This document shows, piece after piece, positions 1 to 64,000 of a stretch of 64,000 nucleotides of DNA (position 1 is the first letter of the stretch; each line of letters opens with the position of its first letter). The notes beneath the pieces were generated by a model. The model was given only the letters and a program-made list of their open reading frames with translations. It ran no database searches and was not told where the DNA came from. The translations under genes were made by a program, and so were the position numbers. The stretch is from the NCBI GenBank assembly GCA_949287305.1, contig CASEFX010000019.1:1-64000 (forward strand), given 5' to 3'. Origin of the DNA: an uncultured Sutterella sp. (GTDB taxonomy: Bacteria > Pseudomonadota > Gammaproteobacteria > Burkholderiales > Burkholderiaceae_F).

Positions 1-2
1 AT

Positions 3-113
3 GAGAACGTGGTGATACCGTCGGAGCCAACCAAGGGGCACAATGAAATTTACAAGCTTCTCAAGATCAAGCCACGGAAGGAGCACACGGTTCCCGTCGA
101 CTGCTGGCCGTAG
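3..113 (+). CDS. C-terminal tail of an unidentified protein, cut by the window edge
   Basis: An open frame enters from the left edge and ends at TAG 111-113, giving 36 residues that finish with HTVPVDCWP. The stretch has normal amino-acid composition and is followed within 40 bases by a strong terminator, so it is probably the true end of a gene. The tail (IYKLLKIKPRKEH) is loosely like the ends of some IS transposases, but that is only an impression. No function can be assigned from 36 residues. Confidence 0.4.
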   Translation, partial: ENVVIPSEPTKGHNEIYKLLKIKPRKEHTVPVDCWP

Positions 114-149
114 ACATAACAAGTGGGCGGGAACTCAGGTTTAATAACG

Positions 150-184
150 AAACCCCGCGGTTTTTCGGAGCCGCGGGGTTTTCT
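150..184 (+). terminator. Rho-independent terminator
   Basis: AACCCCGCGG (151-160) and CCGCGGGGTT (171-180) form a perfect 10-bp stem with a 10-base loop, followed by TTTT. It closes the gene that enters from the left edge. Confidence 0.85.
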
Positions 185-242
185 CTTCTACGGGAGGCGC
201 GAGGCGGAAGGAAGCTCGCCCCATCCGTCGCGCCGGGGACGA

Positions 243-683
243 TCAATCATCGTCATCCCGATACCGACGCGGGCGACGGCGGCGCCGACGGTCATCATCA
301 TCGTCATCGTCGTCATCGTCCCAGGGTTCGTCATCGTCCCAATCGTCGCTGTCTCCCCGACGGCGCGGGCGACGGCTGCGGCGATCGTCATCATCGTCGT
401 CATCCCAGTCATCGTCGTCCCGGACGCGGCGAAAACCGCCGTTTCGTTCCCAACGGTAGCGCTCCTCGAGATAACGGCGCCATTCGTCGCGAGTGTAGCG
501 GTGATCGTCGTAGTTGTAGTACCGGCCGTCCCAACGGGCGTCTCCGAAGTGTTGGCCGACATAATCGCGAAGCGCGCGGTCGGCGATGCCGCCCAAAATG
601 TCGCCGAGGATGCCGTCTTCCGCGGCGAAGACGGTTGCGGGTGCACAGAGCAAGGCGGAAAGGAAGAGACGTCGATTCAACAT
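243..683 (-). CDS. Secreted Asp/Arg-rich low-complexity protein
   Basis: The 146-residue product starts MLNRRLFLSALLCAPATVFA, a Sec signal peptide with probable cleavage at AFA-AED. Residues 22-95 are mixed sequence with an aromatic and charged patch (DGRYYNYDDHRYTRDEWRRY). The last 55 residues are almost only Asp, Arg and Trp/Pro, with runs of seven and ten Asp separated by poly-Arg. The start was chosen because AAGGAG lies 9 bases upstream of ATG 683. The gene stands alone between two terminators. The middle resembles other bacterial exported proteins rich in YYxYDxxRYTRDE motifs whose roles are unknown. The alternating acidic and basic blocks could bind cations or cell-surface polymers; that is inference. 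Confidence 0.75.
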   Translation of the reverse strand: MLNRRLFLSALLCAPATVFAAEDGILGDILGGIADRALRDYVGQHFGDARWDGRYYNYDDHRYTRDEWRRYLEERYRWERNGGFRRVRDDDDWDDDDDDDRRSRRPRRRGDSDDWDDDEPWDDDDDDDDDDRRRRRRPRRYRDDDD

Positions 684-791
684 AAAGCGTTCTCCTTGTC
701 GTCCGGGGTGCACGGCGTGCCGTACTTTCGTCCATCCTCCCGTATTCGGAACTTTTTCGCAACTCTGGGAATTCCCGCCCCTTTGGACCAT

Positions 792-824
792 AAAAAACGC
801 CCCGACCTTGCGGCGGAGCGTTTT
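792..824 (-). terminator. Terminator downstream of cstA
   Basis: On the minus strand AACGCTCCG pairs with CGGGGCGTT (one wobble) and is followed by six T. A second perfect 11-bp hairpin without a T-run lies just before it at 835-864 (GAGACCGTTCG / CGAACGGTCTC). Confidence 0.7.
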
Positions 825-880
825 CCCCTGTTCCGAGACCGTTCGAAAAGATCCGAACGGTCTCATTTCGAAACAGTTTT

Positions 881-2560
881 TTAGGCAGCCTTTGCGGTCT
901 TTTCTTCGCGGCCGAAGAGCTTCGGCACGGCGTGCCAGACCACGAGGAGCGCGAGGATCATGAGCGCGATCGCGAGAATCAGCTGCAGACCCTGAACCAT
1001 GAAGGTGAAGGTGCCGTCGGCGATCGTGCCGAAGATGCCCCAAACCGACATGCCCAGCGCCGTCATCGTCACGACGAACATGATCGTCATCGGGACGTAG
1101 AGCATGGCGCCGTTGCGGCCCGTGCTCTTCAGGAACACGGCGAGCGACGTGAGCACCAGAGCCGAGAGGAGCTGGTTGGCGGAACCGAAGAGCGGCCAGA
1201 TCGACATGTAGCCCGCGAGGCAGAGGAGATAGGCGAGAACGAGCGTCAGGACCGTCGCGAAGTAGGGATTCGTGAAGAGAACCTGAACGGCGTTCTTTTC
1301 CTTGCCTTCGGAGGGCGTGAAGAGTTCCTGCAGGCTCATGCGGCCGATGCGGGCCACGGCGTCCACGCTCGTGAGGGCCAGAGCCGAAACGCACATCGTG
1401 AGGATGCAGGCCGCGATGTCCTGCGGAACGCCGAAGATCGTCGTAAGGAAGCTCGCGACCGAGGTCGAGAAGAGCTGGAAGGGCGTGCCGCTCGGGAGCA
1501 CACCGCCCGTGGAGGCGGCGGCCACCACGACGAGGCTCAGAACGCCGAGGACGCATTCGACGAGCATCGAGCCGTAGCCGACGGGACGCATGTCGGCTTC
1601 GTTCGAGATCATCTTCGAGCTCGTGCCGCTCGAAACGAGGCTGTGGAAGCCCGAGACGGCGCCGCAGGCGATCGTCACGAAGAGAATCGGGAAGAGCGGC
1701 TGGTTCTTGACTTCAAAGCCCACGAAGGCCGGAAGTTCGATCGACGGATTGATGACGATGACGCCGATCACGCCGGCGGCGATCATGCCGATCAGAAGGA
1801 ACATCGACAGATAGTCGCGCGGGTTCTTCAGGAGCCACATCGGCATCACGGCCGCGGCGAAGAGGTAGGCGAAGATGACGTAGCGCCAGGTCACGCCGTC
1901 GAGATAGATCGGGTTGGCGATGCCGAGCCAGACCATGATCACCATGAGGACGATGCCCACGGTGAGCTGGATGCCGGCGGACGGACGCATGTACTTGAGA
2001 TAGAGCCCGAAGAGGATGGCGCCCGCCATGTAGATGAGCGAGATGGAGCCCGCAGCGGCGTTCGGGAGGATTTCGGCGCCGTCCTTCGTGAAGCCGTTGA
2101 AGGTGTTCGCGACCATGTCGCAGAACGCGGCGATCACAAGGAGCGTAAAGAGCCAGCAGAAGAGAAGGAAGAGACGACGGCCGAGCGCGCCGATGTAGTC
2201 TTCAATCAGCATGCCGATCGAGCGGCCGTTGTTCTTGACCGAGGCGTAAAGGGCCGTGAAGTCCTGCACGGCGCCGAAGAAGATGCCGCCCACGATCATC
2301 CAGAGAAGGGCCGGAAGCCATCCGAACATCGCGGCGATGATCGGGCCCGTCACAGGGCCCGCGCCCGTAATCGAAGTGAACTGGTGCGCAAAAACCGACC
2401 AGCGGTTTTGCGGAGAGAAGTCGTTGCCGTCGTTGAAGCGTTGTGCCGGTGTGAGCGCTGCGGGGTCGATGCCCCAGGTCTTTTCCAGCCAGCGACCGTA
2501 GAAGCGGTAGCCGAGGAAGAAGATCACCATGGCGCCCACCATGATTGTGAGTCCGTTCAT
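881..2560 (-). CDS. cstA: CstA-family carbon-starvation/pyruvate-type permease
   Basis: A 559-residue inner-membrane protein with hydrophobic segments throughout. CstA/BtsT proteins import pyruvate or peptides when preferred carbon runs out. The family signature is plain near the N-terminus: HQFTSITGAGPVTGP at residues 59-73, followed by WMIVGGIFFGAVQDF. It is shorter than the ~700-residue E. coli CstA and matches the compact form of the family. The start ATG has only a weak upstream AGGA (AGCAGGACTCAAAATG). The gene is monocistronic, with a terminator downstream and a ~690-bp non-coding leader upstream. A GC-rich hairpin (CCGCCC TCAG GGGCGG) sits in the leader about 35 bases before the start. 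Substrate is not shown by sequence. Confidence 0.93.
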   Translation of the reverse strand: MNGLTIMVGAMVIFFLGYRFYGRWLEKTWGIDPAALTPAQRFNDGNDFSPQNRWSVFAHQFTSITGAGPVTGPIIAAMFGWLPALLWMIVGGIFFGAVQDFTALYASVKNNGRSIGMLIEDYIGALGRRLFLLFCWLFTLLVIAAFCDMVANTFNGFTKDGAEILPNAAAGSISLIYMAGAILFGLYLKYMRPSAGIQLTVGIVLMVIMVWLGIANPIYLDGVTWRYVIFAYLFAAAVMPMWLLKNPRDYLSMFLLIGMIAAGVIGVIVINPSIELPAFVGFEVKNQPLFPILFVTIACGAVSGFHSLVSSGTSSKMISNEADMRPVGYGSMLVECVLGVLSLVVVAAASTGGVLPSGTPFQLFSTSVASFLTTIFGVPQDIAACILTMCVSALALTSVDAVARIGRMSLQELFTPSEGKEKNAVQVLFTNPYFATVLTLVLAYLLCLAGYMSIWPLFGSANQLLSALVLTSLAVFLKSTGRNGAMLYVPMTIMFVVTMTALGMSVWGIFGTIADGTFTFMVQGLQLILAIALMILALLVVWHAVPKLFGREEKTAKAA

Positions 2561-3251
2561 TTTGAGTCCTGCTTGTTTCGAGTGAGGGTGGTCCCGCCCC
2601 TGAGGGCGGATTGTTCAAAAAATATCTTATGGAGAATTTTTCGTAACCGCTCGACTCCCTCTGTCAATCACCCTAGGCGCTTTTATGTAGCTCTCCTCTG
2701 TACCGTCAAGAAAACCGTAAATAAAGGCGCCGCAGGGCCTCAAAATCCCCTTTACTCCGCTTGGGACGGGAAATTCGTGAAAAGAAGAACCCGAACGAAA
2801 CAGTCTTTCTGCAACTTGGAAACTGCGCCGCCACGTACGATCCCCGGGTAGTTTTTTGAGCGCAGAATAAGTCTTCTCAAAAATGCAGAAAAACCTCTGA
2901 CGCAAATTGCCCGACCTTCCCTGAACGAATGCTCCCGAGTCTGCGCGTTCCCGCTCGAGCCGCTGCGCTTCAAGACTCGTTTTGGCGGGCATCTTTCCGA
3001 GGACAACCGCCGGCGTACCGACCGTCGGATTCGTTCTTTCTCGTCCCGCACAGAAGTTTTCCATCCTCACAGGAGTAACCACTACGGGTTAAGCCCCGTG
3101 TGCAGAACGAAATTGAAAAAAGTAGAATGCTGACCTTTCTACGGGCGGCACGCCCGCCCTCCTCTCTCCGCATCAGGCTAGGCGCCGCAAGCGCGCCCTC
3201 AACGTTCGCCGTCGCAGGATGCGTTTTCCACACTTTTCTCAGGAAATCATC
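2561..3251. other. Non-coding divergent region between cstA and the flavodoxin-like gene
   Basis: About 690 bp without a convincing gene. The open frames here have skewed composition and no ribosome site. It must hold the promoters of cstA (-) and of the + gene at 3252. A TAGAAT box at 3123-3128 is a candidate -10 for the + gene, and a CGGGCG-gca-CGCCCG hairpin lies at 3142-3156 in its leader. TTGACA occurs on the minus strand near 2661-2666 but has no matching -10. Confidence 0.5.
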
Positions 3252-4091
3252 ATGCGCAACCTTACGCTTCTTCTCGTTTGCGGTCTTCTTTCCGCCGGCG
3301 CCTATGCCGCCGACGCCGTCTCGGGCGCCACGGCCAAGGCTCCGACCTCTTCGGCCATGCCCGAAAACGTCGACGCCGTGACCTCGGCCTCGGTCGTCCC
3401 CGCCGCGCACCGCCAAACCGTGAAGCCCAACGGCTTTACGAAGTCCGACAAGAAGAAGGTGCTCTTCGTCGTGGGTGATCCGCGTCACGAATCCGTCGAA
3501 TGGGATCTCGTGAACACCGCGATGGCTCACTTCATGTCGAAGGGCCTCGAAGTCGAACTTCGCGACCTTTATGAAATCGGCTTCTCGCCCGTTCTCCCGC
3601 GCGAATCCTTCTTCCACGCCAAGGACGGCTTCGGTCAGGCTCCGGAAGACGTCGCGCGCGAACAGCCCTATGTCGCCGCCGCCGACTACATCGTCTTTGC
3701 CTATCCGAACTGGCACGACTCTCCCAACGCGATCGTGAAGGGCTACATGGAACGCGTCTTCTCGAAGCAGTTCGCTTACCGCGACACCGAGAAGGGCCTC
3801 GAAGGCCTCCTCAAGGACAAGGCCATCTACACGATCTTTAATGCCGGCTGGATCGGCCAGGGCCGCGGCGACGTGGGCGACGGCATCGGCAAGTCGGACG
3901 CCGTCTGGGATCGTTATTTGAACGCCTACAAGGTCGTGGACGACGACACGGCCGGCTTCTGGGGCGCGAAGAACCTCGGCCGCTTCGCGAACGACCAGAC
4001 GCCCGCCAACGCTTCCAAGAACTACGGCAAGGAAATCGAAGCCCTGCGCGCCGACCTTCGCAAGAAGCTCGACAAGGTCTTCGGTCTCTGA
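3252..4091 (+). CDS. Exported flavodoxin-like NAD(P)H:quinone oxidoreductase
   Basis: The product has 279 residues. Residues 1-20 (MRNLTLLLVCGLLSAGAYAA) are a Sec signal peptide, followed by an Ala/Ser-rich linker to about residue 65 and a Flavodoxin_2-type domain (about 69-265) with VLFVVGDPRHESVEW, YIVFAYPNWHDSPNAIVKGY and FNAGWIGQGRGDVGDG. In this family these loops hold FMN or FAD and the enzyme passes two electrons from a donor to quinones. The start is ATG 3252, with AGGA seven bases upstream, rather than the upstream in-frame ATG 3219, because it gives a clean signal peptide. Most family members are cytosolic and use NAD(P)H, which is scarce in the periplasm. The exported form probably takes electrons from another donor, which is inference. 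It is monocistronic. Confidence 0.82.
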   Translation: MRNLTLLLVCGLLSAGAYAADAVSGATAKAPTSSAMPENVDAVTSASVVPAAHRQTVKPNGFTKSDKKKVLFVVGDPRHESVEWDLVNTAMAHFMSKGLEVELRDLYEIGFSPVLPRESFFHAKDGFGQAPEDVAREQPYVAAADYIVFAYPNWHDSPNAIVKGYMERVFSKQFAYRDTEKGLEGLLKDKAIYTIFNAGWIGQGRGDVGDGIGKSDAVWDRYLNAYKVVDDDTAGFWGAKNLGRFANDQTPANASKNYGKEIEALRADLRKKLDKVFGL

Positions 4092-4114
4092 TTCTTCTCT
4101 GATTCCCGCCTTTG

Positions 4115-4150
4115 AGGGCCGCACTCCATCTTGGGGCCGCGGCCCTTTTC
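4115..4150 (+). terminator. Terminator between convergent genes
   Basis: AGGGCCGC (4115-4122) pairs with GCGGCCCT (4139-4146), followed by TTTT. It ends the flavodoxin-like gene just before the stop of the convergent flavoprotein gene. Confidence 0.7.
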
Positions 4151-4154
4151 GTCC

Positions 4155-5618
4155 TTACGGCTCGCCCCGCAGCGTCTGCGCGCGAAGCGCGGCGCTTCGT
4201 CCGGCCACGCGCCCGAAGACGAAGGCGTCGGTGAGGCCGTTGCCGCCCAAGCGGAAGTTTCCGTGCACGCCCCCCGTCACTTCGCCCGCGGCGTAGAGTC
4301 CGGCGATCGGCCGGTCGTCCGCGTTCTTCACCTCGGCCTTTGCGGTGATCGCGACGCCCCCGCAGGTGTAGTGAATGTCAAAGCGCTCACGCCCGAAATA
4401 GAAGGGCGGCGTCTCGATTCGCTGCGTAAAGCGCGTGCGCCCGAACTCTTCGTCGCGTCCGAGGTCGGCCGAGCGGTTGTACTTTTCCATTTCCGCGCGC
4501 AGGGCGTTCGCGGGAATCCCCATGCGAAGCGCGAGTTCCGAGAGGTCCTGCGCGGCCCTCACGGTCCCCTGCTGCACCTTCGTCGCGAAGGTCGCGCCCT
4601 TGCGGCTCCGTGCGTCCGTCACCACCCAGAATTCCTTTTCTCCGAGACGCGAAAGGTCGTCCAAGACCGACTGCCAGGTCCCCGTCTCGTCGGTAAAGCG
4701 CCGTCCTCCGAGCGTGAGAAAGATTTCAGCTCCCGGATAGTCGAGCACGCGCCCGCCCCAGAAGGGAATCGCCATGACGGCGTCCATGTCGCGAAGCGCC
4801 GCCCCGACGGCCTCCGCCATGCGGATGCCGTCCCCCGTGGCGGGGTCGAGGTGCGAAGACCCCGCGGCATAGGTGGTGTAGTAGGTTTCGTCGAAGATCG
4901 GAGCCCAGCGCATGCGAAGGGGCGCCGAGGCGCCGAAGCCCCCCGTCGCGAGCACGACGGAACGTGCGCGGAAGGTCTTTCGTCCCGAGGGCGTCTGACA
5001 TTCGACGCCCGTGACGGCGCCCTCCGTAAGGAGAAGTTTTTGTGCGCGGTGGCGAAAGAAAATCGGAATTCCCCGGCGCTTTGCGACGCGAGCGAGCGTT
5101 TCGACGTAGACGAAGCCGTGCCGACGCATCACCGTGCGGTGTGCGCGCGGAAAGACGCCGTTGTAGGCCTCAAAGAGCACGGGATCGAACGGAACGCCGT
5201 GTCCCTGGAGCCAGGCGAGCATCGATTCACTTTCGTGCACGAGCACGCTGATGAGGTCGGGGTCGCCCCGACGGCCGCCCCCTTCGTAGGTGTCGCGAAA
5301 GAAGGCCTCGGTCGAATCGCTTCGGCCCATGCGTTCCTGTCCTGCGGGATCGTAGGCGTTGACCGACCCCGAGGCGACAAGCGTGTGTCCGCCCGCGATC
5401 GCCATCTTTTCAAGAATCGCGACGCGGTTCGCCCCCGCCTCGTAGGCGGCGAGCGCCGCGGAAAGGCCCGCCGCGCCCGAACCCACGACGAGGACGTCCC
5501 AGGGTTCTTCGGCGGCATTCGCGTCCGCGGGCGTTTGGGCTGCGAGAGGCGAAATCCCCAAAGCGCCGAGTCCGGCGCCGAGCCCCAGGGCCGCGACGAT
5601 TCGACGACGTTTGCTCAT
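4155..5618 (-). CDS. Exported FAD-binding respiratory flavoprotein (fumarate/urocanate-reductase type), module 1
   Basis: 487 residues. The leader MSKRRRIVAALGLGAGLGAL carries a Tat-like KRRRIV motif with probable cleavage near residues 28-29. The FAD_binding_2 domain starts with DVLVVGSGAAGLSAALAA (dinucleotide loop near residues 46-52) and ends with the family flavin-closing motif GLYAAGEVTGGVHGNFRLGGNGL. Proteins of this family reduce unsaturated carboxylates in the periplasm with electrons from the quinone pool. There is no FMN-bind or heme domain, so an external electron donor is needed. Its ATG overlaps the regulator stop (ATGA), so the two are translationally coupled. It closely resembles the flavoprotein at 47604-49154 in both midsection (LFPR...) and C-terminus (GLTDAFVFG). 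Substrate unknown. Confidence 0.88.
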   Translation of the reverse strand: MSKRRRIVAALGLGAGLGALGISPLAAQTPADANAAEEPWDVLVVGSGAAGLSAALAAYEAGANRVAILEKMAIAGGHTLVASGSVNAYDPAGQERMGRSDSTEAFFRDTYEGGGRRGDPDLISVLVHESESMLAWLQGHGVPFDPVLFEAYNGVFPRAHRTVMRRHGFVYVETLARVAKRRGIPIFFRHRAQKLLLTEGAVTGVECQTPSGRKTFRARSVVLATGGFGASAPLRMRWAPIFDETYYTTYAAGSSHLDPATGDGIRMAEAVGAALRDMDAVMAIPFWGGRVLDYPGAEIFLTLGGRRFTDETGTWQSVLDDLSRLGEKEFWVVTDARSRKGATFATKVQQGTVRAAQDLSELALRMGIPANALRAEMEKYNRSADLGRDEEFGRTRFTQRIETPPFYFGRERFDIHYTCGGVAITAKAEVKNADDRPIAGLYAAGEVTGGVHGNFRLGGNGLTDAFVFGRVAGRSAALRAQTLRGEP

Positions 5619-6241
5619 CGCGCCTCTCCGCCCCGCAGGAGGTTTGCGCGCTCGAGCGCCCGCGCGATCGCGACGGCCGAGCGAACGCCGAGCTTCTTCG
5701 TGACGTTGCCGCGGTGCATCTTCACGGTCGGAAGCGAAATCCCGAGGCGGTCGGCGATCTGCTTGTTGAGAAGGCCTTCTGCGACGAGCTGCGCCACTTC
5801 GAGTTCGCGCTCGGTGAGGCGCTCGGTCGCGGCCTGCACCTGAGCGCTTTCGTCGGCGGTGCGCACTTCGTCGAGGCTCTTTTGCACGGCCTTTTTCACC
5901 GCTTCCACGAGAACTTCCGGATCGACGGGCTTCACGAGGAAGTCGAGCGCCCCGCGGTGCACGGCCTGCATCGCCATCGGGATGTCGCCGTGGGCGGAAA
6001 GGAAGATGATCGGAAGCGTCTCGCCCCTTTCGACGAGGGTCTCCTGCAGTTCCATCCCGGTCATCCCGGGCATGCGGTGGTCGAGCAGGAGGCAGCCCGG
6101 ACGGGTCGGATCGTCCATGGAGAGAAACGTCAGGGCCGACGAATAGGTGAGCACGTCAAACCCCGCCATGCGGATGAGAAAGGCGGTGCTTCGCAGGAGC
6201 TCCTCATCGTCGTCGACGATGCGAACGAGCGGTTTCGTCAT
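5615..6241 (-). CDS. FixJ/TtrR-type response regulator, module 1
   Basis: 208 residues. The receiver domain (1-120) has the acidic cluster D10-D12, phospho-acceptor D54 in LLLDHRMPG and K104 in LVKPVD. The LuxR-type helix-turn-helix is at about 140-190 (LTERELEVAQLVAEGLLNKQIADRLGISLPTVKMHR, given here in part as LTERELEVAQL and LGISLPTVKMHR). On phosphorylation by its partner kinase it should dimerise and activate transcription. The stop codon of the kinase overlaps its start (6238-6241) and its own stop overlaps the flavoprotein start, giving a tight three-gene operon. The repeated GGTATG sites at 8325-8363 are the natural candidate targets. Confidence 0.93.
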   Translation of the reverse strand: MTKPLVRIVDDDEELLRSTAFLIRMAGFDVLTYSSALTFLSMDDPTRPGCLLLDHRMPGMTGMELQETLVERGETLPIIFLSAHGDIPMAMQAVHRGALDFLVKPVDPEVLVEAVKKAVQKSLDEVRTADESAQVQAATERLTERELEVAQLVAEGLLNKQIADRLGISLPTVKMHRGNVTKKLGVRSAVAIARALERANLLRGGEAR

Positions 6242-8244
6242 TGTTCTTCTCCTTTGTAGGCTTCGATCACGACTTCGGCGCAGATCCCCGCGACGGGGAG
6301 CTGATAAAAGCGCAGCGTCCCGCCGTGGCGGTCCACGATGCCGCGGCAGATGGAGAGCCCGATGCCGAGCCCCTCCTGTTTGACGGATTCGCCGTAGCCC
6401 GTGAGGCGCGCGAATTGTTCGGATGTGAGTTTCGGACCGTTGTCGGTGACGCGCAGGTAGTAGCGTCCCTTCTCGAGCGTGAGCGACACGCTCACAAAGC
6501 CGCCCCGCACGTCAAAGGCGGCGTGGCCGGCGTTTCGCATCAGATTGAGCGTCAGGAGTTCGAGTTCGAGGGCGTCGCCGAGGACCATGGCCGGCCGGTC
6601 TTCGCTCGGATCGGCCTTGAGAAAGTCCCCCGCCACGATGCGGATCGGAACGCGCTTCGTGTCGTGGCGCTCGACGATCGCGGCGGCGCGCCGCACGGCG
6701 GCGAGCCAGTCGACGGGTTTCAGGGGTTCGTTGCTCCGTTTGGCATAGCCTCTCACGCGGTTGACGATCGCTGTCACGCGGGCGGCCTCGTCCGCCATGG
6801 AGGAGAGCGCCGCCTCGGCCATGGCGCGGTCTTCGTCCGTCGTCTGCCGCGCCTTGTTCCAAAGCTTTAGTCCGCCGATGTAGTTCGTGATCGACGCCAG
6901 AGGTTGTTTGAGTTCATGCGCGAACATGCTGCTCATCTGCGAGAGCATGCCGACGCGCTCGACGGCGGAGAGGCGTTCGCGGGACGTGCGCGCCTCCTCT
7001 TCCATGCGGTCGCGCTCCTTCAGAGCCGACTCCAATTCCCTCGTGCGCACGCGAACGAGATGCTTTGCGCGCACCGTGTGGAAGGCGAGGAAGGCAAGGA
7101 GCGCAACCAGTCCGATGAACCAGTCGAGATGGCGCCGGAAGAAGCCGAGGAAGGTTTGCTCGTCAAGATAGGCGTAGGGCCCGTAATGAAGCGTCTCCAT
7201 GAGGGAGCGCACGCCGCTCAGGTCCACGCGGATCCCCCAGCGGTAGTTCTGCCGCGAAGGCATTCCGAAGAGCACTGCGGCCAAACGCCGCACCGCGTCG
7301 TCCTGCGCGTGCGACGTGTAGGCGATCGACCAGTCCGGGTAGCGCGACGTCGAAGCGAGGCAGGCGCCCGGTTCCGCCGGACGCGTAAAGACGGGCAGGA
7401 AGGCTTCCGTGTCGATCATTCCCTGATCGCGAAGCCGCTCGTAAGTGCAGGCGGAGAGAAGTCCCGCGTCGGCGTCGCCCGAGGCGACGGCGTTCAGGAC
7501 TTCGGGGGCGTCGTGTGCGCGCCAGAGAAGCCCGCTGAAAAAGTCCTCCGCTTCATACCCTTCTTCCACGAGACGGCCGCCCAACCACTGCCAGGGCCCG
7601 AACGACACGCTGCTCTCCAAGGCGAGGCGCCTTCCGCGCAGATCCTCCCAATTCTTGGGGGCGGGTTTCTCCGTCGAGACGAGCAGAAGCGCCCCGGCCG
7701 ATCCCGCGGCGCCTTCGCCGATTCGTTCGCGCGTCGCCAGGGGCACCGCCCCCGTGTCGAGCATGAGGGAGACGGTCGTGCCCGCCGTCGCCACGGCGAA
7801 GGGAATTTTGCGCTCCCGCACTTCCTCTACGAAAACACGAGAAGGAATCCCCTCGACGATTACGCGTCGGTCGGGAAAAGTGCGCTTCAGGGCGTTGAGA
7901 ACGGGAAGAACGCTCTGATAGAAGACGGCGGCCGCCCCCGTATCCTCCACGGCGATCCAAAAATCACCCGGAGCGGGTCCCTCTGCGGGCAAGGGATCGA
8001 TCGGGAGAACGGAGGGGACTTCTCCCTCGCGGAATTCGAGCGATCGAAGCGCCGAGAGGTCGAAGCTCGCCGCCGAGACGGCGTCGGACCCCGGCGACGG
8101 CTCTTCCGCAGGCAGGGCCGCGGGCGAGAAGGCGAGTAGCGTAAGCAGGGAGAGCGCCCAAAGCCCCTTCCCGCACCCCGGGGCGGCGCTTTCGGGCCGT
8201 CGCGCAGGGCCTTTTCGGAAACGGGAAAGGAGGTCAAGAAGCAT
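6238..8244 (-). CDS. Sensor histidine kinase with a periplasmic PhnD-type ligand-binding domain (TtrS-like), module 1
   Basis: 668 residues from the chosen ATG 8244. Residues 27-47 form a signal or anchor helix. Residues ~90-360 are a periplasmic substrate-binding-protein fold of the PhnD type (for example DFWIAVEDTGAAAVFYQSVLP and GDADAGLLSACTYE). A transmembrane helix lies at 374-391, then a coiled linker and the HisKA domain with phospho-acceptor H443 in FAHELKQPLASI. The ATPase domain shows the N box NLMRNAGHA (N571), DNGP near 601 and GLGIGL at 625-630. This is the architecture of TtrS, which senses tetrathionate, but the ligand here is unknown. The open frame extends upstream to 8436; I shortened it because the extension runs through the operator repeats. 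Neither start has a strong ribosome site. Confidence 0.88.
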   Translation of the reverse strand: MLLDLLSRFRKGPARRPESAAPGCGKGLWALSLLTLLAFSPAALPAEEPSPGSDAVSAASFDLSALRSLEFREGEVPSVLPIDPLPAEGPAPGDFWIAVEDTGAAAVFYQSVLPVLNALKRTFPDRRVIVEGIPSRVFVEEVRERKIPFAVATAGTTVSLMLDTGAVPLATRERIGEGAAGSAGALLLVSTEKPAPKNWEDLRGRRLALESSVSFGPWQWLGGRLVEEGYEAEDFFSGLLWRAHDAPEVLNAVASGDADAGLLSACTYERLRDQGMIDTEAFLPVFTRPAEPGACLASTSRYPDWSIAYTSHAQDDAVRRLAAVLFGMPSRQNYRWGIRVDLSGVRSLMETLHYGPYAYLDEQTFLGFFRRHLDWFIGLVALLAFLAFHTVRAKHLVRVRTRELESALKERDRMEEEARTSRERLSAVERVGMLSQMSSMFAHELKQPLASITNYIGGLKLWNKARQTTDEDRAMAEAALSSMADEAARVTAIVNRVRGYAKRSNEPLKPVDWLAAVRRAAAIVERHDTKRVPIRIVAGDFLKADPSEDRPAMVLGDALELELLTLNLMRNAGHAAFDVRGGFVSVSLTLEKGRYYLRVTDNGPKLTSEQFARLTGYGESVKQEGLGIGLSICRGIVDRHGGTLRFYQLPVAGICAEVVIEAYKGEEQ

Positions 8245-8324
8245 GGGCGAAAGATGGGAGGAAAGTTTTGGAATCATGACAGGAAACGCCGCCCGACGCA
8301 AGGCTTTGGCGGGATCACCCCGAC

Positions 8325-8363
8325 CTATCCCAAGGTATGTATACCGACCCATACCAAGGTATG
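8325..8363. promoter_or_regulatory. Tandem GGTATG operator-like repeats in the divergent module 1 promoter
   Basis: CATACCAAGGTATG (8350-8363) is a perfect inverted repeat. A near copy, CTATCCCAAGGTATG, lies at 8325-8339. CCAAGGTATGT recurs exactly 24 bp apart (8330 and 8354). The sites lie between the kinase (-) and the flavoprotein/cytochrome pair (+), about 93 bp before the latter. They are likely binding sites for the module 1 regulator. Confidence 0.6.
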
Positions 8364-8455
8364 TCGCCGAAAATTCGACGCGGCGCGAGAATGTTCCCAA
8401 CCGAAAGGTTTCTCTCCTTTTGCACACTCTCAACACATCACCGAAGAGGATTCAA

Positions 8456-10012
8456 ATGAGTGACATCAATCTTGCTCGTCGCAGCTTCCTGAAGTCCGGC
8501 GCCGCCGTCGCCGCCACGCTCATGGCCAGCGCCGCCGCCAATGCCGGCATCCCCGCCGCCAAGGTTCAGAAGTGGGACGAAGAATACGACGTCGTGATCA
8601 TCGGCTCGGGCTTTGCCGGCATGGCTTGCGCCCTCAAGGCCGGTCGCGCCGGTCTCAAGGTTCTCATCCTTGAAAAGATGCCCGTCGTCGGCGGCAACTC
8701 CGCCATCTGCGGCGGCAACGTCGCCTGCCCGGTCAACCCCGTTCAGGCCGCCCAGGGCATCAAGGACAGCAAGGAACTCTTCATCGCCGACTGCCTGAAG
8801 GACGGCCTCGGCATCAACCACACGGAACTCCTCGCCACGATCGCCGACCGTTGCAACGACACGATCAAGATGGTCGTCGACTGCGGCTGCGAATTCGTTC
8901 CCAACAAGATGCTCTTCGAAGCCGGCCACTCGGTTCCGCGCTCCTATGAAATCAAGGCCGGTACGGGCTCTGGCTACATCCGTCCGATGGAAGCCGAATT
9001 GAAGAAGATCCCGACCGTCACGATCCTCACGCGCTGCAAGATGGACGACTTCGTCGTCGACGAAACGGGCGCCGTGGTCGGCATCACGGCCCGCACGGGT
9101 TATCGCTTCAACGCCAAGCTCGTCAACGACGACCGTGAAAACAAGACCGGCAAGGCCGTCACGATCCGCGCCAAGAAGGGCGTGATGCTCGCCGCCGGCG
9201 GCTTCTCCCGCGACATCGAATTCCGTCAGGCTCAGGACCCGCGCGTCGTTCCCTCGACCGACTCGACGAACCAGCCCGGCGCCACGGCCGGCGTCCTGAT
9301 CAAGGCCATGGGCATCGGCGCTCTCCCGATCCAGCTCTGCTGGCTGCAGTTCCTCCCGTACTGCAACCCGCGTGAAAAGGGCTTCGGCGTTTCCGTGAAC
9401 TTCACGAACCACGCCTGCATGGACTACGGCGTCGTCGTCGACCGCAAGACCGGCAAGCGCTTCATGGACGAACACGCCGGCCGCAAGATCAAGTCCGACG
9501 CCCTCTTCCAGGTCATCGGCACGGACGAAAACTACCCGATCGCCGTGTGCGACCAGGCCATCGTCGACGCGATCAACCCGTCCTTCGTGAAGCTGCCGCT
9601 CGAAATGGGCACCGTCAAGAAGTTCAACACCCTTGAAGAACTCGCCGACCACTTCAAGATCAACAAGGCTCCGTTCCTTGAAGAAGTCAAGAAGTTCAAC
9701 GGCTACGTCGCCGCGGGCGAAGACAAGGACTTCCACCGCATCCTGAAGTTCAACAACGGTCTGAACGTCTCGAAGGCTCCGTTCTACGGCATCGAAGTTT
9801 CGCCGAAGATCCACCACACGATGGGCGGCGTGCTCATCAACACGAAGGCTCAGGTGATCTCCGCCACGACCGGCCAGCCCATCAAGGGTCTCTACGCCGG
9901 CGGCGAAATCACGGGCGGTGTGCACGGTGCTTCCCGCCTCGGCACGGTCGCCGTGATCGACGCCCTCACCTTCGGCATGATCGCCGGTGAAGAATTCGCC
10001 AAGATGGCCTAA
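8456..10012 (+). CDS. Tat-exported FAD flavoprotein reductase (flavocytochrome c family), module 1
   Basis: 518 residues. The leader LARRSFLKSGAAVAATL is a textbook Tat signal, ending ANA near residue 30. The FAD fold begins YDVVIIGSGFAGMACAL (loop 50-55) and closes with GLYAGGEITGGVHGASRLG. Conserved family stretches include the KMPVVGGNSAICGG loop and GGFSRDIEFRQ. It lacks its own heme or FMN domain. The tetraheme cytochrome gene 93 bp downstream is the obvious electron donor, giving a split flavocytochrome c. GAGGA lies 7 bases before ATG 8456. The reaction is probably reduction of an unsaturated organic acid, with the substrate unknown. Codon use is strikingly uniform (C- or G-ending), suggesting high expression. 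Confidence 0.9.
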   Translation: MSDINLARRSFLKSGAAVAATLMASAAANAGIPAAKVQKWDEEYDVVIIGSGFAGMACALKAGRAGLKVLILEKMPVVGGNSAICGGNVACPVNPVQAAQGIKDSKELFIADCLKDGLGINHTELLATIADRCNDTIKMVVDCGCEFVPNKMLFEAGHSVPRSYEIKAGTGSGYIRPMEAELKKIPTVTILTRCKMDDFVVDETGAVVGITARTGYRFNAKLVNDDRENKTGKAVTIRAKKGVMLAAGGFSRDIEFRQAQDPRVVPSTDSTNQPGATAGVLIKAMGIGALPIQLCWLQFLPYCNPREKGFGVSVNFTNHACMDYGVVVDRKTGKRFMDEHAGRKIKSDALFQVIGTDENYPIAVCDQAIVDAINPSFVKLPLEMGTVKKFNTLEELADHFKINKAPFLEEVKKFNGYVAAGEDKDFHRILKFNNGLNVSKAPFYGIEVSPKIHHTMGGVLINTKAQVISATTGQPIKGLYAGGEITGGVHGASRLGTVAVIDALTFGMIAGEEFAKMA

Positions 10013-10035
10013 TTCTTAATCGACTCTCTCCTTCG

Positions 10036-10070
10036 CGAGCCGTCCGGAGACCGCTCCGGGCGGCTCGTTT
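10036..10070 (+). terminator. Intercistronic hairpin between flavoprotein and cytochrome genes
   Basis: CGAGCCGTCCGGAG (10036-10049) pairs with CTCCGGGCGGCTCG (10054-10067), one wobble, loop ACCG, followed by only three T. The weak T-run suggests partial termination or mRNA stabilisation, which would set the flavoprotein:cytochrome ratio. Confidence 0.6.
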
Positions 10071-10104
10071 GGTCTCCAACCCCTGTTCTCCAAGATCCTT
10101 CATC

Positions 10105-10446
10105 ATGAAAAAGACCCCGATCCTCGCCGCGGTTTTCGCCGCACTCTTTGCGGTTTCGTCGGCCTACGCCGCCGAGAACCTCGCCGACCGCCACGCCAAG
10201 CTCGGCTTCAAGTGCGAAGCCTGCCACGCCGGTCAGGCCACGCCCTCCGAACCCCCGATGGAAGCCTGCACGGGCTGCCATCAGATCGAAGCCCTCGTGG
10301 AAAAGACGAAGAACGTCAAGCCCACGAACCCGCACGTTTCGCCCCACTACGGCAACACGCTCGAATGCGTCAATTGCCACATGATGCACGGCGAAAGCAC
10401 GAACTTTTGCGACCAATGTCACCAATTTAACTTCAAGATGCCCTGA
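10105..10446 (+). CDS. Small periplasmic tetraheme cytochrome c, module 1
   Basis: 113 residues with a Sec signal peptide (MKKTPILAAVFAALFAVSSAYA). Four CxxCH heme sites are visible: C37-H41 (CEACH), C55-H59 (CTGCH), C88-H92 (CVNCH) and C102-H106 (CDQCH), plus extra His residues for distal ligation. Size and spacing match the Cytochrom_c3_2 (small tetraheme) group that hands electrons from membrane quinol dehydrogenases to soluble flavoprotein reductases. It follows the Tat flavoprotein as the second gene and is closed by a terminator. The ribosome site is poor, so expression may depend on coupling or a leader structure. Confidence 0.93.
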   Translation: MKKTPILAAVFAALFAVSSAYAAENLADRHAKLGFKCEACHAGQATPSEPPMEACTGCHQIEALVEKTKNVKPTNPHVSPHYGNTLECVNCHMMHGESTNFCDQCHQFNFKMP

Positions 10447-10749
10447 TGGGCCGCAAGGAATTCTGGTGCTACCGCAAGACCGCAACGCCGGGATTCTCCC
10501 GCCCGGCCGCGTGAGTCCGCGCGAAAGCGAAATTCCTTCTCCACGCATCCCCGTCTTCTCGACGCGCCGCACGCTCCTCTTCCGAGCGGTGCGTCCCCTT
10601 CAGACCGCAGACGTCTTCACGGCGCCTGCGGTCTCTTCTTTTCGGATGTCGCCTCGGAAAAGCAAAAGGCGGCGTCCTCCGGCCGTCTCTTGCGCGAGAC
10701 CGACCGTTCGGCAACCGCCCTTCGTGTTTCGCAGCGCGAAAAACTGATC
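10447..10749. other. Non-coding stretch after the cytochrome gene
   Basis: About 300 bp with no credible gene. It contains the cytochrome terminator at 10602-10642. Nothing else is recognisable. Confidence 0.5.
10602..10642 (+). terminator. Terminator of the module 1 flavoprotein-cytochrome operon
   Basis: AGACCGCAG (10602-10610) pairs with CTGCGGTCT (10626-10634), followed by CTTCTTTT. Confidence 0.75.
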
Positions 10750-10977
10750 TCAGTCCTTCTTTGCCTGCGCCTTCTTTTCCGCCCGAATCACGTCGACCGG
10801 ACGTCCGCCGATCCCCCAGTTCTCCATGGGGACTTCCTCGATCGTCACGACGGTCGTCGCGGGGTTCTTCCCGAGGGTTTCGGCAAGAAGCTTCGTGACG
10901 CCTTCGATGAGCTGCGCCTTTTGAGCGCGCGAAGGCGCTTCCTCGCCTCCGGTGAGCCGAATGTGCACGTACGGCAT
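10750..10977 (-). CDS. 4-oxalocrotonate tautomerase family enzyme
   Basis: 75 residues beginning MPYVHIRLTGG. After Met removal, Pro1 is the catalytic base of this family, which isomerises keto-enol or unsaturated diacid substrates. The length (about 60-75) and the segment TTVVTIEEVPMENWGIGGRPV match the family, including the conserved WGIGG-type turn. It is a lone gene on the minus strand between two + genes. The C-terminal tail (AEKKAQAKKD) is a short lysine-rich extension. The physiological substrate cannot be read from sequence. Confidence 0.9.
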   Translation of the reverse strand: MPYVHIRLTGGEEAPSRAQKAQLIEGVTKLLAETLGKNPATTVVTIEEVPMENWGIGGRPVDVIRAEKKAQAKKD

Positions 10978-11087
10978 GTCATTCTCCTTGATGGAACAAA
11001 ACGTTCGCTCAGACTAGGGCTTTTTGCGCCCGACGTCCAGTGCGCCGTCTGCGGCGATTGAGCGGACCTTTTCGACGCATAGAAAAA

Positions 11088-11132
11088 AGATAACGATTCT
11101 CTATTGCGTTACGGCGTTCGATAGAGTAGTAT
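11088..11132 (+). promoter_or_regulatory. dps promoter with a Fur-box-like element
   Basis: TTGCGT (11104-11109), 17 bases, then TAGTAT (11127-11132) form a plausible sigma-70 promoter. AGATAAC-G-ATTCTCT (11088-11102) just upstream resembles the 7-1-7 Fur motif (TGATAAT-N-ATTATCA) at 10 of 14 positions. CTCTAT...ATAGAG flanks the spacer as a further inverted repeat. Confidence 0.5.
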
Positions 11133-11209
11133 TTACCTAACGAAACGCAGTAAGCGTTCTAAAGAAACTATCAAAGCGGATTGCAAAGGATCCGCAAGGA
11201 GTAGACATC

Positions 11210-11659
11210 ATGACGAAGCTTCTCAACACGTATCTCGCCAACCTCGCGCTTTGGCAATTGAAGCTGCACAACTACCACTGGAACGTCACGGGCCGCATGT
11301 TCGTCGCCGTGCACGAATACACCGAAAAGCTTTACGACGAAGCCTTTGATCAGTTCGACGCCGTCGCCGAAGTCCTCAAGATGCGCGGTGAAATGCCGCT
11401 CGTCACCTCGGCCGAATATCAGGCCGCCGCGACGATCAAGGAAGTCGAAGGCCGCGCCTACTCGGTCCCCGAAGTCCTCGCGGGCGTCGAAGCCGACATG
11501 ACGCTCTTGCGCGATCTGGCGCTCGAAATCCGCAAGAACGCCGCGGACGCCGACGACTTCCAGGTCCAGAGCCTCATGGAAGGCTACCTCGAAGGCTACG
11601 CCAAGCAGCTCTGGTTCCTTCGCGCCATGAAGGAAGACTGCTGCTGCAAGAGCGAATAA
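11210..11659 (+). CDS. dps: Dps-family DNA-protection/ferroxidase mini-ferritin
   Basis: 149 residues, all within a ferritin-like four-helix domain. The inter-subunit ferroxidase site is visible as LHNYHWNVTG (His) and DEAFDQFDAVAE (Asp/Glu), the hallmark of Dps rather than ferritin. Dps dodecamers oxidise Fe(II) with peroxide and protect DNA. The N-terminus is short, without the Lys-rich DNA-binding tail of E. coli Dps, so DNA binding is uncertain. The C-terminus ends CCCKSE, an unusual Cys triplet that could bind metal. AAGGAG precedes ATG 11210. It is monocistronic with its own promoter and a bidirectional terminator. Confidence 0.92.
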   Translation: MTKLLNTYLANLALWQLKLHNYHWNVTGRMFVAVHEYTEKLYDEAFDQFDAVAEVLKMRGEMPLVTSAEYQAAATIKEVEGRAYSVPEVLAGVEADMTLLRDLALEIRKNAADADDFQVQSLMEGYLEGYAKQLWFLRAMKEDCCCKSE

Positions 11660-11684
11660 GGAACGCTCTCATCCCGGAATAGTG

Positions 11685-11718
11685 AAAAACCCCGTCTCGG
11701 TTCGGTCCCGAGGCGGGG
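11685..11718. terminator. Bidirectional terminator between dps and a convergent gene
   Basis: CCCCGTCTCGG (11690-11700) pairs with CCGAGGCGGGG (11708-11718). The minus-strand side is followed by TTTTT and the plus side by a weaker T-rich tail. Confidence 0.8.
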
Positions 11719-11770
11719 TCATTCATTTGAGCATCAGGACGGTCCGTCGACCGTCCCGAGGACAAGACGC

Positions 11771-12421
11771 TTACTGCGGGTTGCGGTTGAGCAGGCCTTC
11801 CATGATCATCGCGGGGTTCGGGCGCGGCGCCTCGATCATGTGAAGGTGGTTCGTGTCGGTGTGCTCGAACTCTCCCTCGACGCCCGGGATGACGAGAACC
11901 GTCACCTGTTCGTAGTCGAAGGTCCCGTCGGGATTGAAGCGGAACTGGATCTCCCAACTCTTCGTATTGAAGGCTTCTTCCAGGAAGGGATTCGAGCAGA
12001 TGCCGTTTACGAGGTTTCCGCGTTCCGCGCGAAGCGTGAAGGTCTTGGCGCCGGGTTCGGCCGTGCCTTCGGCCATCGCGATCTGACCGCGCGGAATCGC
12101 GAGCGTCATGTAGATCTTCCTGGTTTCGGGCTCCCAGAGGAGGTAGCCCACCTGATCGTGGAAGGCGTTGAGTTCGCCCGGCTTCGTGATGTAGACGTGA
12201 TAGCGCAGACCGTAAAAGACCTGCGGGCCGTTGTTCTGCGCGTCGATCACTTCGAAGGTCCAGGTTTCGTGATAGGGCTCCGCGACGGGACCTTCCGCCT
12301 CGGGGTGCGTGTCGACGCCGTCCTCGCCGTACCACTTGCCCGCAAGCGGCGCCAAGGGCCCGAGATGGGAGAGCGTGTCGGCGTGCGCCGGGGTTTCGGT
12401 ATAAATGTCGTTGTACTTCAA
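11771..12421 (-). CDS. Nitrobindin-like heme-binding beta-barrel protein (DUF1794/FABP-like)
   Basis: 216 residues with no signal peptide. The opening LGPLAPLAGKWYGEDGVD and the later YHETWTFEVID, VGYLLWEPETRKIYMTLAIPRG and FEHTDTNHLH follow the lipocalin-like barrel pattern of the THAP4/nitrobindin heme-binding family, whose C-terminal His ligates heme. Nitrobindins bind NO or isomerise peroxynitrite. Here several His lie near the end (HTDTNHLH), any of which could be the ligand. The protein is longer than typical nitrobindins (~165 residues), so it may be a divergent branch. It is transcribed alone, convergent with dps. Confidence 0.72.
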   Translation of the reverse strand: MKYNDIYTETPAHADTLSHLGPLAPLAGKWYGEDGVDTHPEAEGPVAEPYHETWTFEVIDAQNNGPQVFYGLRYHVYITKPGELNAFHDQVGYLLWEPETRKIYMTLAIPRGQIAMAEGTAEPGAKTFTLRAERGNLVNGICSNPFLEEAFNTKSWEIQFRFNPDGTFDYEQVTVLVIPGVEGEFEHTDTNHLHMIEAPRPNPAMIMEGLLNRNPQ

Positions 12422-12632
12422 GGCAAACTCCTCGAAAACAGGCGCGCCGCCCGTCCGCGGTCGCGAACGAAGGAAAAAGCGAATGCGCCTCTATTGCGGA
12501 CACGATAGCACGTCTTTTGTCCCCTCCGATACATTCGAAATCGTCCGCCTTCCCCTCCTCTCCTTGGCGTTTGGCAAACGGGGAACGGTCGAGATTCGAC
12601 GGACGCGTCACCCAAACGGACGACCAATTCTC

Positions 12633-12638
12633 TACAAT
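12633..12638 (+). promoter_or_regulatory. -10 box (TACAAT) before the exporter operon
   Basis: TCTACAAT lies 40 bases upstream of the TolC-family start. The same core recurs before several other genes in this window. Confidence 0.5.
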
Positions 12639-12677
12639 CCCTCATTCATCCCACAGAATTCCGAAACCACGTCATTC

Positions 12678-14111
12678 ATGCCGTTTCCCCCATTGATTTC
12701 CCGAGTCGGACTCCTCGCCTGCGCGGCCCTTCTGAGCGCCGGTGCGCAGGCCGCGGAACCCTCGGCCCCGCCCCCGCTGAAAGCCGCGGCCGAGCCGCAG
12801 AAGACCGAGGCGCCCTTGAGTTTTGACGACGCCCGCACGCGCCTGCACGGTACCGCCGACCGTCTTCGCATCGGAGACGCGCAGATCGCCCACGATCAGA
12901 ACAAGGAGGAGGCCGCCCGCGCCATGGACGGCCCGCAGATCGACCTCTCGGCCATGCAGGTCTGGGGCTCGAAGACGGTCGAGATGAGCTTCGACAATCC
13001 GCTCGCTGGTACATCTCTTCCCATTCCCTTACCCGGGAGTTTTGACATCGGCATGAAGGAGGACATCGGCGGTCCCCGCGCCTCCCTCAACATGGTCTGG
13101 CCTCTCTACACGGGCGGCATGATCACGGCCAAGCAGGAGGCGCTTCGCCACAAGGTGACGCAGAGCCGCGCGGAGCGCGACGCGACCGAGCAGACGCTCG
13201 ACACGGAACTCGCCGCCAAGTACTGGGGCGTGCAGTTGGCGCGCTCCGTCGAAGGCCTTCGTTCGCAGATGCTTGAGGACGAAGAGGAGTCGCTCGCCCG
13301 AGCCAAGCGCTTTGAGGAAAGAGGCGTCATCGCCCCGATCGAGCGCATGACGGTCGAAGTTTCGCGAGACACCGCCAAGCGCGAACTCATCGTTGCGCAG
13401 ACGAACCGCCGCGTCGCCGAAACCGAACTCGGACACCTGCTCAAGACGGACGCGATTCCGGAACTCAGAACGCCGCTCTTTGTGATCGACGGCGACCTCG
13501 GCACGCTCACCGACTGGACCGAAAAGGCGCTTCGCCTCAACCCGCAGTTGACGGGCGTGCGCGCGCAGCGCAATCAGGCGCTCGAAGGCGTGAAGGCGGC
13601 CGAAGGGGCCTTCCATCCGAAGCTTTTTGCCTACGGCCAGAAAAACCTCATCAAGCATTATCTGACTTTGCCGGAACCCGACTGGATCGCGGGGATCGGC
13701 GTCACATTCACGCTCTGGAGCCAGTCGGACCGCCGCGCGAGCCTGCGCGCCGCCGAAGCGCTCGTCACGAAGGCCGACGCCGCGCACTCCGAAGTCGAAA
13801 ACGCCCTGAAGAATGCCGTCGAGGTGGCCTACTTGCGCGTCACCGAAGCGCGCCACGAATACCGCCTCACCGAGAGCACCGTGGCGCTCGCCCGAGAAAA
13901 CCTGCGTCTTCGCGAAAAGAGCTTCGCCGAAGGGCTTTCGACGGCGCTTGACCTCAACACGGCCCGCTCGCAGCTGACGGGCGCCGAAATCGCGCGCCGC
14001 GGCGCCGCCTACAAATTCGTCGTGAGCTGGGCGATGCTCCATGCCGCCTCCGGCGACATGCCGGGCTTTCTCGCCTCGCTTTCCCGCTCCGACCTCGTTG
14101 TGACTCCGTAA
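12678..14111 (+). CDS. TolC-family outer-membrane efflux protein
   Basis: 477 residues. Residues 1-23 (MPFPPLISRVGLLACAALLSAGAQAA) form a Sec signal. The rest shows the duplicated long amphipathic helices of OEP/TolC proteins, for example ALRHKVTQSRAERDATEQTL and KNAVEVAYLRVTEARHEYRL, with GLSTALDLNTARSQL near the end. TolC trimers make the outer-membrane duct of a tripartite exporter. The start is ATG 12678, preceded by the -10 box but without a clear ribosome site. It is the first gene of an operon with the HlyD-type adaptor (4 bp gap) and the ABC-2 permease. Confidence 0.9.
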   Translation: MPFPPLISRVGLLACAALLSAGAQAAEPSAPPPLKAAAEPQKTEAPLSFDDARTRLHGTADRLRIGDAQIAHDQNKEEAARAMDGPQIDLSAMQVWGSKTVEMSFDNPLAGTSLPIPLPGSFDIGMKEDIGGPRASLNMVWPLYTGGMITAKQEALRHKVTQSRAERDATEQTLDTELAAKYWGVQLARSVEGLRSQMLEDEEESLARAKRFEERGVIAPIERMTVEVSRDTAKRELIVAQTNRRVAETELGHLLKTDAIPELRTPLFVIDGDLGTLTDWTEKALRLNPQLTGVRAQRNQALEGVKAAEGAFHPKLFAYGQKNLIKHYLTLPEPDWIAGIGVTFTLWSQSDRRASLRAAEALVTKADAAHSEVENALKNAVEVAYLRVTEARHEYRLTESTVALARENLRLREKSFAEGLSTALDLNTARSQLTGAEIARRGAAYKFVVSWAMLHAASGDMPGFLASLSRSDLVVTP

Positions 14112-14115
14112 CATC

Positions 14116-15132
14116 ATGACCGAACGACAGAATCAAGAACAAACTCCCTCCCGTCTTCCGCTCGCCGTGGGCCTTCTCGCGACGGCCGCGATTCTCGCGA
14201 TCGTCGGGAAAGGCTGGTGGGACGCCGAACATCCGGCCGTGCCGCCGCTCGTAGGCACGATGGACGCCAAGACCCTTTCCGTTTCGGCGAAGGTTCCCGG
14301 ACGCGTGGCGGACGTCGCCGTCGCCGAAGGGTCGCTCGTGAAGGCGGGCGAAGTCGTCGCGACGATCGCGATTCCGGAAGTCGAGGCGAAGCTCGAACAG
14401 GTCCGCGCCGTCGAACGCGCCGCGCTCGCCCGTGCGTCGCTTGCCGACGAAGGCGCCCGCTCGCAGCAGATCGACGCCGCCCGCGCCGATCTCTCGCGCG
14501 CCCGCGCCGCACGCGATCTCGCGAGGAAGTCCTGGCAGCGCGTCGACAGTCTCTACAAGGACGGACTCCTGCCCGCACAGCGCCACGACGAAGTGCGCGC
14601 GCAGCTTCGCAACGCCGAAGAGACCGTGAAGGCCGCCGAGGCGCAGCTCTCGGCTCTCGAAGAAGGCGCCCGCCGTCAGGAAAAGGAAGCGGCCCACGCC
14701 TTGGCCGAACAGGCCCGGGGCGGCGTCACGGAAGTGACCTCGCTTGCCTCCGAAAAGAACGTGCGCTCCCCCGTCTCGGGTGAAGTCACGCGCGTCGTGA
14801 TGGAACCGGGTGAAATCGCGCCCGCGGGCTTTCCGATCGTGCTCGTCACCGACCTCGCCGACAGCTGGGCCGTCTTCAACGTGCGCGAAGACGAACTCGT
14901 GAACCTTGCCGTCGGCACGGAAGTCACCGCCAAGGTGCCCGCCATCGGCAAGGACGTGAAGATGACCGTCTACTGGGTGAATCCGCGCGGCGACTACGCC
15001 ACCTGGCGCGCCACCCGTCAGACGAGCGGCTACGACCTGCGCACCTTCGAAGTGCGCCTGCGTCCGGCCGAGGGGACGGAAGGTCTCCGTCCTGGGATGA
15101 GCGTCATCATTGAACGGAACGGCGTCAAGTGA
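14116..15132 (+). CDS. HlyD-family membrane-fusion (periplasmic adaptor) protein
   Basis: 338 residues. One N-terminal membrane helix (about 14-32), then the first half of a biotinyl-lipoyl domain (LSVSAKVPGRVADVAVAEGSLVKAGE, cited as KVPGRVADVAVAEGSLVKAG), a long coiled-coil hairpin of alternating Ala/Arg/Glu (about 80-205), the second lipoyl half (VRSPVSGEVTRVVMEPGE) and a C-terminal barrel. It bridges the inner-membrane permease and the TolC duct. It is closest in layout to the YhiI/YbhG adaptors of ABC-2-type exporters. Its stop overlaps the permease start (GTGA). Confidence 0.92.
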   Translation: MTERQNQEQTPSRLPLAVGLLATAAILAIVGKGWWDAEHPAVPPLVGTMDAKTLSVSAKVPGRVADVAVAEGSLVKAGEVVATIAIPEVEAKLEQVRAVERAALARASLADEGARSQQIDAARADLSRARAARDLARKSWQRVDSLYKDGLLPAQRHDEVRAQLRNAEETVKAAEAQLSALEEGARRQEKEAAHALAEQARGGVTEVTSLASEKNVRSPVSGEVTRVVMEPGEIAPAGFPIVLVTDLADSWAVFNVREDELVNLAVGTEVTAKVPAIGKDVKMTVYWVNPRGDYATWRATRQTSGYDLRTFEVRLRPAEGTEGLRPGMSVIIERNGVK

Positions 15133-17504
15133 ACGACTTTTTCCGCATTCTTCTGCGTTCCGCTTGGGAGGAGGCCCGGTCGATCCCGAAGCGCCCCTGG
15201 GAGTGGCTCACCGCGCTCGCGCTCCCTGCGCTCTGGTGCGGGCTTCTCATGGCGGTCTTTGCGCAGGGGCTCGCGCTTCGCCTTCCCGTGGGGGTCGTCG
15301 ACGAAGACCACTCCGCGGCCTCGCGCGAAGTGATTTCGACGCTCTCGGCCCTCCCCTCGATGGAGCTTCATCCCTTCGCGGACGGACAGGAAGCCGACCG
15401 GGCGCTTCGCGCCACGCACACCTACGCGACGATTACGATTCCGCCGGGCTTTGAAAAAGACCGGCTGTCGGGCCGGGGCGCGCCCGTCGTCGTCGACTTC
15501 AACAAGAGCTACTACGCCGTGGGCACGGTCCTCGAAGTGGACCTCAAGTCGGCGCTCTCCGCCGTGAAGGCCGCCTCCGCCGCGGAACGCCTCACCATGA
15601 TGGGCGGAACGATCGAAGAAAACGCCAGGCGTCTTCGCGTGACTTTGCCCGACGTCTACTTCCTCGGAAACGCGGGCTTCAACTTCGGCGCCTACATCCC
15701 GACCGCGATCGTGCCGGGGCTCGTGGCGCTTGCCGCGGCCCTCACCTTCTGCGGAGTCGTCGTGCGCTCGTGGCGCGAAGGGCGCCACCGCGCCTGGCGC
15801 GCCGCGCATGAAAACCGCGTCGCCGCGGGCTTCATCGGAGAACTCCTCCCCTGGACGATCCTCTTTACGCTGGGCGGCGCCCTCTGGGTGGCCGTCTTCT
15901 CGGGCTGGCTCGGCTGGGGCGTGGCAGGCGCCTGGTGGAAGTGGCTCCTTGCGACGCATCTGCTCATTTTGTGCTCCGCCGGGATCGCGCTCTTCTTCTC
16001 GGCCTTCGGCTTGAGCTGGGTGATCGCCGTCTCGAGCGTCATCTGCCTTCTTGCGCCGACCTTCCCCTTCACGGGCTTTTCCTATCCGATCGAATCGATG
16101 TCGCCCGGCGCGAAGCTACTCGCCGACTTTCTGCCCTTGACCCACTACCTCAAGGCGCAGGCGAACGAATGGATTCTCGCGGCCGACGGGTTTGCGGGCT
16201 GGAAGGAAATCGCCTGGCTTGCGGGTTTCGCCTCCCTCACTTCGGTTGCCGGACTCGGTCTTCTCACCTTCCGCTCGCGTTTGTGGGCCAAGGCCGAAGA
16301 AGAGAAGACGCAGGCCCCTGACGAAACGGGGCCGAAGGGCTTTTTGGGCTTTGCGTCCTTCCTCGTCAAGAAGACCGTGTTTGCGCGCGACACCTTCCTG
16401 ATTTTTACGGGCGCGACGGCCTTCTACCTGATCTTCTACGCCTGGCCCTACATGAATCAGCAGATTCAGTTCGTTCCCGTCGCGATCGTCGACGAGGACG
16501 CGACGGCGGCCTCGAGACGTCTGCGAAGCGCCATGGAGGCGTCTCCCGTCTTCGACGTTCGGCTTCGCACGCCCGACGCGGCCGAGGCGGTCGCCGCGCT
16601 TCGCGCGCAGGACGTGGACGTCGTCGTCACGATTCCGAAGGACCTCGAAGAGCATCAGGCGAGAGGCGAAAACGCGACCGTCCACGTGCTCGCGAACGGC
16701 GCCTTCCCGGTGAAGGGCCGCGCCGTGCAGGCGGCGCTTGCGGGGATCGTCACGGACGCGGGGCTCACGCTGGACGCCGCGCCCCTTTCGACCGCGGGAC
16801 TTCCGCCCTCAACCCTTCTCTCTCAGGCGAACGCCGCGCCGGACCTCCTGGTGCGCTACCGCTTCAACGAGATTTCGGGCTACGGCAACTACACGGTTCC
16901 GGCCGTGGGACCCCTCATCGTGCAGGCGGTCCTTCTCATGGGGATCACCGTGAGCGCGGGCGGGTGGCTCGCAAGACGTCCGGCCTTTCTCCGGCGCATC
17001 CTCCGGCGCCCCTCGTACGAAGGACTCGCGCTCTTTACCGTCTACTTTGCGATCGCGCTTTTGTGGCTCGCCTACATGGTGGTCGTCGACTTTTCGATTC
17101 ACGAATACGGAACGCTCGGCAATCCCGCGGGCGTGGCGCTTCTCTGCGTTCTCTTCGCGGCGGCGACCGCGCTCTTCGGGATGTTCGTCGCGCTGGTTCT
17201 GAACGACAACGCCTATGCGGCGCCCGCCGTCGTCATCATTTCGGCGCCGGTCCTCTTCATGTCGGGGATCATCTGGCCGACGGAAGCGATCAGCGTCCCG
17301 ATCGTGCACTTCCTCGCGGCCTTCATCCCGAGCACGCCCGCGATCCTCGGATTGGTCGCCGCGGGCCAGGACGCCGCCTCGACGGCGGATCTGCTCCCGC
17401 GCATGACGCACCTTCTTCTTTTGATTCTGCTCTACGGGTCGCTCTCGCTTTATTGGGCGGGACGGCGTCGAGTGGAGTTCGACCGTAAGGTCCTCAAAGC
17501 ATGA
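15129..17504 (+). CDS. Double ABC-2-type permease (two permease halves fused in one chain)
   Basis: 791 residues containing two similar halves. Each half has an N-terminal helix, an extracytoplasmic region starting LPVGVVDEDHSAASR (about residue 50) or VPVAIVDEDATAASR (about 455), and about five C-terminal helices. This is the layout of YhhJ/YbhS-type ABC-2 permeases, normally two separate proteins. The first half ends with a cytoplasmic linker rich in Glu/Lys (AKAEEEKTQAPDETGPK). The GTG start overlaps the adaptor stop. No ATPase gene is in the operon or window, which is odd for an ABC exporter. The substrate is unknown; relatives export drugs, lipids or secondary metabolites. Confidence 0.88.
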   Translation: MNDFFRILLRSAWEEARSIPKRPWEWLTALALPALWCGLLMAVFAQGLALRLPVGVVDEDHSAASREVISTLSALPSMELHPFADGQEADRALRATHTYATITIPPGFEKDRLSGRGAPVVVDFNKSYYAVGTVLEVDLKSALSAVKAASAAERLTMMGGTIEENARRLRVTLPDVYFLGNAGFNFGAYIPTAIVPGLVALAAALTFCGVVVRSWREGRHRAWRAAHENRVAAGFIGELLPWTILFTLGGALWVAVFSGWLGWGVAGAWWKWLLATHLLILCSAGIALFFSAFGLSWVIAVSSVICLLAPTFPFTGFSYPIESMSPGAKLLADFLPLTHYLKAQANEWILAADGFAGWKEIAWLAGFASLTSVAGLGLLTFRSRLWAKAEEEKTQAPDETGPKGFLGFASFLVKKTVFARDTFLIFTGATAFYLIFYAWPYMNQQIQFVPVAIVDEDATAASRRLRSAMEASPVFDVRLRTPDAAEAVAALRAQDVDVVVTIPKDLEEHQARGENATVHVLANGAFPVKGRAVQAALAGIVTDAGLTLDAAPLSTAGLPPSTLLSQANAAPDLLVRYRFNEISGYGNYTVPAVGPLIVQAVLLMGITVSAGGWLARRPAFLRRILRRPSYEGLALFTVYFAIALLWLAYMVVVDFSIHEYGTLGNPAGVALLCVLFAAATALFGMFVALVLNDNAYAAPAVVIISAPVLFMSGIIWPTEAISVPIVHFLAAFIPSTPAILGLVAAGQDAASTADLLPRMTHLLLLILLYGSLSLYWAGRRRVEFDRKVLKA

Positions 17505-18295
17505 TTCTTTTTGACTCGCACTCCCACCTCAACGACCCTGCCTTCGACGAAGACCGGGAGGACGTCATCGCCCGCATGCGCGCGGGCGGCATGGCGGGCG
17601 CCATGGTCATCGCCTGCAACGACGAAGACCTCCCGAAGACGATCGAAATCGTCGAGGCGCATCCGGGCTTTCTCTTCGGCGCCTGGGCCGTGCACCCGGA
17701 ATACCCCGACCACCGCGAAGCCGACGAAGAGGAAATCGCCCGCGTCGCGATGCACCCGCAGTTCAAGGCCGTGGGCGAGACGGGGCTGGATTTTTACTGG
17801 TGCAAGGAGCCCTTGGACTGGCAGCGCGAACGCTTCCGCAAGCACATCCGCGCGGCGAAAATTGCGAAAAAGCCCCTCATCATTCACGCCCGCGACGCCG
17901 AAGGGGCGGCGCTCGACATTCTGGAAGACGAAAAGGCCGGGGACGTCGGCTTCGTCATGCACTGCTTTTGCGGTACGATCGATGAAGCCCGACGCACCGT
18001 GGACTTGGGCGGCCACGTGAGCTTCACGGGAAACCTCACGTTCAAGCGCAACGACGCTCTGCGCGAAGTCGCGCGCTCGGTGCCGCTCTCGCGCCTTCTT
18101 CTTGAGACGGACTGCCCCTACATGGCCCCCGTCCCCTTCCGCGGAAAGCGCGCCGAACCGCTTCACGTCGAAAGGCTCGCACGTCTTCACGCGGAACTCC
18201 ACGGCACGGACACCGAAACGGCGGCCCGCGTCACGACGGAAAACGCCGTGCGACTCTTTGACCTTCCGCGCACTCTTTTGGGAGAACAACTTTGA
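17501..18295 (+). CDS. TatD-family metal-dependent hydrolase/DNase
   Basis: 264 residues. The TIM-barrel metal site is visible: FDSHSHLND near the start (HxH), GETGLDFYW (Glu), IIHARDAEG (His), MHCFCG (His) and LLLETDCPYMAP (Asp). TatD enzymes act as 3'-5' exonucleases or D-aminoacyl-type hydrolases in quality control. Its ATG overlaps the permease stop (ATGA), so it is part of the exporter transcript although unrelated in function. The following ankyrin gene again overlaps its stop. The symbol tatD is plausible, but paralogues (YcfH, YjjV) cannot be excluded. Confidence 0.92.
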   Translation: MILFDSHSHLNDPAFDEDREDVIARMRAGGMAGAMVIACNDEDLPKTIEIVEAHPGFLFGAWAVHPEYPDHREADEEEIARVAMHPQFKAVGETGLDFYWCKEPLDWQRERFRKHIRAAKIAKKPLIIHARDAEGAALDILEDEKAGDVGFVMHCFCGTIDEARRTVDLGGHVSFTGNLTFKRNDALREVARSVPLSRLLLETDCPYMAPVPFRGKRAEPLHVERLARLHAELHGTDTETAARVTTENAVRLFDLPRTLLGEQL

Positions 18296-19002
18296 AAGGC
18301 CTTTCCCTTCTGCTTTCGCTCTCGCTTCTTCTGCCGCTCGCGCCCGCCTCGGCCGCCGACGTGAACCCGGCCTCCCTCGCGGCGGGTTCGACTTCGCGCG
18401 CCGACGTTCTCAAGGCCGAAGCCCCCAAGATGCAGACGGCCCTTCTGAGTGACGACGTCTCGTCCCTCAAGGCCTCGATTCTCGTCGCGGGGACGGCCGA
18501 CCTCATCCTCCCCGAAGGCGACACGCCGCTCACGCTCGCGCTTCGCGCCGAGAGCAAGCGCTCGATCGACTATCTTCTCGGACTCGAAGACGTGGACGTC
18601 ACGAAGCGAAACCGCTTCCGCGAATCGCCCCTCATGCTCGCCGTCTTCAAGGCGAACGACAAGGCGATGGAGACGATTCTCGAGCGAGGCGGCCTTCCGA
18701 ACGAACGTCACGGCTGGTCCGCGCTTCACTACGCCGCGACCCAGGGGAACGACGAGTACGTGAAAAAGCTTCTGTCGCTCGGCGCCGACCCGAACGTGCG
18801 CACGAACCAGGGCGTTACGCCCCTCCACATGGCGGCGCGCCTTCCCTCGCGAAGCGTGATCCTCACGCTCCTTCGCGCCGGGGCCTACCGCAACTACTGC
18901 ACGACGTCGGGCCTCTCGCCCTCGGACTTCGCGAAGAAGGCCGGAGACGAAGAGCTCGCGAAATACCTCGCGATCGAGCGCTGCGTGAAGCCCGCGAAAT
19001 AA
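18292..19002 (+). CDS. Exported ankyrin-repeat protein
   Basis: 236 residues with a Sec signal (MKGLSLLLSLSLLLPLAPASA). Ankyrin repeats run from about residue 65 to 215, with recognisable cores GDTPLTLALRAESKRSIDYLL, ESPLMLAVFKANDKAMETIL, WSALHYAATQGNDEYVKKLL and GVTPLHMAARLPSRSVILTLL. They should form a periplasmic protein-binding surface. It starts with TTG overlapping the tatD stop (TTGA), with GGGAG upstream, so translation is probably low and coupled. It is the last gene of the five-gene exporter transcript. The single C-terminal Cys pair (NYCTTSG, ERCVK) could form a disulfide. Confidence 0.88.
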   Translation: MKGLSLLLSLSLLLPLAPASAADVNPASLAAGSTSRADVLKAEAPKMQTALLSDDVSSLKASILVAGTADLILPEGDTPLTLALRAESKRSIDYLLGLEDVDVTKRNRFRESPLMLAVFKANDKAMETILERGGLPNERHGWSALHYAATQGNDEYVKKLLSLGADPNVRTNQGVTPLHMAARLPSRSVILTLLRAGAYRNYCTTSGLSPSDFAKKAGDEELAKYLAIERCVKPAK

Positions 19003-19055
19003 GCACAAAAACGAAAAGGCTCCGCCGGAATTTCCGAACGAAGCCCTCGAGAGTC

Positions 19056-19084
19056 GGGAGCCCAAATCGGGCTCCCTCTTTTTG
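19056..19084 (+). terminator. Terminator of the exporter-tatD-ankyrin operon
   Basis: GGGAGCCC (19056-19063) pairs with GGGCTCCC (19069-19076), followed by TCTTTTT. Confidence 0.85.
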
Positions 19085-19092
19085 CCCGGTCC

Positions 19093-20088
19093 TCAGGCGC
19101 CGTGACGACCGCAGCCGCAACCTCCGCGACCCTGACCGCGACCCTGACCGCGACCCTGGCCGTGGCCATGACCACCGCAGCCGCAACCTTCACCTTCGCC
19201 GTGACCGTGGCCGCCGCAGCCGCATTCTCCTTCGCCGTGGCCGTGGCCGCCGCAACCGCATTCGCCTTCACCGTGGCCGTGACCGCCGCAGCCGCAACCG
19301 CCTTCACCGTGCCCGCCGCAACCGCAACCTTCGCCGCCGCGGCCGTGCTGATGGCGGTACTGATGACGGCTCTTCGCCGCCGCGGCCGCGAGATCGCTCT
19401 TGAGCGAGTGGGCGAGCGCCACCTCGACCGCTTCGTCGGCGTTTCCGCTGATGCCCGCAATGAGGAAAATGCCCGCGCCCGAAAGCTGGCCGACGGCCCC
19501 CTCGCCGATGCCGCCGCAGATGACGCAGTCGACCCGGTTATCGACGAGCGGCCCCACCTTGGCGCCGTGGCCGGTGCCCGCGGCTTCGATGAGGAAGGTG
19601 TTGACGACACGCTTTTCTTCAACGTCGTAGACCTTGAAGGTCGAGGCCATGCCGAAGTGCTGATAGATGTTTTCGTTCTTGACGGGGATTGCGATTCTCA
19701 TGATTTCGTCTCCTAAAAGGTTCGCGAGTGCCGAAGCGAGCTCTCCGTATTTCCAGCGGCAGCGGCCCGCGCATTCGCGCGCGCACGCGCCCTCGCAGAC
19801 TTCGTAATTGCCGCCCCGGATCACGAGCGTGCGGCCGTTCACGAGAGCGTCGGCGACCTTGTGGCGGGCGCGCTCGTAGATTTCGGTCACGGTCGTGCGG
19901 GAGACCCGCATCTGCGCGGCGCACTGCTCGTGCGTTCGTCCTTCGTAGTCCATGATGCGCAGGGCTTCGTACTCTTCGACGAGCAAAACGACGGGAGGGT
20001 TTCCTCCGGCGTCCGGCTCCGCGGAAGGTCCGAAGACATCCACGAGCGGCTCGGAACAGACGCGTCGGCAACGGCAGGGTCTCGGCAT
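19093..20088 (-). CDS. DUF134 helix-turn-helix fused to a FeMo-cofactor-type domain with a Cys/His/Gly metal-binding tail
   Basis: 331 residues. Residues 1-96 are a DUF134 DNA-binding domain (MPRPCRCRRVCSEP, VEEYEALRIMDYEG, MRVSRTTVTEIYERARHKVADALV). A Cys cluster follows (CEGACARECAGRC, 98-110). Residues 130-235 are a dinitrogenase iron-molybdenum-cofactor (NifX/NifY-like) domain (MRIAIPVKNENIYQHFGMAS, VDCVICGGIGEGA). Residues 244-331 are six CGCG[GR]H units with GHGEGE spacers. The start is ATG 20088, with AAGGAG 8 bases upstream. Such proteins are linked to metal-cluster handling; the tail should bind Ni, Fe or another soft metal. A 22-bp palindrome at its promoter suggests autoregulation. 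No nif genes are nearby, so nitrogen fixation is not implied. Confidence 0.88.
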   Translation of the reverse strand: MPRPCRCRRVCSEPLVDVFGPSAEPDAGGNPPVVLLVEEYEALRIMDYEGRTHEQCAAQMRVSRTTVTEIYERARHKVADALVNGRTLVIRGGNYEVCEGACARECAGRCRWKYGELASALANLLGDEIMRIAIPVKNENIYQHFGMASTFKVYDVEEKRVVNTFLIEAAGTGHGAKVGPLVDNRVDCVICGGIGEGAVGQLSGAGIFLIAGISGNADEAVEVALAHSLKSDLAAAAAKSRHQYRHQHGRGGEGCGCGGHGEGGCGCGGHGHGEGECGCGGHGHGEGECGCGGHGHGEGEGCGCGGHGHGQGRGQGRGQGRGGCGCGRHGA

Positions 20089-20112
20089 GAAGGCGGCTCC
20101 TTGGAAGGGAGA

Positions 20113-20163
20113 GTTATCGACATATGTCGATAACATACTATTCCACGAAGTCGAAACGTGCAA
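20113..20163 (-). promoter_or_regulatory. Promoter and 22-bp palindromic operator of the DUF134 fusion gene
   Basis: On the minus strand TTGCAC (20158-20163), a 17-base spacer and TAGTAT (20135-20140) make a good sigma-70 promoter. Immediately downstream of the -10 lies a perfect 22-bp palindrome (20113-20134; each half is GTTATCGACAT). It covers the expected transcription start, the classical position for a repressor site. Confidence 0.75.
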
Positions 20164-20198
20164 GAGAAAAGCACATTTTCTTTGCGGACGGTTCGAGG

Positions 20199-20238
20199 CA
20201 AAAATTGGGGCGCCGCAGGAATCTCTCCCGCGGCGCCC
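20199..20238 (-). terminator. Terminator of the PepSY gene
   Basis: On the minus strand GGGCGCCGC (20238-20230) pairs with GCGGCGCCC (20216-20208), followed by CAATTTTT. Confidence 0.8.
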
Positions 20239-20291
20239 TCACCTGTCTCTCAGAGACCTCGGAAGGCTTCCTCAGTCTTCAGGAAAACCGG

Positions 20292-20852
20292 TCAGAACCA
20301 GCACCAACCGCCGTGACGGCGACCGTGTCCCCAACCGCCGCGATGATGCGGACGGCCTTCACCGTAGTACGGGCAGTCGGGGTTCATGCCCATGCCGCAA
20401 CCCGGACCGTAACCGGGGCCTTCACCGTAATACGGGCAATCGGGGTTCATCCCTCGGCCGCCGCGCGGGCCGTAGCCGTAACCCGGACCGCGGTCGTAGC
20501 CGGGACCGCGTTCATAACGCGGCGCGCGTTCGCGGATGCCGAAGTTGTCGGAGGCGAGGATCGAAGCGTCTTCAGGGCTCACGAAGACGCGGACCATCGA
20601 GCCGTCCTTCGCTTCCATGCGGACGTCCCAGACGAGGCCGTAGCCGCGCGTGCCGTGCAGCGACGCCGAAAGAGCGCTCGCTTCGGGGAACTTGGCCTGG
20701 GCGGCCTTGAGCGCCGCGGTCATGTCGATCTTGACGGCGACCTGCGTCGCGGGAGCGGGTTCGCTCGGAGCCGTGCCCGGAGCCGCGTAGGAAAGCGTGG
20801 CGAATGCGAGAGCGGAAGCGGCGAGAGCGGAGAGAATCAACTTTTTCGTCAT
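20292..20852 (-). CDS. Exported PepSY-domain protein with a Gly/Tyr/Pro-rich repeat tail
   Basis: 186 residues. Sec signal MTKKLILSALAASALAFATLSYA, then a PepSY-like domain at about 40-105 (IDMTAALKAAQAKFPEAS ... YGLVWDVRMEAKDGSMVRVFVS). PepSY domains often modulate proteases or sensor proteins in the periplasm. The C-terminal 75 residues are low-complexity: RGPGYDRGPGYGYGPRGGRG, then two copies of GMNPDCPYYGEG and a His/Gly/Arg end (GRPHHRGGWGHGRRHGGWCWF in part). The tail could bind metal or stick to the envelope; that is inference. The promoter region carries strong direct and inverted repeats, so it is probably controlled by a two-component regulator. Confidence 0.82.
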   Translation of the reverse strand: MTKKLILSALAASALAFATLSYAAPGTAPSEPAPATQVAVKIDMTAALKAAQAKFPEASALSASLHGTRGYGLVWDVRMEAKDGSMVRVFVSPEDASILASDNFGIRERAPRYERGPGYDRGPGYGYGPRGGRGMNPDCPYYGEGPGYGPGCGMGMNPDCPYYGEGRPHHRGGWGHGRRHGGWCWF

Positions 20853-20925
20853 AACAGGCTCCTTTCCTTTTTGGCTGTGTGTGTCGGAGAGGCTTTCCCT
20901 CTCCCTGCATCGTCATTGTCTCACC

Positions 20926-20969
20926 CGAAACTTAGGGAAGAGCTTGTCGAAACTTAGGGTTCCCTAAGT
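20926..20969 (-). promoter_or_regulatory. Repeated CTTAGGG operator upstream of the PepSY gene
   Basis: CGAAACTTAGGG occurs at 20926-20937 and again at 20948-20959, exactly 22 bp apart (two helical turns). The second copy joins an inverted copy to make ACTTAGGG-TT-CCCTAAGT (20952-20969), a perfect 18-bp palindrome. A GACAAT -10-like box lies close downstream on the minus strand. Spacing fits OmpR-family activator sites next to the -35. Confidence 0.65.
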
Positions 20970-21040
20970 CTCGGTAACAATTTCCTTTGCGACGGACACA
21001 ACCGACGACATCCTTGCAACAACGATTTCCGACACAAGAC

Positions 21041-21080
21041 AAAACGGGCGAAAGGCCCGCTTGTGCGAATCTTTCGCCCG
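21041..21080 (-). terminator. Terminator of the amidohydrolase gene
   Basis: On the minus strand CGGGCGAAAG (21080-21071) pairs with CTTTCGCCCG (21054-21045), followed by TTTTGTC. Confidence 0.8.
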
Positions 21081-21104
21081 AGTGCGTATCCCAAGCCTTC
21101 AGGC

Positions 21105-22514
21105 TCAGAGCGCCGGGAGACGTTCGGGTTCGGGACCCGAATAGTCGACCGTAATCGTGGCGAAGCCCTGCTTTTCCAAGGCCGCGCGGCCGCGTTCCGT
21201 CGTAATGAAGGTGACGCCGCTTCCCACGAGCTTTCCGTCCTTCATGACGGTCTTGCCGTCGGCGATCGTTTCGACGGCCTTTTGCCGTTCGAAATCAAAG
21301 ACCGTGACGTCGGCGGCGGCGCCTTCGGAGAGGTGTCCGCGGTCGGAAAGGCGCAGGTGGCGCGCGGGATTGAGACTCGTCTTCTGCACGAATTCGGTGA
21401 GCGTTAGCGCCCCGAACTTCACGAGCGACAACCCGACCGAAAGCAGAACGTTGCGCGGAATGCAGCCGCCGTCCGTCCCGATCGCGTCCACGACGAAACT
21501 GCCGTCCGCGCGCTTCGCCTGCGCAAGGAGAAAGCGGCTCGTCGCGGGATTCACCGGGAAGCTCCCCGCCGTGGCGGTCTCGGCCGCAAGCCAAAGTTCG
21601 AGCCCCTCTTCGCCTCCGACGAGAACGGAGACGCCGCCGCGCTCGACGATCGCCTGCACTTCCCCGTGGCGGAAAGCCTCGATCATCCCCGCCTTGTCGG
21701 GCGTGCGCCCGAAGGTAGCGAGACAGTTGCGCGTCACGTGGTCGATCACGACGCCCTCGGCGTCGCAGGTGAGAATGGTCCCGTTCATCGGGCTCACGTA
21801 GGATTCGCACCAGATGTTGGGGTGGGTCTTGAGGAGTTCGATCGCCTCGGCCGTTTCCTCTTCGACGGCCTTCACGCGTCCGCGGCAGTATGCGTTGATG
21901 TGGGCGAGATGAAGCTTTTCCATTCCGGCCGCCTCGATCGTTTCGCGCATGCCGAGAAGGTTCGAGCCCGCCGTCGTGCTCCCCGCGTGCCAGGCGACGT
22001 AGGCGTCGCGTTCGTTTGCGACGCGGATGAGTTCGCTGCTCGTCTCCAGGGGGAGCGGCCAGTGGCCGCCCATGATCTTGACGCCCACGGCGCCCGCCGC
22101 GAGCGACTCTTCCACGAAGACGCCGAGTTCGTCGCGCGTGGGTTTGTCGGTGCCAAAGCGCCCCTTCGGATCGAACCCTTCGAGGACCGCCGCGTGAATG
22201 CCGCAGCCCGTCTCCGGGGCGTAGCGCAGGATGTCCGACATCGGGCCGGCCATGTCGAGGCAGGTCGTCACCCCCGAGAGCGCCGCCATGCGCATGCCGT
22301 AGGGCGAGCCGAAGGCGCTTCCGAGATGCAGGTGCGAGTCGACGAGACCCGGGCACACCACGAGGCCCGTGCAGTCCGTTTCCTCGGCCGCGTGTCCTTC
22401 GTAGTGCGGGGTCACGGCCGCGATCCGTCCGTTTTCAATCACCACGTCCGCGACGCCGTCGAGACCGTTCTTCGGGTCGACGACCCGGCCGCCGCGCAAA
22501 ATGCGATCCGCCAT
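21105..22514 (-). CDS. Amidohydrolase-superfamily enzyme (dihydroorotase/hydantoinase-like)
   Basis: 469 residues, cytoplasmic. It has the N-terminal small barrel (MADRILRGGRVVDPKNGLDG), the metal HxH in CPGLVDSHLHLGSAFG, a candidate bridging Lys in VGVKIMGGHW, His in WHAGSTTAGS and HLAHINAYCRG, and Asp in AIGTDGG. The family hydrolyses cyclic amides, N-acyl amino acids or related C-N bonds. The start at ATG 22514 follows AAGGAG by 7 bases; the longer open frame to 22700 is poor sequence. It is transcribed alone, so context gives no substrate. Confidence 0.85.
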   Translation of the reverse strand: MADRILRGGRVVDPKNGLDGVADVVIENGRIAAVTPHYEGHAAEETDCTGLVVCPGLVDSHLHLGSAFGSPYGMRMAALSGVTTCLDMAGPMSDILRYAPETGCGIHAAVLEGFDPKGRFGTDKPTRDELGVFVEESLAAGAVGVKIMGGHWPLPLETSSELIRVANERDAYVAWHAGSTTAGSNLLGMRETIEAAGMEKLHLAHINAYCRGRVKAVEEETAEAIELLKTHPNIWCESYVSPMNGTILTCDAEGVVIDHVTRNCLATFGRTPDKAGMIEAFRHGEVQAIVERGGVSVLVGGEEGLELWLAAETATAGSFPVNPATSRFLLAQAKRADGSFVVDAIGTDGGCIPRNVLLSVGLSLVKFGALTLTEFVQKTSLNPARHLRLSDRGHLSEGAAADVTVFDFERQKAVETIADGKTVMKDGKLVGSGVTFITTERGRAALEKQGFATITVDYSGPEPERLPAL

Positions 22515-22614
22515 GTTGGTTCTCCTTTGTTCGGTGAAAGTTCGTTGCCCGCGGTCGTCGCCGCGGGAAGGTCGCCCATAAGTATTCCACGAAAAATTTC
22601 GAACCGAAAGACGG

Positions 22615-22651
22615 AAAAAGCCGAGTCCCCCGGAGAGGCAACTCGGCTTTT
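22615..22651. terminator. Bidirectional terminator, mainly for rubrerythrin
   Basis: AAAAGCCGAGT (22616-22626) and ACTCGGCTTTT (22641-22651) form an 11-bp stem. The minus-strand side ends in TTTTT and lies about 70 bp after the rubrerythrin stop. Confidence 0.85.
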
Positions 22652-22721
22652 CGTCGAAGGGCTGCCGGGCGTCGCCGCTCGGCGTCGGGATTCCCGCCAC
22701 GGCGGAAATCCCTGTCCTTCA

Positions 22722-23261
22722 TCAGTAGTTTTCAGCGCGGACCTGCTGGTAGCTCTGCGGATGGGCGCAGACCGGGCAGATTTCCGGAGCCTGCTTGCCG
22801 ATCACGAGGTGACCGCATTCGCGGCACTGCCACATGACTTCTTCGCTCTTTTCGAAGACGCGCTTCATTTCGATGTTGTTGAGAAGCTTGAGATAGCGTT
22901 CTTCGTGGGCCTTTTCAATGGCGCCGACCGCACGGAACTGCGCGGCGAGTTCGGGGAAGCCTTCCTTTTCGGCGGTCTGGGCGAAGCCTTCGTACATGTC
23001 CGTCCATTCGAAGTTTTCGCCTTCGGCGGCGGCCTTGAGGTTGGCGGCCGTGTCGCCGATGCCTTCAAGGTGCTTGAACCAGATCTTGGCGTGCTGACGT
23101 TCGTTCATGGCCGTTTCCATGAAGAGCTCGGCGATCTGCTGATAGCCTTCCTTGCGGGCGACGCCGGCAAAGTAGTCGTACTTGTTGCGGGCCTGGGATT
23201 CGCCGGCAAAAGCGGCCCAGAGGTTCTTTTCGGTTTGGGTTCCAGCAAACTTGTTCGTCAT
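22722..23261 (-). CDS. rbr: Rubrerythrin (peroxide-reducing diiron protein)
   Basis: 179 residues. The ferritin-like diiron domain (1-~140) shows [11 protein letters not shown] (E21), [13 protein letters not shown] and [10 protein letters not shown] as Glu/His ligands. The C-terminal rubredoxin domain has CRECG and CPVCAHPQ, the two CxxC pairs that hold one iron. Rubrerythrins reduce hydrogen peroxide in anaerobes with electrons from rubredoxin or NADH systems. Presence together with Dps points to an anaerobe that meets oxygen stress. The gene is single, with a terminator downstream and a 260-bp divergent region upstream. Confidence 0.95.
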
Positions 23262-23488
23262 TTGGATGGCTCTTTTTAACGTTGTGAAAGAAAAGAGGAA
23301 AAGGTTCGGAAGGCGGCGCCGAAGAGGGGCTTCGGGCTGCGCCGCTCCCGCAAATTTCCCGAGACAAGCATGTCACAGAAACGCGCGCGAACGCGCCCCT
23401 GCAACCTCTTGTTGCTCTTCTGATTTTACAAAATGCCGCCTGTGCCCGCAGAAGCGTTTGCACCCGCCTCGGGAAACCTCGGAAAGCT

Positions 23489-23497
23489 TGCTACAAT
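23489..23497 (+). promoter_or_regulatory. Extended -10 promoter of the fabG/ketosynthase operon
   Basis: TGCTACAAT (TGn extended -10) lies 36 bases before the chosen fabG start. No good -35 is visible at the usual distance. Confidence 0.55.
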
Positions 23498-23533
23498 TTC
23501 GAATTCCCTCCCAGTCCCAAAAGAATGTCATTC

Positions 23534-24268
23534 ATGACCGATACAGCCTCCACGCGCACCGTTCTCGTAACGGGAAGCTCCCGCGGGATCGGGCGCGCCG
23601 TCGCGCTCTCCCTTGCCGATGCGGGCTACGACGTCGTCGTGCACTGCCGCGCCTCCCGTGAGCAGGCGGAAGATGTCTGCCGCGAAATCGAAGCCGAGGG
23701 CCGCAAAGCCCGTCTTCTCACCTTCGACGTGACCGACCGCCGGGCGGCGCGCGAAGCGCTCGAAGCCGACTGTGAAGCGCACGGCGCCTACTGGGGCGTG
23801 GTGTTGAACGCCGGCATCCACCGCGACGCCCCGCTCGTGGGCCTTGAAGAGGACGACTGGGATTCGGTTCTCAAAACCGACCTCGACGCCTTCTACAACG
23901 TCTTGAAACCCGTTCTTCTTCCCATGTGCCGCAAACGCCGCGGCCGCGTCGTCGTCATGAGCAGCGTGAGCGGCCTCTACGGCACGCGCGGTCAGACGAA
24001 CTACTCGGCCGCGAAGGCGGGCTTGATCGGCGCCGCCAAGGCGCTCGCCATGGAGCTCGCAAGCCGCGGGATCACCGTGAACGCCGTCGCGCCCGGTCTC
24101 ATCGAAACGAGCATGGTCTCGGACGAGGAGCGCGACCGCATTCTCCCCTTCATTCCGATGCGCCGCGCGGGCCGTCCCGAAGAAGTGGCGGCCGTCGTGC
24201 GCTTCCTTCTCTCGGACGACGCCTCCTACGTCACACGAAGCGTCATCCCCGTCTCCGGAGGTCTCTGA
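23534..24268 (+). CDS. 3-oxoacyl-ACP reductase (FabG-type SDR)
   Basis: 244 residues. The Rossmann motif VTGSSRGIGRAVA is at about 11-23, NAG at about 93, and the catalytic Ser (VVMSSVSGLYG), Tyr and Lys (NYSAAKAG) follow in normal order. It reduces 3-ketoacyl-ACP to 3-hydroxyacyl-ACP with NADPH. I chose ATG 23534, which gives the usual FabG length; ATG 23525 in frame is an alternative. Its TGA overlaps the ketosynthase ATG (TGATG). This pairing with a ketosynthase, away from a full fab cluster, resembles aryl-polyene-type loci rather than primary fatty acid synthesis; that is inference. Confidence 0.9.
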   Translation: MTDTASTRTVLVTGSSRGIGRAVALSLADAGYDVVVHCRASREQAEDVCREIEAEGRKARLLTFDVTDRRAAREALEADCEAHGAYWGVVLNAGIHRDAPLVGLEEDDWDSVLKTDLDAFYNVLKPVLLPMCRKRRGRVVVMSSVSGLYGTRGQTNYSAAKAGLIGAAKALAMELASRGITVNAVAPGLIETSMVSDEERDRILPFIPMRRAGRPEEVAAVVRFLLSDDASYVTRSVIPVSGGL

Positions 24269-25503
24269 TGGAACGCGTCGTCATCACCGGCATGGGCTTT
24301 CTCTCGCCCCTGGGCAACGACTGGCCGACCGTGCGCGAAGCCCTTTATGAAAACCGCAGCGCCGTGCGCCACATGACGGACTGGGACGAGACGGACCTCA
24401 ACACCCGCGTCGCCGCTCCGGTCGCGCCCTACTCTCTCGATCCGGAACTCTTTTCGCGAAAGCGCACCCGCGCCATGGGACGCGTCGCCCTCATGGCCGT
24501 GAAGGCGAGCTACGACGCGCTCGCTGACGCGGGCCTTCTCGGCGCCCCCGTCCTCACGTCGGGCGACTGCGGCGTCGCCTACGGCTCGTCGGCGGGCCAG
24601 CCAGCGGCCGTGGCGGAACTCGCCAACCTCATTCTCACGAAGACCTGCCGAGGCATCACGGCGACCACGTACGTGCGCATGATGAGCCACACGGCGGCCG
24701 TCAACATCGGGATCTACTTCGGCCTCAAGGGCCGCATCATCCCGACGAGCTCCGCCTGCACTTCGGGCTCGCAGGGGATCGGCATGGCCTATGAGGCGAT
24801 TCGTTACGGAAAGCAGAAGGTGATGATCGCCGGGGGTTCCGAAGAGCTCGACGCCACGGACGCCGCGATCTTCGACACGCTCTTTGCAACGTCCTGCCGC
24901 TACAACGACACGCCCGAGCAGACGCCTCGCCCCTTCGACAAGGACCGCGACGGCCTCGTCGTGGGCGAAGGCGCGGGGACGCTCGTTCTGGAAAGTCTCT
25001 CGCACGCCAAGGCCCGCGGCGCCAGGATCTACGCCGAAGTGATCGGCTTCGGGGAAAATTCCGACGGCGTGCACATCACGACGCCGCAGAGCGAACAGAT
25101 GGGCCGCGCAATGGAGCTTGCGCTCGAGGACGCGGGGATCCGTCCCGAAGACGTCGACTGCGTCAACGGTCACGGCACCGCCACCGACCGCGGCGACGTC
25201 GCGGAATCCCACGCCACGGCGCGGGTCTTCGGCGACCGCGTCCCCTACACCACCTACAAGGGCCACATGGGACACACGCTCGGCGCCTGCGGGGCGCTCG
25301 AGGCGATCTTTGCGCTTCGTTCCATGGAGGAGGGCTTCGTCTCGCCCATCCTCAATCTGAAGGACCCTGATCCGGCCTGCGCAAATTTGCAATACGTGCG
25401 TGATGCCGTCCGCTCTTTGGAGCAAAATGTCATTATGAGCAACAATTTCGCCTTCGGCGGCATCAACACGAGCCTCGTGTTCCGCCGCTGGCTCGGAGAG
25501 TGA
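24268..25503 (+). CDS. Beta-ketoacyl-ACP synthase (FabF/KAS II-like, aryl-polyene type)
   Basis: 411 residues, full thiolase-fold length. The active-site Cys lies in IPTSSACTSGSQGIG, and the two catalytic His in NGHGTATDRGD and KGHMGHTLGACGA. It condenses malonyl-ACP with an acyl-ACP. The SSACTSGSQGIGxAYEAIRYG stretch, cited in part, is more like ketosynthases of aryl polyene clusters than housekeeping FabF (usually DTACSSS/TSACAT). Translationally coupled to fabG upstream and overlapping the DUF4261 gene downstream. No dehydratase or ACP gene is present in the window. Confidence 0.9.
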   Translation: MERVVITGMGFLSPLGNDWPTVREALYENRSAVRHMTDWDETDLNTRVAAPVAPYSLDPELFSRKRTRAMGRVALMAVKASYDALADAGLLGAPVLTSGDCGVAYGSSAGQPAAVAELANLILTKTCRGITATTYVRMMSHTAAVNIGIYFGLKGRIIPTSSACTSGSQGIGMAYEAIRYGKQKVMIAGGSEELDATDAAIFDTLFATSCRYNDTPEQTPRPFDKDRDGLVVGEGAGTLVLESLSHAKARGARIYAEVIGFGENSDGVHITTPQSEQMGRAMELALEDAGIRPEDVDCVNGHGTATDRGDVAESHATARVFGDRVPYTTYKGHMGHTLGACGALEAIFALRSMEEGFVSPILNLKDPDPACANLQYVRDAVRSLEQNVIMSNNFAFGGINTSLVFRRWLGE

Positions 25504-25505
25504 CT

Positions 25506-26270
25506 GTGACTTCGCATGCTTTCTTCCTGAAACCCCAGGTGTCCGTGATTCCGCTGGCCGGGGAAGTGCTCTACGAAACCGAGCATTCGGACCTCAACGC
25601 CTTCGCGAAGGACTTCACCGCCGACTGGGGCCTCCCGGTTCTTCTCAACATCCTGGACGAATCGACCGTCTTCGAATCCGAAGGATCGCTCGTCATGATG
25701 GAATCCGGAGCGAACCCCGCCGACCGCGAGGACGTCGCCTGGGCGGCCGAAACCGCTCAGGGCTGGGACGCCGTCTCGGCGTTGCAGTGTGCCAAGAGCA
25801 CGATCCGCATCATCATCGTCCCGAAGACCGCCACGCAGAAGGCGGCCGCGTCGACCCTCGTGAAGGTGCTCTCCACGCTCACGCTTCGTCCGGGTACGCT
25901 CGCCGTCGCGGGCGCGCACACGCTCATCGAACCGACGAAATACCGCAACGCCTCCGCCGTGCTCGGCAAGGGCGAACTGCCGCTCGCAAACCTCGTCTAT
26001 CTCGGCCTCTATGAGAACGACGGGGAAACGGGCGCCTACACCGCGGGGCTCGATCAGTTCGGGCACCCCGAAATCGAAATCGTCGGCTCCGCCCGCGGTC
26101 CCGAAGCCGTCTACCAGTTCCTGGAAAACCTCGTGCAGTACGTGATCGACACGGGCTCGAAGCTTCGCGACGGCGATGAACTGCAGATTTCGCCCACGGA
26201 ATCGGTCGGGATCAAGTTCTCCAAGGGCGTCGCCCTTCCGAGCGTGAAGACCGTCAAGGTTTCCTACTGA
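25506..26270 (+). CDS. DUF4261-domain protein
   Basis: 254 residues, cytoplasmic, no membrane segments. The C-terminal third matches the DUF4261 pattern: YTAGLDQFGHPEIEIVGSAR, VQYVIDTGSKLRDGDELQIS and the final VKTVKVSY. Function of the domain is unknown. I chose GTG 25506 because GGAG ends 7 bases upstream; GTG 25500, overlapping the ketosynthase stop, is also in frame but too close to that site. It is the third gene of the fabG-ketosynthase transcript. Some weak association between such genes and envelope or secretion loci exists, but nothing here proves a role. Confidence 0.75.
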   Translation: MTSHAFFLKPQVSVIPLAGEVLYETEHSDLNAFAKDFTADWGLPVLLNILDESTVFESEGSLVMMESGANPADREDVAWAAETAQGWDAVSALQCAKSTIRIIIVPKTATQKAAASTLVKVLSTLTLRPGTLAVAGAHTLIEPTKYRNASAVLGKGELPLANLVYLGLYENDGETGAYTAGLDQFGHPEIEIVGSARGPEAVYQFLENLVQYVIDTGSKLRDGDELQISPTESVGIKFSKGVALPSVKTVKVSY

Positions 26271-26292
26271 CCGCACCCCCGGGGATCGGTGC

Positions 26293-28428
26293 ATGCGGTT
26301 TCGCACGCTTCTCGCCGCTTCCCTCCTGGCCGTAAGCCTCGTACCGCTTGCGGCCTTTACCGTTCTGCAGTGGCGGGAAGCGCAAAACGAAATCGCGCGT
26401 TCCGACGAAATGCAGTCGCGGTGGGCGGAGCGCGCAGCGCTCGAGACGCAGACGGCTCTCGACGACGCGAAGCGCTTCGTTCTTCTCACGGCGGAAATGG
26501 GCGCCGTCGCCATGGACGGAAATACGACCGCCCGCGCGTCGCGCACGCTGCAACTCTCGCTCGAGCAGATTGCCGCCACCTACGGACTTTTCGAGAATCT
26601 CCACATCGACGACAAAGAAGCGAAAAGTCTTCTTTTCGCGCCGAAGGAGAGCGTGCGGGGGTCCAATCTCAACGTCGATCACTCACAACGCTGGCACAGC
26701 CGCGCGGCGTCCGCTCCGGCAGGCACCGTCCTCGTTTCCGACGTCTTTCGAGCCGAAGGCGCCACGGAGCGGCCCATCATCAACCTCGCCACGGCGATCC
26801 GCAACGCGCGGGGCGAGGTGATCGGAGTCGCAGCCGCGGCCCTGCAACTCGAAGCTCTCGGCCGCGCCGTCGAACAAAAACTCCCAGAAGGCGACTACCG
26901 GCTTCGCATTTTCGACAAAACCGGGCGAACTCTCTACCCGAACGCTCTCGCCCCGGTGCGGGAAGATCTTGCCGATCTTCTCGCCCGCCCCGACGCCGAC
27001 AAAAACGTCGTGCACAAACTGCAGTCCGAAGGCGAAAGGCACTACCTCGCCCAAAGCCGTACGGCGGACGGTTGGCACATCGTGCTCGTGCGCGACGGTG
27101 CAAACCGCACGCACCTGGCGACGCGCACTCTGCAGCAGGCGGGCGCCGCACTCTTTCTGCTCGTCGCGCTGACTCTCGCCTTCGTCTGGGCCGTCTCGGG
27201 TACGCTCGCGCGCGGCGTCACAAAGCTCATCCGACACATTGAAAGCGGTCGAACCGAACCCGCTCCCGAAGACCGCGTGAACGTTCCGGAGGAATTTCGT
27301 CTCGTTCAGCGCCGTTGGGGCCGCGTTCTCCAAGGTCTGCGCGAAAAACGCCGTGAACTCGAAACACTCAACGCCGAACTTGAAAACGAAGTGCAGCGAC
27401 GCACCGAAGCCTTCCGCTCGCAGCACGCGACGCTCTCGGCCCTCTTTCGCGACATGCGCGAAGGCGTTCTTCTCTTTCGCGAAGACGGGACGCTTCTTCT
27501 CGCCAATCCGGAAGCGGAGCGTCTGCTGCCGGGTCCCGAAGCCACCCGCGCCGAGCGATTCGAATCGGTGTTGCGCCGCGTAATGCCCGATGCGCCGGAC
27601 GCCAAGCCCGAACTTGCCTGGACCGAAAACGGCCGCTCGCTCGAAGCCAAGGCCTTCCCGATCGAAGGGGCGCCGGGCGAGCCCGCCCGCGGCGTGCTCC
27701 TTCGCGACCGAACGGAAGCCGCGCAGGCCGAAGCTCTCAAAGAGAGTCTTCTGAGCGTCGTCGCGCACGAACTCAAAACGCCCGTGCAGTCGATTCGGCT
27801 GCAAACCGAGAGCCTTCTCTCCGACGACGGCGCCTGGTCGCCCGACTTCCGCGAGGAGCTTCTCACGAACCTCGACGAAGCGGCGAGACATCTGCAGTCC
27901 CTCATCAACGACTGGCTCGATGTAGCGCGCATCGACGGCGGTCTTTTCCGCATAGAAAAGCGCGTGCTCTCGCTCTCGAGCGTTCTGCGAAAGGCGGCGC
28001 GCCTGGCGAAGTCCCGGTACGACTTCAGTCTTCGCACCGAAGTCGACGAGGACGCCGCCTGTCTTCCCGGCGATCCCGAACGACTCGTGCAGCTTTTCAG
28101 CAATCTCTTTACGAATTCCGCACGGTACGCGCGTCCCGACGCAGCGCCCGAGATTCTCGTGCGCGCCGCGCGGGTGGGCGACGAGGTGCATATCCACGTT
28201 CTCGACAACGGCGTGGGCATCCGTCCGGAAGACCGCGAACGCATCTTCGACCGCTTCTATCAGGTCGAACGGGGCAACCGACGCCGTTCGGGCGGCACGG
28301 GGCTCGGCCTCGTAATCTGTCGCGCCATTTGCGAAGCCCACGGCGGCTCCACCACAGCGCTCGGGCGCACAGACAGCCCGGGAGCCGACCTTTTCGTGCG
28401 TCTTCCCCTCTTTTCCGACGAGATTTGA
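26293..28428 (+). CDS. Cache-domain sensor histidine kinase, module 2
   Basis: 711 residues. TM1 at 4-24, a periplasmic dCache-like sensor at about 30-280 (DVFRAEGATERPIINLATAI, YRLRIFDKTGRTLYP), TM2 at 284-303, HAMP, then a coiled coil (340-375), a PAS-like domain (380-470), HisKA with H492 in VVAHELKTPVQS and an HATPase domain (NLFTNSARYA, DNGVGIRP, GGTGLGLVICRAI). It phosphorylates the OmpR-type regulator encoded 2 bp downstream. Periplasmic Cache domains usually bind small organic acids or amino acids, which fits control of the adjacent reductase. It differs from the PhnD-type sensors of modules 1 and 3. Confidence 0.92.
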   Translation: MRFRTLLAASLLAVSLVPLAAFTVLQWREAQNEIARSDEMQSRWAERAALETQTALDDAKRFVLLTAEMGAVAMDGNTTARASRTLQLSLEQIAATYGLFENLHIDDKEAKSLLFAPKESVRGSNLNVDHSQRWHSRAASAPAGTVLVSDVFRAEGATERPIINLATAIRNARGEVIGVAAAALQLEALGRAVEQKLPEGDYRLRIFDKTGRTLYPNALAPVREDLADLLARPDADKNVVHKLQSEGERHYLAQSRTADGWHIVLVRDGANRTHLATRTLQQAGAALFLLVALTLAFVWAVSGTLARGVTKLIRHIESGRTEPAPEDRVNVPEEFRLVQRRWGRVLQGLREKRRELETLNAELENEVQRRTEAFRSQHATLSALFRDMREGVLLFREDGTLLLANPEAERLLPGPEATRAERFESVLRRVMPDAPDAKPELAWTENGRSLEAKAFPIEGAPGEPARGVLLRDRTEAAQAEALKESLLSVVAHELKTPVQSIRLQTESLLSDDGAWSPDFREELLTNLDEAARHLQSLINDWLDVARIDGGLFRIEKRVLSLSSVLRKAARLAKSRYDFSLRTEVDEDAACLPGDPERLVQLFSNLFTNSARYARPDAAPEILVRAARVGDEVHIHVLDNGVGIRPEDRERIFDRFYQVERGNRRRSGGTGLGLVICRAICEAHGGSTTALGRTDSPGADLFVRLPLFSDEI

Positions 28429-28430
28429 CC

Positions 28431-29141
28431 ATGTTCCGCGAACGCCCCCTCATCCTCATCGCCGACGACGAAAGCAAGATCCGCCGCGTCGTCGCCGCAA
28501 ATCTCGAGCGAAGCGGCTTTGACGTCTGCTCCGCCGACGACGGACAGCGGGCGCTCGAAATTTTCGAGCGTGCGGATCCGAAGCCCGACCTGCTCGTCCT
28601 TGACGTGATGATGCCCGAAAAGGACGGTTTCGAAGTTCTCGAAGCCGTCCGGAAGGCAAGCGGCGTGCCGGTCATTCTCCTCACCGCCAAGGGCGAGGTC
28701 GTCGACAAGATGCGCGGCTTCTCGCTCGGCGCCGACGACTATCTCACGAAGCCCTTTTCGCTTGAGGAACTGCAGGCCCGGATTCTTGCCGTGCTGCGCC
28801 GCACCGCGGGACGCAGGGACGTCGAGTCCGTTCGGCTCACGAACGGCCCGCTCGTCATGGAGCCTGCCAAGAGGATTTGCCGCTTCGGCGAAGAGGACGT
28901 GAAGCTCACCGACACCGAATACCGTCTCCTGCAGCGGCTCATGGAAAAACCCGGACATCTCCGCACGCACGAGGAACTTCTTCGCGCCGTCTGGGGACCC
29001 GAAGCGCTCGACGACCTGCCGCTTTTGCGCGTGACCCTCACGCGCATCCGCAAGAAACTGCAGGCGGCCGGCGCCGTCGGCCCCGTCATCGCGAGCTATT
29101 CGGGCGTGGGATACCTGCTCGACGATTACAGCGACCTCTGA
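28431..29141 (+). CDS. OmpR-family response regulator, module 2
   Basis: 236 residues. The receiver has D12-D13, phospho-acceptor D58 in LLVLDVMMPEKDG and K107 in LTKPFS. The winged-helix C-terminal domain spans about 135-235 (LTDTEYRLLQRLMEKPG, LRVTLTRIRKKL, GVGYLL). It starts 2 bp after the kinase stop, so expression is coupled. Direct repeats GTAAC...GTAAT spaced 11 bp just after the gene, upstream of the flavoprotein, have the geometry of OmpR-family sites. Confidence 0.95.
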   Translation: MFRERPLILIADDESKIRRVVAANLERSGFDVCSADDGQRALEIFERADPKPDLLVLDVMMPEKDGFEVLEAVRKASGVPVILLTAKGEVVDKMRGFSLGADDYLTKPFSLEELQARILAVLRRTAGRRDVESVRLTNGPLVMEPAKRICRFGEEDVKLTDTEYRLLQRLMEKPGHLRTHEELLRAVWGPEALDDLPLLRVTLTRIRKKLQAAGAVGPVIASYSGVGYLLDDYSDL

Positions 29142-29143
29142 TC

Positions 29144-29160
29144 TGTAACGCTTTCGTAAT
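29144..29160 (+). promoter_or_regulatory. OmpR-type direct repeat upstream of the module 2 flavoprotein
   Basis: TGTAACgcttt and CGTAATctttt repeat with an 11-bp period immediately downstream of the regulator stop and about 105 bp before the flavoprotein start. The period matches tandem binding of OmpR-family regulators. Confidence 0.5.
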
Positions 29161-29264
29161 CTTTTGCTCTTTACCGAAACGGCCGCGCAATCTTTCTTCG
29201 TCAGAATGTCGTCATCGGATTTCCGTCCGCATGGACGACCCCTCATTGTGCAAGGAGACAAAAG

Positions 29265-30761
29265 ATGACGACCTCCCGACGCCGCTTCCTCGCGGCCGCG
29301 GCCGCGCTTCCCGCCGCGCCCTCCGTTTTCGCCCGCACCGCGGCGACCGACTGGGACGAAACCTTCGACGTCGTGGTCGTGGGTTCCGGCGTTGCCGGAA
29401 CCGTCGCGGCCATCGCCGCCGCCGAAAAGGGCGCCAAGGTGCTCATGATCGAAAAGCTCAATCGTACGGGCGGCACCTCGCGCTTTTCGGGCCTCAACTT
29501 CGCCTGCGTGGGCTCGCCCGAACAGAAAAAGCGCGGCGTCAAGGACAGCCCCGAAGCGCTCGCGCGCGACATGTTCCGCGTCTCGGGCGGCGTAGGTAAT
29601 TATGAACTCGCCCTCGTCATGGCGAAGAACACCGCCCGCGTCGAAAAGTTCTTCACCGACCGCGGCGTCCGTTGGGACGGTCGTCTTCTGAAGCTCGGCG
29701 GCCACAGCGCCGAACGCTGCCTCATCCCCGAAGGCGACGGCGCGGGCCTTCTCGCCGCCCTCACGAAGTACATGGCTGGCCTCAAGAACCTCACGGTTCG
29801 TACTTCCTGCAAGGCCGACGAAGTGCTCTTCGACAAGGACCGCGCTGCGGGCCTTCTCGTTCGCGAAAACTACGCCTTCAGCGAAGATCCCCGCGACGAC
29901 GAAACGAACCGCACGGGCACGCCCCGCCGCATCCGCGCTCTTCGCGCCGTCATTTTTGCGACGGGCGGCTATGCCCGCGACCGCGCCTTCCGCGCCGTGG
30001 AAGTGCCCTTCCTCGACGGCGTCTCCACGACGACGAGCCCGGGAGCGACGGCGGGTGCTCTGAAGACGCTCGTGCGCGCCGGCGCCCGCGCCATGCACCT
30101 CTCGCTCTACCGCTTCGCCTATCCCCTGCCGACCGAAGACATGGTCTGGGGCGTGCTCATTGATCCGGCTACCGGCACGCGCTTCATGAGCGAAGGGGCG
30201 AGCCGCAATGAACTCGCCGTCGGAACGCTGCAGCGCCGCCTCACGAACGGCGACAAGAAGCCCTTCATGATTTATGACGAAAAGGCGCTCGGCAAGTTCC
30301 ACAATCTCAACCGCGTCGGTCGTTCTCTGAACGGCCTCAACGGTCTGGACGGCACGATGTTCCGCTTCGACACGATCGAAGCCCTCGCCGCTCACTACAG
30401 CGCTGATGCGGCCGCCGTCAAGAAGACGCTCGAATCCTACAACCGCGACATCGCCGCGGGCCGCGACGAAGCGTTCGGCAAGCCCTTGGAACGCACCGAA
30501 CGCAAGGTCGAGCCGATCGACATGAAGGGGCCCTTCTACGGCATCGTCATCAGTCCTCGCCTCAACTACACTCCGGGCGGCATCCGTACGAACGAAAAGG
30601 CGCAGGCGCTCGACTGGAACGGCAACCCCATCCCGGGTCTCTACGTAGCGGGCGAAGCCGCGGGCGGTCTGCACGGACAGGAACGCATGACGGCCTGCTC
30701 CATGCCCGACTGCTCGGTCTTCGGCCTCATCGCCGGGGAAAACGCCGCCGAACATGCCTGA
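29265..30761 (+). CDS. Tat-exported FAD flavoprotein reductase, module 2
   Basis: 498 residues. The leader TTSRRRFLAAAAALPAAPSVFA is a Tat signal (SRRRFL). The FAD fold begins FDVVVVGSGVAGTVAAIAA and closes with GLYVAGEAAGGLHGQERMTAC. The catalytic half includes YNRDIAAGRDEAFGKPLE, common to fumarate/urocanate-reductase-like proteins. It lacks heme or FMN domains; the tetraheme cytochrome encoded just downstream is its probable donor. AAGGAG precedes ATG 29265. The closing motif differs from modules 1 and 3 (GQERMTACSMPDCSVFG), suggesting a different substrate group. It lies downstream of the kinase/regulator pair that probably controls it. Confidence 0.9.
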   Translation: MTTSRRRFLAAAAALPAAPSVFARTAATDWDETFDVVVVGSGVAGTVAAIAAAEKGAKVLMIEKLNRTGGTSRFSGLNFACVGSPEQKKRGVKDSPEALARDMFRVSGGVGNYELALVMAKNTARVEKFFTDRGVRWDGRLLKLGGHSAERCLIPEGDGAGLLAALTKYMAGLKNLTVRTSCKADEVLFDKDRAAGLLVRENYAFSEDPRDDETNRTGTPRRIRALRAVIFATGGYARDRAFRAVEVPFLDGVSTTTSPGATAGALKTLVRAGARAMHLSLYRFAYPLPTEDMVWGVLIDPATGTRFMSEGASRNELAVGTLQRRLTNGDKKPFMIYDEKALGKFHNLNRVGRSLNGLNGLDGTMFRFDTIEALAAHYSADAAAVKKTLESYNRDIAAGRDEAFGKPLERTERKVEPIDMKGPFYGIVISPRLNYTPGGIRTNEKAQALDWNGNPIPGLYVAGEAAGGLHGQERMTACSMPDCSVFGLIAGENAAEHA

Positions 30762-30789
30762 TCAACGACGAAACAGTAAGGAATACGCC

Positions 30790-31179
30790 ATGCGTACGCT
30801 CATTTGCACCGCGCTTCTCGCGCTCGCCTTCGGCTCCGCGCAAGCCGCCGACCAGATGTCCAAGCACGCCGAACGGGGCGTGGCCTGCACCACCTGCCAC
30901 AAGGGCGACTTCAAGGCGCCTTCAGTCGACGTCTGCACGGGCTGCCACAGCCGCGACGCCCTCGCGAAGGCCACCGAATCGATGAACTTTGAAGCGGTTC
31001 TCAAGAACCCGAAGACGGGCAAGGAAACGCGTCATACCGCGCTCATCAACGTTCACGACAGCTACCACTTCGGCCGCACGGAAAACTGCTTTGACTGCCA
31101 CCGCGAGCACAAGCCGTCGACCAACCAGTGCGCCACCTGCCACGACATTGAAGCGTGGAAGATGCCGACTCCCAAGTGA
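30790..31179 (+). CDS. Small periplasmic tetraheme cytochrome c, module 2
   Basis: 129 residues. Sec signal MRTLICTALLALAFGSAQAA, then four heme sites CTTCH, CTGCH, CFDCH and CATCH with extra His. It is related in layout to the module 1 cytochrome but with a longer insert between hemes 2 and 3 (FEAVLKNPKTGKETRHTAL). ATG 30790 has AAGGAA 7 bases upstream; the longer frame from 30754 lacks a signal peptide start. It lies 28 bp after the flavoprotein gene and ends the operon. Confidence 0.93.
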   Translation: MRTLICTALLALAFGSAQAADQMSKHAERGVACTTCHKGDFKAPSVDVCTGCHSRDALAKATESMNFEAVLKNPKTGKETRHTALINVHDSYHFGRTENCFDCHREHKPSTNQCATCHDIEAWKMPTPK

Positions 31180-31204
31180 GATCGACCCTAACGGTCTTTT
31201 CTCC

Positions 31205-31244
31205 ACGGGCGTGCCGCAATCCTTCGGGCGGCGCGCCCGTTTTT
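31205..31244 (+). terminator. Terminator of the module 2 operon
   Basis: ACGGGCGTGCCGC (31205-31217) pairs with GCGGCGCGCCCGT (31228-31240), one wobble, followed by TTTTT. Confidence 0.88.
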
Positions 31245-31251
31245 CATTTTT

Positions 31252-31300
31252 GTTCAGCACATTGAACGAAAACCCCTCGATTTTGTTCAGCGAACTGAAT
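31252..31300. repeat. Two GTTCAG-N4-CTGAAC palindromes, downstream block
   Basis: GTTCAGcacaTTGAAC (31252-31267) and GTTCAGcgaaCTGAAT (31285-31300), 33 bp apart start to start and each flanked by T-runs before and A-runs after. They lie just past the stop of the ATPase gene. The same unit recurs three times upstream of that gene with the same 33-bp period. Confidence 0.85.
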
Positions 31301-31346
31301 AAAACACGCCTTTCGTATTTTTTTTGCAGTAGTTATCGGAAGGATC

Positions 31347-32627
31347 TCAGTTCTCTATCTGCAAAAGCCACTTCCAAGCAGGAACCACTTCTACCAGTCC
31401 CGACGGGGTTTCAAGAGTGGCTTCCTCTTCGAGCGTAATCACCAGTCTTTTTCTCACGGGCAGAACTTTCTCCAACTTTTCTAACGCGCCTACTTCTCGT
31501 CTCATCGTCTCCGGGGCCTTTAAGAGATCAACACAGACTTGGATCGCTGTTTCTTCTTCGGGAAGATAAAAATCCACCTCAATCTTGTCTTTGAAATAGA
31601 AGACAGTATCCTGCAATCCGTGTCGACGCAAAAGCTCCACACCAACCAAATTCTCGAGAAGATCAGCCTTGGCATCGTGCTGAAGAAGAGAAATCAAACC
31701 GTTGTCCACAAAGTAGTACTTCTTGTGACTTTCTCTTTCTTGGAGTTTTCCGTATATGTTCTCGATCGGGAGTAGCAGACATGCGTCACATGCATATGTC
31801 ACGTAATTGATTACCGTTGCTTTAGAAATACTCGTTCCTGCGGTGCCGACGATACTTGCGATACGTGAGAAAGAGAGCGGTTGTCCAACACTCTCAGCAA
31901 TCTTCTTCAACATCACTCTCAACGGAAAAATATTATTAATTCCGTTCCTAACCGCAATATCTCCCAAATAAATTTTTTGGAAAAGGTTGTTCAAGTACTC
32001 TCGCGTCTCCGCGAGATGTATGCACTCAGGGAAACCACCTTTTTCGAAAAAGCGATTAAAGACACGACGAATCTCCGCCTGTCCGGAAGTAGAGGAAAGT
32101 GCCGCCGAGTCGAAAACTACTCCCGATGAACTCAAAGCCTCACGAAAACTAAGCGGGAAAACGTTGACGGACATGAATCGTCCACCTAGCGCAGCGGCAA
32201 CATCCACACTCAACATTTTGGCATTCGAGCCCGTGATGAAAACTTCGGCCTCTGCGTCGGCCATTCTGCGCGCAAATCTCTCCCAGTCTTTAATGATCTG
32301 AATTTCATCCAAAAAAAGAGTAGGAAGTGAGGAGCTACCACTCAACTCCGCGTGCGCCAACAAAATATTATTGAAATCTGAGGCCTCAAACCCCATAAGA
32401 CGCTCATCCTCAAAGTTGAGGTAGAGCATATCGTTCCACGTTCTTCCTTCCTTCAACAGATGCTGAATTTGTGCATACAACAAATACGATTTACCTGAAC
32501 GACGGACACCAACAAGCACGCACCGCGGGATAGCCGGGAGCGATATTTCCCGAGGAAAGATGCGTTTACCTTCCACAAGTTGGCGGTTGTCGGCAAGAAC
32601 ATTGCGAAGAGTTTCCATGCTGATCAT
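31347..32627 (-). CDS. AAA-family ATPase with a C-terminal DUF4143-type domain
   Basis: 426 residues. Walker A is GVRRSGKS (40-47), Walker B LFLDEIQ (104-110), with the sensor stretch VFITGSNAKMLS. The C-terminal half carries the DUF4143 pattern: YFVDNGLISLL, ENLVGVELLRRHG and KIEVDFYLPEE...AIQVCVDL, a nuclease-like fold remnant. The role of this family is unknown; links to mobile or defence-like functions have been suggested. ATG 32627 has GAGG 5 bases upstream. The gene is clearly AT-richer than its neighbours and uses codons they avoid (ATA, TTA, AAT), a sign of recent transfer. Palindromic 33-bp-period repeats flank it on both sides. Confidence 0.88.
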   Translation of the reverse strand: MISMETLRNVLADNRQLVEGKRIFPREISLPAIPRCVLVGVRRSGKSYLLYAQIQHLLKEGRTWNDMLYLNFEDERLMGFEASDFNNILLAHAELSGSSSLPTLFLDEIQIIKDWERFARRMADAEAEVFITGSNAKMLSVDVAAALGGRFMSVNVFPLSFREALSSSGVVFDSAALSSTSGQAEIRRVFNRFFEKGGFPECIHLAETREYLNNLFQKIYLGDIAVRNGINNIFPLRVMLKKIAESVGQPLSFSRIASIVGTAGTSISKATVINYVTYACDACLLLPIENIYGKLQERESHKKYYFVDNGLISLLQHDAKADLLENLVGVELLRRHGLQDTVFYFKDKIEVDFYLPEEETAIQVCVDLLKAPETMRREVGALEKLEKVLPVRKRLVITLEEEATLETPSGLVEVVPAWKWLLQIEN

Positions 32628-32727
32628 CTTGACCTCGACGCGTATGAAGGGAGACGTGTGTCGTCTCACAGTCTTTTATGAAATCAACTAGACAGTGACG
32701 ACTGAAAAGGGCCATCAAACCACTTTC

Positions 32728-32809
32728 GTTCAGTCGAATGAACAAAATTATAGTGAAATCGTTCAGTGCACTGAACAAAAATAAACATATTTTGTTCAGC
32801 GGACTGAAC
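32728..32809. repeat. Three GTTCAG-N4-CTGAAC palindromes, upstream block
   Basis: GTTCAGtcgaATGAAC (32728-32743), GTTCAGtgcaCTGAAC (32761-32776) and GTTCAGcggaCTGAAC (32794-32809), exactly 33 bp apart. A perfect minus-strand -10 (TATAAT, 32747-32752) lies between copies one and two, so two copies bracket the probable promoter of the ATPase gene. The 17-bp spacers are AT-rich and differ from each other. Confidence 0.85.
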
Positions 32810-32842
32810 GAAATCGCTCTGCTTTCGGTCTCGAAGTCTTCC

Positions 32843-34072
32843 TCAGGCGCGTTTCTCGCGCGTGACTCGGCGAAGCACCACGCCGATCACGACGAGCACA
32901 ACGGCCGAAACGATGAAGAGCCAGGCCGTGGTGACGGTGGGCGCCCCGAGGGTCGTGAGCGGGGCCACCAGGCCGCCTCCGCCGAAGCCCACGGCACCGA
33001 GCACCGCGGCGGCGAGGCCCGAGCGGGCACGGTGACGCGAGAGAGCCGCCGTCATGGCCGCGGGCAAAGTGAGACCGAGCATGACGAGCAACACGAAGTA
33101 GACGGGCGTCACCCAGAGAAGCGACGCCCCGACGGCGTAGGCGAAAGCAAGAAGGACGGCCGCCCCGAGAAGACCGACGGCTCCCGCGAGCATGGCCGCT
33201 TCCGGAGAGGACATGCGGCTCGAGAAGGCGGCGCCCACCGTGATGCCGAGCGCCATCGCGCCGAAGAAGAGCCCGTAGGCAAAGCTCGAGAGACCGAAGT
33301 GTTCCTGAAAGATGAAGGGAGACGACGCAATGTGCCCGAAGAGGACGGCCGACGCGAAGATCTGCTGCAAAACGATCGCGACGAAGGCGGAATCGCCGAA
33401 AAGCGCCCGCAGACTTTCACGCAGGCTTTCGGGCTTCGTGGAGGTCGCACCCTCGGCAGATTTCTTTCGGACAACGCGACGCGTCTCGGCAAGACGCAAA
33501 GCCGTCGCGACGAGAAGCGCGACGCCCATTGCAAAGAGAAGCCAGAAAATCCCGCGCCAACCGACGAATTCCGCGACGAGCGATCCGAGAAGCGGCGCGG
33601 TGATGGGCGCGACGCCCTGAATGGCGCCCATCACGGCCATGAATTGGCCCAGGGCTCGCCCCGTGTAGCGGTCGGCCGCGACGGCGCGCGACATGACGAT
33701 CGCACCCGAGGCGCCTAGTCCTTCGAGAAAGCGCCAGAGAAGGAAGAGCTCGACCGTAGGGGCAACCGCCGCGCCGAAGGTGGCGCCCGTAAAGACGAGA
33801 AGACTCGCCAAAAGCGGTCCGCGCCGTCCGCGCACGTCGGAGAGCGGCCCGACGAAAAGCTGCCCGATCGCGAGGCCCCACATGGTCATCGAAAGCCCCA
33901 ACTGCACCGTGGCCGGGGCGGCCTCGTATTCGCGCGCCTGCTCGGGGAGCGTCGGCAGATAGAGGTCCGTCACGAAGGGCCCGAAGGCCGCGAGCACGGC
34001 GAGAAACAGAAGGAGAAAGAGGCGGCTGTTTTCTTCGGGCGGACGAAAAAGCGATGCGGTGCGGTTCGGCAA
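32843..34072 (-). CDS. Bcr/CflA-family drug:proton antiporter (MFS)
   Basis: 409 residues with 12 predicted membrane segments. Family features are TDLYLPTLPEQAREY after TM1, the MFS loop GPLSDVRGRRGPLL between TM2 and TM3, and RFLEGLGASGAIVMSRAVAAD in TM4, typical of the Bcr/CflA branch. These proteins export drugs or sulfonamides/bicyclomycin or metabolites by proton antiport. It is single, with its 3' end only 33 bp from the last palindrome of the repeat block. The start has no strong ribosome site. Actual substrate unknown. Confidence 0.92.
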   Translation of the reverse strand: MPNRTASLFRPPEENSRLFLLLFLAVLAAFGPFVTDLYLPTLPEQAREYEAAPATVQLGLSMTMWGLAIGQLFVGPLSDVRGRRGPLLASLLVFTGATFGAAVAPTVELFLLWRFLEGLGASGAIVMSRAVAADRYTGRALGQFMAVMGAIQGVAPITAPLLGSLVAEFVGWRGIFWLLFAMGVALLVATALRLAETRRVVRKKSAEGATSTKPESLRESLRALFGDSAFVAIVLQQIFASAVLFGHIASSPFIFQEHFGLSSFAYGLFFGAMALGITVGAAFSSRMSSPEAAMLAGAVGLLGAAVLLAFAYAVGASLLWVTPVYFVLLVMLGLTLPAAMTAALSRHRARSGLAAAVLGAVGFGGGGLVAPLTTLGAPTVTTAWLFIVSAVVLVVIGVVLRRVTREKRA

Positions 34073-34281
34073 TGCGGGCTCCTTGAGGATGCGGGACGGT
34101 CCGCGGTCGAAGAAGCCGCGGTGTCGGAAGTCTATAACGCGAAATCCGTGCGAATCTGAAGCGAAATCCTTCTTTTCGGATGCGAAGCCCGAAAAGGAAC
34201 AAATTGCCCGACATGTCTCGCGGAAGCCCCGCCGCCCTTACGATTCCTTGCTTCCTCGCCGCTCTGCGGCGCGACCCGCTT

Positions 34282-34290
34282 TGCTACACT
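34282..34290 (+). promoter_or_regulatory. Extended -10 promoter of rlhA
   Basis: TGCTACACT lies 30 bases upstream of the rlhA start and matches the extended -10 seen before other genes here with one difference. Confidence 0.5.
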
Positions 34291-34319
34291 TTCGGGACAC
34301 ACAAAGGATCCTTCTCAGC

Positions 34320-36464
34320 ATGCTTCCCCTTCACGCCCTGGAACTTCTCGCCCCGGCGCGCGACGCCGACACGGGCATCGCCGCGATCGAGCACGGCGCC
34401 GACGCCGTCTACATCGGCGGCCCCTCCTTCGGCGCCCGTCAGGCGGCGGGCAATTCGTTCGACGACATCGCGCGGCTCTGCGACTACGCGCACCGTTGGA
34501 ACGCCCGCGTCTTCATGGCCCTCAACACCCTCTTTCGCGACGACGAAATCGAGGCGGCGAGGTCGCTCGCCTTCGACGCGAAGAAGGCGGGCGTCGACGT
34601 TCTGATCCTGCAGGACATGGGCCTGCTCATGGGACCCTTGCCCGACATCGAAATCCACGCCTCCACCCAGTGTGACATCCGCACGCCCAAAAAGGCCGCG
34701 TTTCTGGAAAAGGTGGGCTTCTCGCAGCTCGTCCTCGCGCGCGAACTCGACCTCGACGCAATCCGCGCCGTGCGCGCGGCGCTCTCCAACGCCCGCATCG
34801 AATTCTTCGTGCACGGCGCCTTGTGCGTAAGCTACTCGGGCCAGTGCTACATGTCGGAGGCGATGCTCGGGCGCAGCGCCAACCGCGGCGCCTGCGCGCA
34901 GCTCTGTCGCCTCCCCTACGACGTTTCGACCGAAGACGGTCAGGTGTTGGCGCAACGAAGCCACATTCTGAGCCTCAAGGACAACGATCAGCGCGCGAAC
35001 CTCGAGGCGCTCATCGACGCGGGCGTCTCCTCCTTCAAGATTGAGGGACGTCTCAAGGACGTGCAGTACGTGAAGAACATCACGGCGCTCTACCGCAAGG
35101 AAATCGACGCGATTCTCGCCCGCCGTCCGGAACTCCGCCGCTCGTCCGCGGGCGAAACGGTCTTCCACTTCACGCCCGACGCCGCCAAGACCTTCCGCCG
35201 AGGCGCCACCGACTATTTCGTGCACGGGCGCGACTTCTCGAAGCCCTACGACCTCGCGCAAACGGAAAGTCCCAAGAATACGGGCGACCCCGTCGCGCGC
35301 GTGCTGCGCATCGATCCGAAGCGTCTTTTGGTCGACGCGCTCCCTGGCGTGTCGCTTGCGAACGGCGACGGCCTCACCTACGAAGCGGCCGACGAAGAAA
35401 TCCACGGTCTTTCCGTCAACCGCGCCGAGCGCGAAGGCAACCACTGGGCGCTCTATCCTCGCGAACGCACGTCGCAGTTGGACGGTCTTCGCACGGGAAG
35501 CATCCTCTCCCGCAACCGCGATCAGGCGTTTGAAAAGATTCTCTCCGGGAAGACCGCCGAACGGCGCATTCCCGTCACCGCGACCTTCACGGTCGAAGAG
35601 GACGCGCTCACGCTCCTTTTGACGGACGGCACTTCGACGGGCTTCGCGGAAGTCGCCATGGACCTCGAAGCGCCTTCGGACGCCGAGGAAAACCGCGCCC
35701 GACTCGAGATGAATCTGCGAAAGATGGGCGACACCGACTATCGGATCGCCGAAGTCTTCATCCCCGAAGACCTCGACGTCTTCGTGCCGGCAAGCATCGC
35801 GAATCAATTGCGCCGCCATGCGACGGCGGAACTCGACGCCGACCGCAAGGCGCACTGGGAGCCGACGCACCGCGCTGCCGGCGACGAGCACGTTCCCTAC
35901 CCCGAGAAGTCCGTCGACTACCGCGCGAACGTCGCGAACCGTCTCGCCAAGGCCTTCTACGAACGGCACGGCGCGACCGTGACGGCGCCCGCCTTTGAGA
36001 TTCTGCCCGTCCCCAAGGCAAACCTCATGACTTGCCGCCACTGCGTGCGCGCGCAGCTCGACCTTTGCCCGAAGACGCTCAAATTCTTCCCCGAGCGCCT
36101 CAAGACGACGGACCGAAAGCTCTTCCGCCCCGAACCGCTTCTTCTCAAGAATTCCGCGGGCGAAGTCTTCCGCGCGGAATTCCACTGCGAAGAGAAGCCC
36201 TGCTTCATGACGATCACGTCGCCTTCGGGCCTGCCCGTTCGGCGTCCCGCCGAAAAGCCCGCTTCCCAGCCCGCCGAGACGGTGCGCTCGGAGCGTTCCG
36301 CGCGCGCGGAACGCCGAGGGGAAAAGAGTCCGTTCGAAAAACGGACGGGCGAGAAGCGCACGTTTGAAAAGCGCGGCGCCCCGCGCCGCGGCGAAAACGC
36401 CCGCGGACCCCGCCGGAATGCGGACGGGAAGTCCTTCGGAAACCCGAAGGGCCGCAAGCGCTGA
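34320..36464 (+). CDS. rlhA: 23S rRNA 5-hydroxycytidine C2501 synthase (U32 family) with a basic tail
   Basis: 714 residues. The sequence follows E. coli RlhA (YdcP, 653 residues) closely: ELLAPARDADTGIAAIEHGADAVYIGG, cited in part, HASTQCDIRT, FFVHGALCVSYSGQCYMSE, GRSANRGAC..LCRLPY, SLKDNDQ and SSFKIEGRLKD. Conserved Cys (GQCY, GACAQLC, TCRHCVRAQLDLCPK, EKPC) probably hold an Fe-S cluster. The enzyme hydroxylates C2501 in the peptidyl-transferase centre, using prephenate in E. coli. The last 65 residues are a species-specific Arg/Lys tail (SERSARAERRGEKSPFEKR and similar), probably RNA-binding. AAAGGA precedes ATG 34320. Confidence 0.92.
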   Translation: MLPLHALELLAPARDADTGIAAIEHGADAVYIGGPSFGARQAAGNSFDDIARLCDYAHRWNARVFMALNTLFRDDEIEAARSLAFDAKKAGVDVLILQDMGLLMGPLPDIEIHASTQCDIRTPKKAAFLEKVGFSQLVLARELDLDAIRAVRAALSNARIEFFVHGALCVSYSGQCYMSEAMLGRSANRGACAQLCRLPYDVSTEDGQVLAQRSHILSLKDNDQRANLEALIDAGVSSFKIEGRLKDVQYVKNITALYRKEIDAILARRPELRRSSAGETVFHFTPDAAKTFRRGATDYFVHGRDFSKPYDLAQTESPKNTGDPVARVLRIDPKRLLVDALPGVSLANGDGLTYEAADEEIHGLSVNRAEREGNHWALYPRERTSQLDGLRTGSILSRNRDQAFEKILSGKTAERRIPVTATFTVEEDALTLLLTDGTSTGFAEVAMDLEAPSDAEENRARLEMNLRKMGDTDYRIAEVFIPEDLDVFVPASIANQLRRHATAELDADRKAHWEPTHRAAGDEHVPYPEKSVDYRANVANRLAKAFYERHGATVTAPAFEILPVPKANLMTCRHCVRAQLDLCPKTLKFFPERLKTTDRKLFRPEPLLLKNSAGEVFRAEFHCEEKPCFMTITSPSGLPVRRPAEKPASQPAETVRSERSARAERRGEKSPFEKRTGEKRTFEKRGAPRRGENARGPRRNADGKSFGNPKGRKR

Positions 36465-36481
36465 CGATGGAGGCATTCAGC

Positions 36482-37333
36482 ATGCAGTTTTTTGACGACG
36501 AAGAGTCCGTCGAGATCCTCTCCCCCACCGCGGAGATGATGCCCGTCTTCGACGCGATCCGCGAGAGCTTCGAGCGCCTTGCGGCGCTCCCGCACGCAAA
36601 CGCCCTGTCGCTTGCCTGGGACGACATCTCCTTTACGCAGACGGGAACGGAACTCGCCCGTTGGTACTTCGGGCGCAACGGCCTTTCGATCCGCATCGAA
36701 GACCCGGACGACGCGATGCTCGGAGACCTCTACCACTGGGTGGAAAACCACTTCAACGTCATGAGCGGAGCGGACCTTGACGACCGGCTCGAATATCTCG
36801 CCGGAAACAACCAGACCCCGACGCGCTTCCGTACGATCCGCGAGGCCGCGGCCGTGTCGGAACTCGTCCGCCACGAGGTGGGACTCGGCTGGGGCGGTTT
36901 TTCCGCCGTCGTCGACAAGGAGGACGAAGCGCGTCTTCGCCGCCTTCGCATCTTCACGGACTACTATCGGCAGACGATCGAGTGGCCCCTGCTGCGCACG
37001 GCGGACCTCGCCGCGACCTGCGCCCTCATCGTCGCGTCGCAGCTTCTCGGCATGACCTCGCCCGCCCGGGCGGAAACCCTCTTCGCGCGCCCCGCGGGAG
37101 AGCTCATCGTGCGTTTCCGCAGTTGGACCGACGTAGCCGAAAGCCTTCTCGTCCGCGACGCCTTCGTCGCGCTCGAAACAAGCGAAACGGCCGCCCTGCA
37201 GTCGGTGCGCCGCTCCTTCGTCTTTCTCGAATCCCTCCTCTCGGGCCCCTGGAAGACGCTCTCCTGGATCCGCGTCGCACAGGAAGAACTCCCCGACGTC
37301 ACGCCCAAACCCGCGGTTTCGTCCGCTCATTGA
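36482..37333 (+). CDS. Conserved-looking protein of unknown function
   Basis: 283 residues, soluble, not recognised. ATG 36482 is preferred because GGAGG lies 8 bases upstream; an in-frame ATG at 36467 overlaps that site. The N-terminal part (to ~130) has mixed alpha/beta character with WDDISFTQTGTELARWYFG and LYHWVENHFNV. The C-terminal part is helical (WPLLRTADLAATCALIVASQ). It follows rlhA by 17 bp and precedes the flavin-barrel gene by 12 bp, so the three are probably cotranscribed. Codon use is normal for this genome, arguing for a native gene. No catalytic motif is visible. Confidence 0.7.
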   Translation: MQFFDDEESVEILSPTAEMMPVFDAIRESFERLAALPHANALSLAWDDISFTQTGTELARWYFGRNGLSIRIEDPDDAMLGDLYHWVENHFNVMSGADLDDRLEYLAGNNQTPTRFRTIREAAAVSELVRHEVGLGWGGFSAVVDKEDEARLRRLRIFTDYYRQTIEWPLLRTADLAATCALIVASQLLGMTSPARAETLFARPAGELIVRFRSWTDVAESLLVRDAFVALETSETAALQSVRRSFVFLESLLSGPWKTLSWIRVAQEELPDVTPKPAVSSAH

Positions 37334-37345
37334 GGAAGATTCGTC

Positions 37346-37819
37346 ATGCAAAGCAAAGCGTTGCGCCGAGCCGACCGCTCGCTCTCCGAAGAAGACACCC
37401 GCAAGGTGCTCGCCCGCTGCCAGTGGGGGACGCTCTCTTACGCGGACGACGAAGGAACGCTCCATTCGATTCCGATTTCCTACGCCGTCGCCGGGGACAA
37501 CCTCTACTTTCACGGCGCCAAGACGGGAACCAAATGGGAGAACCTGCAAAAGCCCCGCGCCGCGACCTTCGTCGTCGCGACGGACGTCGTCGCCGACCCC
37601 GAAGAATTCACAACGGCCTTCGAATCGGTCGTGCTCTCAGGCACCGTGGAACTCGTCTCGGACGAAGCGGAACGCCGCACGGGATTCTTTGCGGTGCTCG
37701 GCAAATACTGCTCGACGGTCGCCCCCGAAAAGTGTGAAGGCTACTTCCGCGAAGGGAGCCCCTACGCCGGTCTCTGGCGCCTTCGCATCGAATGCATGAC
37801 GGGAAAGCGCCACGAGTGA
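37346..37819 (+). CDS. Pyridoxamine-5'-phosphate-oxidase-like FMN split-barrel protein (NimA-like)
   Basis: 157 residues. The start MQSKALRRADRSLSEEDTRKVLARCQWGTLSY, cited in part, and IPISYAVAGDNLYFHGAKTGTKWENL are typical of the small NimA/PNPOx-like flavin reductases. FHGAKTGTKW matches the phosphate-binding loop of the FMN site. Such proteins reduce nitro groups or other small electrophiles, or simply bind flavin or heme. GAGGAAG precedes the ATG. It ends the rlhA transcript, followed by a strong terminator. Nitroimidazole resistance is possible but not shown. Confidence 0.87.
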   Translation: MQSKALRRADRSLSEEDTRKVLARCQWGTLSYADDEGTLHSIPISYAVAGDNLYFHGAKTGTKWENLQKPRAATFVVATDVVADPEEFTTAFESVVLSGTVELVSDEAERRTGFFAVLGKYCSTVAPEKCEGYFREGSPYAGLWRLRIECMTGKRHE

Positions 37820-37850
37820 GCGCCTTTTCCGACCGATTGTTCCGATAAGG

Positions 37851-37898
37851 ATTGCGGGAAAAAGACGACGGATAAGTTGCCTTTTTCCCGCAATTTTA
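37851..37898 (+). terminator. Strong terminator after the rlhA operon
   Basis: ATTGCGGGAAAAAG (37851-37864) and CTTTTTCCCGCAAT (37881-37894) form a perfect 14-bp stem followed by TTTAG. Confidence 0.85.
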
Positions 37899-37999
37899 GA
37901 TTTATGTCAAAAATTTCTCTCGCGAAAAAGACAATGCGGGAGTAACATTTGCGAATCCGTGTCTTCCGCCCTCCGGCGAAGCACTTTTCTTTTGACCCT

Positions 38000-38054
38000 A
38001 TTTGTACGCACATTAGAAGGAAAATAATACCTTCACCGATTTGTTCGCACAAAT
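38000..38054 (+). promoter_or_regulatory. hydG promoter with two ATTTGT-NCGC-ACAAAT operator copies
   Basis: TTGTAC (38002-38007), 17 bases, then TAATAC (38025-38030) form a sigma-70 promoter. ATTTGTACGCACATTA (38000-38015) overlaps the -35 and ATTTGTTCGCACAAAT (38039-38054), a perfect palindrome around TCGC, covers the start site. Centres are 39 bp apart. The arrangement suits a repressor or redox regulator that blocks both promoter elements. Confidence 0.68.
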
Positions 38055-38079
38055 GATATCCCGCCCGGAGACATCTTCC

Positions 38080-39501
38080 ATGTACGATCCGAAATCCCGC
38101 GTGGCTGAAGAGTTCATCTGTCACGAAGAAATTCTCGACACCCTCGCCTACGCCGAAGAACACAAGCACGACCGCCCCCTGATCGACACGCTTCTCGAAA
38201 AGGCCGCCTCCTTCCGCGGTCTCACGCACCGTGAAGCGGCCGTGCTGCTCGCCTGCGACTTGGAAGACGTCAACCAGAAGATTCTCGACACGGCCGTGCG
38301 CGTGAAGGAACACATCTACGGCACGCGCATCGTGCTCTTTGCGCCGCTCTACCTCTCGAACTACTGCGTCAACACCTGCACGTACTGCCCGTATCACGCG
38401 AAGAACAAGCACATCCAGCGCAAGAAGCTCACGCAGGAAGAAATCGAACGCGAAGTCATCGCCCTGCAGGACCTCGGCCACAAGCGTCTTCTTCTCGAAG
38501 CGGGCGAACATCAGAAGTACAACCCGATCGAATACATCCTCGAATCGATCAAGACGATCTACTCGATCAAGCACAAGAACGGCGCCATCCGCCGTTTGAA
38601 CGTCAACATCGCCGCGACGACAGTTGAAAACTACCGCAAGCTCCACGAAGCGCAGATCGGCACCTATCAGCTCTTCCAGGAAACCTATCACAAGGAAAGC
38701 TACAAGCTTCTCCATCCGAAGGGACCGAAGTCCGACTACGCCTACCACACCGAAGCGCACGACCGCGCCATGGAAGGCGGCATCGACGACGTGGGTCTCG
38801 GCGTTCTCTTCGGCCTTGAACACTGCCAGTACGACTTCGTGGGCCTGCTCATGCACGCCGAACACCTCGAAGCCGTCTGGGGCGTGGGTCCGCACACGAT
38901 TTCGGTGCCGCGCATCTGCCCGGCCGACGACATCGACCCGAACACCTTCAGCAACGCCGTTCCGGACGACCTCTTCCTCAAGATCGTCGCTCTGATCCGC
39001 CTCGCCGTTCCCTACACCGGCATGATCATGTCGACGCGCGAAAGCGCCCGCATCCGCACGGAAGCCCTTCGCCTCGGCATTTCGCAGATCTCCGGCGGCT
39101 CGCGCACGTCGGTGGGCGGCTATACGCTCGAACCCGAAGACGAAGGCGAAAACACGGCGCAGTTTGAAACGTCCGACCGCCGCAGTCTCGACCAAATCGT
39201 GAAGTGGCTCCTCGAAAACAAGTACCTGCCCTCCTTCTGCACGGCCTGCTACCGCGCCGGCCGTACGGGCGACCGCTTCATGCAGTTTGCGAAGACGGGC
39301 GAAATCGCCACCTACTGCCAGGCCAACGCCGTGATGACGATCAAGGAATACCTCTGCGACTACGCTTCGGCCGCGACGCGCAAGGCGGGCGAAGAAGTGC
39401 TCAAGGCGGAACTTCCGAAGATCCCGCACGAAAAGATCCGCGCCGCCGCGGAAAAGCGCCTCATCCGCATTGAAGCCGGTGAGCGTGACTTCCGCTTCTG
39501 A
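38080..39501 (+). CDS. hydG: [FeFe]-hydrogenase maturase HydG (radical SAM tyrosine lyase)
   Basis: 473 residues, the normal HydG length. The radical-SAM cluster motif is CVNTCTYC (C96, C100, C103). The C-terminal motif that binds the auxiliary cluster, C387-x2-C390-x22-C413 (CTAC ... ATYC), is intact and separates HydG from ThiH. HydG cleaves tyrosine to make the CO and CN ligands of the hydrogenase H-cluster. ATG 38080 has GGAG 9 bases upstream; upstream in-frame ATG 38053 and TTG 38041 fall inside the operator. It is monocistronic with a strong terminator, and hydE, hydF or a hydrogenase gene is not in this window. Confidence 0.93.
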   Translation: MYDPKSRVAEEFICHEEILDTLAYAEEHKHDRPLIDTLLEKAASFRGLTHREAAVLLACDLEDVNQKILDTAVRVKEHIYGTRIVLFAPLYLSNYCVNTCTYCPYHAKNKHIQRKKLTQEEIEREVIALQDLGHKRLLLEAGEHQKYNPIEYILESIKTIYSIKHKNGAIRRLNVNIAATTVENYRKLHEAQIGTYQLFQETYHKESYKLLHPKGPKSDYAYHTEAHDRAMEGGIDDVGLGVLFGLEHCQYDFVGLLMHAEHLEAVWGVGPHTISVPRICPADDIDPNTFSNAVPDDLFLKIVALIRLAVPYTGMIMSTRESARIRTEALRLGISQISGGSRTSVGGYTLEPEDEGENTAQFETSDRRSLDQIVKWLLENKYLPSFCTACYRAGRTGDRFMQFAKTGEIATYCQANAVMTIKEYLCDYASAATRKAGEEVLKAELPKIPHEKIRAAAEKRLIRIEAGERDFRF

Positions 39502-39524
39502 TATTCGGTAGTCCACAAAAAATG

Positions 39525-39562
39525 GAGGTCCTTCGACTCGCGTCGAAGGACCTCTTCGTTTT
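39525..39562 (+). terminator. Terminator of hydG
   Basis: GAGGTCCTTCGAC (39525-39537) and GTCGAAGGACCTC (39542-39554) form a perfect 13-bp stem with a 4-base loop, followed by TTCGTTTTC. Confidence 0.82.
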
Positions 39563-39818
39563 CAGGCTTCGAGGGTCTCGGGTCGGACACGCAGCTCCGG
39601 TACTCGAAGGCAGTATGTGCATTTTTTGCTCATACTATATCTTGTGTCAGTCCGGCCGATCGAACCAAATTACTCGGCTGTCGTCCGCTTGTCCACCACA
39701 CATCCCGTGAACTATTAAAAATTCTTTAATAGTTGCCTTCTTAAAAAAAAACTCCTCGTCTTATAGACGTCCTCAAATTCAGGTGCGTTCACATTGAAGA
39801 GTCAGGCCGCTTGAGAGT
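39563..39818. other. AT-rich non-coding region with two hairpins
   Basis: No gene is visible between the hydG terminator and the next stop codon. AACTATTAAA (39710-39719) and TTTAATAGTT (39725-39734) form a perfect inverted repeat. On the minus strand a short CGTCT-ATA-AGACG hairpin is followed by nine T (about 39742-39775), a likely terminator for the gene at 39819. The low GC here contrasts with its neighbours. Confidence 0.5.
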
Positions 39819-40400
39819 TCATTCCTCTTCCTTGTGGACCGCCTCGAACTGCTTCATGCGTTCCGTGACGAGTCCGAGATCCCGGTCGATCGCTTCGAGC
39901 CGATCGCGCATTTCCTGGATGTCCTCGGGATCGGCCTCGATCTCTTCGAGGTAGGCGACTTCGCGCTCGATCTCGTCGCTTTGCTTGCCGAGCGCCATGT
40001 AGGTTTCTTCAAAATCCTTTTCGGTGAGGGCCGACAAGGGAGCGGAGAGAACGCGCTTGGCGGCGGGCATGACGTCGCGCCCGCGCATCTCCTGAGCGGA
40101 CGCGAGAATGGCGCGCATTTCCGCTTCGGCCGTGAGTAGCGCCGGATCGTTCGGATTCCATTCGAGCGCGTCGTACTCCTCGGGCTTCATCGGACGGGGA
40201 CCCACGTCCTCGACGACCGTCTCGGATCGTTTCTCCTCGGGCGCGCCAGCGGGAGCGGGAGAGGATTCGTCTCCCCACGTCCAGGTGAGCGTCCCGATCG
40301 AGACGGGACCGTCTTCGGCGCGGATCGTGAGCGTCTCTCCGGTCTCGAGGTTTTTCAGAAGAAGTCGGCCTTCCGGCAGTACGGCGGCAAAACGGGGCAT
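39819..40400 (-). CDS. Unknown protein with a C-terminal coiled coil
   Basis: 193 residues, no signal peptide or membrane segment. The N-terminal 45 residues are beta-rich (MPRFAAVLPEGRLLLKNLET, TLTIRAEDGPVSIGTLTWTW). A Pro/Glu-rich linker follows, then from about residue 100 a heptad-patterned helix region (ALGKQSDEIEREVAYLEEIE, DRLEAIDRDLGLVTERMKQF). ATG 40400 is preferred over the in-frame TTG 40415, which overlaps GAGG. I do not recognise the family. It is single, oriented away from the cupin gene. Confidence 0.65.
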   Translation of the reverse strand: MPRFAAVLPEGRLLLKNLETGETLTIRAEDGPVSIGTLTWTWGDESSPAPAGAPEEKRSETVVEDVGPRPMKPEEYDALEWNPNDPALLTAEAEMRAILASAQEMRGRDVMPAAKRVLSAPLSALTEKDFEETYMALGKQSDEIEREVAYLEEIEADPEDIQEMRDRLEAIDRDLGLVTERMKQFEAVHKEEE

Positions 40401-40649
40401 GGAAACTGTCCTCAAAAAGTGTCTATCGGAAAACTACCGAATCCGAACGCGCTTGGCAAGGATCTTGAAACTGGGAAGAGTTTCCGCCGTCGTTTTTGCC
40501 ATTTTCTCTTTCTCTGCGGCCGAGCGTTTCAGGCAACAATCGCGTCCGATCGGACGAACCGCTCGAAGCGCGCCGCGCCACAATGGACGGTGCAAAGGGG
40601 CGTCCGGAAGAACGCCCTGAAAACCCATACCGATCACAAGGAGACAAAC

Positions 40650-41072
40650 ATGTCCGAAATCCGCAAGGCCCCGCACGATACGATCTTCGAGCAGGGTCCC
40701 GTCAATCCCTACGGGAAGTTCTTCACCGGCACGTCCTACCTCACGATGCTGAGCGAAAACGACGACGTCTTCCACGCCCCGATCGGAAACGTCACCTTTG
40801 AACCCGGTACGAGAACGCACTGGCACGTCCATTCGGGCGGTCAGATTCTCCTCGTTCTCGCGGGCGAAGGCTTCGTGCAGTTCGAAGGCGAAGCCCCGCG
40901 CAAGATCCGCAAGGGCGACGTCGTGCGCATTCCGCCCGAAGTGAAACACTGGCACGGTGCGGGCGCCTCGACCTGGATGACCCACATCTCGATCGAACCC
41001 AACGTCCCTAACAACCGCTGCACGTGGCTCGAAGCGGTGTCGGACGAAGACTACGCAAAGGCCGTCGCGTAA
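40650..41072 (+). CDS. Small cupin-domain protein
   Basis: 140 residues forming one cupin barrel. Motif 1 is FEPGTRTHWHVHSGGQILLVLAGEG, cited in part (H-x-H and a later Gln/Glu position), and motif 2 IRKGDVVRIPPEVKHWHGA. These His/Glu positions bind a divalent metal. Relatives include small cupins next to carboxymuconolactone-decarboxylase-like proteins and mandelonitrile-lyase-like cupins, so a quercetinase- or lyase-type reaction is possible. CAAGGAG precedes ATG 40650. It is convergent with an AraC-type regulator, which often controls such genes. Confidence 0.9.
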   Translation: MSEIRKAPHDTIFEQGPVNPYGKFFTGTSYLTMLSENDDVFHAPIGNVTFEPGTRTHWHVHSGGQILLVLAGEGFVQFEGEAPRKIRKGDVVRIPPEVKHWHGAGASTWMTHISIEPNVPNNRCTWLEAVSDEDYAKAVA

Positions 41073-41093
41073 CGCGAAACCGCATCAGACGGA

Positions 41094-41138
41094 AAGGCCG
41101 CGCTTCTCAAGCAAGTGAGAGGCGCGGCCTTCTTCTTT
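41094..41138 (+). terminator. Terminator between cupin and AraC genes
   Basis: AAGGCCGCGC (41094-41103) pairs with GCGCGGCCTT (41122-41131), followed by CTTCTTT. Confidence 0.8.
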
Positions 41139-41149
41139 GCGGTTCCGGA

Positions 41150-42103
41150 TCAGCTCATGGGAACGCCTTCGGGCGTGACGTGGTTCTTCATCACGCGCAC
41201 GCTCTTTTTCGGGGGCGTCCCGAAGAGCTTCTTGTAGTCGCGCGAGAATTGCGTCGCGCTCGCGTAGCCCACGGCGTAGGCCGCCTGCGAGGCGTCGAAG
41301 TTTTTCACGAGCATGAGGCGTTGCGCTTCGTGGAGCTTCAGGCGCTTGTGGTACTGCAGGGGCGAGAGGCTCGTCACCGCCTTGAAGTGACGGTGGAAGG
41401 TCGAGGGCGCCATGTGGGCGCGGTCGGCCATCTCCTCGATCGACACGCTCGCCGTGACGTTCGCCTTGATCCAGTCGATCGTCTGGCCGATGCGGTTGCT
41501 CTGCGAATCCTGCGTGAAGGCCGCGGCAAGGGCCGGCCCCTGCGGACCGAGGAGCGCGCGGAAGTGAATTTCACGAAGGAGCATCGGCGCCATCACTTCA
41601 ATTTCGTCCGGACGGTCGAGGAGCCGCAGGAGACGCAGAAAGACTTCGAGGAGCTCCGGATCGGAGCGCTCAAGCCCGATCGCCTGCATATTCGTGCAAC
41701 GCGACCCCAGACGCACGCGGGGAATCAACTCGCGAAGCACCTCTTCGTCGAGCGCAATCGACACCGCGATGAAGGGGTGTTCCTTCGTCGCCCCCACCAC
41801 CTGCCACATCGCGGGCATGTCCATGAGGGTGTAGAGCATGTCGCCCGCACCGTACTCATAGACGCGGTTTCCGACGATGGAGCGCTTGCGCCCCGAGAGC
41901 ATCACGCCGAGCGAGCGGCGGTAGACGCAGCGCTCCGACGCGTTTCGTTCGTCGCGAACCGAAATGTCGAGGCCGGGGACCGCGGTCGAGAACTGACCGA
42001 CCCGTCCCTGGGCGATTTTCATCACCCGTTCGATGAGCGCGTCGTCGAGTTTCTTCACCCGAGCGGCGCGTTCGGCAACCGATTCTTCCGAAAAGTGTCC
42101 CAT
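41150..42103 (-). CDS. AraC-family transcriptional regulator
   Basis: 317 residues. The N-terminal AraC_N-type ligand domain (about 25-190) includes RSLGVMLSGRKRSIVGNRVYEYG and YTLMDMPAMWQV. The C-terminal double helix-turn-helix (about 215-310) has VSIEEMADRAHMAPSTFHRHFKAVTSLSPLQYHKRLKLHEA, cited in part as MAPSTFHRHFKAVT, and VGYASATQFSRDYKKLFG. Relatives near metabolic or reductase genes respond to aromatic or aldehyde compounds. GAGGAG precedes ATG 42103. The inverted repeat at 42196-42228 in its upstream region may be its own operator. Candidate targets are the cupin gene and the divergent permease gene. Confidence 0.93.
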   Translation of the reverse strand: MGHFSEESVAERAARVKKLDDALIERVMKIAQGRVGQFSTAVPGLDISVRDERNASERCVYRRSLGVMLSGRKRSIVGNRVYEYGAGDMLYTLMDMPAMWQVVGATKEHPFIAVSIALDEEVLRELIPRVRLGSRCTNMQAIGLERSDPELLEVFLRLLRLLDRPDEIEVMAPMLLREIHFRALLGPQGPALAAAFTQDSQSNRIGQTIDWIKANVTASVSIEEMADRAHMAPSTFHRHFKAVTSLSPLQYHKRLKLHEAQRLMLVKNFDASQAAYAVGYASATQFSRDYKKLFGTPPKKSVRVMKNHVTPEGVPMS

Positions 42104-42195
42104 TTCGTCTCTCCTCAAAGCGTTTCCCGTAATCCTGAATTCGAAACGAGTGAAAGAGTTCGGTCTTCTCCGCCTTCTCTTTCCACCATCCCATT

Positions 42196-42228
42196 ATCGG
42201 GCAAGATCGTCAAGCATTCTTGCCCGAT
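42196..42228. promoter_or_regulatory. Inverted-repeat operator between araC-type and azgA-type genes
   Basis: ATCGGGCAAGA (42196-42206) and TCTTGCCCGAT (42218-42228) are perfect 11-bp arms separated by 11 bp, so the arm centres are 22 bp apart. A partial third copy (CTGCCC) follows. It lies in the divergent promoter region of the regulator and the permease. Confidence 0.65.
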
Positions 42229-42281
42229 CCTGCCCCCAAAGAGATATTTTTCTCGTTTCCACGGCCTTTCCGCTTATCTTT

Positions 42282-42309
42282 CGGGAAAGACAAAGTTTCC
42301 CGCTACAAT
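42282..42309 (+). promoter_or_regulatory. Promoter of the purine permease gene with an upstream inverted repeat
   Basis: GCTACAAT (-10 TACAAT at 42304-42309) lies 37 bases before the start codon. CGGGAAA (42282-42288) and TTTCCCG (42296-42302) form an inverted repeat ending one base before the -10, where a regulator could block the promoter. Confidence 0.5.
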
Positions 42310-42346
42310 GCGTTTTTTTTCCTAATCCTCTTCCCGCACACCCGAA

Positions 42347-43678
42347 ATGTCCAACCCCAGCACCGCGAAGACCTCCGGTCTTCTCGAACGTCTTTTTCGC
42401 CTGAGAGAAAACGGAACGTCCGTCCGTCAGGAATTCTTCGGCGGCCTCACGTCCTTCATGGCGTGCTGCTACCTCATCTTCGTGATCCCGACCATGCTCG
42501 CCGACGCCGGCATGGACCGCGTCGCCGTGACGGGCGCCGTCATTCTGACGACGATCGTCGTGACGCTCATCATGGGCCTCTGGGCGAACTACCCGGTGGT
42601 CGTGGCCCCGGGCCTAGGCATCACGGCCTTCTTCGCCTACTACGTCTGCGGCCCCGCGGGCTTCACCTGGCAGGCGGGCCTCGGCGCCGTTCTCATCTCC
42701 GGCATCGTCTTCTTCCTCCTCACCGTCACGCGCATCCGGCAGTGGATCGTAGACTCGGTGCCCAAGGACCTCAAGTACGCGATCGTCGTGGGGATCGGCA
42801 CCTTCATCGCCTTCATCGGCTTCAAAAACTGCGGCATCGTCGTCTCGAACGAAGCGACCTCGGTCGCGCTCGGCGACCTGACCGATCCCAAGGTGCTCCT
42901 TGCGCTCTTCGGCTTCTTCCTCACCGCGATCCTCAACGTCCTCGGCATTCGGACGGCCATGATCATCGGCATTCTCGCGACGACGGCGCTCGGGATCGTC
43001 ACGGGTCACGCCTCTCTGCCCGAAGGCTCCTGGTTCTCGACGGGATTCCCCGACATCTCGGCCACCTTCTTCCAGCTCGATCTCTCGGGGGCACTCAGCC
43101 ACGGGCTCTTCACCATCATCTTCACCCTCACGATGGTGGACCTCTTCGACAACATGGGCGTTTTGATCGGCGTCGCCCGCAAGGCGGGCCTCATGAAGGA
43201 CGACGGCTCGATCCGCAATCTCGACCGCGCCTTCATTTCCGACTCGATCGGCACGATGCTCTCGTCGGTTTTCGGCACGACGACCGCCACGAGCTACCTC
43301 GAAAGCGCCGCGGGCGCCGTCGCGGGTGCGCGCACGGGGCTCTCGAGCGTCTTCGCCGCGGCTCTCTTCGCCCTCGCGCTCTTCTTCATCCCGCTCATCG
43401 CGATCGTCCCGGGCTACGCCACGGCGCCGATCCTCATCCTCGTGGGCGCCTTCATGATGCAGGAATGCGTGCACATCCGCTTTGACCGTCTCGAAATCGC
43501 GATTCCGGCCTTCCTCACGATCGTCGGCATGCCGCTCACCTACAACATCGCGACGGGCTTCGGTTTCGGCTTCGTCTCCTACACGATCATCGCCGTGCTC
43601 ACGGGCCGCGCCCGCGAAGTGCATCCCGTCATGTACATCGTTTCGATCGCCTTTGCGATCAACTTTGCTCTGCGCTGA
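42347..43678 (+). CDS. AzgA/PbuG-type purine permease (NCS2 family)
   Basis: 443 residues with about 12-14 membrane segments. AzgA-group signatures are EFFGGLTSFMACCYLIFVIP, VVVAPGLGITAFFAYYV, FDNMGVLIGVARKAGL and SSVFGTTTATSYLESAAGAVAGARTGL, cited in part (the NCS2 substrate site). These carriers import hypoxanthine, guanine or adenine with protons. Strong context: single gene, own promoter and terminator. No purine riboswitch is evident in the 37-base leader. The exact base transported is not determinable here. Confidence 0.93.
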   Translation: MSNPSTAKTSGLLERLFRLRENGTSVRQEFFGGLTSFMACCYLIFVIPTMLADAGMDRVAVTGAVILTTIVVTLIMGLWANYPVVVAPGLGITAFFAYYVCGPAGFTWQAGLGAVLISGIVFFLLTVTRIRQWIVDSVPKDLKYAIVVGIGTFIAFIGFKNCGIVVSNEATSVALGDLTDPKVLLALFGFFLTAILNVLGIRTAMIIGILATTALGIVTGHASLPEGSWFSTGFPDISATFFQLDLSGALSHGLFTIIFTLTMVDLFDNMGVLIGVARKAGLMKDDGSIRNLDRAFISDSIGTMLSSVFGTTTATSYLESAAGAVAGARTGLSSVFAAALFALALFFIPLIAIVPGYATAPILILVGAFMMQECVHIRFDRLEIAIPAFLTIVGMPLTYNIATGFGFGFVSYTIIAVLTGRAREVHPVMYIVSIAFAINFALR

Positions 43679-43703
43679 TACTTCGAAATTTTCACTGCGC
43701 GAG

Positions 43704-43736
43704 AGGCCGCCGAGTTTCATACCCAGCGGCCTTTTC
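43704..43736 (+). terminator. Terminator of the purine permease gene
   Basis: AGGCCGC (43704-43710) pairs with GCGGCCT (43726-43732), followed by TTTT. Confidence 0.75.
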
Positions 43737-43859
43737 CGTGTTCCGAAGGGCGTTCGTTTGCCGCAACGGTGAAGTGATCCCGCGGTCTGCAACGGCACGG
43801 ATCGCCAAAGACAACCCGAAACCCCTGCACGGCCCTTTTCTTCGCAATCGGATTGCGCA

Positions 43860-43890
43860 CCGATCGTTTTCCTTAGGGGAATCCGATCGG
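43860..43890 (-). other. Inverted repeat, probable original 3' hairpin of the flavoprotein gene
   Basis: CCGATCG (43860-43866) and CGATCGG (43884-43890) with an inner TTCC/GGAA pair. It lacks a T-run on either strand. If the IS is removed it falls about 13 bases after the stop of the module 3 flavoprotein, where a transcript-ending hairpin is expected. Confidence 0.4.
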
Positions 43891-43961
43891 CTGTGAGAAC
43901 GATTACCCAAAGCGCCGTAAAGCCCCGTCTCTTCAGGGCGGGGATATAAGGCGCCTCGGCG

Positions 43962-44369
43962 TCATTTCTCGGGCGTGTTCTGTTGGCGGATGTATTCCTT
44001 GATCTTCGCCAACGGAGCTCTCCCGCAACTGGCGGCGAAGTAAGACGGCGACCATAGTTGTCCCTTGTAGTACGCCTTCTCCAGTTCGGGGAATCGCTTT
44101 CTGAGCATTCGACTCGTCACGCCCTTGAGGCTGTTCACGAGCGACGAGACCGCAACCTTCGGCGGATAGCTCACCAAAAGGTGAACGTGATCCTTTTCTC
44201 CGTCCAATTCCCGCAGTTCGGCGCCGAAGTCCCAGCAAACCTTTCCCGCCACCTCTCGCATCGCATCCAGGTGCTGCGCCGTGAAGACGGATTTTCGGTA
44301 TTTTGTCACGAAGACCAAATGCACATTAATTTCGAATACGCAGTGTCTTCCAGTTCGAATGCTTTCCAT
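43962..44369 (-). CDS. tnpA: IS200/IS605 Y1 transposase TnpA
   Basis: 135 residues, the full length of Y1 HUH transposases. The HUH motif is HVHLLV (H61, H63) and the catalytic tyrosine is Y126 in KIKEYIRQQ. It cuts single-stranded DNA at TTAC and TCAA, guided by the subterminal hairpins, and joins ends through 5'-phosphotyrosine. The reading frame is intact, so the element may be active. It is divergent from tnpB with a 32-bp gap. Confidence 0.96.
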   Translation of the reverse strand: MESIRTGRHCVFEINVHLVFVTKYRKSVFTAQHLDAMREVAGKVCWDFGAELRELDGEKDHVHLLVSYPPKVAVSSLVNSLKGVTSRMLRKRFPELEKAYYKGQLWSPSYFAASCGRAPLAKIKEYIRQQNTPEK

Positions 44370-44386
44370 AATTTCATAAGACCAAG

Positions 44387-44395
44387 TGCTATAAT
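44387..44395 (+). promoter_or_regulatory. Extended -10 promoter of tnpB
   Basis: TGCTATAAT, a perfect extended -10, ends only 6 bases before the tnpB ATG (44402). Transcription would begin at or next to the A of ATG, so the mRNA should be leaderless or nearly so. Confidence 0.7.
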
Positions 44396-44401
44396 GTTCC
44401 T

Positions 44402-45697
44402 ATGATCCTACGAAAAGCCTATCAATTCAAGCTCAGGCCCGACGGGGCCGCCCGCCGCAAACTCTCCCGGTTCTGCGGCTGTGCGCGTTTCGTCTACAAC
44501 AAGGCTCTGGCTTGGAACCGTGATCAGCGCTCGTCGGATCCGAACTTCAAGATCTCGTATGCGAAGCTATGCGAACAGCTTCCGGAATGGAAAACCGCAG
44601 AGGAAACGAAGTGGCTCGCAGAGTGCGACAGTCAGGTTTTGCAACAGAGTCTCAAGGATCTGATGCGTGCCTTCACGAACTTCTTCGAAGGACTCACTGA
44701 TTTTCCGAAGTTTCACAAGAAGTTTCGCAACGAAGATTCCATCCGCTATCCGCAACGCTTCAAAATCGACGAAGCCCGCCGACAGATCTTTCTCCCGTGC
44801 ATCGGTTGGGTGAAGTACCGCCGCAGTCGCTTCATCGAAGGAAAGCCCAAGAACGTCAACGTCAGCCGCAAGGCGGACGGCTGGTATGTTTCCGTCCAGA
44901 CGGAGCAGGAAGTACCCGAACCGGTTCACCCGAAGGCGGGCGACGAGGCCGGCATCGACATGGGCGTCGTGCGTCTCTACACCTGCTCGGACGGCACGTT
45001 CGAACAGGGAGCCCGTTGTCTGCGGGACAAGTTGGAGAAGCTGGCCAAGCAGCAGCGGCGACTCAAGCGGATGGTCAAGTTTTCCAAGAATTGGATCAAG
45101 CAGCAGCAACGCATTGCCCGTCTCCACAAAACCGTGGCCGATAGTCGTCGTGATCTGCTTCGGAAAGCCGCGAACAGGCTCTGCCAAAACCACGCCGTGC
45201 TCTTTCGCGAGGATCTGAAGATCAAGAACATGACGGCATCGGCCAAGGGTACGGTGGAAGAACCGGGTAAGAACGTGAAGCAGAAGAGCGGCCTCAACCG
45301 GTCGATTTTGGATCAGGGCTGGGGGATGTTCTTTTCCCTCCTGAACGTCAAGATGACGGAACTCGGCGGGCTGGTATTTGCGGTACCTCCGCAGAACACC
45401 AGTCGGACGTGTCCCGTCTGCGGGTGCGTATCGAAGGAGAACCGCAGGACGCAGGCGAAGTTCCGATGCACGTCCTGTGGGTACGAGGGCAATGCCGACG
45501 CCATTGCTGCGATCAACATTCTCGGGCGCGGGCAGCGCCTCAGAGCCTGTGGGGAGCTCGTTCCGGTGAACGCAGCTCAAGTGAGTCGACCTTCTCGCAA
45601 GAGAAGCGTCGTCCAGCAGCAGGAACCCGTCGAAGTGACCGTTGACGGCCCCGCCGTCAACGGCTCAGTAGGGAATCACCGTCCTTCAGGGCGGTGA
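44402..45697 (+). CDS. tnpB: RNA-guided nuclease TnpB
   Basis: 431 residues. RuvC-like catalytic residues are D186 (GIDMGVVRLY), E270 (LFREDLKIKNM) and D366 (GNADAIAAINI). The zinc finger has C337-C340 (CPVC) and C356-C359 (CTSC). The N-terminal helix-turn-helix starts RKAYQFKLRPDG. TnpB uses an omega-RNA made from the element's right end to cut DNA next to the target motif, and so keeps or restores the element. All catalytic residues are present. The C-terminal 50 residues (SRKRSVVQQQEPVEVTV) overlap the presumed omega-RNA coding region. Translation lacks a ribosome site. Confidence 0.95.
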   Translation: MILRKAYQFKLRPDGAARRKLSRFCGCARFVYNKALAWNRDQRSSDPNFKISYAKLCEQLPEWKTAEETKWLAECDSQVLQQSLKDLMRAFTNFFEGLTDFPKFHKKFRNEDSIRYPQRFKIDEARRQIFLPCIGWVKYRRSRFIEGKPKNVNVSRKADGWYVSVQTEQEVPEPVHPKAGDEAGIDMGVVRLYTCSDGTFEQGARCLRDKLEKLAKQQRRLKRMVKFSKNWIKQQQRIARLHKTVADSRRDLLRKAANRLCQNHAVLFREDLKIKNMTASAKGTVEEPGKNVKQKSGLNRSILDQGWGMFFSLLNVKMTELGGLVFAVPPQNTSRTCPVCGCVSKENRRTQAKFRCTSCGYEGNADAIAAINILGRGQRLRACGELVPVNAAQVSRPSRKRSVVQQQEPVEVTVDGPAVNGSVGNHRPSGR

Positions 45698-45706
45698 GGA
45701 TGTCAA
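45560..45706 (+). ncRNA. Probable omega-RNA (reRNA) scaffold of TnpB
   Basis: In IS200/IS605 elements the guide RNA scaffold covers the 3' end of tnpB up to the right terminus and the guide is the flanking DNA. By analogy the scaffold is about 45560-45706, ending in the right-end hairpin and TCAA, with the guide starting at 45707 (TTGGCGTTCTTCACGGCG). The 5' boundary is a guess; no processing site can be read. Confidence 0.45.
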
Positions 45707-47499
45707 TTGGCGTTCTTCACGGCGCTTTCACCGGCGACATAGCCCGAAACGATGGCCCAGGTGTTCATGAGCGTCGTCATCGAGTCGGCGCCGTTCGCAC
45801 CGCCCACGACGCAGCCGGCACCGTAGAGATTGCCGATGGGCTTGCCTTCCTTCGTGAGGATCTGCATGTCGGCGTTGGCGCGCAGACCGCCGAGCGTCGT
45901 CTGATAACGGGCCTTCTGTTCGACGATGTGGTAGGGACCGTCGCCCAGGGCAACGAGCGTCTTGCGGCCGAAGGCCTTGTCTTCACCCGCGGCCACGGCG
46001 GCGTTCCAATCCTTCACGGTCTGCACGAGACCCTTCGGATCGATGCCCATTTCCTTGGCGCAGACGTCGAGTTCACCCGTGCAGATGACCGGACGGCCGT
46101 TGTTGCGAAGCGACTTCCAAGCTTCGAAGGTCGAGGCGTCGGGAACCGTGTGGTCGTCCACCGCCTTCTTGACGTAGGCTTCCCAAGCCTTCTGGTCCAT
46201 CACGAGGTACATCAGATGGTTCTTCTGGGCGAGCGTGGCCTGCGTGAGTTCGCCGAGCGACTTGTTTTCATTCACGCAGCGCTTGCCGTCGACGTTCACG
46301 AAGATTGCGCTGCCGCGCACGGCGAAGGTCGAGGAACCCGTCGTGTCCATTGAGCGGCCGGGCTGCACTTCGACGCCGTTCGGATAGGTCTTCACGTAGT
46401 CAAGGTTGATCGTGCCCGCGCCGATGGCGGTACCCATCTTGAAGCCGTCGCCCGTTTCGGTCGGGATGCCGTAGAAGAGAACGTCCTTCATGCGTTCCGG
46501 AAGCATCGACTTGACGGCGCCGTAGCCGCCCGAGGCGAGAACGAAGGACTTGGCGTCGAATTCGTAGGGCTGGCCCTTGAGGCCCGTGGCCTTCACGCCC
46601 GTGACGTTGCCCTCCTTGTCGGTGATGAAGTCGGTCGCGCGCATGTCGGTCATGAGAACGCCGCCGTGCTTCTTAAAGACTTCAAGCATGGTCTTCTGCC
46701 AACCGACCGAGTTGCCCTTGGCGGAAATCTGACGGTGGGCGCTGTGGTCTGGGAACTGCACCCAGGCGGCGCCGTAGGTAACCTTCAGGTCGTCGATGAG
46801 CCAGTCGCCGACTTCACCCGTGCGTTCGGAAACCATCTTGGCGAGGACCGGGTCGTTGGCGTTCTTGCCGACGCGCAGCATGTCCTTGTAGAGGAGTTCG
46901 GGCGAGTCCTTCGTTTCCTTCATGACTTCGCGCTGATAACGCGTGCCCGTGGCGGCGAGACCGCCGTGGTTGAGGGCCGAAACGCCGCCCGCGGCGGGAC
47001 GCTTTTCGATGAGGATCACCTTCTTGCCGGATTCCGCGGCCTTGACGGCCGCCGTGATGCCGCCGTTGCCCGCGCCGATCACGAGAATGTCGGTCGTGAC
47101 TTCCTTGACGGGCTGATTCGCCGCGGCGTTGGCGTCGGGTTTCTTCATGTAGGAGGCGGTGTCGACGCCCGCGGAGGTGAGCGCGGCGAGAACGGCCGCC
47201 TTGATGGCGTCGGACGTGAGCGTGGCGCCTCCGACGACGTCGACCGCCGCGGACTGCTCAGCCGCGATGGCGGCGGGAATGCGTTCGATCGCGGGATCGG
47301 CGATGCCCGTCGATTCCTTGTGCGAAACCACCTTCACGGCCGTGATCTTGCCGTCGGCAAGCGTCACTTCCACCTTGACGGGGCCGTTGCGGCCCTGGGC
47401 TTCACCCGTGTAGGTGCCGCTCGCGGCGGCGAAGGCGCCCGTAGCGAGCGCGGCGAGGACGGCGCCCGTGAGCGCGGTCTTGGCAAAGGTCTTAATCAT
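45703..47499 (-). CDS. Exported FMN/FAD flavoprotein reductase (UrdA/fumarate-reductase type), module 3
   Basis: 598 residues. Sec signal [24 protein letters not shown]. The FMN_bind domain (about 28-112) has the flavinylation motif DVVGGATLT, with T95 the residue that ApbE would link to FMN. The FAD_binding_2 domain (about 135-598) begins [20 protein letters not shown] and ends [21 protein letters not shown]. This is the UrdA-like layout, in which covalent FMN replaces the heme domain. Such enzymes reduce urocanate, fumarate, cinnamates or similar acids. GGGAG precedes ATG 47499. The last codon and stop (AAT TGA) are made by the IS end; before insertion they read AAG TAA. No apbE gene is in the window. 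Confidence 0.92.
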
Positions 47500-47603
47500 G
47501 AGTTTTCTCCCTTGGTCGAATGGGTTTTCGGGAAGGACGGGGGCGCACGCCCTCTCCTTACACCGAACGCAGACCATTGTGCCGACGCAAGGGAGAAAAG
47601 TCT

Positions 47604-47619
47604 CTATACGTCGGTATAG
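47604..47619. promoter_or_regulatory. Inverted repeat upstream of the module 3 FMN/FAD reductase
   Basis: CTATAC-GTCG-GTATAG is a perfect inverted repeat 105 bp upstream of the reductase start and overlapping the stop codon of the preceding gene. Read on the minus strand it contains TATACCGAC, which also occurs in the module 1 operator (8340-8348). Confidence 0.5.
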
Positions 47620-49154
47620 GTCGTAAGACCCATGATCGATTCGGCCGCGGCGTGCCCGAAGACGAAGGCGTCGGTGAGGCCGCAGCCGCCGAGTTGGTTT
47701 TCTCCGTGGAGTCCCCCGGTCGCCTCTCCGGCCGCCCAAAGCCCCGGAATCACCTGTCCCTCCTTGTCGAGCGCGCGACCGACCGCGTCCACCGCAATCC
47801 CGCCCGAGGTGGCGTGAACGGTCATGGCGGCCGGAGCAAGCCAGAAAGGAGGCTTCACGATCGGGCGCACATTTTCGAGTTTCTTTCCGAATTCGTCCCG
47901 TCCCGCCCGGATGCCCGCCGCGTAGCGCTCGAGCGTATCGCGCAACACCGCGGGCGAAAAGCCGACCTGCCTTGCCAGGCCTTCGATCGAGTCGTCCGTC
48001 CAGGCATCGCCCGTCTCGACGGCGAGCACGGCCTCACGCTGAATGAGGCGGTTGTAGCTGCGAAAGCCCTCGTCGTCGACGAGAACGTAGGCAACGCCGC
48101 CGGGAAGCGAAAGCACCTTGTCGCGAAGCGTGTCGCGCCGCCCGTCCTCCGCCGCGAAGCGCCGTCCCTCGCCGTCGAGCAGGATGAAGCGCTTCACGTC
48201 GTTGTGAAAGCGAACGCGCCGCGTCCCGCCCACGGGACAGCCCGGCTGACACTGAACGATTCCCATGTCGACGAGTTTCGCCCCCGCCTTCTCGGCGGCG
48301 AGAATCATCTCGCCCGTGGCCGAGGGAACGTTGTCGTGCGTGAGTCCTTTGCATTGGGGCGCGTAGCGCGCGATCATCTCGGGATTCGCCGAGAAACCTC
48401 CCGTCGCCACGACGATGCCGAGGCGCCCCGTAAAATGCGCGGTCGTCCCGTCGGGGAGTTCGGCCGTGACGCCCGTGATGCGGGGAACGCCCTGCGTCGT
48501 CATGCTCGATTCGAGCGCCGTCGCCCGGGTGTTTCTGAGGATGCGCACGCCCAACTGTCCCGCCCGTGCGCCGAGCTGTCGGACGTAGCCTTCGCCGTTG
48601 GGCATCACGGGTTTGTAGTTGCGGGGAAAGAGCGAGCCGGAAATTTCGAAGACGTCGCGCGAAAAGGCAACGCCGAGACTCTCGAGCCAGCGCATCACCG
48701 GACGCGCCTCCACCGCCATTCTCATCAAGCGACCAGTATCGGCCGAAGGCCCGGCGTTTGCGAGCAGAAGTCCGTAGAAATTCTCCACGCTGTCGCGAAT
48801 CCCGAGCGGTGCCTGCCGCTCCGGATCGACCGCGGCGTAGTAACCGCTCGCAATCAGAGTGTTGCCGCCCACGGCCGCGGTTTTCTCGAGCACGATGACG
48901 CTTGCCCCCAACTCCGCCGCACGTGCGGCCGCGGCCAGGCCCGCACCGCCCCCGCCCACTACGATCACGTCAGCAGACCGTTCGGAAGGAAGGTTGAGTG
49001 CCGGCCGGCTTTCGTCAAAGAGAACCTCTTCGCCCGCCGCGGCCTCAAAAGGGCCGCGGGCGGTCTGCCGTTCGCAACCCGCCGCCAATCCGGCCGCGGC
49101 GAGAAGAGAGGTCTTGAAAAGCGCGCGGCGCGTATACCACCCGTTTCGCCTCAT
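47604..49154 (-). CDS. Tat-exported FAD flavoprotein with a lipobox, module 3
   Basis: 516 residues. The leader [21 protein letters not shown] combines a Tat motif (TRRALFK) with a lipobox (LAAGC, C27), so it is probably a membrane-anchored lipoprotein. The FAD fold begins [20 protein letters not shown] and closes [23 protein letters not shown]. It is the paralogue of the module 1 flavoprotein at 4155-5618. There is no heme or FMN domain, so an external donor is required. Its ATG overlaps the regulator stop (TGATG). Its role could be the reductase or, like some regulatory flavoproteins, part of sensing; sequence does not decide. Confidence 0.87.
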
Positions 49155-49834
49155 CAGACCTCCTCGGGCGGCAGGAGCCTCGTTTCGACGGCTCTGCGGG
49201 TTTCTTCGCTCGCCGTCGTATCCAAAGGCACTTGCGCCTCTTCGAAAAGGCGGCGGATTTCCACCGCCGAATGGACGTCAAGTTTGGCGTAGATGTTCGA
49301 GCGATGAAGCTTCACGCCCTGCTCGGAAATGCCGAGCGCCTGCGCGATCGTTTTGTTGGCGGCGCCCGTCGTCGCTTCGACCGCGACTATGCGTTCGCGA
49401 GGCGTCAAGGACGAAATCCTTGCGCGCGCCGCGTCACGCACGCGCCGCCGTTCACGATCCTCGAGATTCCACGCGAAAAGCCGTCGGCAGGCTTCGGCAA
49501 GCTTCTCGGCCGTTACGGGCTTCGTGAGAAAGTCGGCCGCACCCTGCTTCACGGCCTGAATCGCCATTTCCACGTCGCCGTGACCGGAAAGGAACACAAC
49601 GGGTTGATCAAATCCCGCGGTCTTCATCCGCGTCTGGCATTCGAGTCCCGACATGCCGCCCATGCGGATGTCCATCACGACGCAGCCCGGCACGGACGGA
49701 TCGTCCCTTTGCAGAAATTCCTCCGCGCTTTCGTACCCCACAGCGGAAAGACCGAGCATCTGCAGGGCAAAGAGGAGCCCCTCGCGGAGAGTGGCGTCGT
49801 CATCGACGAGTCGTACGAGCAGTTCGACGTTCAT
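49154..49834 (-). CDS. FixJ/TtrR-type response regulator, module 3
   Basis: 226 residues. Receiver with D11-D13, phospho-acceptor D55 in CVVMDIRMGG and K105 in LTKPVT. The LuxR-type helix-turn-helix is about 145-195 (LTPRERIVAVEATTGAANKT, LGISEQGVKLHRSNI). It starts at ATG 49834; TTG 49843 in frame is a weaker alternative. The kinase ends 26 bp upstream and the flavoprotein start overlaps its stop. The extra 30-residue tail (PLDTTASEETRRAVETRLL) is absent from the module 1 regulator. The likely target is the repeat at 47604-47619. Confidence 0.92.
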   Translation of the reverse strand: MNVELLVRLVDDDATLREGLLFALQMLGLSAVGYESAEEFLQRDDPSVPGCVVMDIRMGGMSGLECQTRMKTAGFDQPVVFLSGHGDVEMAIQAVKQGAADFLTKPVTAEKLAEACRRLFAWNLEDRERRRVRDAARARISSLTPRERIVAVEATTGAANKTIAQALGISEQGVKLHRSNIYAKLDVHSAVEIRRLFEEAQVPLDTTASEETRRAVETRLLPPEEV

Positions 49835-49860
49835 GATCGGCAAAAAAATAGAAAAAACGG

Positions 49861-51765
49861 TTACGGAGAGGAAGGTTTGCTTTCTTCGGACGGCGCTGGG
49901 TCCGCAGGAAGTTGCAAAACGGCGCAGAGACCGTTCGAAGGCGGGCGCCCCCTTCGGAAGAGAAGGCTTCCTCCGTGCGCCTCGGCGATGCGGCGCACGA
50001 TGAAGAGTCCCAGCCCGAGACCGTCGGGTTTGCCGCTTCGCACGGGCTCCGATAGCTTCGCGAAGCGTTCGTCCGAAATCGGACCGGCGAGCGGTCCATC
50101 GTCTTCGACGGAAAGTTCAACAAAGGGAACGCCATCCCGATCGGAACCGTCTTTGCGTTCCTCCATTCGCCGGGCGCGCACGACGACGCGGCGCTCTCCG
50201 ACGGGACGGTCGGCCATGGCCGCAGCCGCATTTCTGAGAAGGTTCACGAGGGCGAGCTCAAGTTCCAGGGGCTCCCCGAGTACGAAAAGACCGTTTGCCG
50301 CCTGCACGTCCACAGTCGTACCGACGGAAGCCGATCCGTGCCCAAACAAGGTTTTTGCCCGGTGAGCGAGATGAGCCGCGTCGATTCGCTCGCGCTTGCG
50401 TCCGCCCGCCTTGGCGTAGCTTCGAACCCGCTCGACGATGTCGGAAACCCGTTGGGCTTCCTCCGAGAGAATTCGTGCCGAATCGGCAATGCGCCGCTCG
50501 ATCGTCGGATCGGGCGCTTCGACAGCACGTTTGGCCGCAAGCCGTATGCCGTCCGCATAAGCTACGACCGCCGCAAGAGGTTGGCGCACTTCGTGCGCGA
50601 ACATACTCGAGAGTCCCGAGACGACGCTCGAACGCTCAAGCTGGGCGAGGTGCTCCTGCGCCTCCCGCGCCGCCTTCGCGGCCGCGTCCTTCTCTTCGAC
50701 GGCCTTTCGGAGCGCCCTCGTTCGCTTTTCGACGAGCCGGTTTGCGAGGAAGGAGTGAAGCGCAAGGAGCGCCAATGCCGCAAAAACCGCGATGATGCCG
50801 TTGCGGTAGCGCGACCAGAAAACCCGGAAGGTGGGCTCCTCGGGCTCCCGATAGGGACCGATCCCGAGAAGTTTGTAGATGTCCGCCGCCTTCGAGAAAT
50901 CGCTTGCGATGCGCCAACGCTCGCCCATTCCGAAGAGGGGCGCGCTCATGACGGTAACGGAGAGCGAGCTCGCGAGTTCCGCATCCGTCCCGGCGGGCAC
51001 GGCGAGCACGATGTCGGGGAAAAGGTCGGCCGAGCGTCGGCAGGGAAAGCCCTCGCGGGGCCGTTCGTTCAAGACCGTCAGTTCGTGTTCCCGCACGACG
51101 TCCGCGTCGATGAGCGACTCGAGGCGACAGGCGGGCACGACTGCGACGTCGGCCGCGGCCTGCTGAACGAGCAGAATCGGATCGGGCGGCGAGTAGCCCG
51201 TGAAGCGCACCTTCGCGTCCCAGCCGTCCTTGAGGACGCCGTTGTTTTTGAGGAGCCCCTGAAAAAGAAGCCAGGTCGAGAAGCTCCCCTTGTCTTCCGC
51301 GGCGATGCGCTCTCCAGGCACGTCGGCAAGCGTCTTGATGTGGCTTCCCCGACGCACGATCACGGCGAAGCTTGCAGCCTCGGAAGGATCACGCACGTAG
51401 GGAGCCGCCCGAGCGGCGATCTGCATGGCACCCGCCTCGAGCTGCAGGACGCCGAAAAGCGCGCTGTCCGCGAAGAACGCATCGACTTTGCGGTTTCTCA
51501 CGGCCTCCGTCAACTCGTCGGCGGAATAAAAGGACGTTTGAAAGCGGGTATCGGGATGCGAGCGGCGGAGAAGCCGCATGGTGGGCGCAAAGGATTCGAT
51601 CAGAAAGTCGGGCCCGAGATTCTTCTGCAGACCGATCCGCACGACGGACGGCATGGCGTCCGCCGGGCGCACGGATCCGTCCTCCGCGAATGCCGGTTCC
51701 GCGGCGGTGAGAGAGACGGCAAGAAAGGATAGGAAAAGCCCGAGACGCATCGACATGGAAGACAT
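49861..51765 (-). CDS. Sensor histidine kinase with a periplasmic PhnD-type ligand-binding domain (TtrS-like), module 3
   Basis: 634 residues from ATG 51765. Signal or anchor helix at about 6-26 (MRLGLFLSFLAVSLTAAEPA), PhnD-type periplasmic domain at about 40-305 (VVRIGLQKNLGPDFLIESFA, VDAFFADSALFGVLQL), TM helix 322-340, coiled linker 345-380, HisKA with H391 in FAHEVRQPLAAVV, and HATPase with NLLRNAAAA, EDDGPLAG and DGLGLGLFIVRRIA. It is the paralogue of the module 1 kinase. Other in-frame ATGs at 51756 and 51750 are possible starts. The ligand is probably a small anion or the substrate of the module 3 reductases, by analogy with TtrS. Confidence 0.9.
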   Translation of the reverse strand: MSSMSMRLGLFLSFLAVSLTAAEPAFAEDGSVRPADAMPSVVRIGLQKNLGPDFLIESFAPTMRLLRRSHPDTRFQTSFYSADELTEAVRNRKVDAFFADSALFGVLQLEAGAMQIAARAAPYVRDPSEAASFAVIVRRGSHIKTLADVPGERIAAEDKGSFSTWLLFQGLLKNNGVLKDGWDAKVRFTGYSPPDPILLVQQAAADVAVVPACRLESLIDADVVREHELTVLNERPREGFPCRRSADLFPDIVLAVPAGTDAELASSLSVTVMSAPLFGMGERWRIASDFSKAADIYKLLGIGPYREPEEPTFRVFWSRYRNGIIAVFAALALLALHSFLANRLVEKRTRALRKAVEEKDAAAKAAREAQEHLAQLERSSVVSGLSSMFAHEVRQPLAAVVAYADGIRLAAKRAVEAPDPTIERRIADSARILSEEAQRVSDIVERVRSYAKAGGRKRERIDAAHLAHRAKTLFGHGSASVGTTVDVQAANGLFVLGEPLELELALVNLLRNAAAAMADRPVGERRVVVRARRMEERKDGSDRDGVPFVELSVEDDGPLAGPISDERFAKLSEPVRSGKPDGLGLGLFIVRRIAEAHGGSLLFRRGRPPSNGLCAVLQLPADPAPSEESKPSSP

Positions 51766-51853
51766 TCTACCTTGCTCACTCCCGAATTCCGCACTGCCGG
51801 CGGAGGACAGGAATCTTTCACCGTCCCGGAGGGATCGTCCCACTCTCAACCGT

Positions 51854-51870
51854 ATGAACCAAAAGTTCAT
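51854..51870. promoter_or_regulatory. ATGAAC-N5-GTTCAT inverted repeat in a divergent promoter
   Basis: ATGAAC (51854-51859), CAAAA, GTTCAT (51865-51870) lies between the module 3 kinase (-) and the dehydrogenase pseudogene (+). It is a candidate operator for either. No paired -35/-10 is convincing. Confidence 0.4.
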
Positions 51871-51966
51871 GCCCGTGTAAAAACTTGAACTTCCGAAAAG
51901 CCTTCCTCTTTCCTACGATGCAGTCATCCGAAGAAGTTCTCCAACCCTTACAGGAAAACACAGCGT

Positions 51967-53027
51967 ATGACCGAATTGATGAAGGCGGCCGTTCTCGTCG
52001 GCCCGCAGCAAATCGATACCAAACTCGAGCCGTCCCCGAAATGAAGCCGGGCGACATCCGCATCCGCGTGTCCGCCACGGGCGTGTACGGCAGCGACATC
52101 CACATGTGGAAGACCGGCAAAGGCTGGAATCCCGACCACAAGGGCGACTTCTGGATGGGCCACAAATTCTGCGGCGTCGTCGAAGACCCGGGCACAAGCG
52201 ACTTCAAGGTCGGCGACCGCGTCGTCTTCTGGGCGAATCTCTACTGCGGCGAATGCGACATGTGCCGCGCCGGTCAGGAACACCTCTGCCGCGACGTGAA
52301 CGGCACGAACCACATCGGGTTCGTCTGCAACGGCGCCTATGCCGAAAAGTTCGTGGGGCCCGCCCGCCTCGCCTACAAGCTCCTCGACACCGTGTCGGAC
52401 GTGGACGCGGCGCTCATCGACCCGCTGATGGTGGCCTACCACGCCGTGCACCTCTCGAACATGAAGCTTCACGACAAGGTCCTCGTCGTGGGCTCGGGCA
52501 TCATCGCGCAGCTCATGGGCGATCTTGCGAAGAGCGCCGGGGCGTCGCTTGTCGCCATGTCGAAAACGAACAACCGCAAACTCGCCAAGGCCCGCGAAAT
52601 GGGCAAGTTCGACTGCTACCTCGACGGCAAGGACCCGAACCGCCGCGCCGTCTACGAAGAAGTCTCGAAGGGCGGCTTCGACGTCGTCTTCGAAGCGGTC
52701 GGAAGCGCCTCGGCGCTTGCCGCCGCCATGGACGCCGTGAAGGCGGGCGGCACGATCGTCACGGTCGGCAACACCATCGACCCGACGATCCCCATCGACA
52801 TCAACCGCCTCGTTCTGCACGAAATCCGCTTGGTCGGAAGCGTCTCCTGCACCCGCAAGGAATTCGAAGAAACGATCGACCTGATCGCGAGCGGGATGAT
52901 CAAGCCCGAGCGCTACGTCACCGACATCGTTCCGGTCGAAGGCATGCAGAAGGCCTTCGAGCGCCTCACCTCGCGCACCGATCCGGTTCTCAAGATCGTG
53001 ATGAAACCCGACGCCAAAGTCGATTGA
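51967..53027 (+). pseudogene. Frameshifted zinc-dependent medium-chain alcohol/polyol dehydrogenase
   Basis: ATG 51967 opens MTELMKAAVLVGPQQIDTKLEP, the usual start of this family, but the frame stops at 52042. The rest of the protein continues in the next frame from about 52032 (VPEMKPGDIRIRVSATGVYG) to 53027. One missing base near 52030-52032 explains both. The structural zinc Cys are present (CGECDMCRAGQEHLC) and the NAD fold is intact (LVVGSGIIAQLMGDLA). Two catalytic-site residues are changed: GVYGSD for GxCGSD (zinc ligand Cys to Tyr) and GHKFCG for GHEFCG, each explained by one G-to-A change. The family oxidises sorbitol, idonate or similar polyols. If translated from ATG 52041 it would lack the N-terminus. 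Confidence 0.8.
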
Positions 53028-53107
53028 CGACGACCCTCGCCGCGCGCAAACTTCTCCCACGTGCGCGCGGCGCATCCCTTTTCGATTTCGTTTTCCGTTT
53101 CCTCATC

Positions 53108-54148
53108 ATGAAGAAGACCCTTCTTTCACTCACGCTTTCTCTGGCGCTCTCCTTTGCGGCGTCCCTCCCCGTCTCGGCCCGCACGGACGCTCCTCTCCCC
53201 GCCCCCGCGACGGTGAGCGCCGAAATGGCAAAGAGCGTTTCCGCGCCCGCCCCCGACCTCTGGCTCACGAAGGAGCGCTCGCCCGAAGCCGTGAGCGCCA
53301 TCGCCAAGAACTATGCCGAAGGCGCCGCACCCGCCGCGCTGGCGCTCGCCGAGGAATACGGCGTCGACGTTGAGGAAGGGACGCTCGGAGGCGTGCGCGT
53401 CTATACGCTCTCGCCGAAAACCCTCGCGAAAGACAAGGCCGACAAAGTGATCTTCTACATTCACGGAGGCGGCTACATCCTCGGGCACGGCGTCGCTGGA
53501 ATCGGCGAGGGCGTCCTGATGGCGGGACTCGAAGGCTACAAGGTCGTCTGCGTCGACTACCGCATGGCGCCCGAACACCCCTACCCGGCCGCGATCGACG
53601 ACGCCTTCCGCGCCTACAGGGCGCTTCTAGAAACGACGCCCGCCGAAAACGTCGCCGTCTTCGGGACGTCGACGGGCGGCGGCATGACGCTCATCCTCGG
53701 GATTCAGGCGGCGCGCGCGAACGTCCCGATGCCCGCGGCCCTCATCGCGGGAACGCCCTGGTCGGACCTCACCAAGACGGGCGACAGCTACGTCACGATG
53801 GACGGCGTCGACAACATTCTCGGCACCTACGACGGCCTCATCCGCACGGCGGCGGAGCTTTACACCGGCAAGGCCGACATGAAGGATCCGCTTCTCTCCC
53901 CCGTCTACGCGGAAGACGCGGCCCTCGCGAAGTTCCCGCCCACGCTCCTCGTTTCCGGGACGCGAGACCTCTTTTTGAGCAACACCGTGCGCATGCACGA
54001 AAAGCTCCTCTTGGCCGACCGCCACGCGGAACTCATCGTTTACGAGGCGCTCTCCCACGCGCAGTACTACCTCAATCCGAAGGCCCCCGAAACGAAGACG
54101 CACTACCGTCTGCTCGGAAAATTCCTCGAACGCGTCCTCGACGACTGA
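53108..54148 (+). CDS. Secreted alpha/beta-hydrolase (hormone-sensitive-lipase-type esterase)
   Basis: 346 residues. Sec signal MKKTLLSLTLSLALSFAASLPVSA. The oxyanion-hole motif is FYIHGGGYILGH, the nucleophile elbow VFGTSTGGGM (GxSxG), the acid VSGTRDLFLS and the His LSHAQYYL, all in family order. HSL-type esterases cleave short acyl esters, here in the periplasm. The middle cap shows YRMAPEHPYPAAIDDAFRAY, a clear family hallmark. It follows the dehydrogenase pseudogene by 80 bp and is closed by a terminator. Substrate unknown; no strong ribosome site precedes the ATG. Confidence 0.92.
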   Translation: MKKTLLSLTLSLALSFAASLPVSARTDAPLPAPATVSAEMAKSVSAPAPDLWLTKERSPEAVSAIAKNYAEGAAPAALALAEEYGVDVEEGTLGGVRVYTLSPKTLAKDKADKVIFYIHGGGYILGHGVAGIGEGVLMAGLEGYKVVCVDYRMAPEHPYPAAIDDAFRAYRALLETTPAENVAVFGTSTGGGMTLILGIQAARANVPMPAALIAGTPWSDLTKTGDSYVTMDGVDNILGTYDGLIRTAAELYTGKADMKDPLLSPVYAEDAALAKFPPTLLVSGTRDLFLSNTVRMHEKLLLADRHAELIVYEALSHAQYYLNPKAPETKTHYRLLGKFLERVLDD

Positions 54149-54169
54149 TCGAGGGGCAAAACGTCCTCC

Positions 54170-54206
54170 GGGCGCCCGGCGACAAGCCGAGGCGCCCTTC
54201 TTTTTA
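54170..54206 (+). terminator. Terminator of the esterase gene
   Basis: GGGCGCC (54170-54176) pairs with GGCGCCC (54191-54197), followed by TTCTTTTT. Confidence 0.8.
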
Positions 54207-54227
54207 AGTTTGCGAGCGGTTTCGCCT

Positions 54228-54236
54228 TGCTACAAT
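54228..54236 (+). promoter_or_regulatory. Extended -10 promoter of the phosphopantetheinyl transferase operon
   Basis: TGCTACAAT, with a possible -35 TTTGCG (54209-54214, 16-base spacer), lies 33 bases before the GTG start. Confidence 0.6.
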
Positions 54237-54269
54237 GGGGCCTTTCTTTTTCCACTGGCCCGAGAAACC

Positions 54270-55220
54270 GTGACGCATCTCTTCGACATACCGGGACTTG
54301 AACTCACGCCCGTCGAACCGATCGAACCCGACGACCTGCCGCTTTCGCTCGAGCGAAACGGCATCGTTCTGTGCGTTCGGATTGAAAATCCGGACCCCTC
54401 GGACGAAAACATGGCGGTGGCGCTCCTCCCCGCCGACGCCAAACTCCGAATTCTGAGCATCCGCGACGCCCACCGCCGAAGCCAAAGCCTGTGGGCGCGC
54501 ATGCTCCTTGCGCTCCTCTCGCACCGCTCGGGCGTGGGGCTCTACGAGCACCCGCCCTACGGTCCGCGCGCCAAAAACCCCGGCAAGAACCTGCAGTACG
54601 TCTCGATCGCCCACACGAAGCTCTACGCCGCCGCGGCCATGTCGCCGCAGCCGGTCGGCATCGACGCGGAGTTCTGTCGAAAACTGCGCGACCCCGAGGC
54701 GATCTGCGAGTACGCCTTCCCGCACGACGTGGCCGCCTACACGCTCGAACAGCTCGAGGGCGAAAACGACTTCCCCGAGGTTCTTCCCTTCTACGCCCTC
54801 TGGGGCATGCGCGAGGCGACGATCAAGCTCAACGCCCCCTACGGGGACTTTCGCCTGTCGCTTACCGACGCGCCCTTTGACACCACCATGCCGGTGCTCC
54901 GGGAAACGCGCACGAACGAAATTCTCTATCCGCGCTTCTACGTGACCGGAAACGGCCACTGGGGCGGTCTCTGCCAGGGCTTTGAAGATCCCGACGCAGA
55001 GAATCCCCCGGAAGAAAACCCCACGATCCTCACGGTCGTGACGATCGCGCCGATGGTGCACGGCGAAGTGCGGATGCAGGACCTTCTCCGATACTTTGAG
55101 AAGCACTGCCCCCGCGCTTGGGAGCGTGCGAAAAAGGCCGTTTCCCTCGGCGTCGCGCACGACCCGACCGCGCCCGAATGGGAGCGCCTCAACGAAACGG
55201 CGGTCGAGTGGCCCCTCTGA
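54270..55220 (+). CDS. 4'-phosphopantetheinyl transferase-superfamily protein (Sfp-like)
   Basis: 316 residues. The PPTase signature is VGIDAEFCRKLRD (Mg-binding Asp and Glu) and, 50 residues later, FYALWGMREATIKL (W-x-x-[KR]-E-A-x-x-K). Upstream LQYVSIAHTKLYAAAAMS matches the CoA-binding SxSH-type strand. The enzyme transfers phosphopantetheine to carrier proteins. It is longer than Sfp (~225) because of an N-terminal extension and an extra C-terminal domain. GTG 54270 lies downstream of the -10 box, so longer frames are excluded. It precedes an O-methyltransferase and may serve the ketosynthase pair at 23.5-25.5 kb; that link is inference. Confidence 0.85.
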   Translation: MTHLFDIPGLELTPVEPIEPDDLPLSLERNGIVLCVRIENPDPSDENMAVALLPADAKLRILSIRDAHRRSQSLWARMLLALLSHRSGVGLYEHPPYGPRAKNPGKNLQYVSIAHTKLYAAAAMSPQPVGIDAEFCRKLRDPEAICEYAFPHDVAAYTLEQLEGENDFPEVLPFYALWGMREATIKLNAPYGDFRLSLTDAPFDTTMPVLRETRTNEILYPRFYVTGNGHWGGLCQGFEDPDAENPPEENPTILTVVTIAPMVHGEVRMQDLLRYFEKHCPRAWERAKKAVSLGVAHDPTAPEWERLNETAVEWPL

Positions 55221-55240
55221 GTCTCCTACGGAACCCGAAC

Positions 55241-56302
55241 ATGCCGCACTTTTTGGAAACGCTCTACGAAGCGCAGAAAATCGCCTTCGCGCCCTTTCTC
55301 TTCAAGGCCGTCTCGGCCGCCCTGCAGACGGGCCTTCTTCCGGGAATCGTTCACCAAAAGGCCCCGAAGACGCCGCACGACTGGGCCGAAGCGCTCGGAC
55401 TCACGCCCTATGCGGTCGACGTGATGGCCGACATTCTCGTCTGTGCGCGCGTGCTCGCGCGCCGCGAAGACGGGACGCTCGAATCCACCCGCGTGGGAGA
55501 CCTTCTCGTTCTCGACGAGATGACGCGCGTGAACTTTTTCTTTACGGACCGCACGAACTACGCGGGTCTTGAAAAGACGCTCGACGCGCTCCTCGAAGGG
55601 CGTCCGGCGGGGCTTGCCGCCTTTGACGAAAGCTGGAAGACGATCTATCCGCATCTGCCCAACCTCCCTGAAGAGGCGCAGAAGGCGTGGTTTGCGTTCG
55701 ACCACTTCCACTCCGACCGCGCCTACCGCGCGGCGATCGAGTGTCTCGACAAACTGAAGGGCTTTTCGCATCTCGTCGACATCGGCGGCAACACCGGGCG
55801 CTTTACGAAGCTCTTTCTCGAAACCCACCCGAACACGCGGGCGACCTTCGTGGATCTGCCCGCGCAGATCGAAAACCTCGCCCGCCACGCCGACATCGAA
55901 GGCGTGCGCGACCGCATCGACACCGTCGCGATCGACTGGCTCACCGACGCCCCGCTCACGGGCACCGAAGAGGCGGACCTCTACTGGATGAGTCAGTTCC
56001 TCGATTGCTTCTGTCTCGACGAAGCCCGCTCGATTCTCGTACGAACGGCCCGCGCCATGAAACCGGGCGCCAAACTCGCCGTTCTCGAGCCTCTCGTCGA
56101 CGAACAGCGCCACGAAGCGGCGGCGCTCTCGCTTGCCGCCACGAGCCTCTACTTCACGGTGATGGCCAACGGCAATTCCCGCTTCTTCCACGGCGACGAA
56201 CTGCGGCGCCTTTTTGCGGAGAGCGGCCTTCGCATCGTTTCCGAGACGCCCAACCTCGGCATCAGCCATACGTTCTTCATTCTGGAAAAGGACTCAAAGT
56301 GA
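55241..56302 (+). CDS. SAM-dependent O-methyltransferase (family 2)
   Basis: 353 residues. A small N-terminal winged-helix dimerisation region (about 15-100, HDWAEALGLTPYAVDVMADI) is followed by the SAM-binding Rossmann fold with motif I LVDIGGNTGRFTKLFL, VDLPAQIENLA and a catalytic region with DLYWMSQFLDCFCLDEA. Family 2 O-methyltransferases methylate hydroxyl groups of aromatic or polyene compounds. It lies 20 bp after the phosphopantetheinyl transferase and overlaps the next gene by GTGA. Similar methyltransferases occur in aryl polyene clusters. The expected catalytic His is not placed by eye. Confidence 0.88.
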   Translation: MPHFLETLYEAQKIAFAPFLFKAVSAALQTGLLPGIVHQKAPKTPHDWAEALGLTPYAVDVMADILVCARVLARREDGTLESTRVGDLLVLDEMTRVNFFFTDRTNYAGLEKTLDALLEGRPAGLAAFDESWKTIYPHLPNLPEEAQKAWFAFDHFHSDRAYRAAIECLDKLKGFSHLVDIGGNTGRFTKLFLETHPNTRATFVDLPAQIENLARHADIEGVRDRIDTVAIDWLTDAPLTGTEEADLYWMSQFLDCFCLDEARSILVRTARAMKPGAKLAVLEPLVDEQRHEAAALSLAATSLYFTVMANGNSRFFHGDELRRLFAESGLRIVSETPNLGISHTFFILEKDSK

Positions 56303-56733
56303 CAAACAAACTTCCCCGCGCGCTTCTCTCCGACGTCGCGCTTTCGATTTCACTCGGCGACTACGCGGCCGCCGCGGCCCTACTCGGCCGCGACGAAGAC
56401 TTCCTCTCTTCGGCCGTCGTGGCGCAGTACCGCGGTCTTACGGCGGCGGGCCTCGGCAACCTCCCCGTCGCGGAAGCGAAGCTTCGCGAGGCCCTCGCGC
56501 TTCTGGCGCTTCGCGCCGACGGCACGGCTTCGCCCGACGACGCGGAACTCGCGCTCTACGCCAAGGGCGCGCCCAAGAAGCCGACGCCCGTCTCGCCCGC
56601 GCTCGAAGCGATCGCGCCCCACGTCGCGCTCCTGCTTGTGCGCCGTTCGCTCGTCTTCACGCTCGAAGCCTTCGGCGAAACGGACAAGGCCGAGGCGGAA
56701 CGCCGCCTTCTTCCCGAAGCCTGGCGTCTCTGA
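56299..56733 (+). CDS. Small TPR-like protein of unknown function
   Basis: 144 residues, all-helical by composition: VALSISLGDYAAAAALLGR, AAGLGNLPVAEAKLREAL and RSLVFTLEAFGETDKAEAERR resemble tetratricopeptide helices. GTG 56299 overlaps the methyltransferase stop and AAGGA lies 6 bases upstream. It is the third gene of the transferase operon and is followed by a strong terminator. It may be a helper or binding protein for that pathway; nothing catalytic is visible. Confidence 0.75.
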   Translation: MTNKLPRALLSDVALSISLGDYAAAAALLGRDEDFLSSAVVAQYRGLTAAGLGNLPVAEAKLREALALLALRADGTASPDDAELALYAKGAPKKPTPVSPALEAIAPHVALLLVRRSLVFTLEAFGETDKAEAERRLLPEAWRL

Positions 56734-56760
56734 GAACCGCCCGGACGTCGGTTTCCGCGG

Positions 56761-56790
56761 GGCCGCTCCTTTCGGGGCGGCCTTTTTTTT
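56761..56790 (+). terminator. Strong terminator of the transferase operon
   Basis: GGCCGCTCC (56761-56769) pairs with GGGGCGGCC (56774-56782), one wobble, loop TTTC, followed by eight T. Confidence 0.9.
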
Positions 56791-56922
56791 GCGCGCCCTC
56801 CCGGACCTTTGCGAAAACGCAAAGCCTTTCGGCAGGAGGCCCTAAGCCCTTCGAGACGGTGCGGACGTAAACTAGAAAAATTCCGTTTGCGCCCCGCGCG
56901 CCAACTTCATGAGGAGAAATCT

Positions 56923-58125
56923 ATGATCCGCCCCTTCCGTCCGGAAGTCTGCTTCCCGGAAACCCTTGAAGTCTTCGACGAACTCGTCGAATTCCGTCAC
57001 GACCTGCACCAGCACCCCGAACTCGCCTTCGAAACGACGCGCACCTGCGGAAAGATCGTTGAGAAGCTTCGCGCCTGGGGCGTCGACGAAATCGACACCA
57101 CGACCGTTCCGGGCGCCGTGATCGCCGTCGTCAAGGGGAACCGCCCGGGCAAGACCGTGGCCCTTCGCGGGGACATCGACGCGCTCCCGATGCCGGACAA
57201 CTCCGACAATCCCTGGAAGAGCTGCGAGGCGGGCCGCTGCCACGCCTGCGGCCATGACGGCCACACGACCTGGACGCTCGGCGCCCTCTACGTTCTCACC
57301 CGCCGCCGCGACTTCCCGGGCCAGGTGGTCGGCATCTTCCAACCCGCCGAAGAATCGGGCGGCGGCGCCGCGGCCGTCGCGAACTCCGGCATCTTCGAGA
57401 AGTACGGCATCTGCGAAATCTACGGCGGCCACGACGAAGGGACGCGCGACAAGGGCGTCTTCGGCTTCCGCGTCGGTCCCGCCATGGCTTCGGTCGACTT
57501 CTTCTACATCACCGTGACCGGCCAGGGCACGCACGGCGCCCGTCCGCACCTCGGCCACGATCCGGTCCCCGTCGCCGCCGAAATCATCTCCGCCCTGCAG
57601 ACGCTCGTTTCCCGCCGCGTCGACCCGATCGAAAAGGCCGTGGTCTCCGTCTGCTCCGTGAACGCCGGCAACTACAACGCTCCGAACGTCATTCCCGCCG
57701 TCGCCACGATGAGCGGCACGGTGCGCACCTTCAACGAAGACGTCCGCAAGCTCATTTCGACGGAACTTCCCCGCATCGCCGAGGGCGTTGCCGAAGCCTG
57801 CGGCTGCAAGGCCGAAGTGACCTACGAAAAGCAGACCTCGGCCGTCATCAACCATCCTTTGACGACCAAGGTTTTGAGCGACTACGTGCGCAAGCACTTC
57901 GGCGACGACGCCGCGGACGAAAACTTCCCGATCTCGATGGGCGGCGACGACTTCGCCGAATACCAGTTCAAGGTCCCGGGCTCGATCATCCGCGTGGGCG
58001 TGCGCGACGAAGCGCACACCTTCTCGATCCACAACAACCGCTTCGACTTCAACGACGAAGTCCTCGCCATGGCCTCGACCCTCTTCGCCGGCGTCGCGCT
58101 CGAACGCCTTGAAGCGCTTGCCTGA
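56923..58125 (+). CDS. M20-family amidohydrolase (hippurate/N-acyl-amino-acid hydrolase type)
   Basis: 400 residues. Metal and catalytic motifs are RHDLHQHPELAFE, CHACGHDGHTTW (metal Cys/His), QPAEESGGGA (catalytic and metal Glu), YGGHDEGTR (His) and HNNRFDFNDE (C-terminal His). The dimerisation domain starts at about 185 (VTGQGTHGARPHLGHDP). The family hydrolyses N-acyl amino acids, hippurate or indoleacetyl amides. GAGGAG precedes ATG 56923. Codon use is very uniform, as for highly expressed genes here. It is single, between two terminators. The usual GxHxxP after the first Glu is GGHDEG here, a variant form. Confidence 0.93.
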   Translation: MIRPFRPEVCFPETLEVFDELVEFRHDLHQHPELAFETTRTCGKIVEKLRAWGVDEIDTTTVPGAVIAVVKGNRPGKTVALRGDIDALPMPDNSDNPWKSCEAGRCHACGHDGHTTWTLGALYVLTRRRDFPGQVVGIFQPAEESGGGAAAVANSGIFEKYGICEIYGGHDEGTRDKGVFGFRVGPAMASVDFFYITVTGQGTHGARPHLGHDPVPVAAEIISALQTLVSRRVDPIEKAVVSVCSVNAGNYNAPNVIPAVATMSGTVRTFNEDVRKLISTELPRIAEGVAEACGCKAEVTYEKQTSAVINHPLTTKVLSDYVRKHFGDDAADENFPISMGGDDFAEYQFKVPGSIIRVGVRDEAHTFSIHNNRFDFNDEVLAMASTLFAGVALERLEALA

Positions 58126-58147
58126 CGATTCTCGGCGTCGCTTATGA

Positions 58148-58181
58148 CAAAAACCCGCAGCTTCGCGAGAGGCTGCGGGTT
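58148..58181. terminator. Bidirectional terminator
   Basis: AAAACCCGCAGC (58148-58159) and GCTGCGGGTTTT (58170-58181) form a 12-bp stem with T-runs on both strands. It serves the M20 gene and the convergent acidic-tail gene. Confidence 0.9.
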
Positions 58182-58205
58182 TTCTCATGATCGGGAAAAG
58201 AAGAA

Positions 58206-58694
58206 TCAGGCTTCGGTCTTTTCAGCCGGCGCTTCGGCGGCGGCTTCCTCAACCTTTTCTTCCTTCTTGGCGCGGCGCGTCGTCTTGTGAGGAACTTCCT
58301 TCACCGGCGCGGCTTCCTCGAAGGCTTCGGCTTCGACGACTTCCTTTTCTTCGGATTCGGCTTCCTTTTCGCCGGCCTCTTCCTCGTTTTCGTCGGCCTC
58401 TTCTTCGTCTTCTTCGTCTTCGGTCACGTCGATCTCGACCTCTTCGGCTTCGTCATCCTTTTCGTCGGAGAAAAGCGAACAAACCTTGTCGTGCATACGG
58501 GTGAGATGATCCTCGGCGAGCATCGTGATCATGTTGTAGTCGGCCGTGGCGACGCGCACGATGGCGTCTTCAATGTACTCTTCGACCGAGTCGTAGCCGA
58601 TCATCTCGGCGATGTCGCGCAGGTTCTTGAAATCTCCCTTGTGAATCTGGATTTCAATCGTGCGGATTTTTTTCTTGTCGGATTTCTTTCCCAT
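58206..58694 (-). CDS. Small protein with a basic N-terminus and a long acidic tail
   Basis: 162 residues. The N-terminus MGKKSDKKKIRTIEIQIHKG is Lys-rich, followed by a short alpha/beta segment (DFKNLRDIAEMIGYDSVEEY) reminiscent of ribbon-helix-helix proteins. From about residue 85 the tail is almost all Glu/Asp with Ala and Lys (IDVTEDEEDEEEADENEEEA). The basic-then-acidic layout resembles small nucleic-acid or ribosome-associated proteins, but I do not recognise it. ATG 58694 has only a distant GAGGA; an in-frame TTG 58718 is an alternative. It is transcribed alone. Confidence 0.72.
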   Translation of the reverse strand: MGKKSDKKKIRTIEIQIHKGDFKNLRDIAEMIGYDSVEEYIEDAIVRVATADYNMITMLAEDHLTRMHDKVCSLFSDEKDDEAEEVEIDVTEDEEDEEEADENEEEAGEKEAESEEKEVVEAEAFEEAAPVKEVPHKTTRRAKKEEKVEEAAAEAPAEKTEA

Positions 58695-58982
58695 GATCAA
58701 AAGGATCCTCAATATCAAAAAACAAACAACCGGGGGCAGTCAGTGTAGACCGCCCGCCGGCTTTTGTGTCATGCAGAAATAATTGCTTACCACTAGGTGC
58801 GTAGCTTTTTATCAAAGGCTATTCTGAATAACCCTTGAGACTACGGACGTCTCGGAAAAACTTTTCGAGACTTCCGGAGGCCCGCGTGGCAGAATTAGGC
58901 AATGAACCCTCGAACGAAGCGCCGCGGAGAATCCCCTTTTGCGCCGCTTCATTCTCAATTTTCACAAAAAGGAGTCCCCCGC

Positions 58983-59228
58983 ATGCACGCATTCGCCAAC
59001 GCTTTCGAGAGAAGGTGGTTCTGGATCTTCATGGTGATCTGGGCGTTCATCATGCTGCCCCTGCCCATCTTCTACGACACGGAATACAACCCGAGCTTCT
59101 TCGGCGTTCCCCTCTTCATATACGGGTGGCTCGTCTACGGAATCTTCACGATTTGCATGATCGGCGTTTGGGCGCACTCCTGCCTCAAGCGTCCCGAATA
59201 TCACGAATTTGACGACGAGGAAGCCTGA
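58983..59228 (+). CDS. Small inner-membrane partner of a sodium:solute symporter (DUF3311/YhdT-like)
   Basis: 81 residues with two membrane helices: WFWIFMVIWAFIMLPLPIF (about 13-31) and GWLVYGIFTICMIGVWAHSC (about 48-67), ending in an acidic tail (EYHEFDDEEA). Such short proteins are commonly encoded just before SSS-family symporters, as YhdT is before PanF. AAGGAG precedes ATG 58983 by 7 bases, and its TGA overlaps the symporter ATG (TGATG). It probably forms a complex with, or stabilises, the symporter. Confidence 0.83.
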   Translation: MHAFANAFERRWFWIFMVIWAFIMLPLPIFYDTEYNPSFFGVPLFIYGWLVYGIFTICMIGVWAHSCLKRPEYHEFDDEEA

Positions 59229-60724
59229 TGCAGCACACCATTGACACGGTCAGCATGACGGGGCCGTTCCTTACCGTCATCATTCTCTACTGTCTCATTC
59301 TGACGGGTCTCGGCTGGTACGGTTCTCAGAAGAACCGTTCGCTTTCCGACTTCTTCACGATGTCCGGGAAGGCCGGGGCCATTCTTACGGGCGTCGCCTA
59401 CTTCTCGACGCAGTACTCCATGTCGACCTTCATGGGCGTGCCGGGGTCGATCTACCACGTGGGCTACGCCGGGATGTCCGTCTCGGTGCCGGGCATCGCC
59501 TTCTCGATGCTCATCCCCGCGCTTCTCGTCGGTCGCCGGCTCATCACGCTCGGCCACCGCTACAAGATGCTCACGATGGCCGACTACCTCGCGGACCGCT
59601 ATGAATCGACCGGCATCCGCGGGCTTCTCGCCGTCCTCATGCTCGTCTTCCTCGTCTCGATGATGGGCGCGCAGACGATCGGCGGCGGCGTGATCTTCAC
59701 GACCTACACGGGCGCGCCCGAATGGGTCGGGATCACCGTCATGGGCGTCACCGTGATTCTCTACTGCATGGCGGGCGGCATCCGCTCGATCATGCTCACC
59801 GACCTCATCCAGGGCATCCTCATGGTCGTGACGGCGGTCGTCACCTTCTTCGTGTCGCTTGAATTGGGCGGCGGTCTCGACGTCATCAACGCCAAGCTCG
59901 CGGCCATGGACACGAACTACGTGAGCTTCCCCGGTCACAACAACAGCTATCCCTGGCAGAACTACGTCTCGATGATCGTGATGTGGTCCTTCTTTGCGAT
60001 CGGTCAGCCTCACCTCTTCACGAAGTTCTTCACGATGAAGGACCACAAGACGATGTTCAAGGCCGTCATTCTCGGCACGCTCGGCATGTGGTTCTCCGCC
60101 TCCTTCATCGAATGGTGCGGCGTCACGGGCATCATCGCCTTCCCGGGCCTCGAAGGGAAGAACTCCGACTTCGTCGTGCCGCTCATTCTGCAGGGCGGTC
60201 TCTCGCCGGTCCTCTCGTCCCTCATGGTGGCGGGCATCTTCTCGGCGGGCATGTCGACGATTTCGTCGCTGCTCCTCACGGCCACGTCCGCCGCGTCGCG
60301 CGACCTCTATCAGAAGATCCTGAAGCGTGACGCCACCGACGAAGAAACCTGGCACCTCTCGAAGGTGATCACGGTCGTCCTCGGCATCATTGCGATCGGC
60401 ATCGGCATCTCGAAGCCCGGCTCCATCTTCCAGATCGTTCTCTTCGCCTTCGGCGGCCTCGGCATCTGGGCGGCCCCGATTCTGCTCGGCATGTACTGGC
60501 GCCGCGCCACGACGACGAGCGTCTATGTGGGCGTCATCGCCGCGGAAATCCTCTACGTCCTCATCACGCTCGAATTCCCGAGCTGGTCCTTCGGCTTCAA
60601 TCCGCTGATCGTCGCCTGGGCCTTCGCGATGGTCGTGATGATCCTCGTGAGTCTCGTGACGAAGCCCGTGTCCGAAGCGACGATCCGCCGTCACTTCGAC
60701 GACCTCGACCGCCACGCCGACTGA
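59228..60724 (+). CDS. Sodium:solute symporter (SSS family, PanF-like)
   Basis: 498 residues with about 13 membrane segments. SSS signatures include FTMSGKAGAILTGVAYFSTQ, YCMAGGIRSIMLTDLIQGILM, cited in part, and SAGMSTISSLLLTATSAASRDLYQK. These carriers import organic acids, amino acids or pantothenate with Na+. It follows its small membrane partner and is followed by a hairpin and a creatininase-family gene. Together with the amidohydrolase genes around it, uptake of an amide or lactam-like compound is plausible but not proven. Confidence 0.93.
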   Translation: MQHTIDTVSMTGPFLTVIILYCLILTGLGWYGSQKNRSLSDFFTMSGKAGAILTGVAYFSTQYSMSTFMGVPGSIYHVGYAGMSVSVPGIAFSMLIPALLVGRRLITLGHRYKMLTMADYLADRYESTGIRGLLAVLMLVFLVSMMGAQTIGGGVIFTTYTGAPEWVGITVMGVTVILYCMAGGIRSIMLTDLIQGILMVVTAVVTFFVSLELGGGLDVINAKLAAMDTNYVSFPGHNNSYPWQNYVSMIVMWSFFAIGQPHLFTKFFTMKDHKTMFKAVILGTLGMWFSASFIEWCGVTGIIAFPGLEGKNSDFVVPLILQGGLSPVLSSLMVAGIFSAGMSTISSLLLTATSAASRDLYQKILKRDATDEETWHLSKVITVVLGIIAIGIGISKPGSIFQIVLFAFGGLGIWAAPILLGMYWRRATTTSVYVGVIAAEILYVLITLEFPSWSFGFNPLIVAWAFAMVVMILVSLVTKPVSEATIRRHFDDLDRHAD

Positions 60725-60744
60725 CGTATCCCATTGATCTTTTC

Positions 60745-60775
60745 GGAAAGCCGCCCCGCGCGGCTTTCCCTCTTT
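60745..60775 (+). terminator. Hairpin between symporter and creatininase-family genes
   Basis: GGAAAGCCGC (60745-60754) pairs with GCGGCTTTCC (60760-60769), followed by CTCTTT. Because the next gene starts 11 bp later, it may act as a partial terminator or attenuator. Confidence 0.7.
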
Positions 60776-60785
60776 GAGGCACACC

Positions 60786-61565
60786 ATGCAGCTTGCTCAT
60801 CTCTCCTGGCACAAGGCCGAACCGATTCTCAAGAACCCCGACACGCTCGTCGTCATCCCCGTGGGGAGCACCGAACAGCACGGCCCCGTGGGCCCGCTCG
60901 GCACCGACTGGCTCATCCCCGAATGGATCACGAAGGAAATGGAAAAACGCTGCGACATTCTCGTCACGCCCGTCGTGCCCTTCGGCGTCGCGACGCACCA
61001 CACGTCGTTTCCCGGCACGATCGACATGGGCCTCGACACGATGACGGGGATCTTCCGCGGCATTTTCGAAAGTCTCACGCGCCACGGCGCGCGGCGTTTC
61101 CTCGTCGTGAACGGTCACGGCGGCAATGACCCCGCCATCGAACGCGCGGGCCTCGAGACCGCCCGCAAGACGGGCGCGCTCATTTCGCTTCTCAACTGGT
61201 GGAGCATCGCCCCGCAGCTCAATCCCGAATGGACCACGGGACACGGCGACGCGCAGGAAGTCTCCGCGATGGCCTACATTCACCCCGAACTCGTCGACCT
61301 CAAGAACTGCCCCGAAACCCGCGCGAACAACCTCTCGGACGAGCTCGTCTTCACGCACCTCTCGAGCCTCAAGTTCCGCGGCGCCAACGTGAAGCTCGTG
61401 CGCGACATCCGGCTCGGCATTCCCGAGGGCGGCTACGGCGGCATCGCGAGCGAAAAGGCCACGGCCGACTGGGGCGGCGCGATGATGCCCGCGATCGTCG
61501 ACTACTTCTGCGAATTCGCCGAAGCCTTCCGCAGGATCCCGCTCGACCGTCCCATCGAAAGGTAA
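60786..61565 (+). CDS. Creatininase-family amidohydrolase
   Basis: 259 residues. Metal motifs are VGSTEQHGP (Glu, His), LGTDW (Asp) and VVNGHGGNDPA (His), with a later Glu in HGDAQEVSAMAY. The family opens cyclic amides such as creatinine or formamidopyrimidines. GAGG precedes ATG 60786 by 6 bases; TTG 60774 in frame is less likely. It lies in a run symporter - creatininase - M28-like - TRAP receptor, all on the plus strand, suggesting one catabolic function. Substrate unknown. Confidence 0.92.
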   Translation: MQLAHLSWHKAEPILKNPDTLVVIPVGSTEQHGPVGPLGTDWLIPEWITKEMEKRCDILVTPVVPFGVATHHTSFPGTIDMGLDTMTGIFRGIFESLTRHGARRFLVVNGHGGNDPAIERAGLETARKTGALISLLNWWSIAPQLNPEWTTGHGDAQEVSAMAYIHPELVDLKNCPETRANNLSDELVFTHLSSLKFRGANVKLVRDIRLGIPEGGYGGIASEKATADWGGAMMPAIVDYFCEFAEAFRRIPLDRPIER

Positions 61566-61605
61566 AATCTGCGCTTCGTCCCGATTTTCTCAACGGAGAA
61601 CCTTC

Positions 61606-63237
61606 ATGACATTCCCCGCCGACAGCGCCCGTTTCACCGAAATCCTCGAAGCGACGCTCCACGACCTCGTCCTCACGGGCGAGCGCCTCTCGAACGACAA
61701 CGAAACGAAGGCCTTCGATCTTCTCGAAGAACGCTTCCGCGCCGCGGGCGCCGAAGTGGAGAGGGAAACCGTTCCGCTCTTCGTCTCGACCGTTCCGCAC
61801 GCGCATCTGGAAGTGAACGGCGAGACGCTGCGCGCCCAAGGGAACGCCATGACGGCCCCCGTCACGACGGGCACGGGCGGCGGTCACCGCCTTCGCGTGA
61901 CGGGCCGCCCCGTCCTCTGGACGGACGACGCGAAGGCGCCCGAGGAACCGTCGATCGCGGTCGTGACGGGCCTCGCAAACCTCGGGATCCTGCGCCGCGC
62001 CGAACGTCTCGGCTTTATGGGCGTCCTCTTCGTCACGGGCGAGCGCATTCACCGCATGATCGTCTCCGACGTCTGGGGAAGTCCCGTCCCGGGCGTTGAA
62101 GACCGCTACATTTCGATTCCGAACGCCTCGATCGACAACGAAACGGCGAAGCGCTTGGGCGACGGTCCCGTGACGCTGGAAATCGAAACGGAAAGCCGGT
62201 GGCTTGCGAGCCCCGTGCTCACCGCGACGTTGCCCGGGGCGGAATCGGACAAATACGCGCTTCTTACGGGCCACATCGACAGCTGGGGCGCCGGCGCGAT
62301 CGACAACGCCTCGGGCCTTGCCGCCTCGACGGCGATTCTCGACGAGCTTGCCAAAACACCTCACCCATACGGCCTCAAGGTGGTCGTCTGGTCGGGGCAC
62401 AGCCACGGCCGCTATGCGGGAAGCACCGCCTGGTGCGACCGGTACGCTTCCGAGCTCGCCCGACGCGCCTTCCTGCACGTGAATCTCGACTGCCTCGGCA
62501 TGGCGGGGGCGACGCTCTGCGGTTTCGCCCCGGCGATGCCCTCGACCGAAGGGCTCGCGCGACGGGCGCTCGCGCTCCCCGAAGGCGAATCCCCGCGGTT
62601 CACGCGCTTCAACCGCTCGTGCGATCAGTCTTTCCTTGCGCTCGGGATTCCGAGCGTCTTCTCGAACGTTTCGCTCGTGCCGCCCGATCCGAAACTCGCC
62701 GTGGCGGGCCTGGCGGGCGGCTACGGAGACCGCTGGCATTCGGACGACGACACAGAGGAAGGAATCGACAGGACATTTCTCCTGCGCGACGCCCTCGCGG
62801 GGCTGCGCGCGGTGTCGGAGGCCCTCGATAAAGGCCCCGAAGCGCTCTCGCCCGCCGCGGAGTGGCGGGACTTTTCGAGCCGCACGCTCAAGGCCGTCCA
62901 CGACGCGATGAAAAAGCTCAGCGCCACCCGCGAAGGCATGCTCTACTGCCGCGCGGACGTTTGGGGGACGTACATCGATCTTCTCATCGAGACGGAAATG
63001 CGCCTCCAGAGCCTCACCGACGACGAAGCGCAGGCTTTTCTCCGGGGGCTCGTCGCGGTTTCCTACACGTCCGACGACGCCGGGCGCTACGACCCCGCGG
63101 GGATCGACGCCGTCACGCCCTTCGAGCGCGAAGTGAAGGCCCTTCTCGGCGAGGAGACGTTCTCCCACGCCCGCGCGACGGCGCTTCTTCGCAGCCTCAA
63201 TTCGCTCGAGCGCAAGGTCGCGCGTCTTTTGCCGTGA
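61606..63237 (+). CDS. M28-like metallopeptidase-fold protein with a PA-type insert
   Basis: 543 residues, no signal peptide. The zinc-site pattern is LLTGHIDSW (His), GAIDNASGLAAS (Asp), LHVNLDCLGM (Asp) and RWHSDDDTEE (His). A PA-like insert lies at about 100-205 (ILRRAERLGFMGVLFVTGE). At the position where M28 enzymes carry the catalytic Glu pair (GEEEGLxGS) this protein has WSGHSHGRYAGS, so Glu is replaced by His/Ser. That could mean altered chemistry or loss of activity. The C-terminal 140 residues are helical. It follows the creatininase-family gene by 40 bp and is probably cotranscribed. Confidence 0.82.
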   Translation: MTFPADSARFTEILEATLHDLVLTGERLSNDNETKAFDLLEERFRAAGAEVERETVPLFVSTVPHAHLEVNGETLRAQGNAMTAPVTTGTGGGHRLRVTGRPVLWTDDAKAPEEPSIAVVTGLANLGILRRAERLGFMGVLFVTGERIHRMIVSDVWGSPVPGVEDRYISIPNASIDNETAKRLGDGPVTLEIETESRWLASPVLTATLPGAESDKYALLTGHIDSWGAGAIDNASGLAASTAILDELAKTPHPYGLKVVVWSGHSHGRYAGSTAWCDRYASELARRAFLHVNLDCLGMAGATLCGFAPAMPSTEGLARRALALPEGESPRFTRFNRSCDQSFLALGIPSVFSNVSLVPPDPKLAVAGLAGGYGDRWHSDDDTEEGIDRTFLLRDALAGLRAVSEALDKGPEALSPAAEWRDFSSRTLKAVHDAMKKLSATREGMLYCRADVWGTYIDLLIETEMRLQSLTDDEAQAFLRGLVAVSYTSDDAGRYDPAGIDAVTPFEREVKALLGEETFSHARATALLRSLNSLERKVARLLP

Positions 63238-63292
63238 AAAGCCTGAAAAAAGCGCGGTTCGGCAATCTTTTCTCGGGATTTTCGCCCGCGCA

Positions 63293-63301
63293 TGCTACAA
63301 T
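63293..63301 (+). promoter_or_regulatory. Extended -10 promoter of the TRAP receptor gene
   Basis: TGCTACAAT lies 39 bases before the GTG start of the receptor gene, so this gene has its own promoter although it follows the M28-like gene closely. Confidence 0.6.
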
Positions 63302-63340
63302 TTTTGGAATTTCCATCCCACTCCTTTCCTGAGGTCAGCC

Positions 63341-64000
63341 GTGAAGTCTCTTCTCTGCGCCACACTTTCCGCCGTCTTTCTTGCGGTCGCCCCGCAGGCC
63401 GACGCCGCCGACTTTGACAACCTTACGATCCGCCTGGCCCACACGGCCGCGGTTTCGCACGCCCACCACGAGGCGGCGCAGCTCTTTGCGAAGAACGTCG
63501 CCGAACGCACGGGCAACAAAGTGAAGGTGGAGGTCTATCCCGCGGGCGAATTGGGCGACCAGCCGTCGCTTGCGGAACAGGTGACGCTCGGCGCCCTCGA
63601 CATGGCCGTCGTCTCGCTCGGCAACATGGCGATGTACTCGAAGAAGTTGAACGCCATGACGGCGCCCTTCCTCTTTGAAGACTACGACCACGCCCACCGC
63701 GTGATCGACGGCTTCGTCATGGACTGGATGAACCAGGGCCTCGCCGAACACGACTGCGTGGGCCTTTCGATGTTCGACTACGGCTTCCGCCAGACGACGA
63801 CGCAGGACATCGTCGTCAACAAGGCCGAAGACCTCAAGGGCGTCAAGATCCGCGTGCCGCCCTCCACGGGTCTGCTCGCCGCCTTCGACGCGATCGGCGC
63901 CAACACGCAGCGAATCGCCTACTCCGAGCTCTACACGTCCCTCAAGCAAGGCGTCGTCGCGGCCGAGGAAAACCCCGTCTTCACGATTCTCGCCGACTCG
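63341..64000 (+). CDS. TRAP transporter substrate-binding protein (DctP family), cut by the window edge
   Basis: The first 220 residues are visible. Sec signal MKSLLCATLSAVFLAVAPQADA, then a DctP-type fold: LTIRLAHTAAVSHAHHEAAQ, VEVYPAGELGDQPSLAEQVT, LDMAVVSLGNMAMYSKKLNA, the family loop KGVKIRVPPSTGLLAAFDAI with the carboxylate-binding Arg, and YSELYTSLKQGVVAAEENP. Such receptors deliver C4-dicarboxylates, keto acids or amino-acid derivatives to a DctQM permease, expected to the right. GTG 63341 has GAGG 6 bases upstream. The promoter and the context suggest use with the neighbouring hydrolases. Confidence 0.92.
   Translation, partial: MKSLLCATLSAVFLAVAPQADAADFDNLTIRLAHTAAVSHAHHEAAQLFAKNVAERTGNKVKVEVYPAGELGDQPSLAEQVTLGALDMAVVSLGNMAMYSKKLNAMTAPFLFEDYDHAHRVIDGFVMDWMNQGLAEHDCVGLSMFDYGFRQTTTQDIVVNKAEDLKGVKIRVPPSTGLLAAFDAIGANTQRIAYSELYTSLKQGVVAAEENPVFTILADS

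Follow-up and report, generated by a model that had tools for sequence, protein, structure and literature searches.

Why does a gene for a DUF4143-type ATPase in an uncultured Sutterella sp. stand between two blocks of evenly spaced palindromes? The first-pass annotation of this DNA offered two answers: the ATPase controls its own gene through a phased operator array, or the arrays mark the ends of an element. The stretch analyzed here, called the window, comprises 64,000 nucleotides (assembly GCA_949287305.1, contig CASEFX010000019.1, positions 1 to 64,000; genome G000).

Palindromes and ATPase gene at the locus

Five 16-bp palindromes of the GTTCAG-N4-CTGAAC type form two blocks that flank an ATPase gene on the minus strand. 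The features of the locus are as follows.

31252 to 31267, no strand: palindrome L1, GTTCAGCACATTGAAC, left block, on the far side of the gene
31285 to 31300, no strand: palindrome L2, GTTCAGCGAACTGAAT, left block, left boundary of the 1476 bp by which sister species G001 differs
31347 to 32630, minus strand: AAA_14 + DUF4143 ATPase gene, 427 aa, ATG at 32630, PADLOC PDC-S01
31371 to 31733, minus strand: putative PD-(D/E)XK-like domain, codons 300 to 420, named partly after PMC12988326
31743 to 31928, minus strand: predicted helix-turn-helix, codons 235 to 296, probably model helices 254 to 263 and 270 to 282
32031 to 32525, minus strand: AAA+ ATPase core, codons 36 to 200
32728 to 32743, no strand: palindrome R1, GTTCAGTCGAATGAAC, right block
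32747 to 32752, minus strand: TATAAT in the 17-bp R1–R2 spacer, putative promoter element
32761 to 32776, no strand: palindrome R2, GTTCAGTGCACTGAAC, right block, right edge of the difference from G001
32794 to 32809, no strand: palindrome R3, GTTCAGCGGACTGAAC, right block, matching the last array unit of G001

Palindrome starts within each block are exactly 33 bp apart, as first described. The claim that the copies are confined to this region of the window also held: with up to one mismatch allowed, these five sites are the window's total. Shuffled versions of the window (100 replicates) averaged 0.09 sites and never reached five (0/100), ruling out a chance repeat. The units are not identical between copies and are separated by 17-bp spacers. 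Their step had been put at about three helical turns; it is a little over three. Elsewhere in the genome (2.6 Mb, 39 contigs) there are three single one-mismatch sites, on contigs C6, C7, and C34, and a genome-wide search with up to three mismatches found no second pair at 33 bp. A CRISPR array is ruled out: the repeats differ, the spacers are 17 bp, and no cas domain was found in the gene and the three neighbors scanned.

Two convergent genes end on either side of the left block, which is preceded by the terminator-like hairpin of a cytochrome gene (31225–31239). On the other side, about 97 bp separate the ATG at 32630 from the nearest palindrome. This start was picked by comparison with relatives; a longer alternative, GTG at 32669, is possible. 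The TATAAT noted previously between two upstream copies is present, and the relative at locus L013 has a TATAAT at the same place within an array spacer, but a promoter scan that also required a -35 element did not list it and returned no sigma-70 match for the ATPase gene. The gene has a G+C content of 0.466, compared to 0.613 and 0.667 for its two neighbors and 0.626 for the window, and is AT-richer than its surroundings as had been claimed.

Two other patterns were seen in the window. Small multihaem cytochrome genes are numerous in the genus (4–15 matches per genome), occur here at 10114–10443 and 29265–31179, and often adjoin FAD-binding oxidoreductase genes. A near-palindrome pair, ATTTGTACGCACATTA and ATTTGTTCGCACAAAT, 39 bp apart, lies upstream of a gene at 38052–39501, which we take to encode a radical-SAM enzyme, and upstream of the same gene in L010; the pair is retained in the sister species.

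The assignment of the gene to DUF4143-type ATPases was sound. AAA_14 and DUF4143 (Pfam PF13173 and PF13635) scored 102 and 49.7 bits against curated cut-offs of 27 and 28.1. Among the PADLOC models of PDC-S01, the protein also matches PDLC04787 over residues 38–424 (304.6 bits) and five others, judged without a curated cut-off since none is supplied for PADLOC models. An NCBIfam search of the protein gave no match. By sequence, it is the PADLOC phage-defense candidate PDC-S01, with a candidate role in defense. In an alignment of 100 DUF4143 proteins, 98 retain the Walker B aspartate; the set was selected mostly by the Walker A motif, so that Walker A conservation is uninformative. In the protein model, a helix-turn-helix probably follows the ATPase core. 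The nuclease-like domain retains E326 and D353. At columns 366 and 368, where 95/100 and 93/100 aligned proteins have E and K, the window protein has C366 and D368; with D353 present and the E-x-K pair lost, it does not qualify as an active PD-(D/E)XK nuclease. A PDB sequence search returned no match at E values up to 1. The closest solved folds, over residues 17–318, are the archaeal ATPases SSO1545 (PDB 2fna) and PABY2304 (PDB 2qen), taken from a fold list that served only as a second look and barely tested residues beyond 358. Foldseek ranked Cdc6/Orc1 on origin DNA first, at TM-scores of only about 0.3.

Upstream arrays in relatives and across the DUF4143 family

A search of 61 genomes identified relatives of the ATPase with 60% (G019) and 58% (G026) identity, and a family search added one in G063 (65%) and a frame-broken one in G073; overall identity of the four to the window ATPase is about 57–66%. 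All four carry two to three GTTCA-N6-TGAAC palindromes, some mismatched, in steps of 32–33 bp directly upstream of the start, and their neighborhoods are all different. A palindrome repeated directly upstream of the gene and conserved in relatives is the sequence pattern of a cognate operator. The G073 gene (L084:8777-10035) is frameshifted and adjoins a tRNA-Thr gene. By eye, other palindromes with comparable spacing accompany a number of DUF4143 genes that are more distantly related; a scan of genome contigs gave one distant locus.

PF13635 is present in at least 55 of 67 genomes of the bacterial family, with at least 18 matches in the richest genome. At least seven DUF4143 matches cluster within ~35 kb of one contig (G014:C1, 2.374–2.409 Mb; L104, L111, L125, L129, L130, L135). 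From among the matches listed, 80 loci were hand-picked roughly by domain score, and some loci near contig ends or with short frames were skipped. Removal of 10 without a P-loop pattern and one with too short an upstream stretch left 69 genes, whose start codons are estimates. Upstream windows were compared with themselves at every offset from 14 to 60, and those in which 11 or more of 14 bases agreed were counted. Peaks occurred at offsets 32 (18), 23 (9), 33 (8), and 22 (6), compared to 0.4–0.7 at the peak offsets in shuffled upstream windows. Repeats at offsets of 22–23 or 31–33 were found upstream of 38/69 DUF4143 genes, against 2/63 other genes (controls that exclude L010 and 11 listed positions at array loci) and 3/69 downstream windows. 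When genes were clustered at 50% identity, 13 of 23 clusters were positive, and five other five-offset sets gave 5, 3, 1, 1, and 2. A separate paired-palindrome score (p ≤ 0.05) identified 30/69 genes and 8/80 controls; array loci themselves account for five of the eight control hits. Spacings of 22–23 and 31–33 bp fit about two and three helical turns.

The pattern extends beyond the family at lower frequency. In a phylum sample of 150 genomes, 30 loci were reduced to 27 by omission of one G000 locus that the family set had included and two without a recognizable gene; repeats at 22–23 or 31–33 bp were found at eight of the 27, among which L196 has a doubtful start. The remaining 31/69 family genes and 19/27 phylum genes have no repeat at these offsets, and a number of them have one long inverted repeat near the start instead. 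Three of nine named plasmid or gut-contig loci from other phyla, scored without shuffles, have 32–33 bp repeats (two Bacteroides and one archaeal Methanomethylovorans); the Enterococcus start in this set is misplaced.

The array motif differs by DUF4143 lineage and is common almost only to close relatives of the protein, which is the pattern expected of cognate operators. No support was found for a recognition helix that tracks the motif. Across six hand-picked motif groups, helix conservation exceeded that of the ATPase core in just three (GGGATT, 88% vs. 75%; TGTGATTT, 100% vs. 79%; TTTACAATTGGACG, 90% vs. 85%), and the GTTCA group is among the others (GTTCA, 60% vs. 69%; CCATA, 64% vs. 63%; TTTAAAC, 56% vs. 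56%). The tie proposed between palindromes and homologous ATPase genes is thus borne out by arrays in the relatives and by fixed-spacing upstream repeats in the sampled DUF4143 family.

Array and gene as a probable transferable unit

Arrays on both sides of the gene, which the first-pass annotation had proposed to look for at other DUF4143 genes, are uncommon. In 7/48 genes, the motif of the gene's own array appears again no more than 300 bp past the stop, compared to 10/720 swapped pairs; the 7/48 includes five hand-added genes, two of which (window, L088) were already known to have a far copy, and becomes 5/43 without them. At L124, L148, and L153 the far copy repeats both units in direct orientation, at L190 it is shorter (one unit with its surroundings and a start codon), and at L171 and L088 it is a single unit; L153 and L171, both in this count, are near relatives. 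No second-gene remnant was identified in the 750–1497 bp examined downstream of six genes, and an origin of far arrays from two tandem genes, one of them lost, was rejected on this basis.

Related genomes were compared for presence or absence of array and gene as a unit, as had been proposed. In G001, a member of the same genus with flanks ~92% identical, this locus has three phased palindromes and the ATPase gene is absent; tblastn found no match to it in a 17-kb stretch. The two alleles differ by 1476 bp, bounded by L2 and R2, which rules out a large genomic island. By eye, the second G001 spacer resembles the L1–L2 spacer more than R2–R3, so neither a deletion nor an insertion history is clean here. 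At the G019 site, the left neighbor is present in eight other genomes of that genus, with the right neighbor adjoining in seven. Neither the gene nor a phased array occurs at the site in those eight (five mapped); gene and array therefore arrived together, or were lost together, at G019.

Locus pairs with at least 78% nucleotide identity numbered 19, of which three were set aside (two overlapping neighbors and one match to another gene). Homology begins 26–100 bp before the estimated start in 12 of the 16 remaining pairs; the upstream flank is also common in 4/16. L153 and L171, which come from different genera, make the clearest pair: the 1330 bp that they share (91.5% identity) open shortly ahead of the first array unit and run to the first copy past the stop. 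In a search for empty sites, the L153 flank proved to be repeated in G005 itself, with two short matches in G008, and much of the L171 upstream flank is found in 7/9 other genomes; at six loci compared, the adjoining stretch showed no match to the other flank of L171, and no empty site could be placed. A ~31-bp sequence just beyond the L171 unit (L171:2102-2133) has ~30 copies in genome G026 and is REP-like. Among 97 sampled loci, which represent part of each genome's copies, no within-genome pair reached 78% nucleotide identity over 500 bp, save overlapping neighbors in G014. A relative was also identified in 172 records of Acinetobacter plasmids. Five were compared, and what one of them has in common with the rest is limited to the gene plus 109 bp before it and 88 bp after it. 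Array and gene behave as a transferable unit.

Arrays also occur alone. Five of nine GTTCA-type array loci are at a cognate gene (that in G019 was found through the gene and not the pattern), leaving G001, G061, a second array of G063, and G067; three of four GGGATT-type loci are at a cognate gene, and G071 is not. In G067, the solitary array has an AlaX-like gene on one side and, on the other, an ATPase gene from a different DUF4143 lineage. The second G063 array (L082:1518-1566) is 7.3 kb from the ATPase-gene array, between DUF362 and subtilase autotransporter genes. Solitary arrays are consistent with units that were lost and left a footprint, as well as with docking sites that stand empty.

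Interpretation and comparison with known systems

We favor, at a probability of about 0.6, the reading that the five palindromes are the ATPase's own cognate operator, to which its predicted helix-turn-helix would bind for self-repression, and that this operator moves with the gene as a compact unit. The ATPase would bind the phased sites through the helix-turn-helix, the sites probably lying along one face of the DNA. The array would overlap the promoter of the ATPase gene, and binding would shut it; ATP or an infection signal may alter the protein and relieve repression. Far-side and solitary arrays would be traces of units gained or lost through recombination between arrays. Operator plus gene is most likely the unit of transfer. 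Counted against this reading, 5/13 array loci (four GTTCA, one GGGATT) have no adjoining cognate gene, something that a pure operator would not call for. Other points against it are the 31/69 family genes and 19/27 phylum genes with no repeat at these offsets, the lack of a sigma-70 match for the ATPase gene, helix conservation that falls below that of the core in the GTTCA group, and the use of estimated start codons. Of the two possibilities first put forward for the locus, the autoregulated operator gains from the upstream arrays in relatives; the array-marked element is matched in that the unit is transferable, but two-sided arrays are not general.

The strongest competitor of the operator reading, which we consider unlikely, would have the array double as an attachment or target site, with DUF4143 units inserting into and leaving arrays, solitary arrays as empty sites, and two-sided arrays as ends. 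The ATPase would act on the array via its nuclease-like domain, although the E-x-K residues are lost in the window protein's subfamily. Such insertion would account for the G001 locus, with three phased copies, no gene, and a 1476-bp difference running from L2 to R2, and for a homology onset just upstream of the start in 12/16 pairs. It is likewise consistent with recurrence of the motif past the stop (7/48 vs. 10/720), with direct two-unit copies at L124, L148, and L153 and with the 750–1497 bp downstream bearing no sign of another gene. Ordinary recombination between arrays, losing the gene, would give the same footprint, however. The array is one-sided at most genes, the G019 unit is placed where relatives have no array, and near-identical copies in the same genome are absent among the sampled loci, overlapping neighbors apart.

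Binding of the arrays by a separate host regulator instead of the ATPase is improbable. DNA binding by the ATPase is a prediction, and solitary arrays occur near other genes, such as those for an autotransporter and an AlaX-like protein. Against a host regulator, the motif varies by ATPase lineage and is held in common by hardly any proteins but close relatives, G000 has the array at this locus only, and a different regulator for every DUF4143 gene would be required in each genome. We give very little weight to palindromes that are unrelated to the gene, whether as a minisatellite produced by chance or mutation or as hairpins (terminators, REP). Every unit could fold into a hairpin, the G001 units resemble tandem 33-bp duplicates, and the left block is at convergent gene ends, but the same motif and spacing recur beside relatives at unrelated loci, the offset peaks are family-wide, and the array, unlike REP, is not dispersed through the genome. 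A broader and doubtful proposal would make PDC-S01/DUF4143 genes the smallest self-recognizing mobile genes: the phased array would be both operator and docking site, an Orc/STAND-like ATPase would read it to silence its gene, sense invading DNA, and let the unit enter or leave arrays, and solitary arrays would be empty docks.

A phased array that diverges together with its protein supplies a short predicted DNA target in many lineages. Given this conservation and co-divergence, a single protein and a single oligonucleotide would suffice to test DNA binding, autoregulation, and what ATP does. The arrays also show how such genes are packaged for transfer, as operator plus gene.

PDC-S01 is reported as the fourth most common defense (candidate) across all prokaryotes, with validation pending for most core-defensome candidates, and ATPase domains fused to the PD-(D/E)XK superfamily are described (PMC12988326); PDC-S01 is also reported as the most frequent individual locus across the cattle breeds of another study (PMC13356809). 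A further source lists a Thermus gene whose motifs are AAA 14, DUF4143, and HTH (PMC4406477). The window locus resembles PDC-S01 in its model match (304.6 bits) and in being single-gene, patchy, and horizontally spread. It differs in that the window protein's subfamily is without the E-x-K pair and in that PDC-S01 descriptions, as far as their accessible text goes, give abundance and guilt-by-embedding without an operator array or tested function (PMC12988326, PMC13356809). No DNA target is named in the accessible PDC-S01 literature among the matches listed, and arrays of this type are unreported among the matches listed for DUF4143, PDC-S01, and COG1373, a set that excludes most subscription papers and all preprints.

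Archaeal AAA+/STAND ATPases (SSO1545, PABY2304) offer the closest solved folds for residues 17–318 but have no PDB sequence match to the window protein at E values up to 1. Orc1/Cdc6 initiators and iteron-binding Rep proteins combine AAA+ with a winged helix on repeated sites, and a phasing of ~22 bp is typical of iterons; here, the array is at the gene's own start, and TM-scores are only about 0.3. In REP/RAYT systems, a lone gene has its own palindromes on both sides, and copies that lack the gene are known. Such systems are ruled out here: the arrays are undispersed, at one locus only in the window genome, and the protein is AAA_14/DUF4143 and not a tyrosine transposase. Classical autoregulated operators, such as those of toxin-antitoxin systems and MalT-type STAND regulators, have tandem palindromes in their own promoter region; the window locus differs in encoding an ATPase with a nuclease-like domain rather than a small antitoxin and in the portability of the whole unit.
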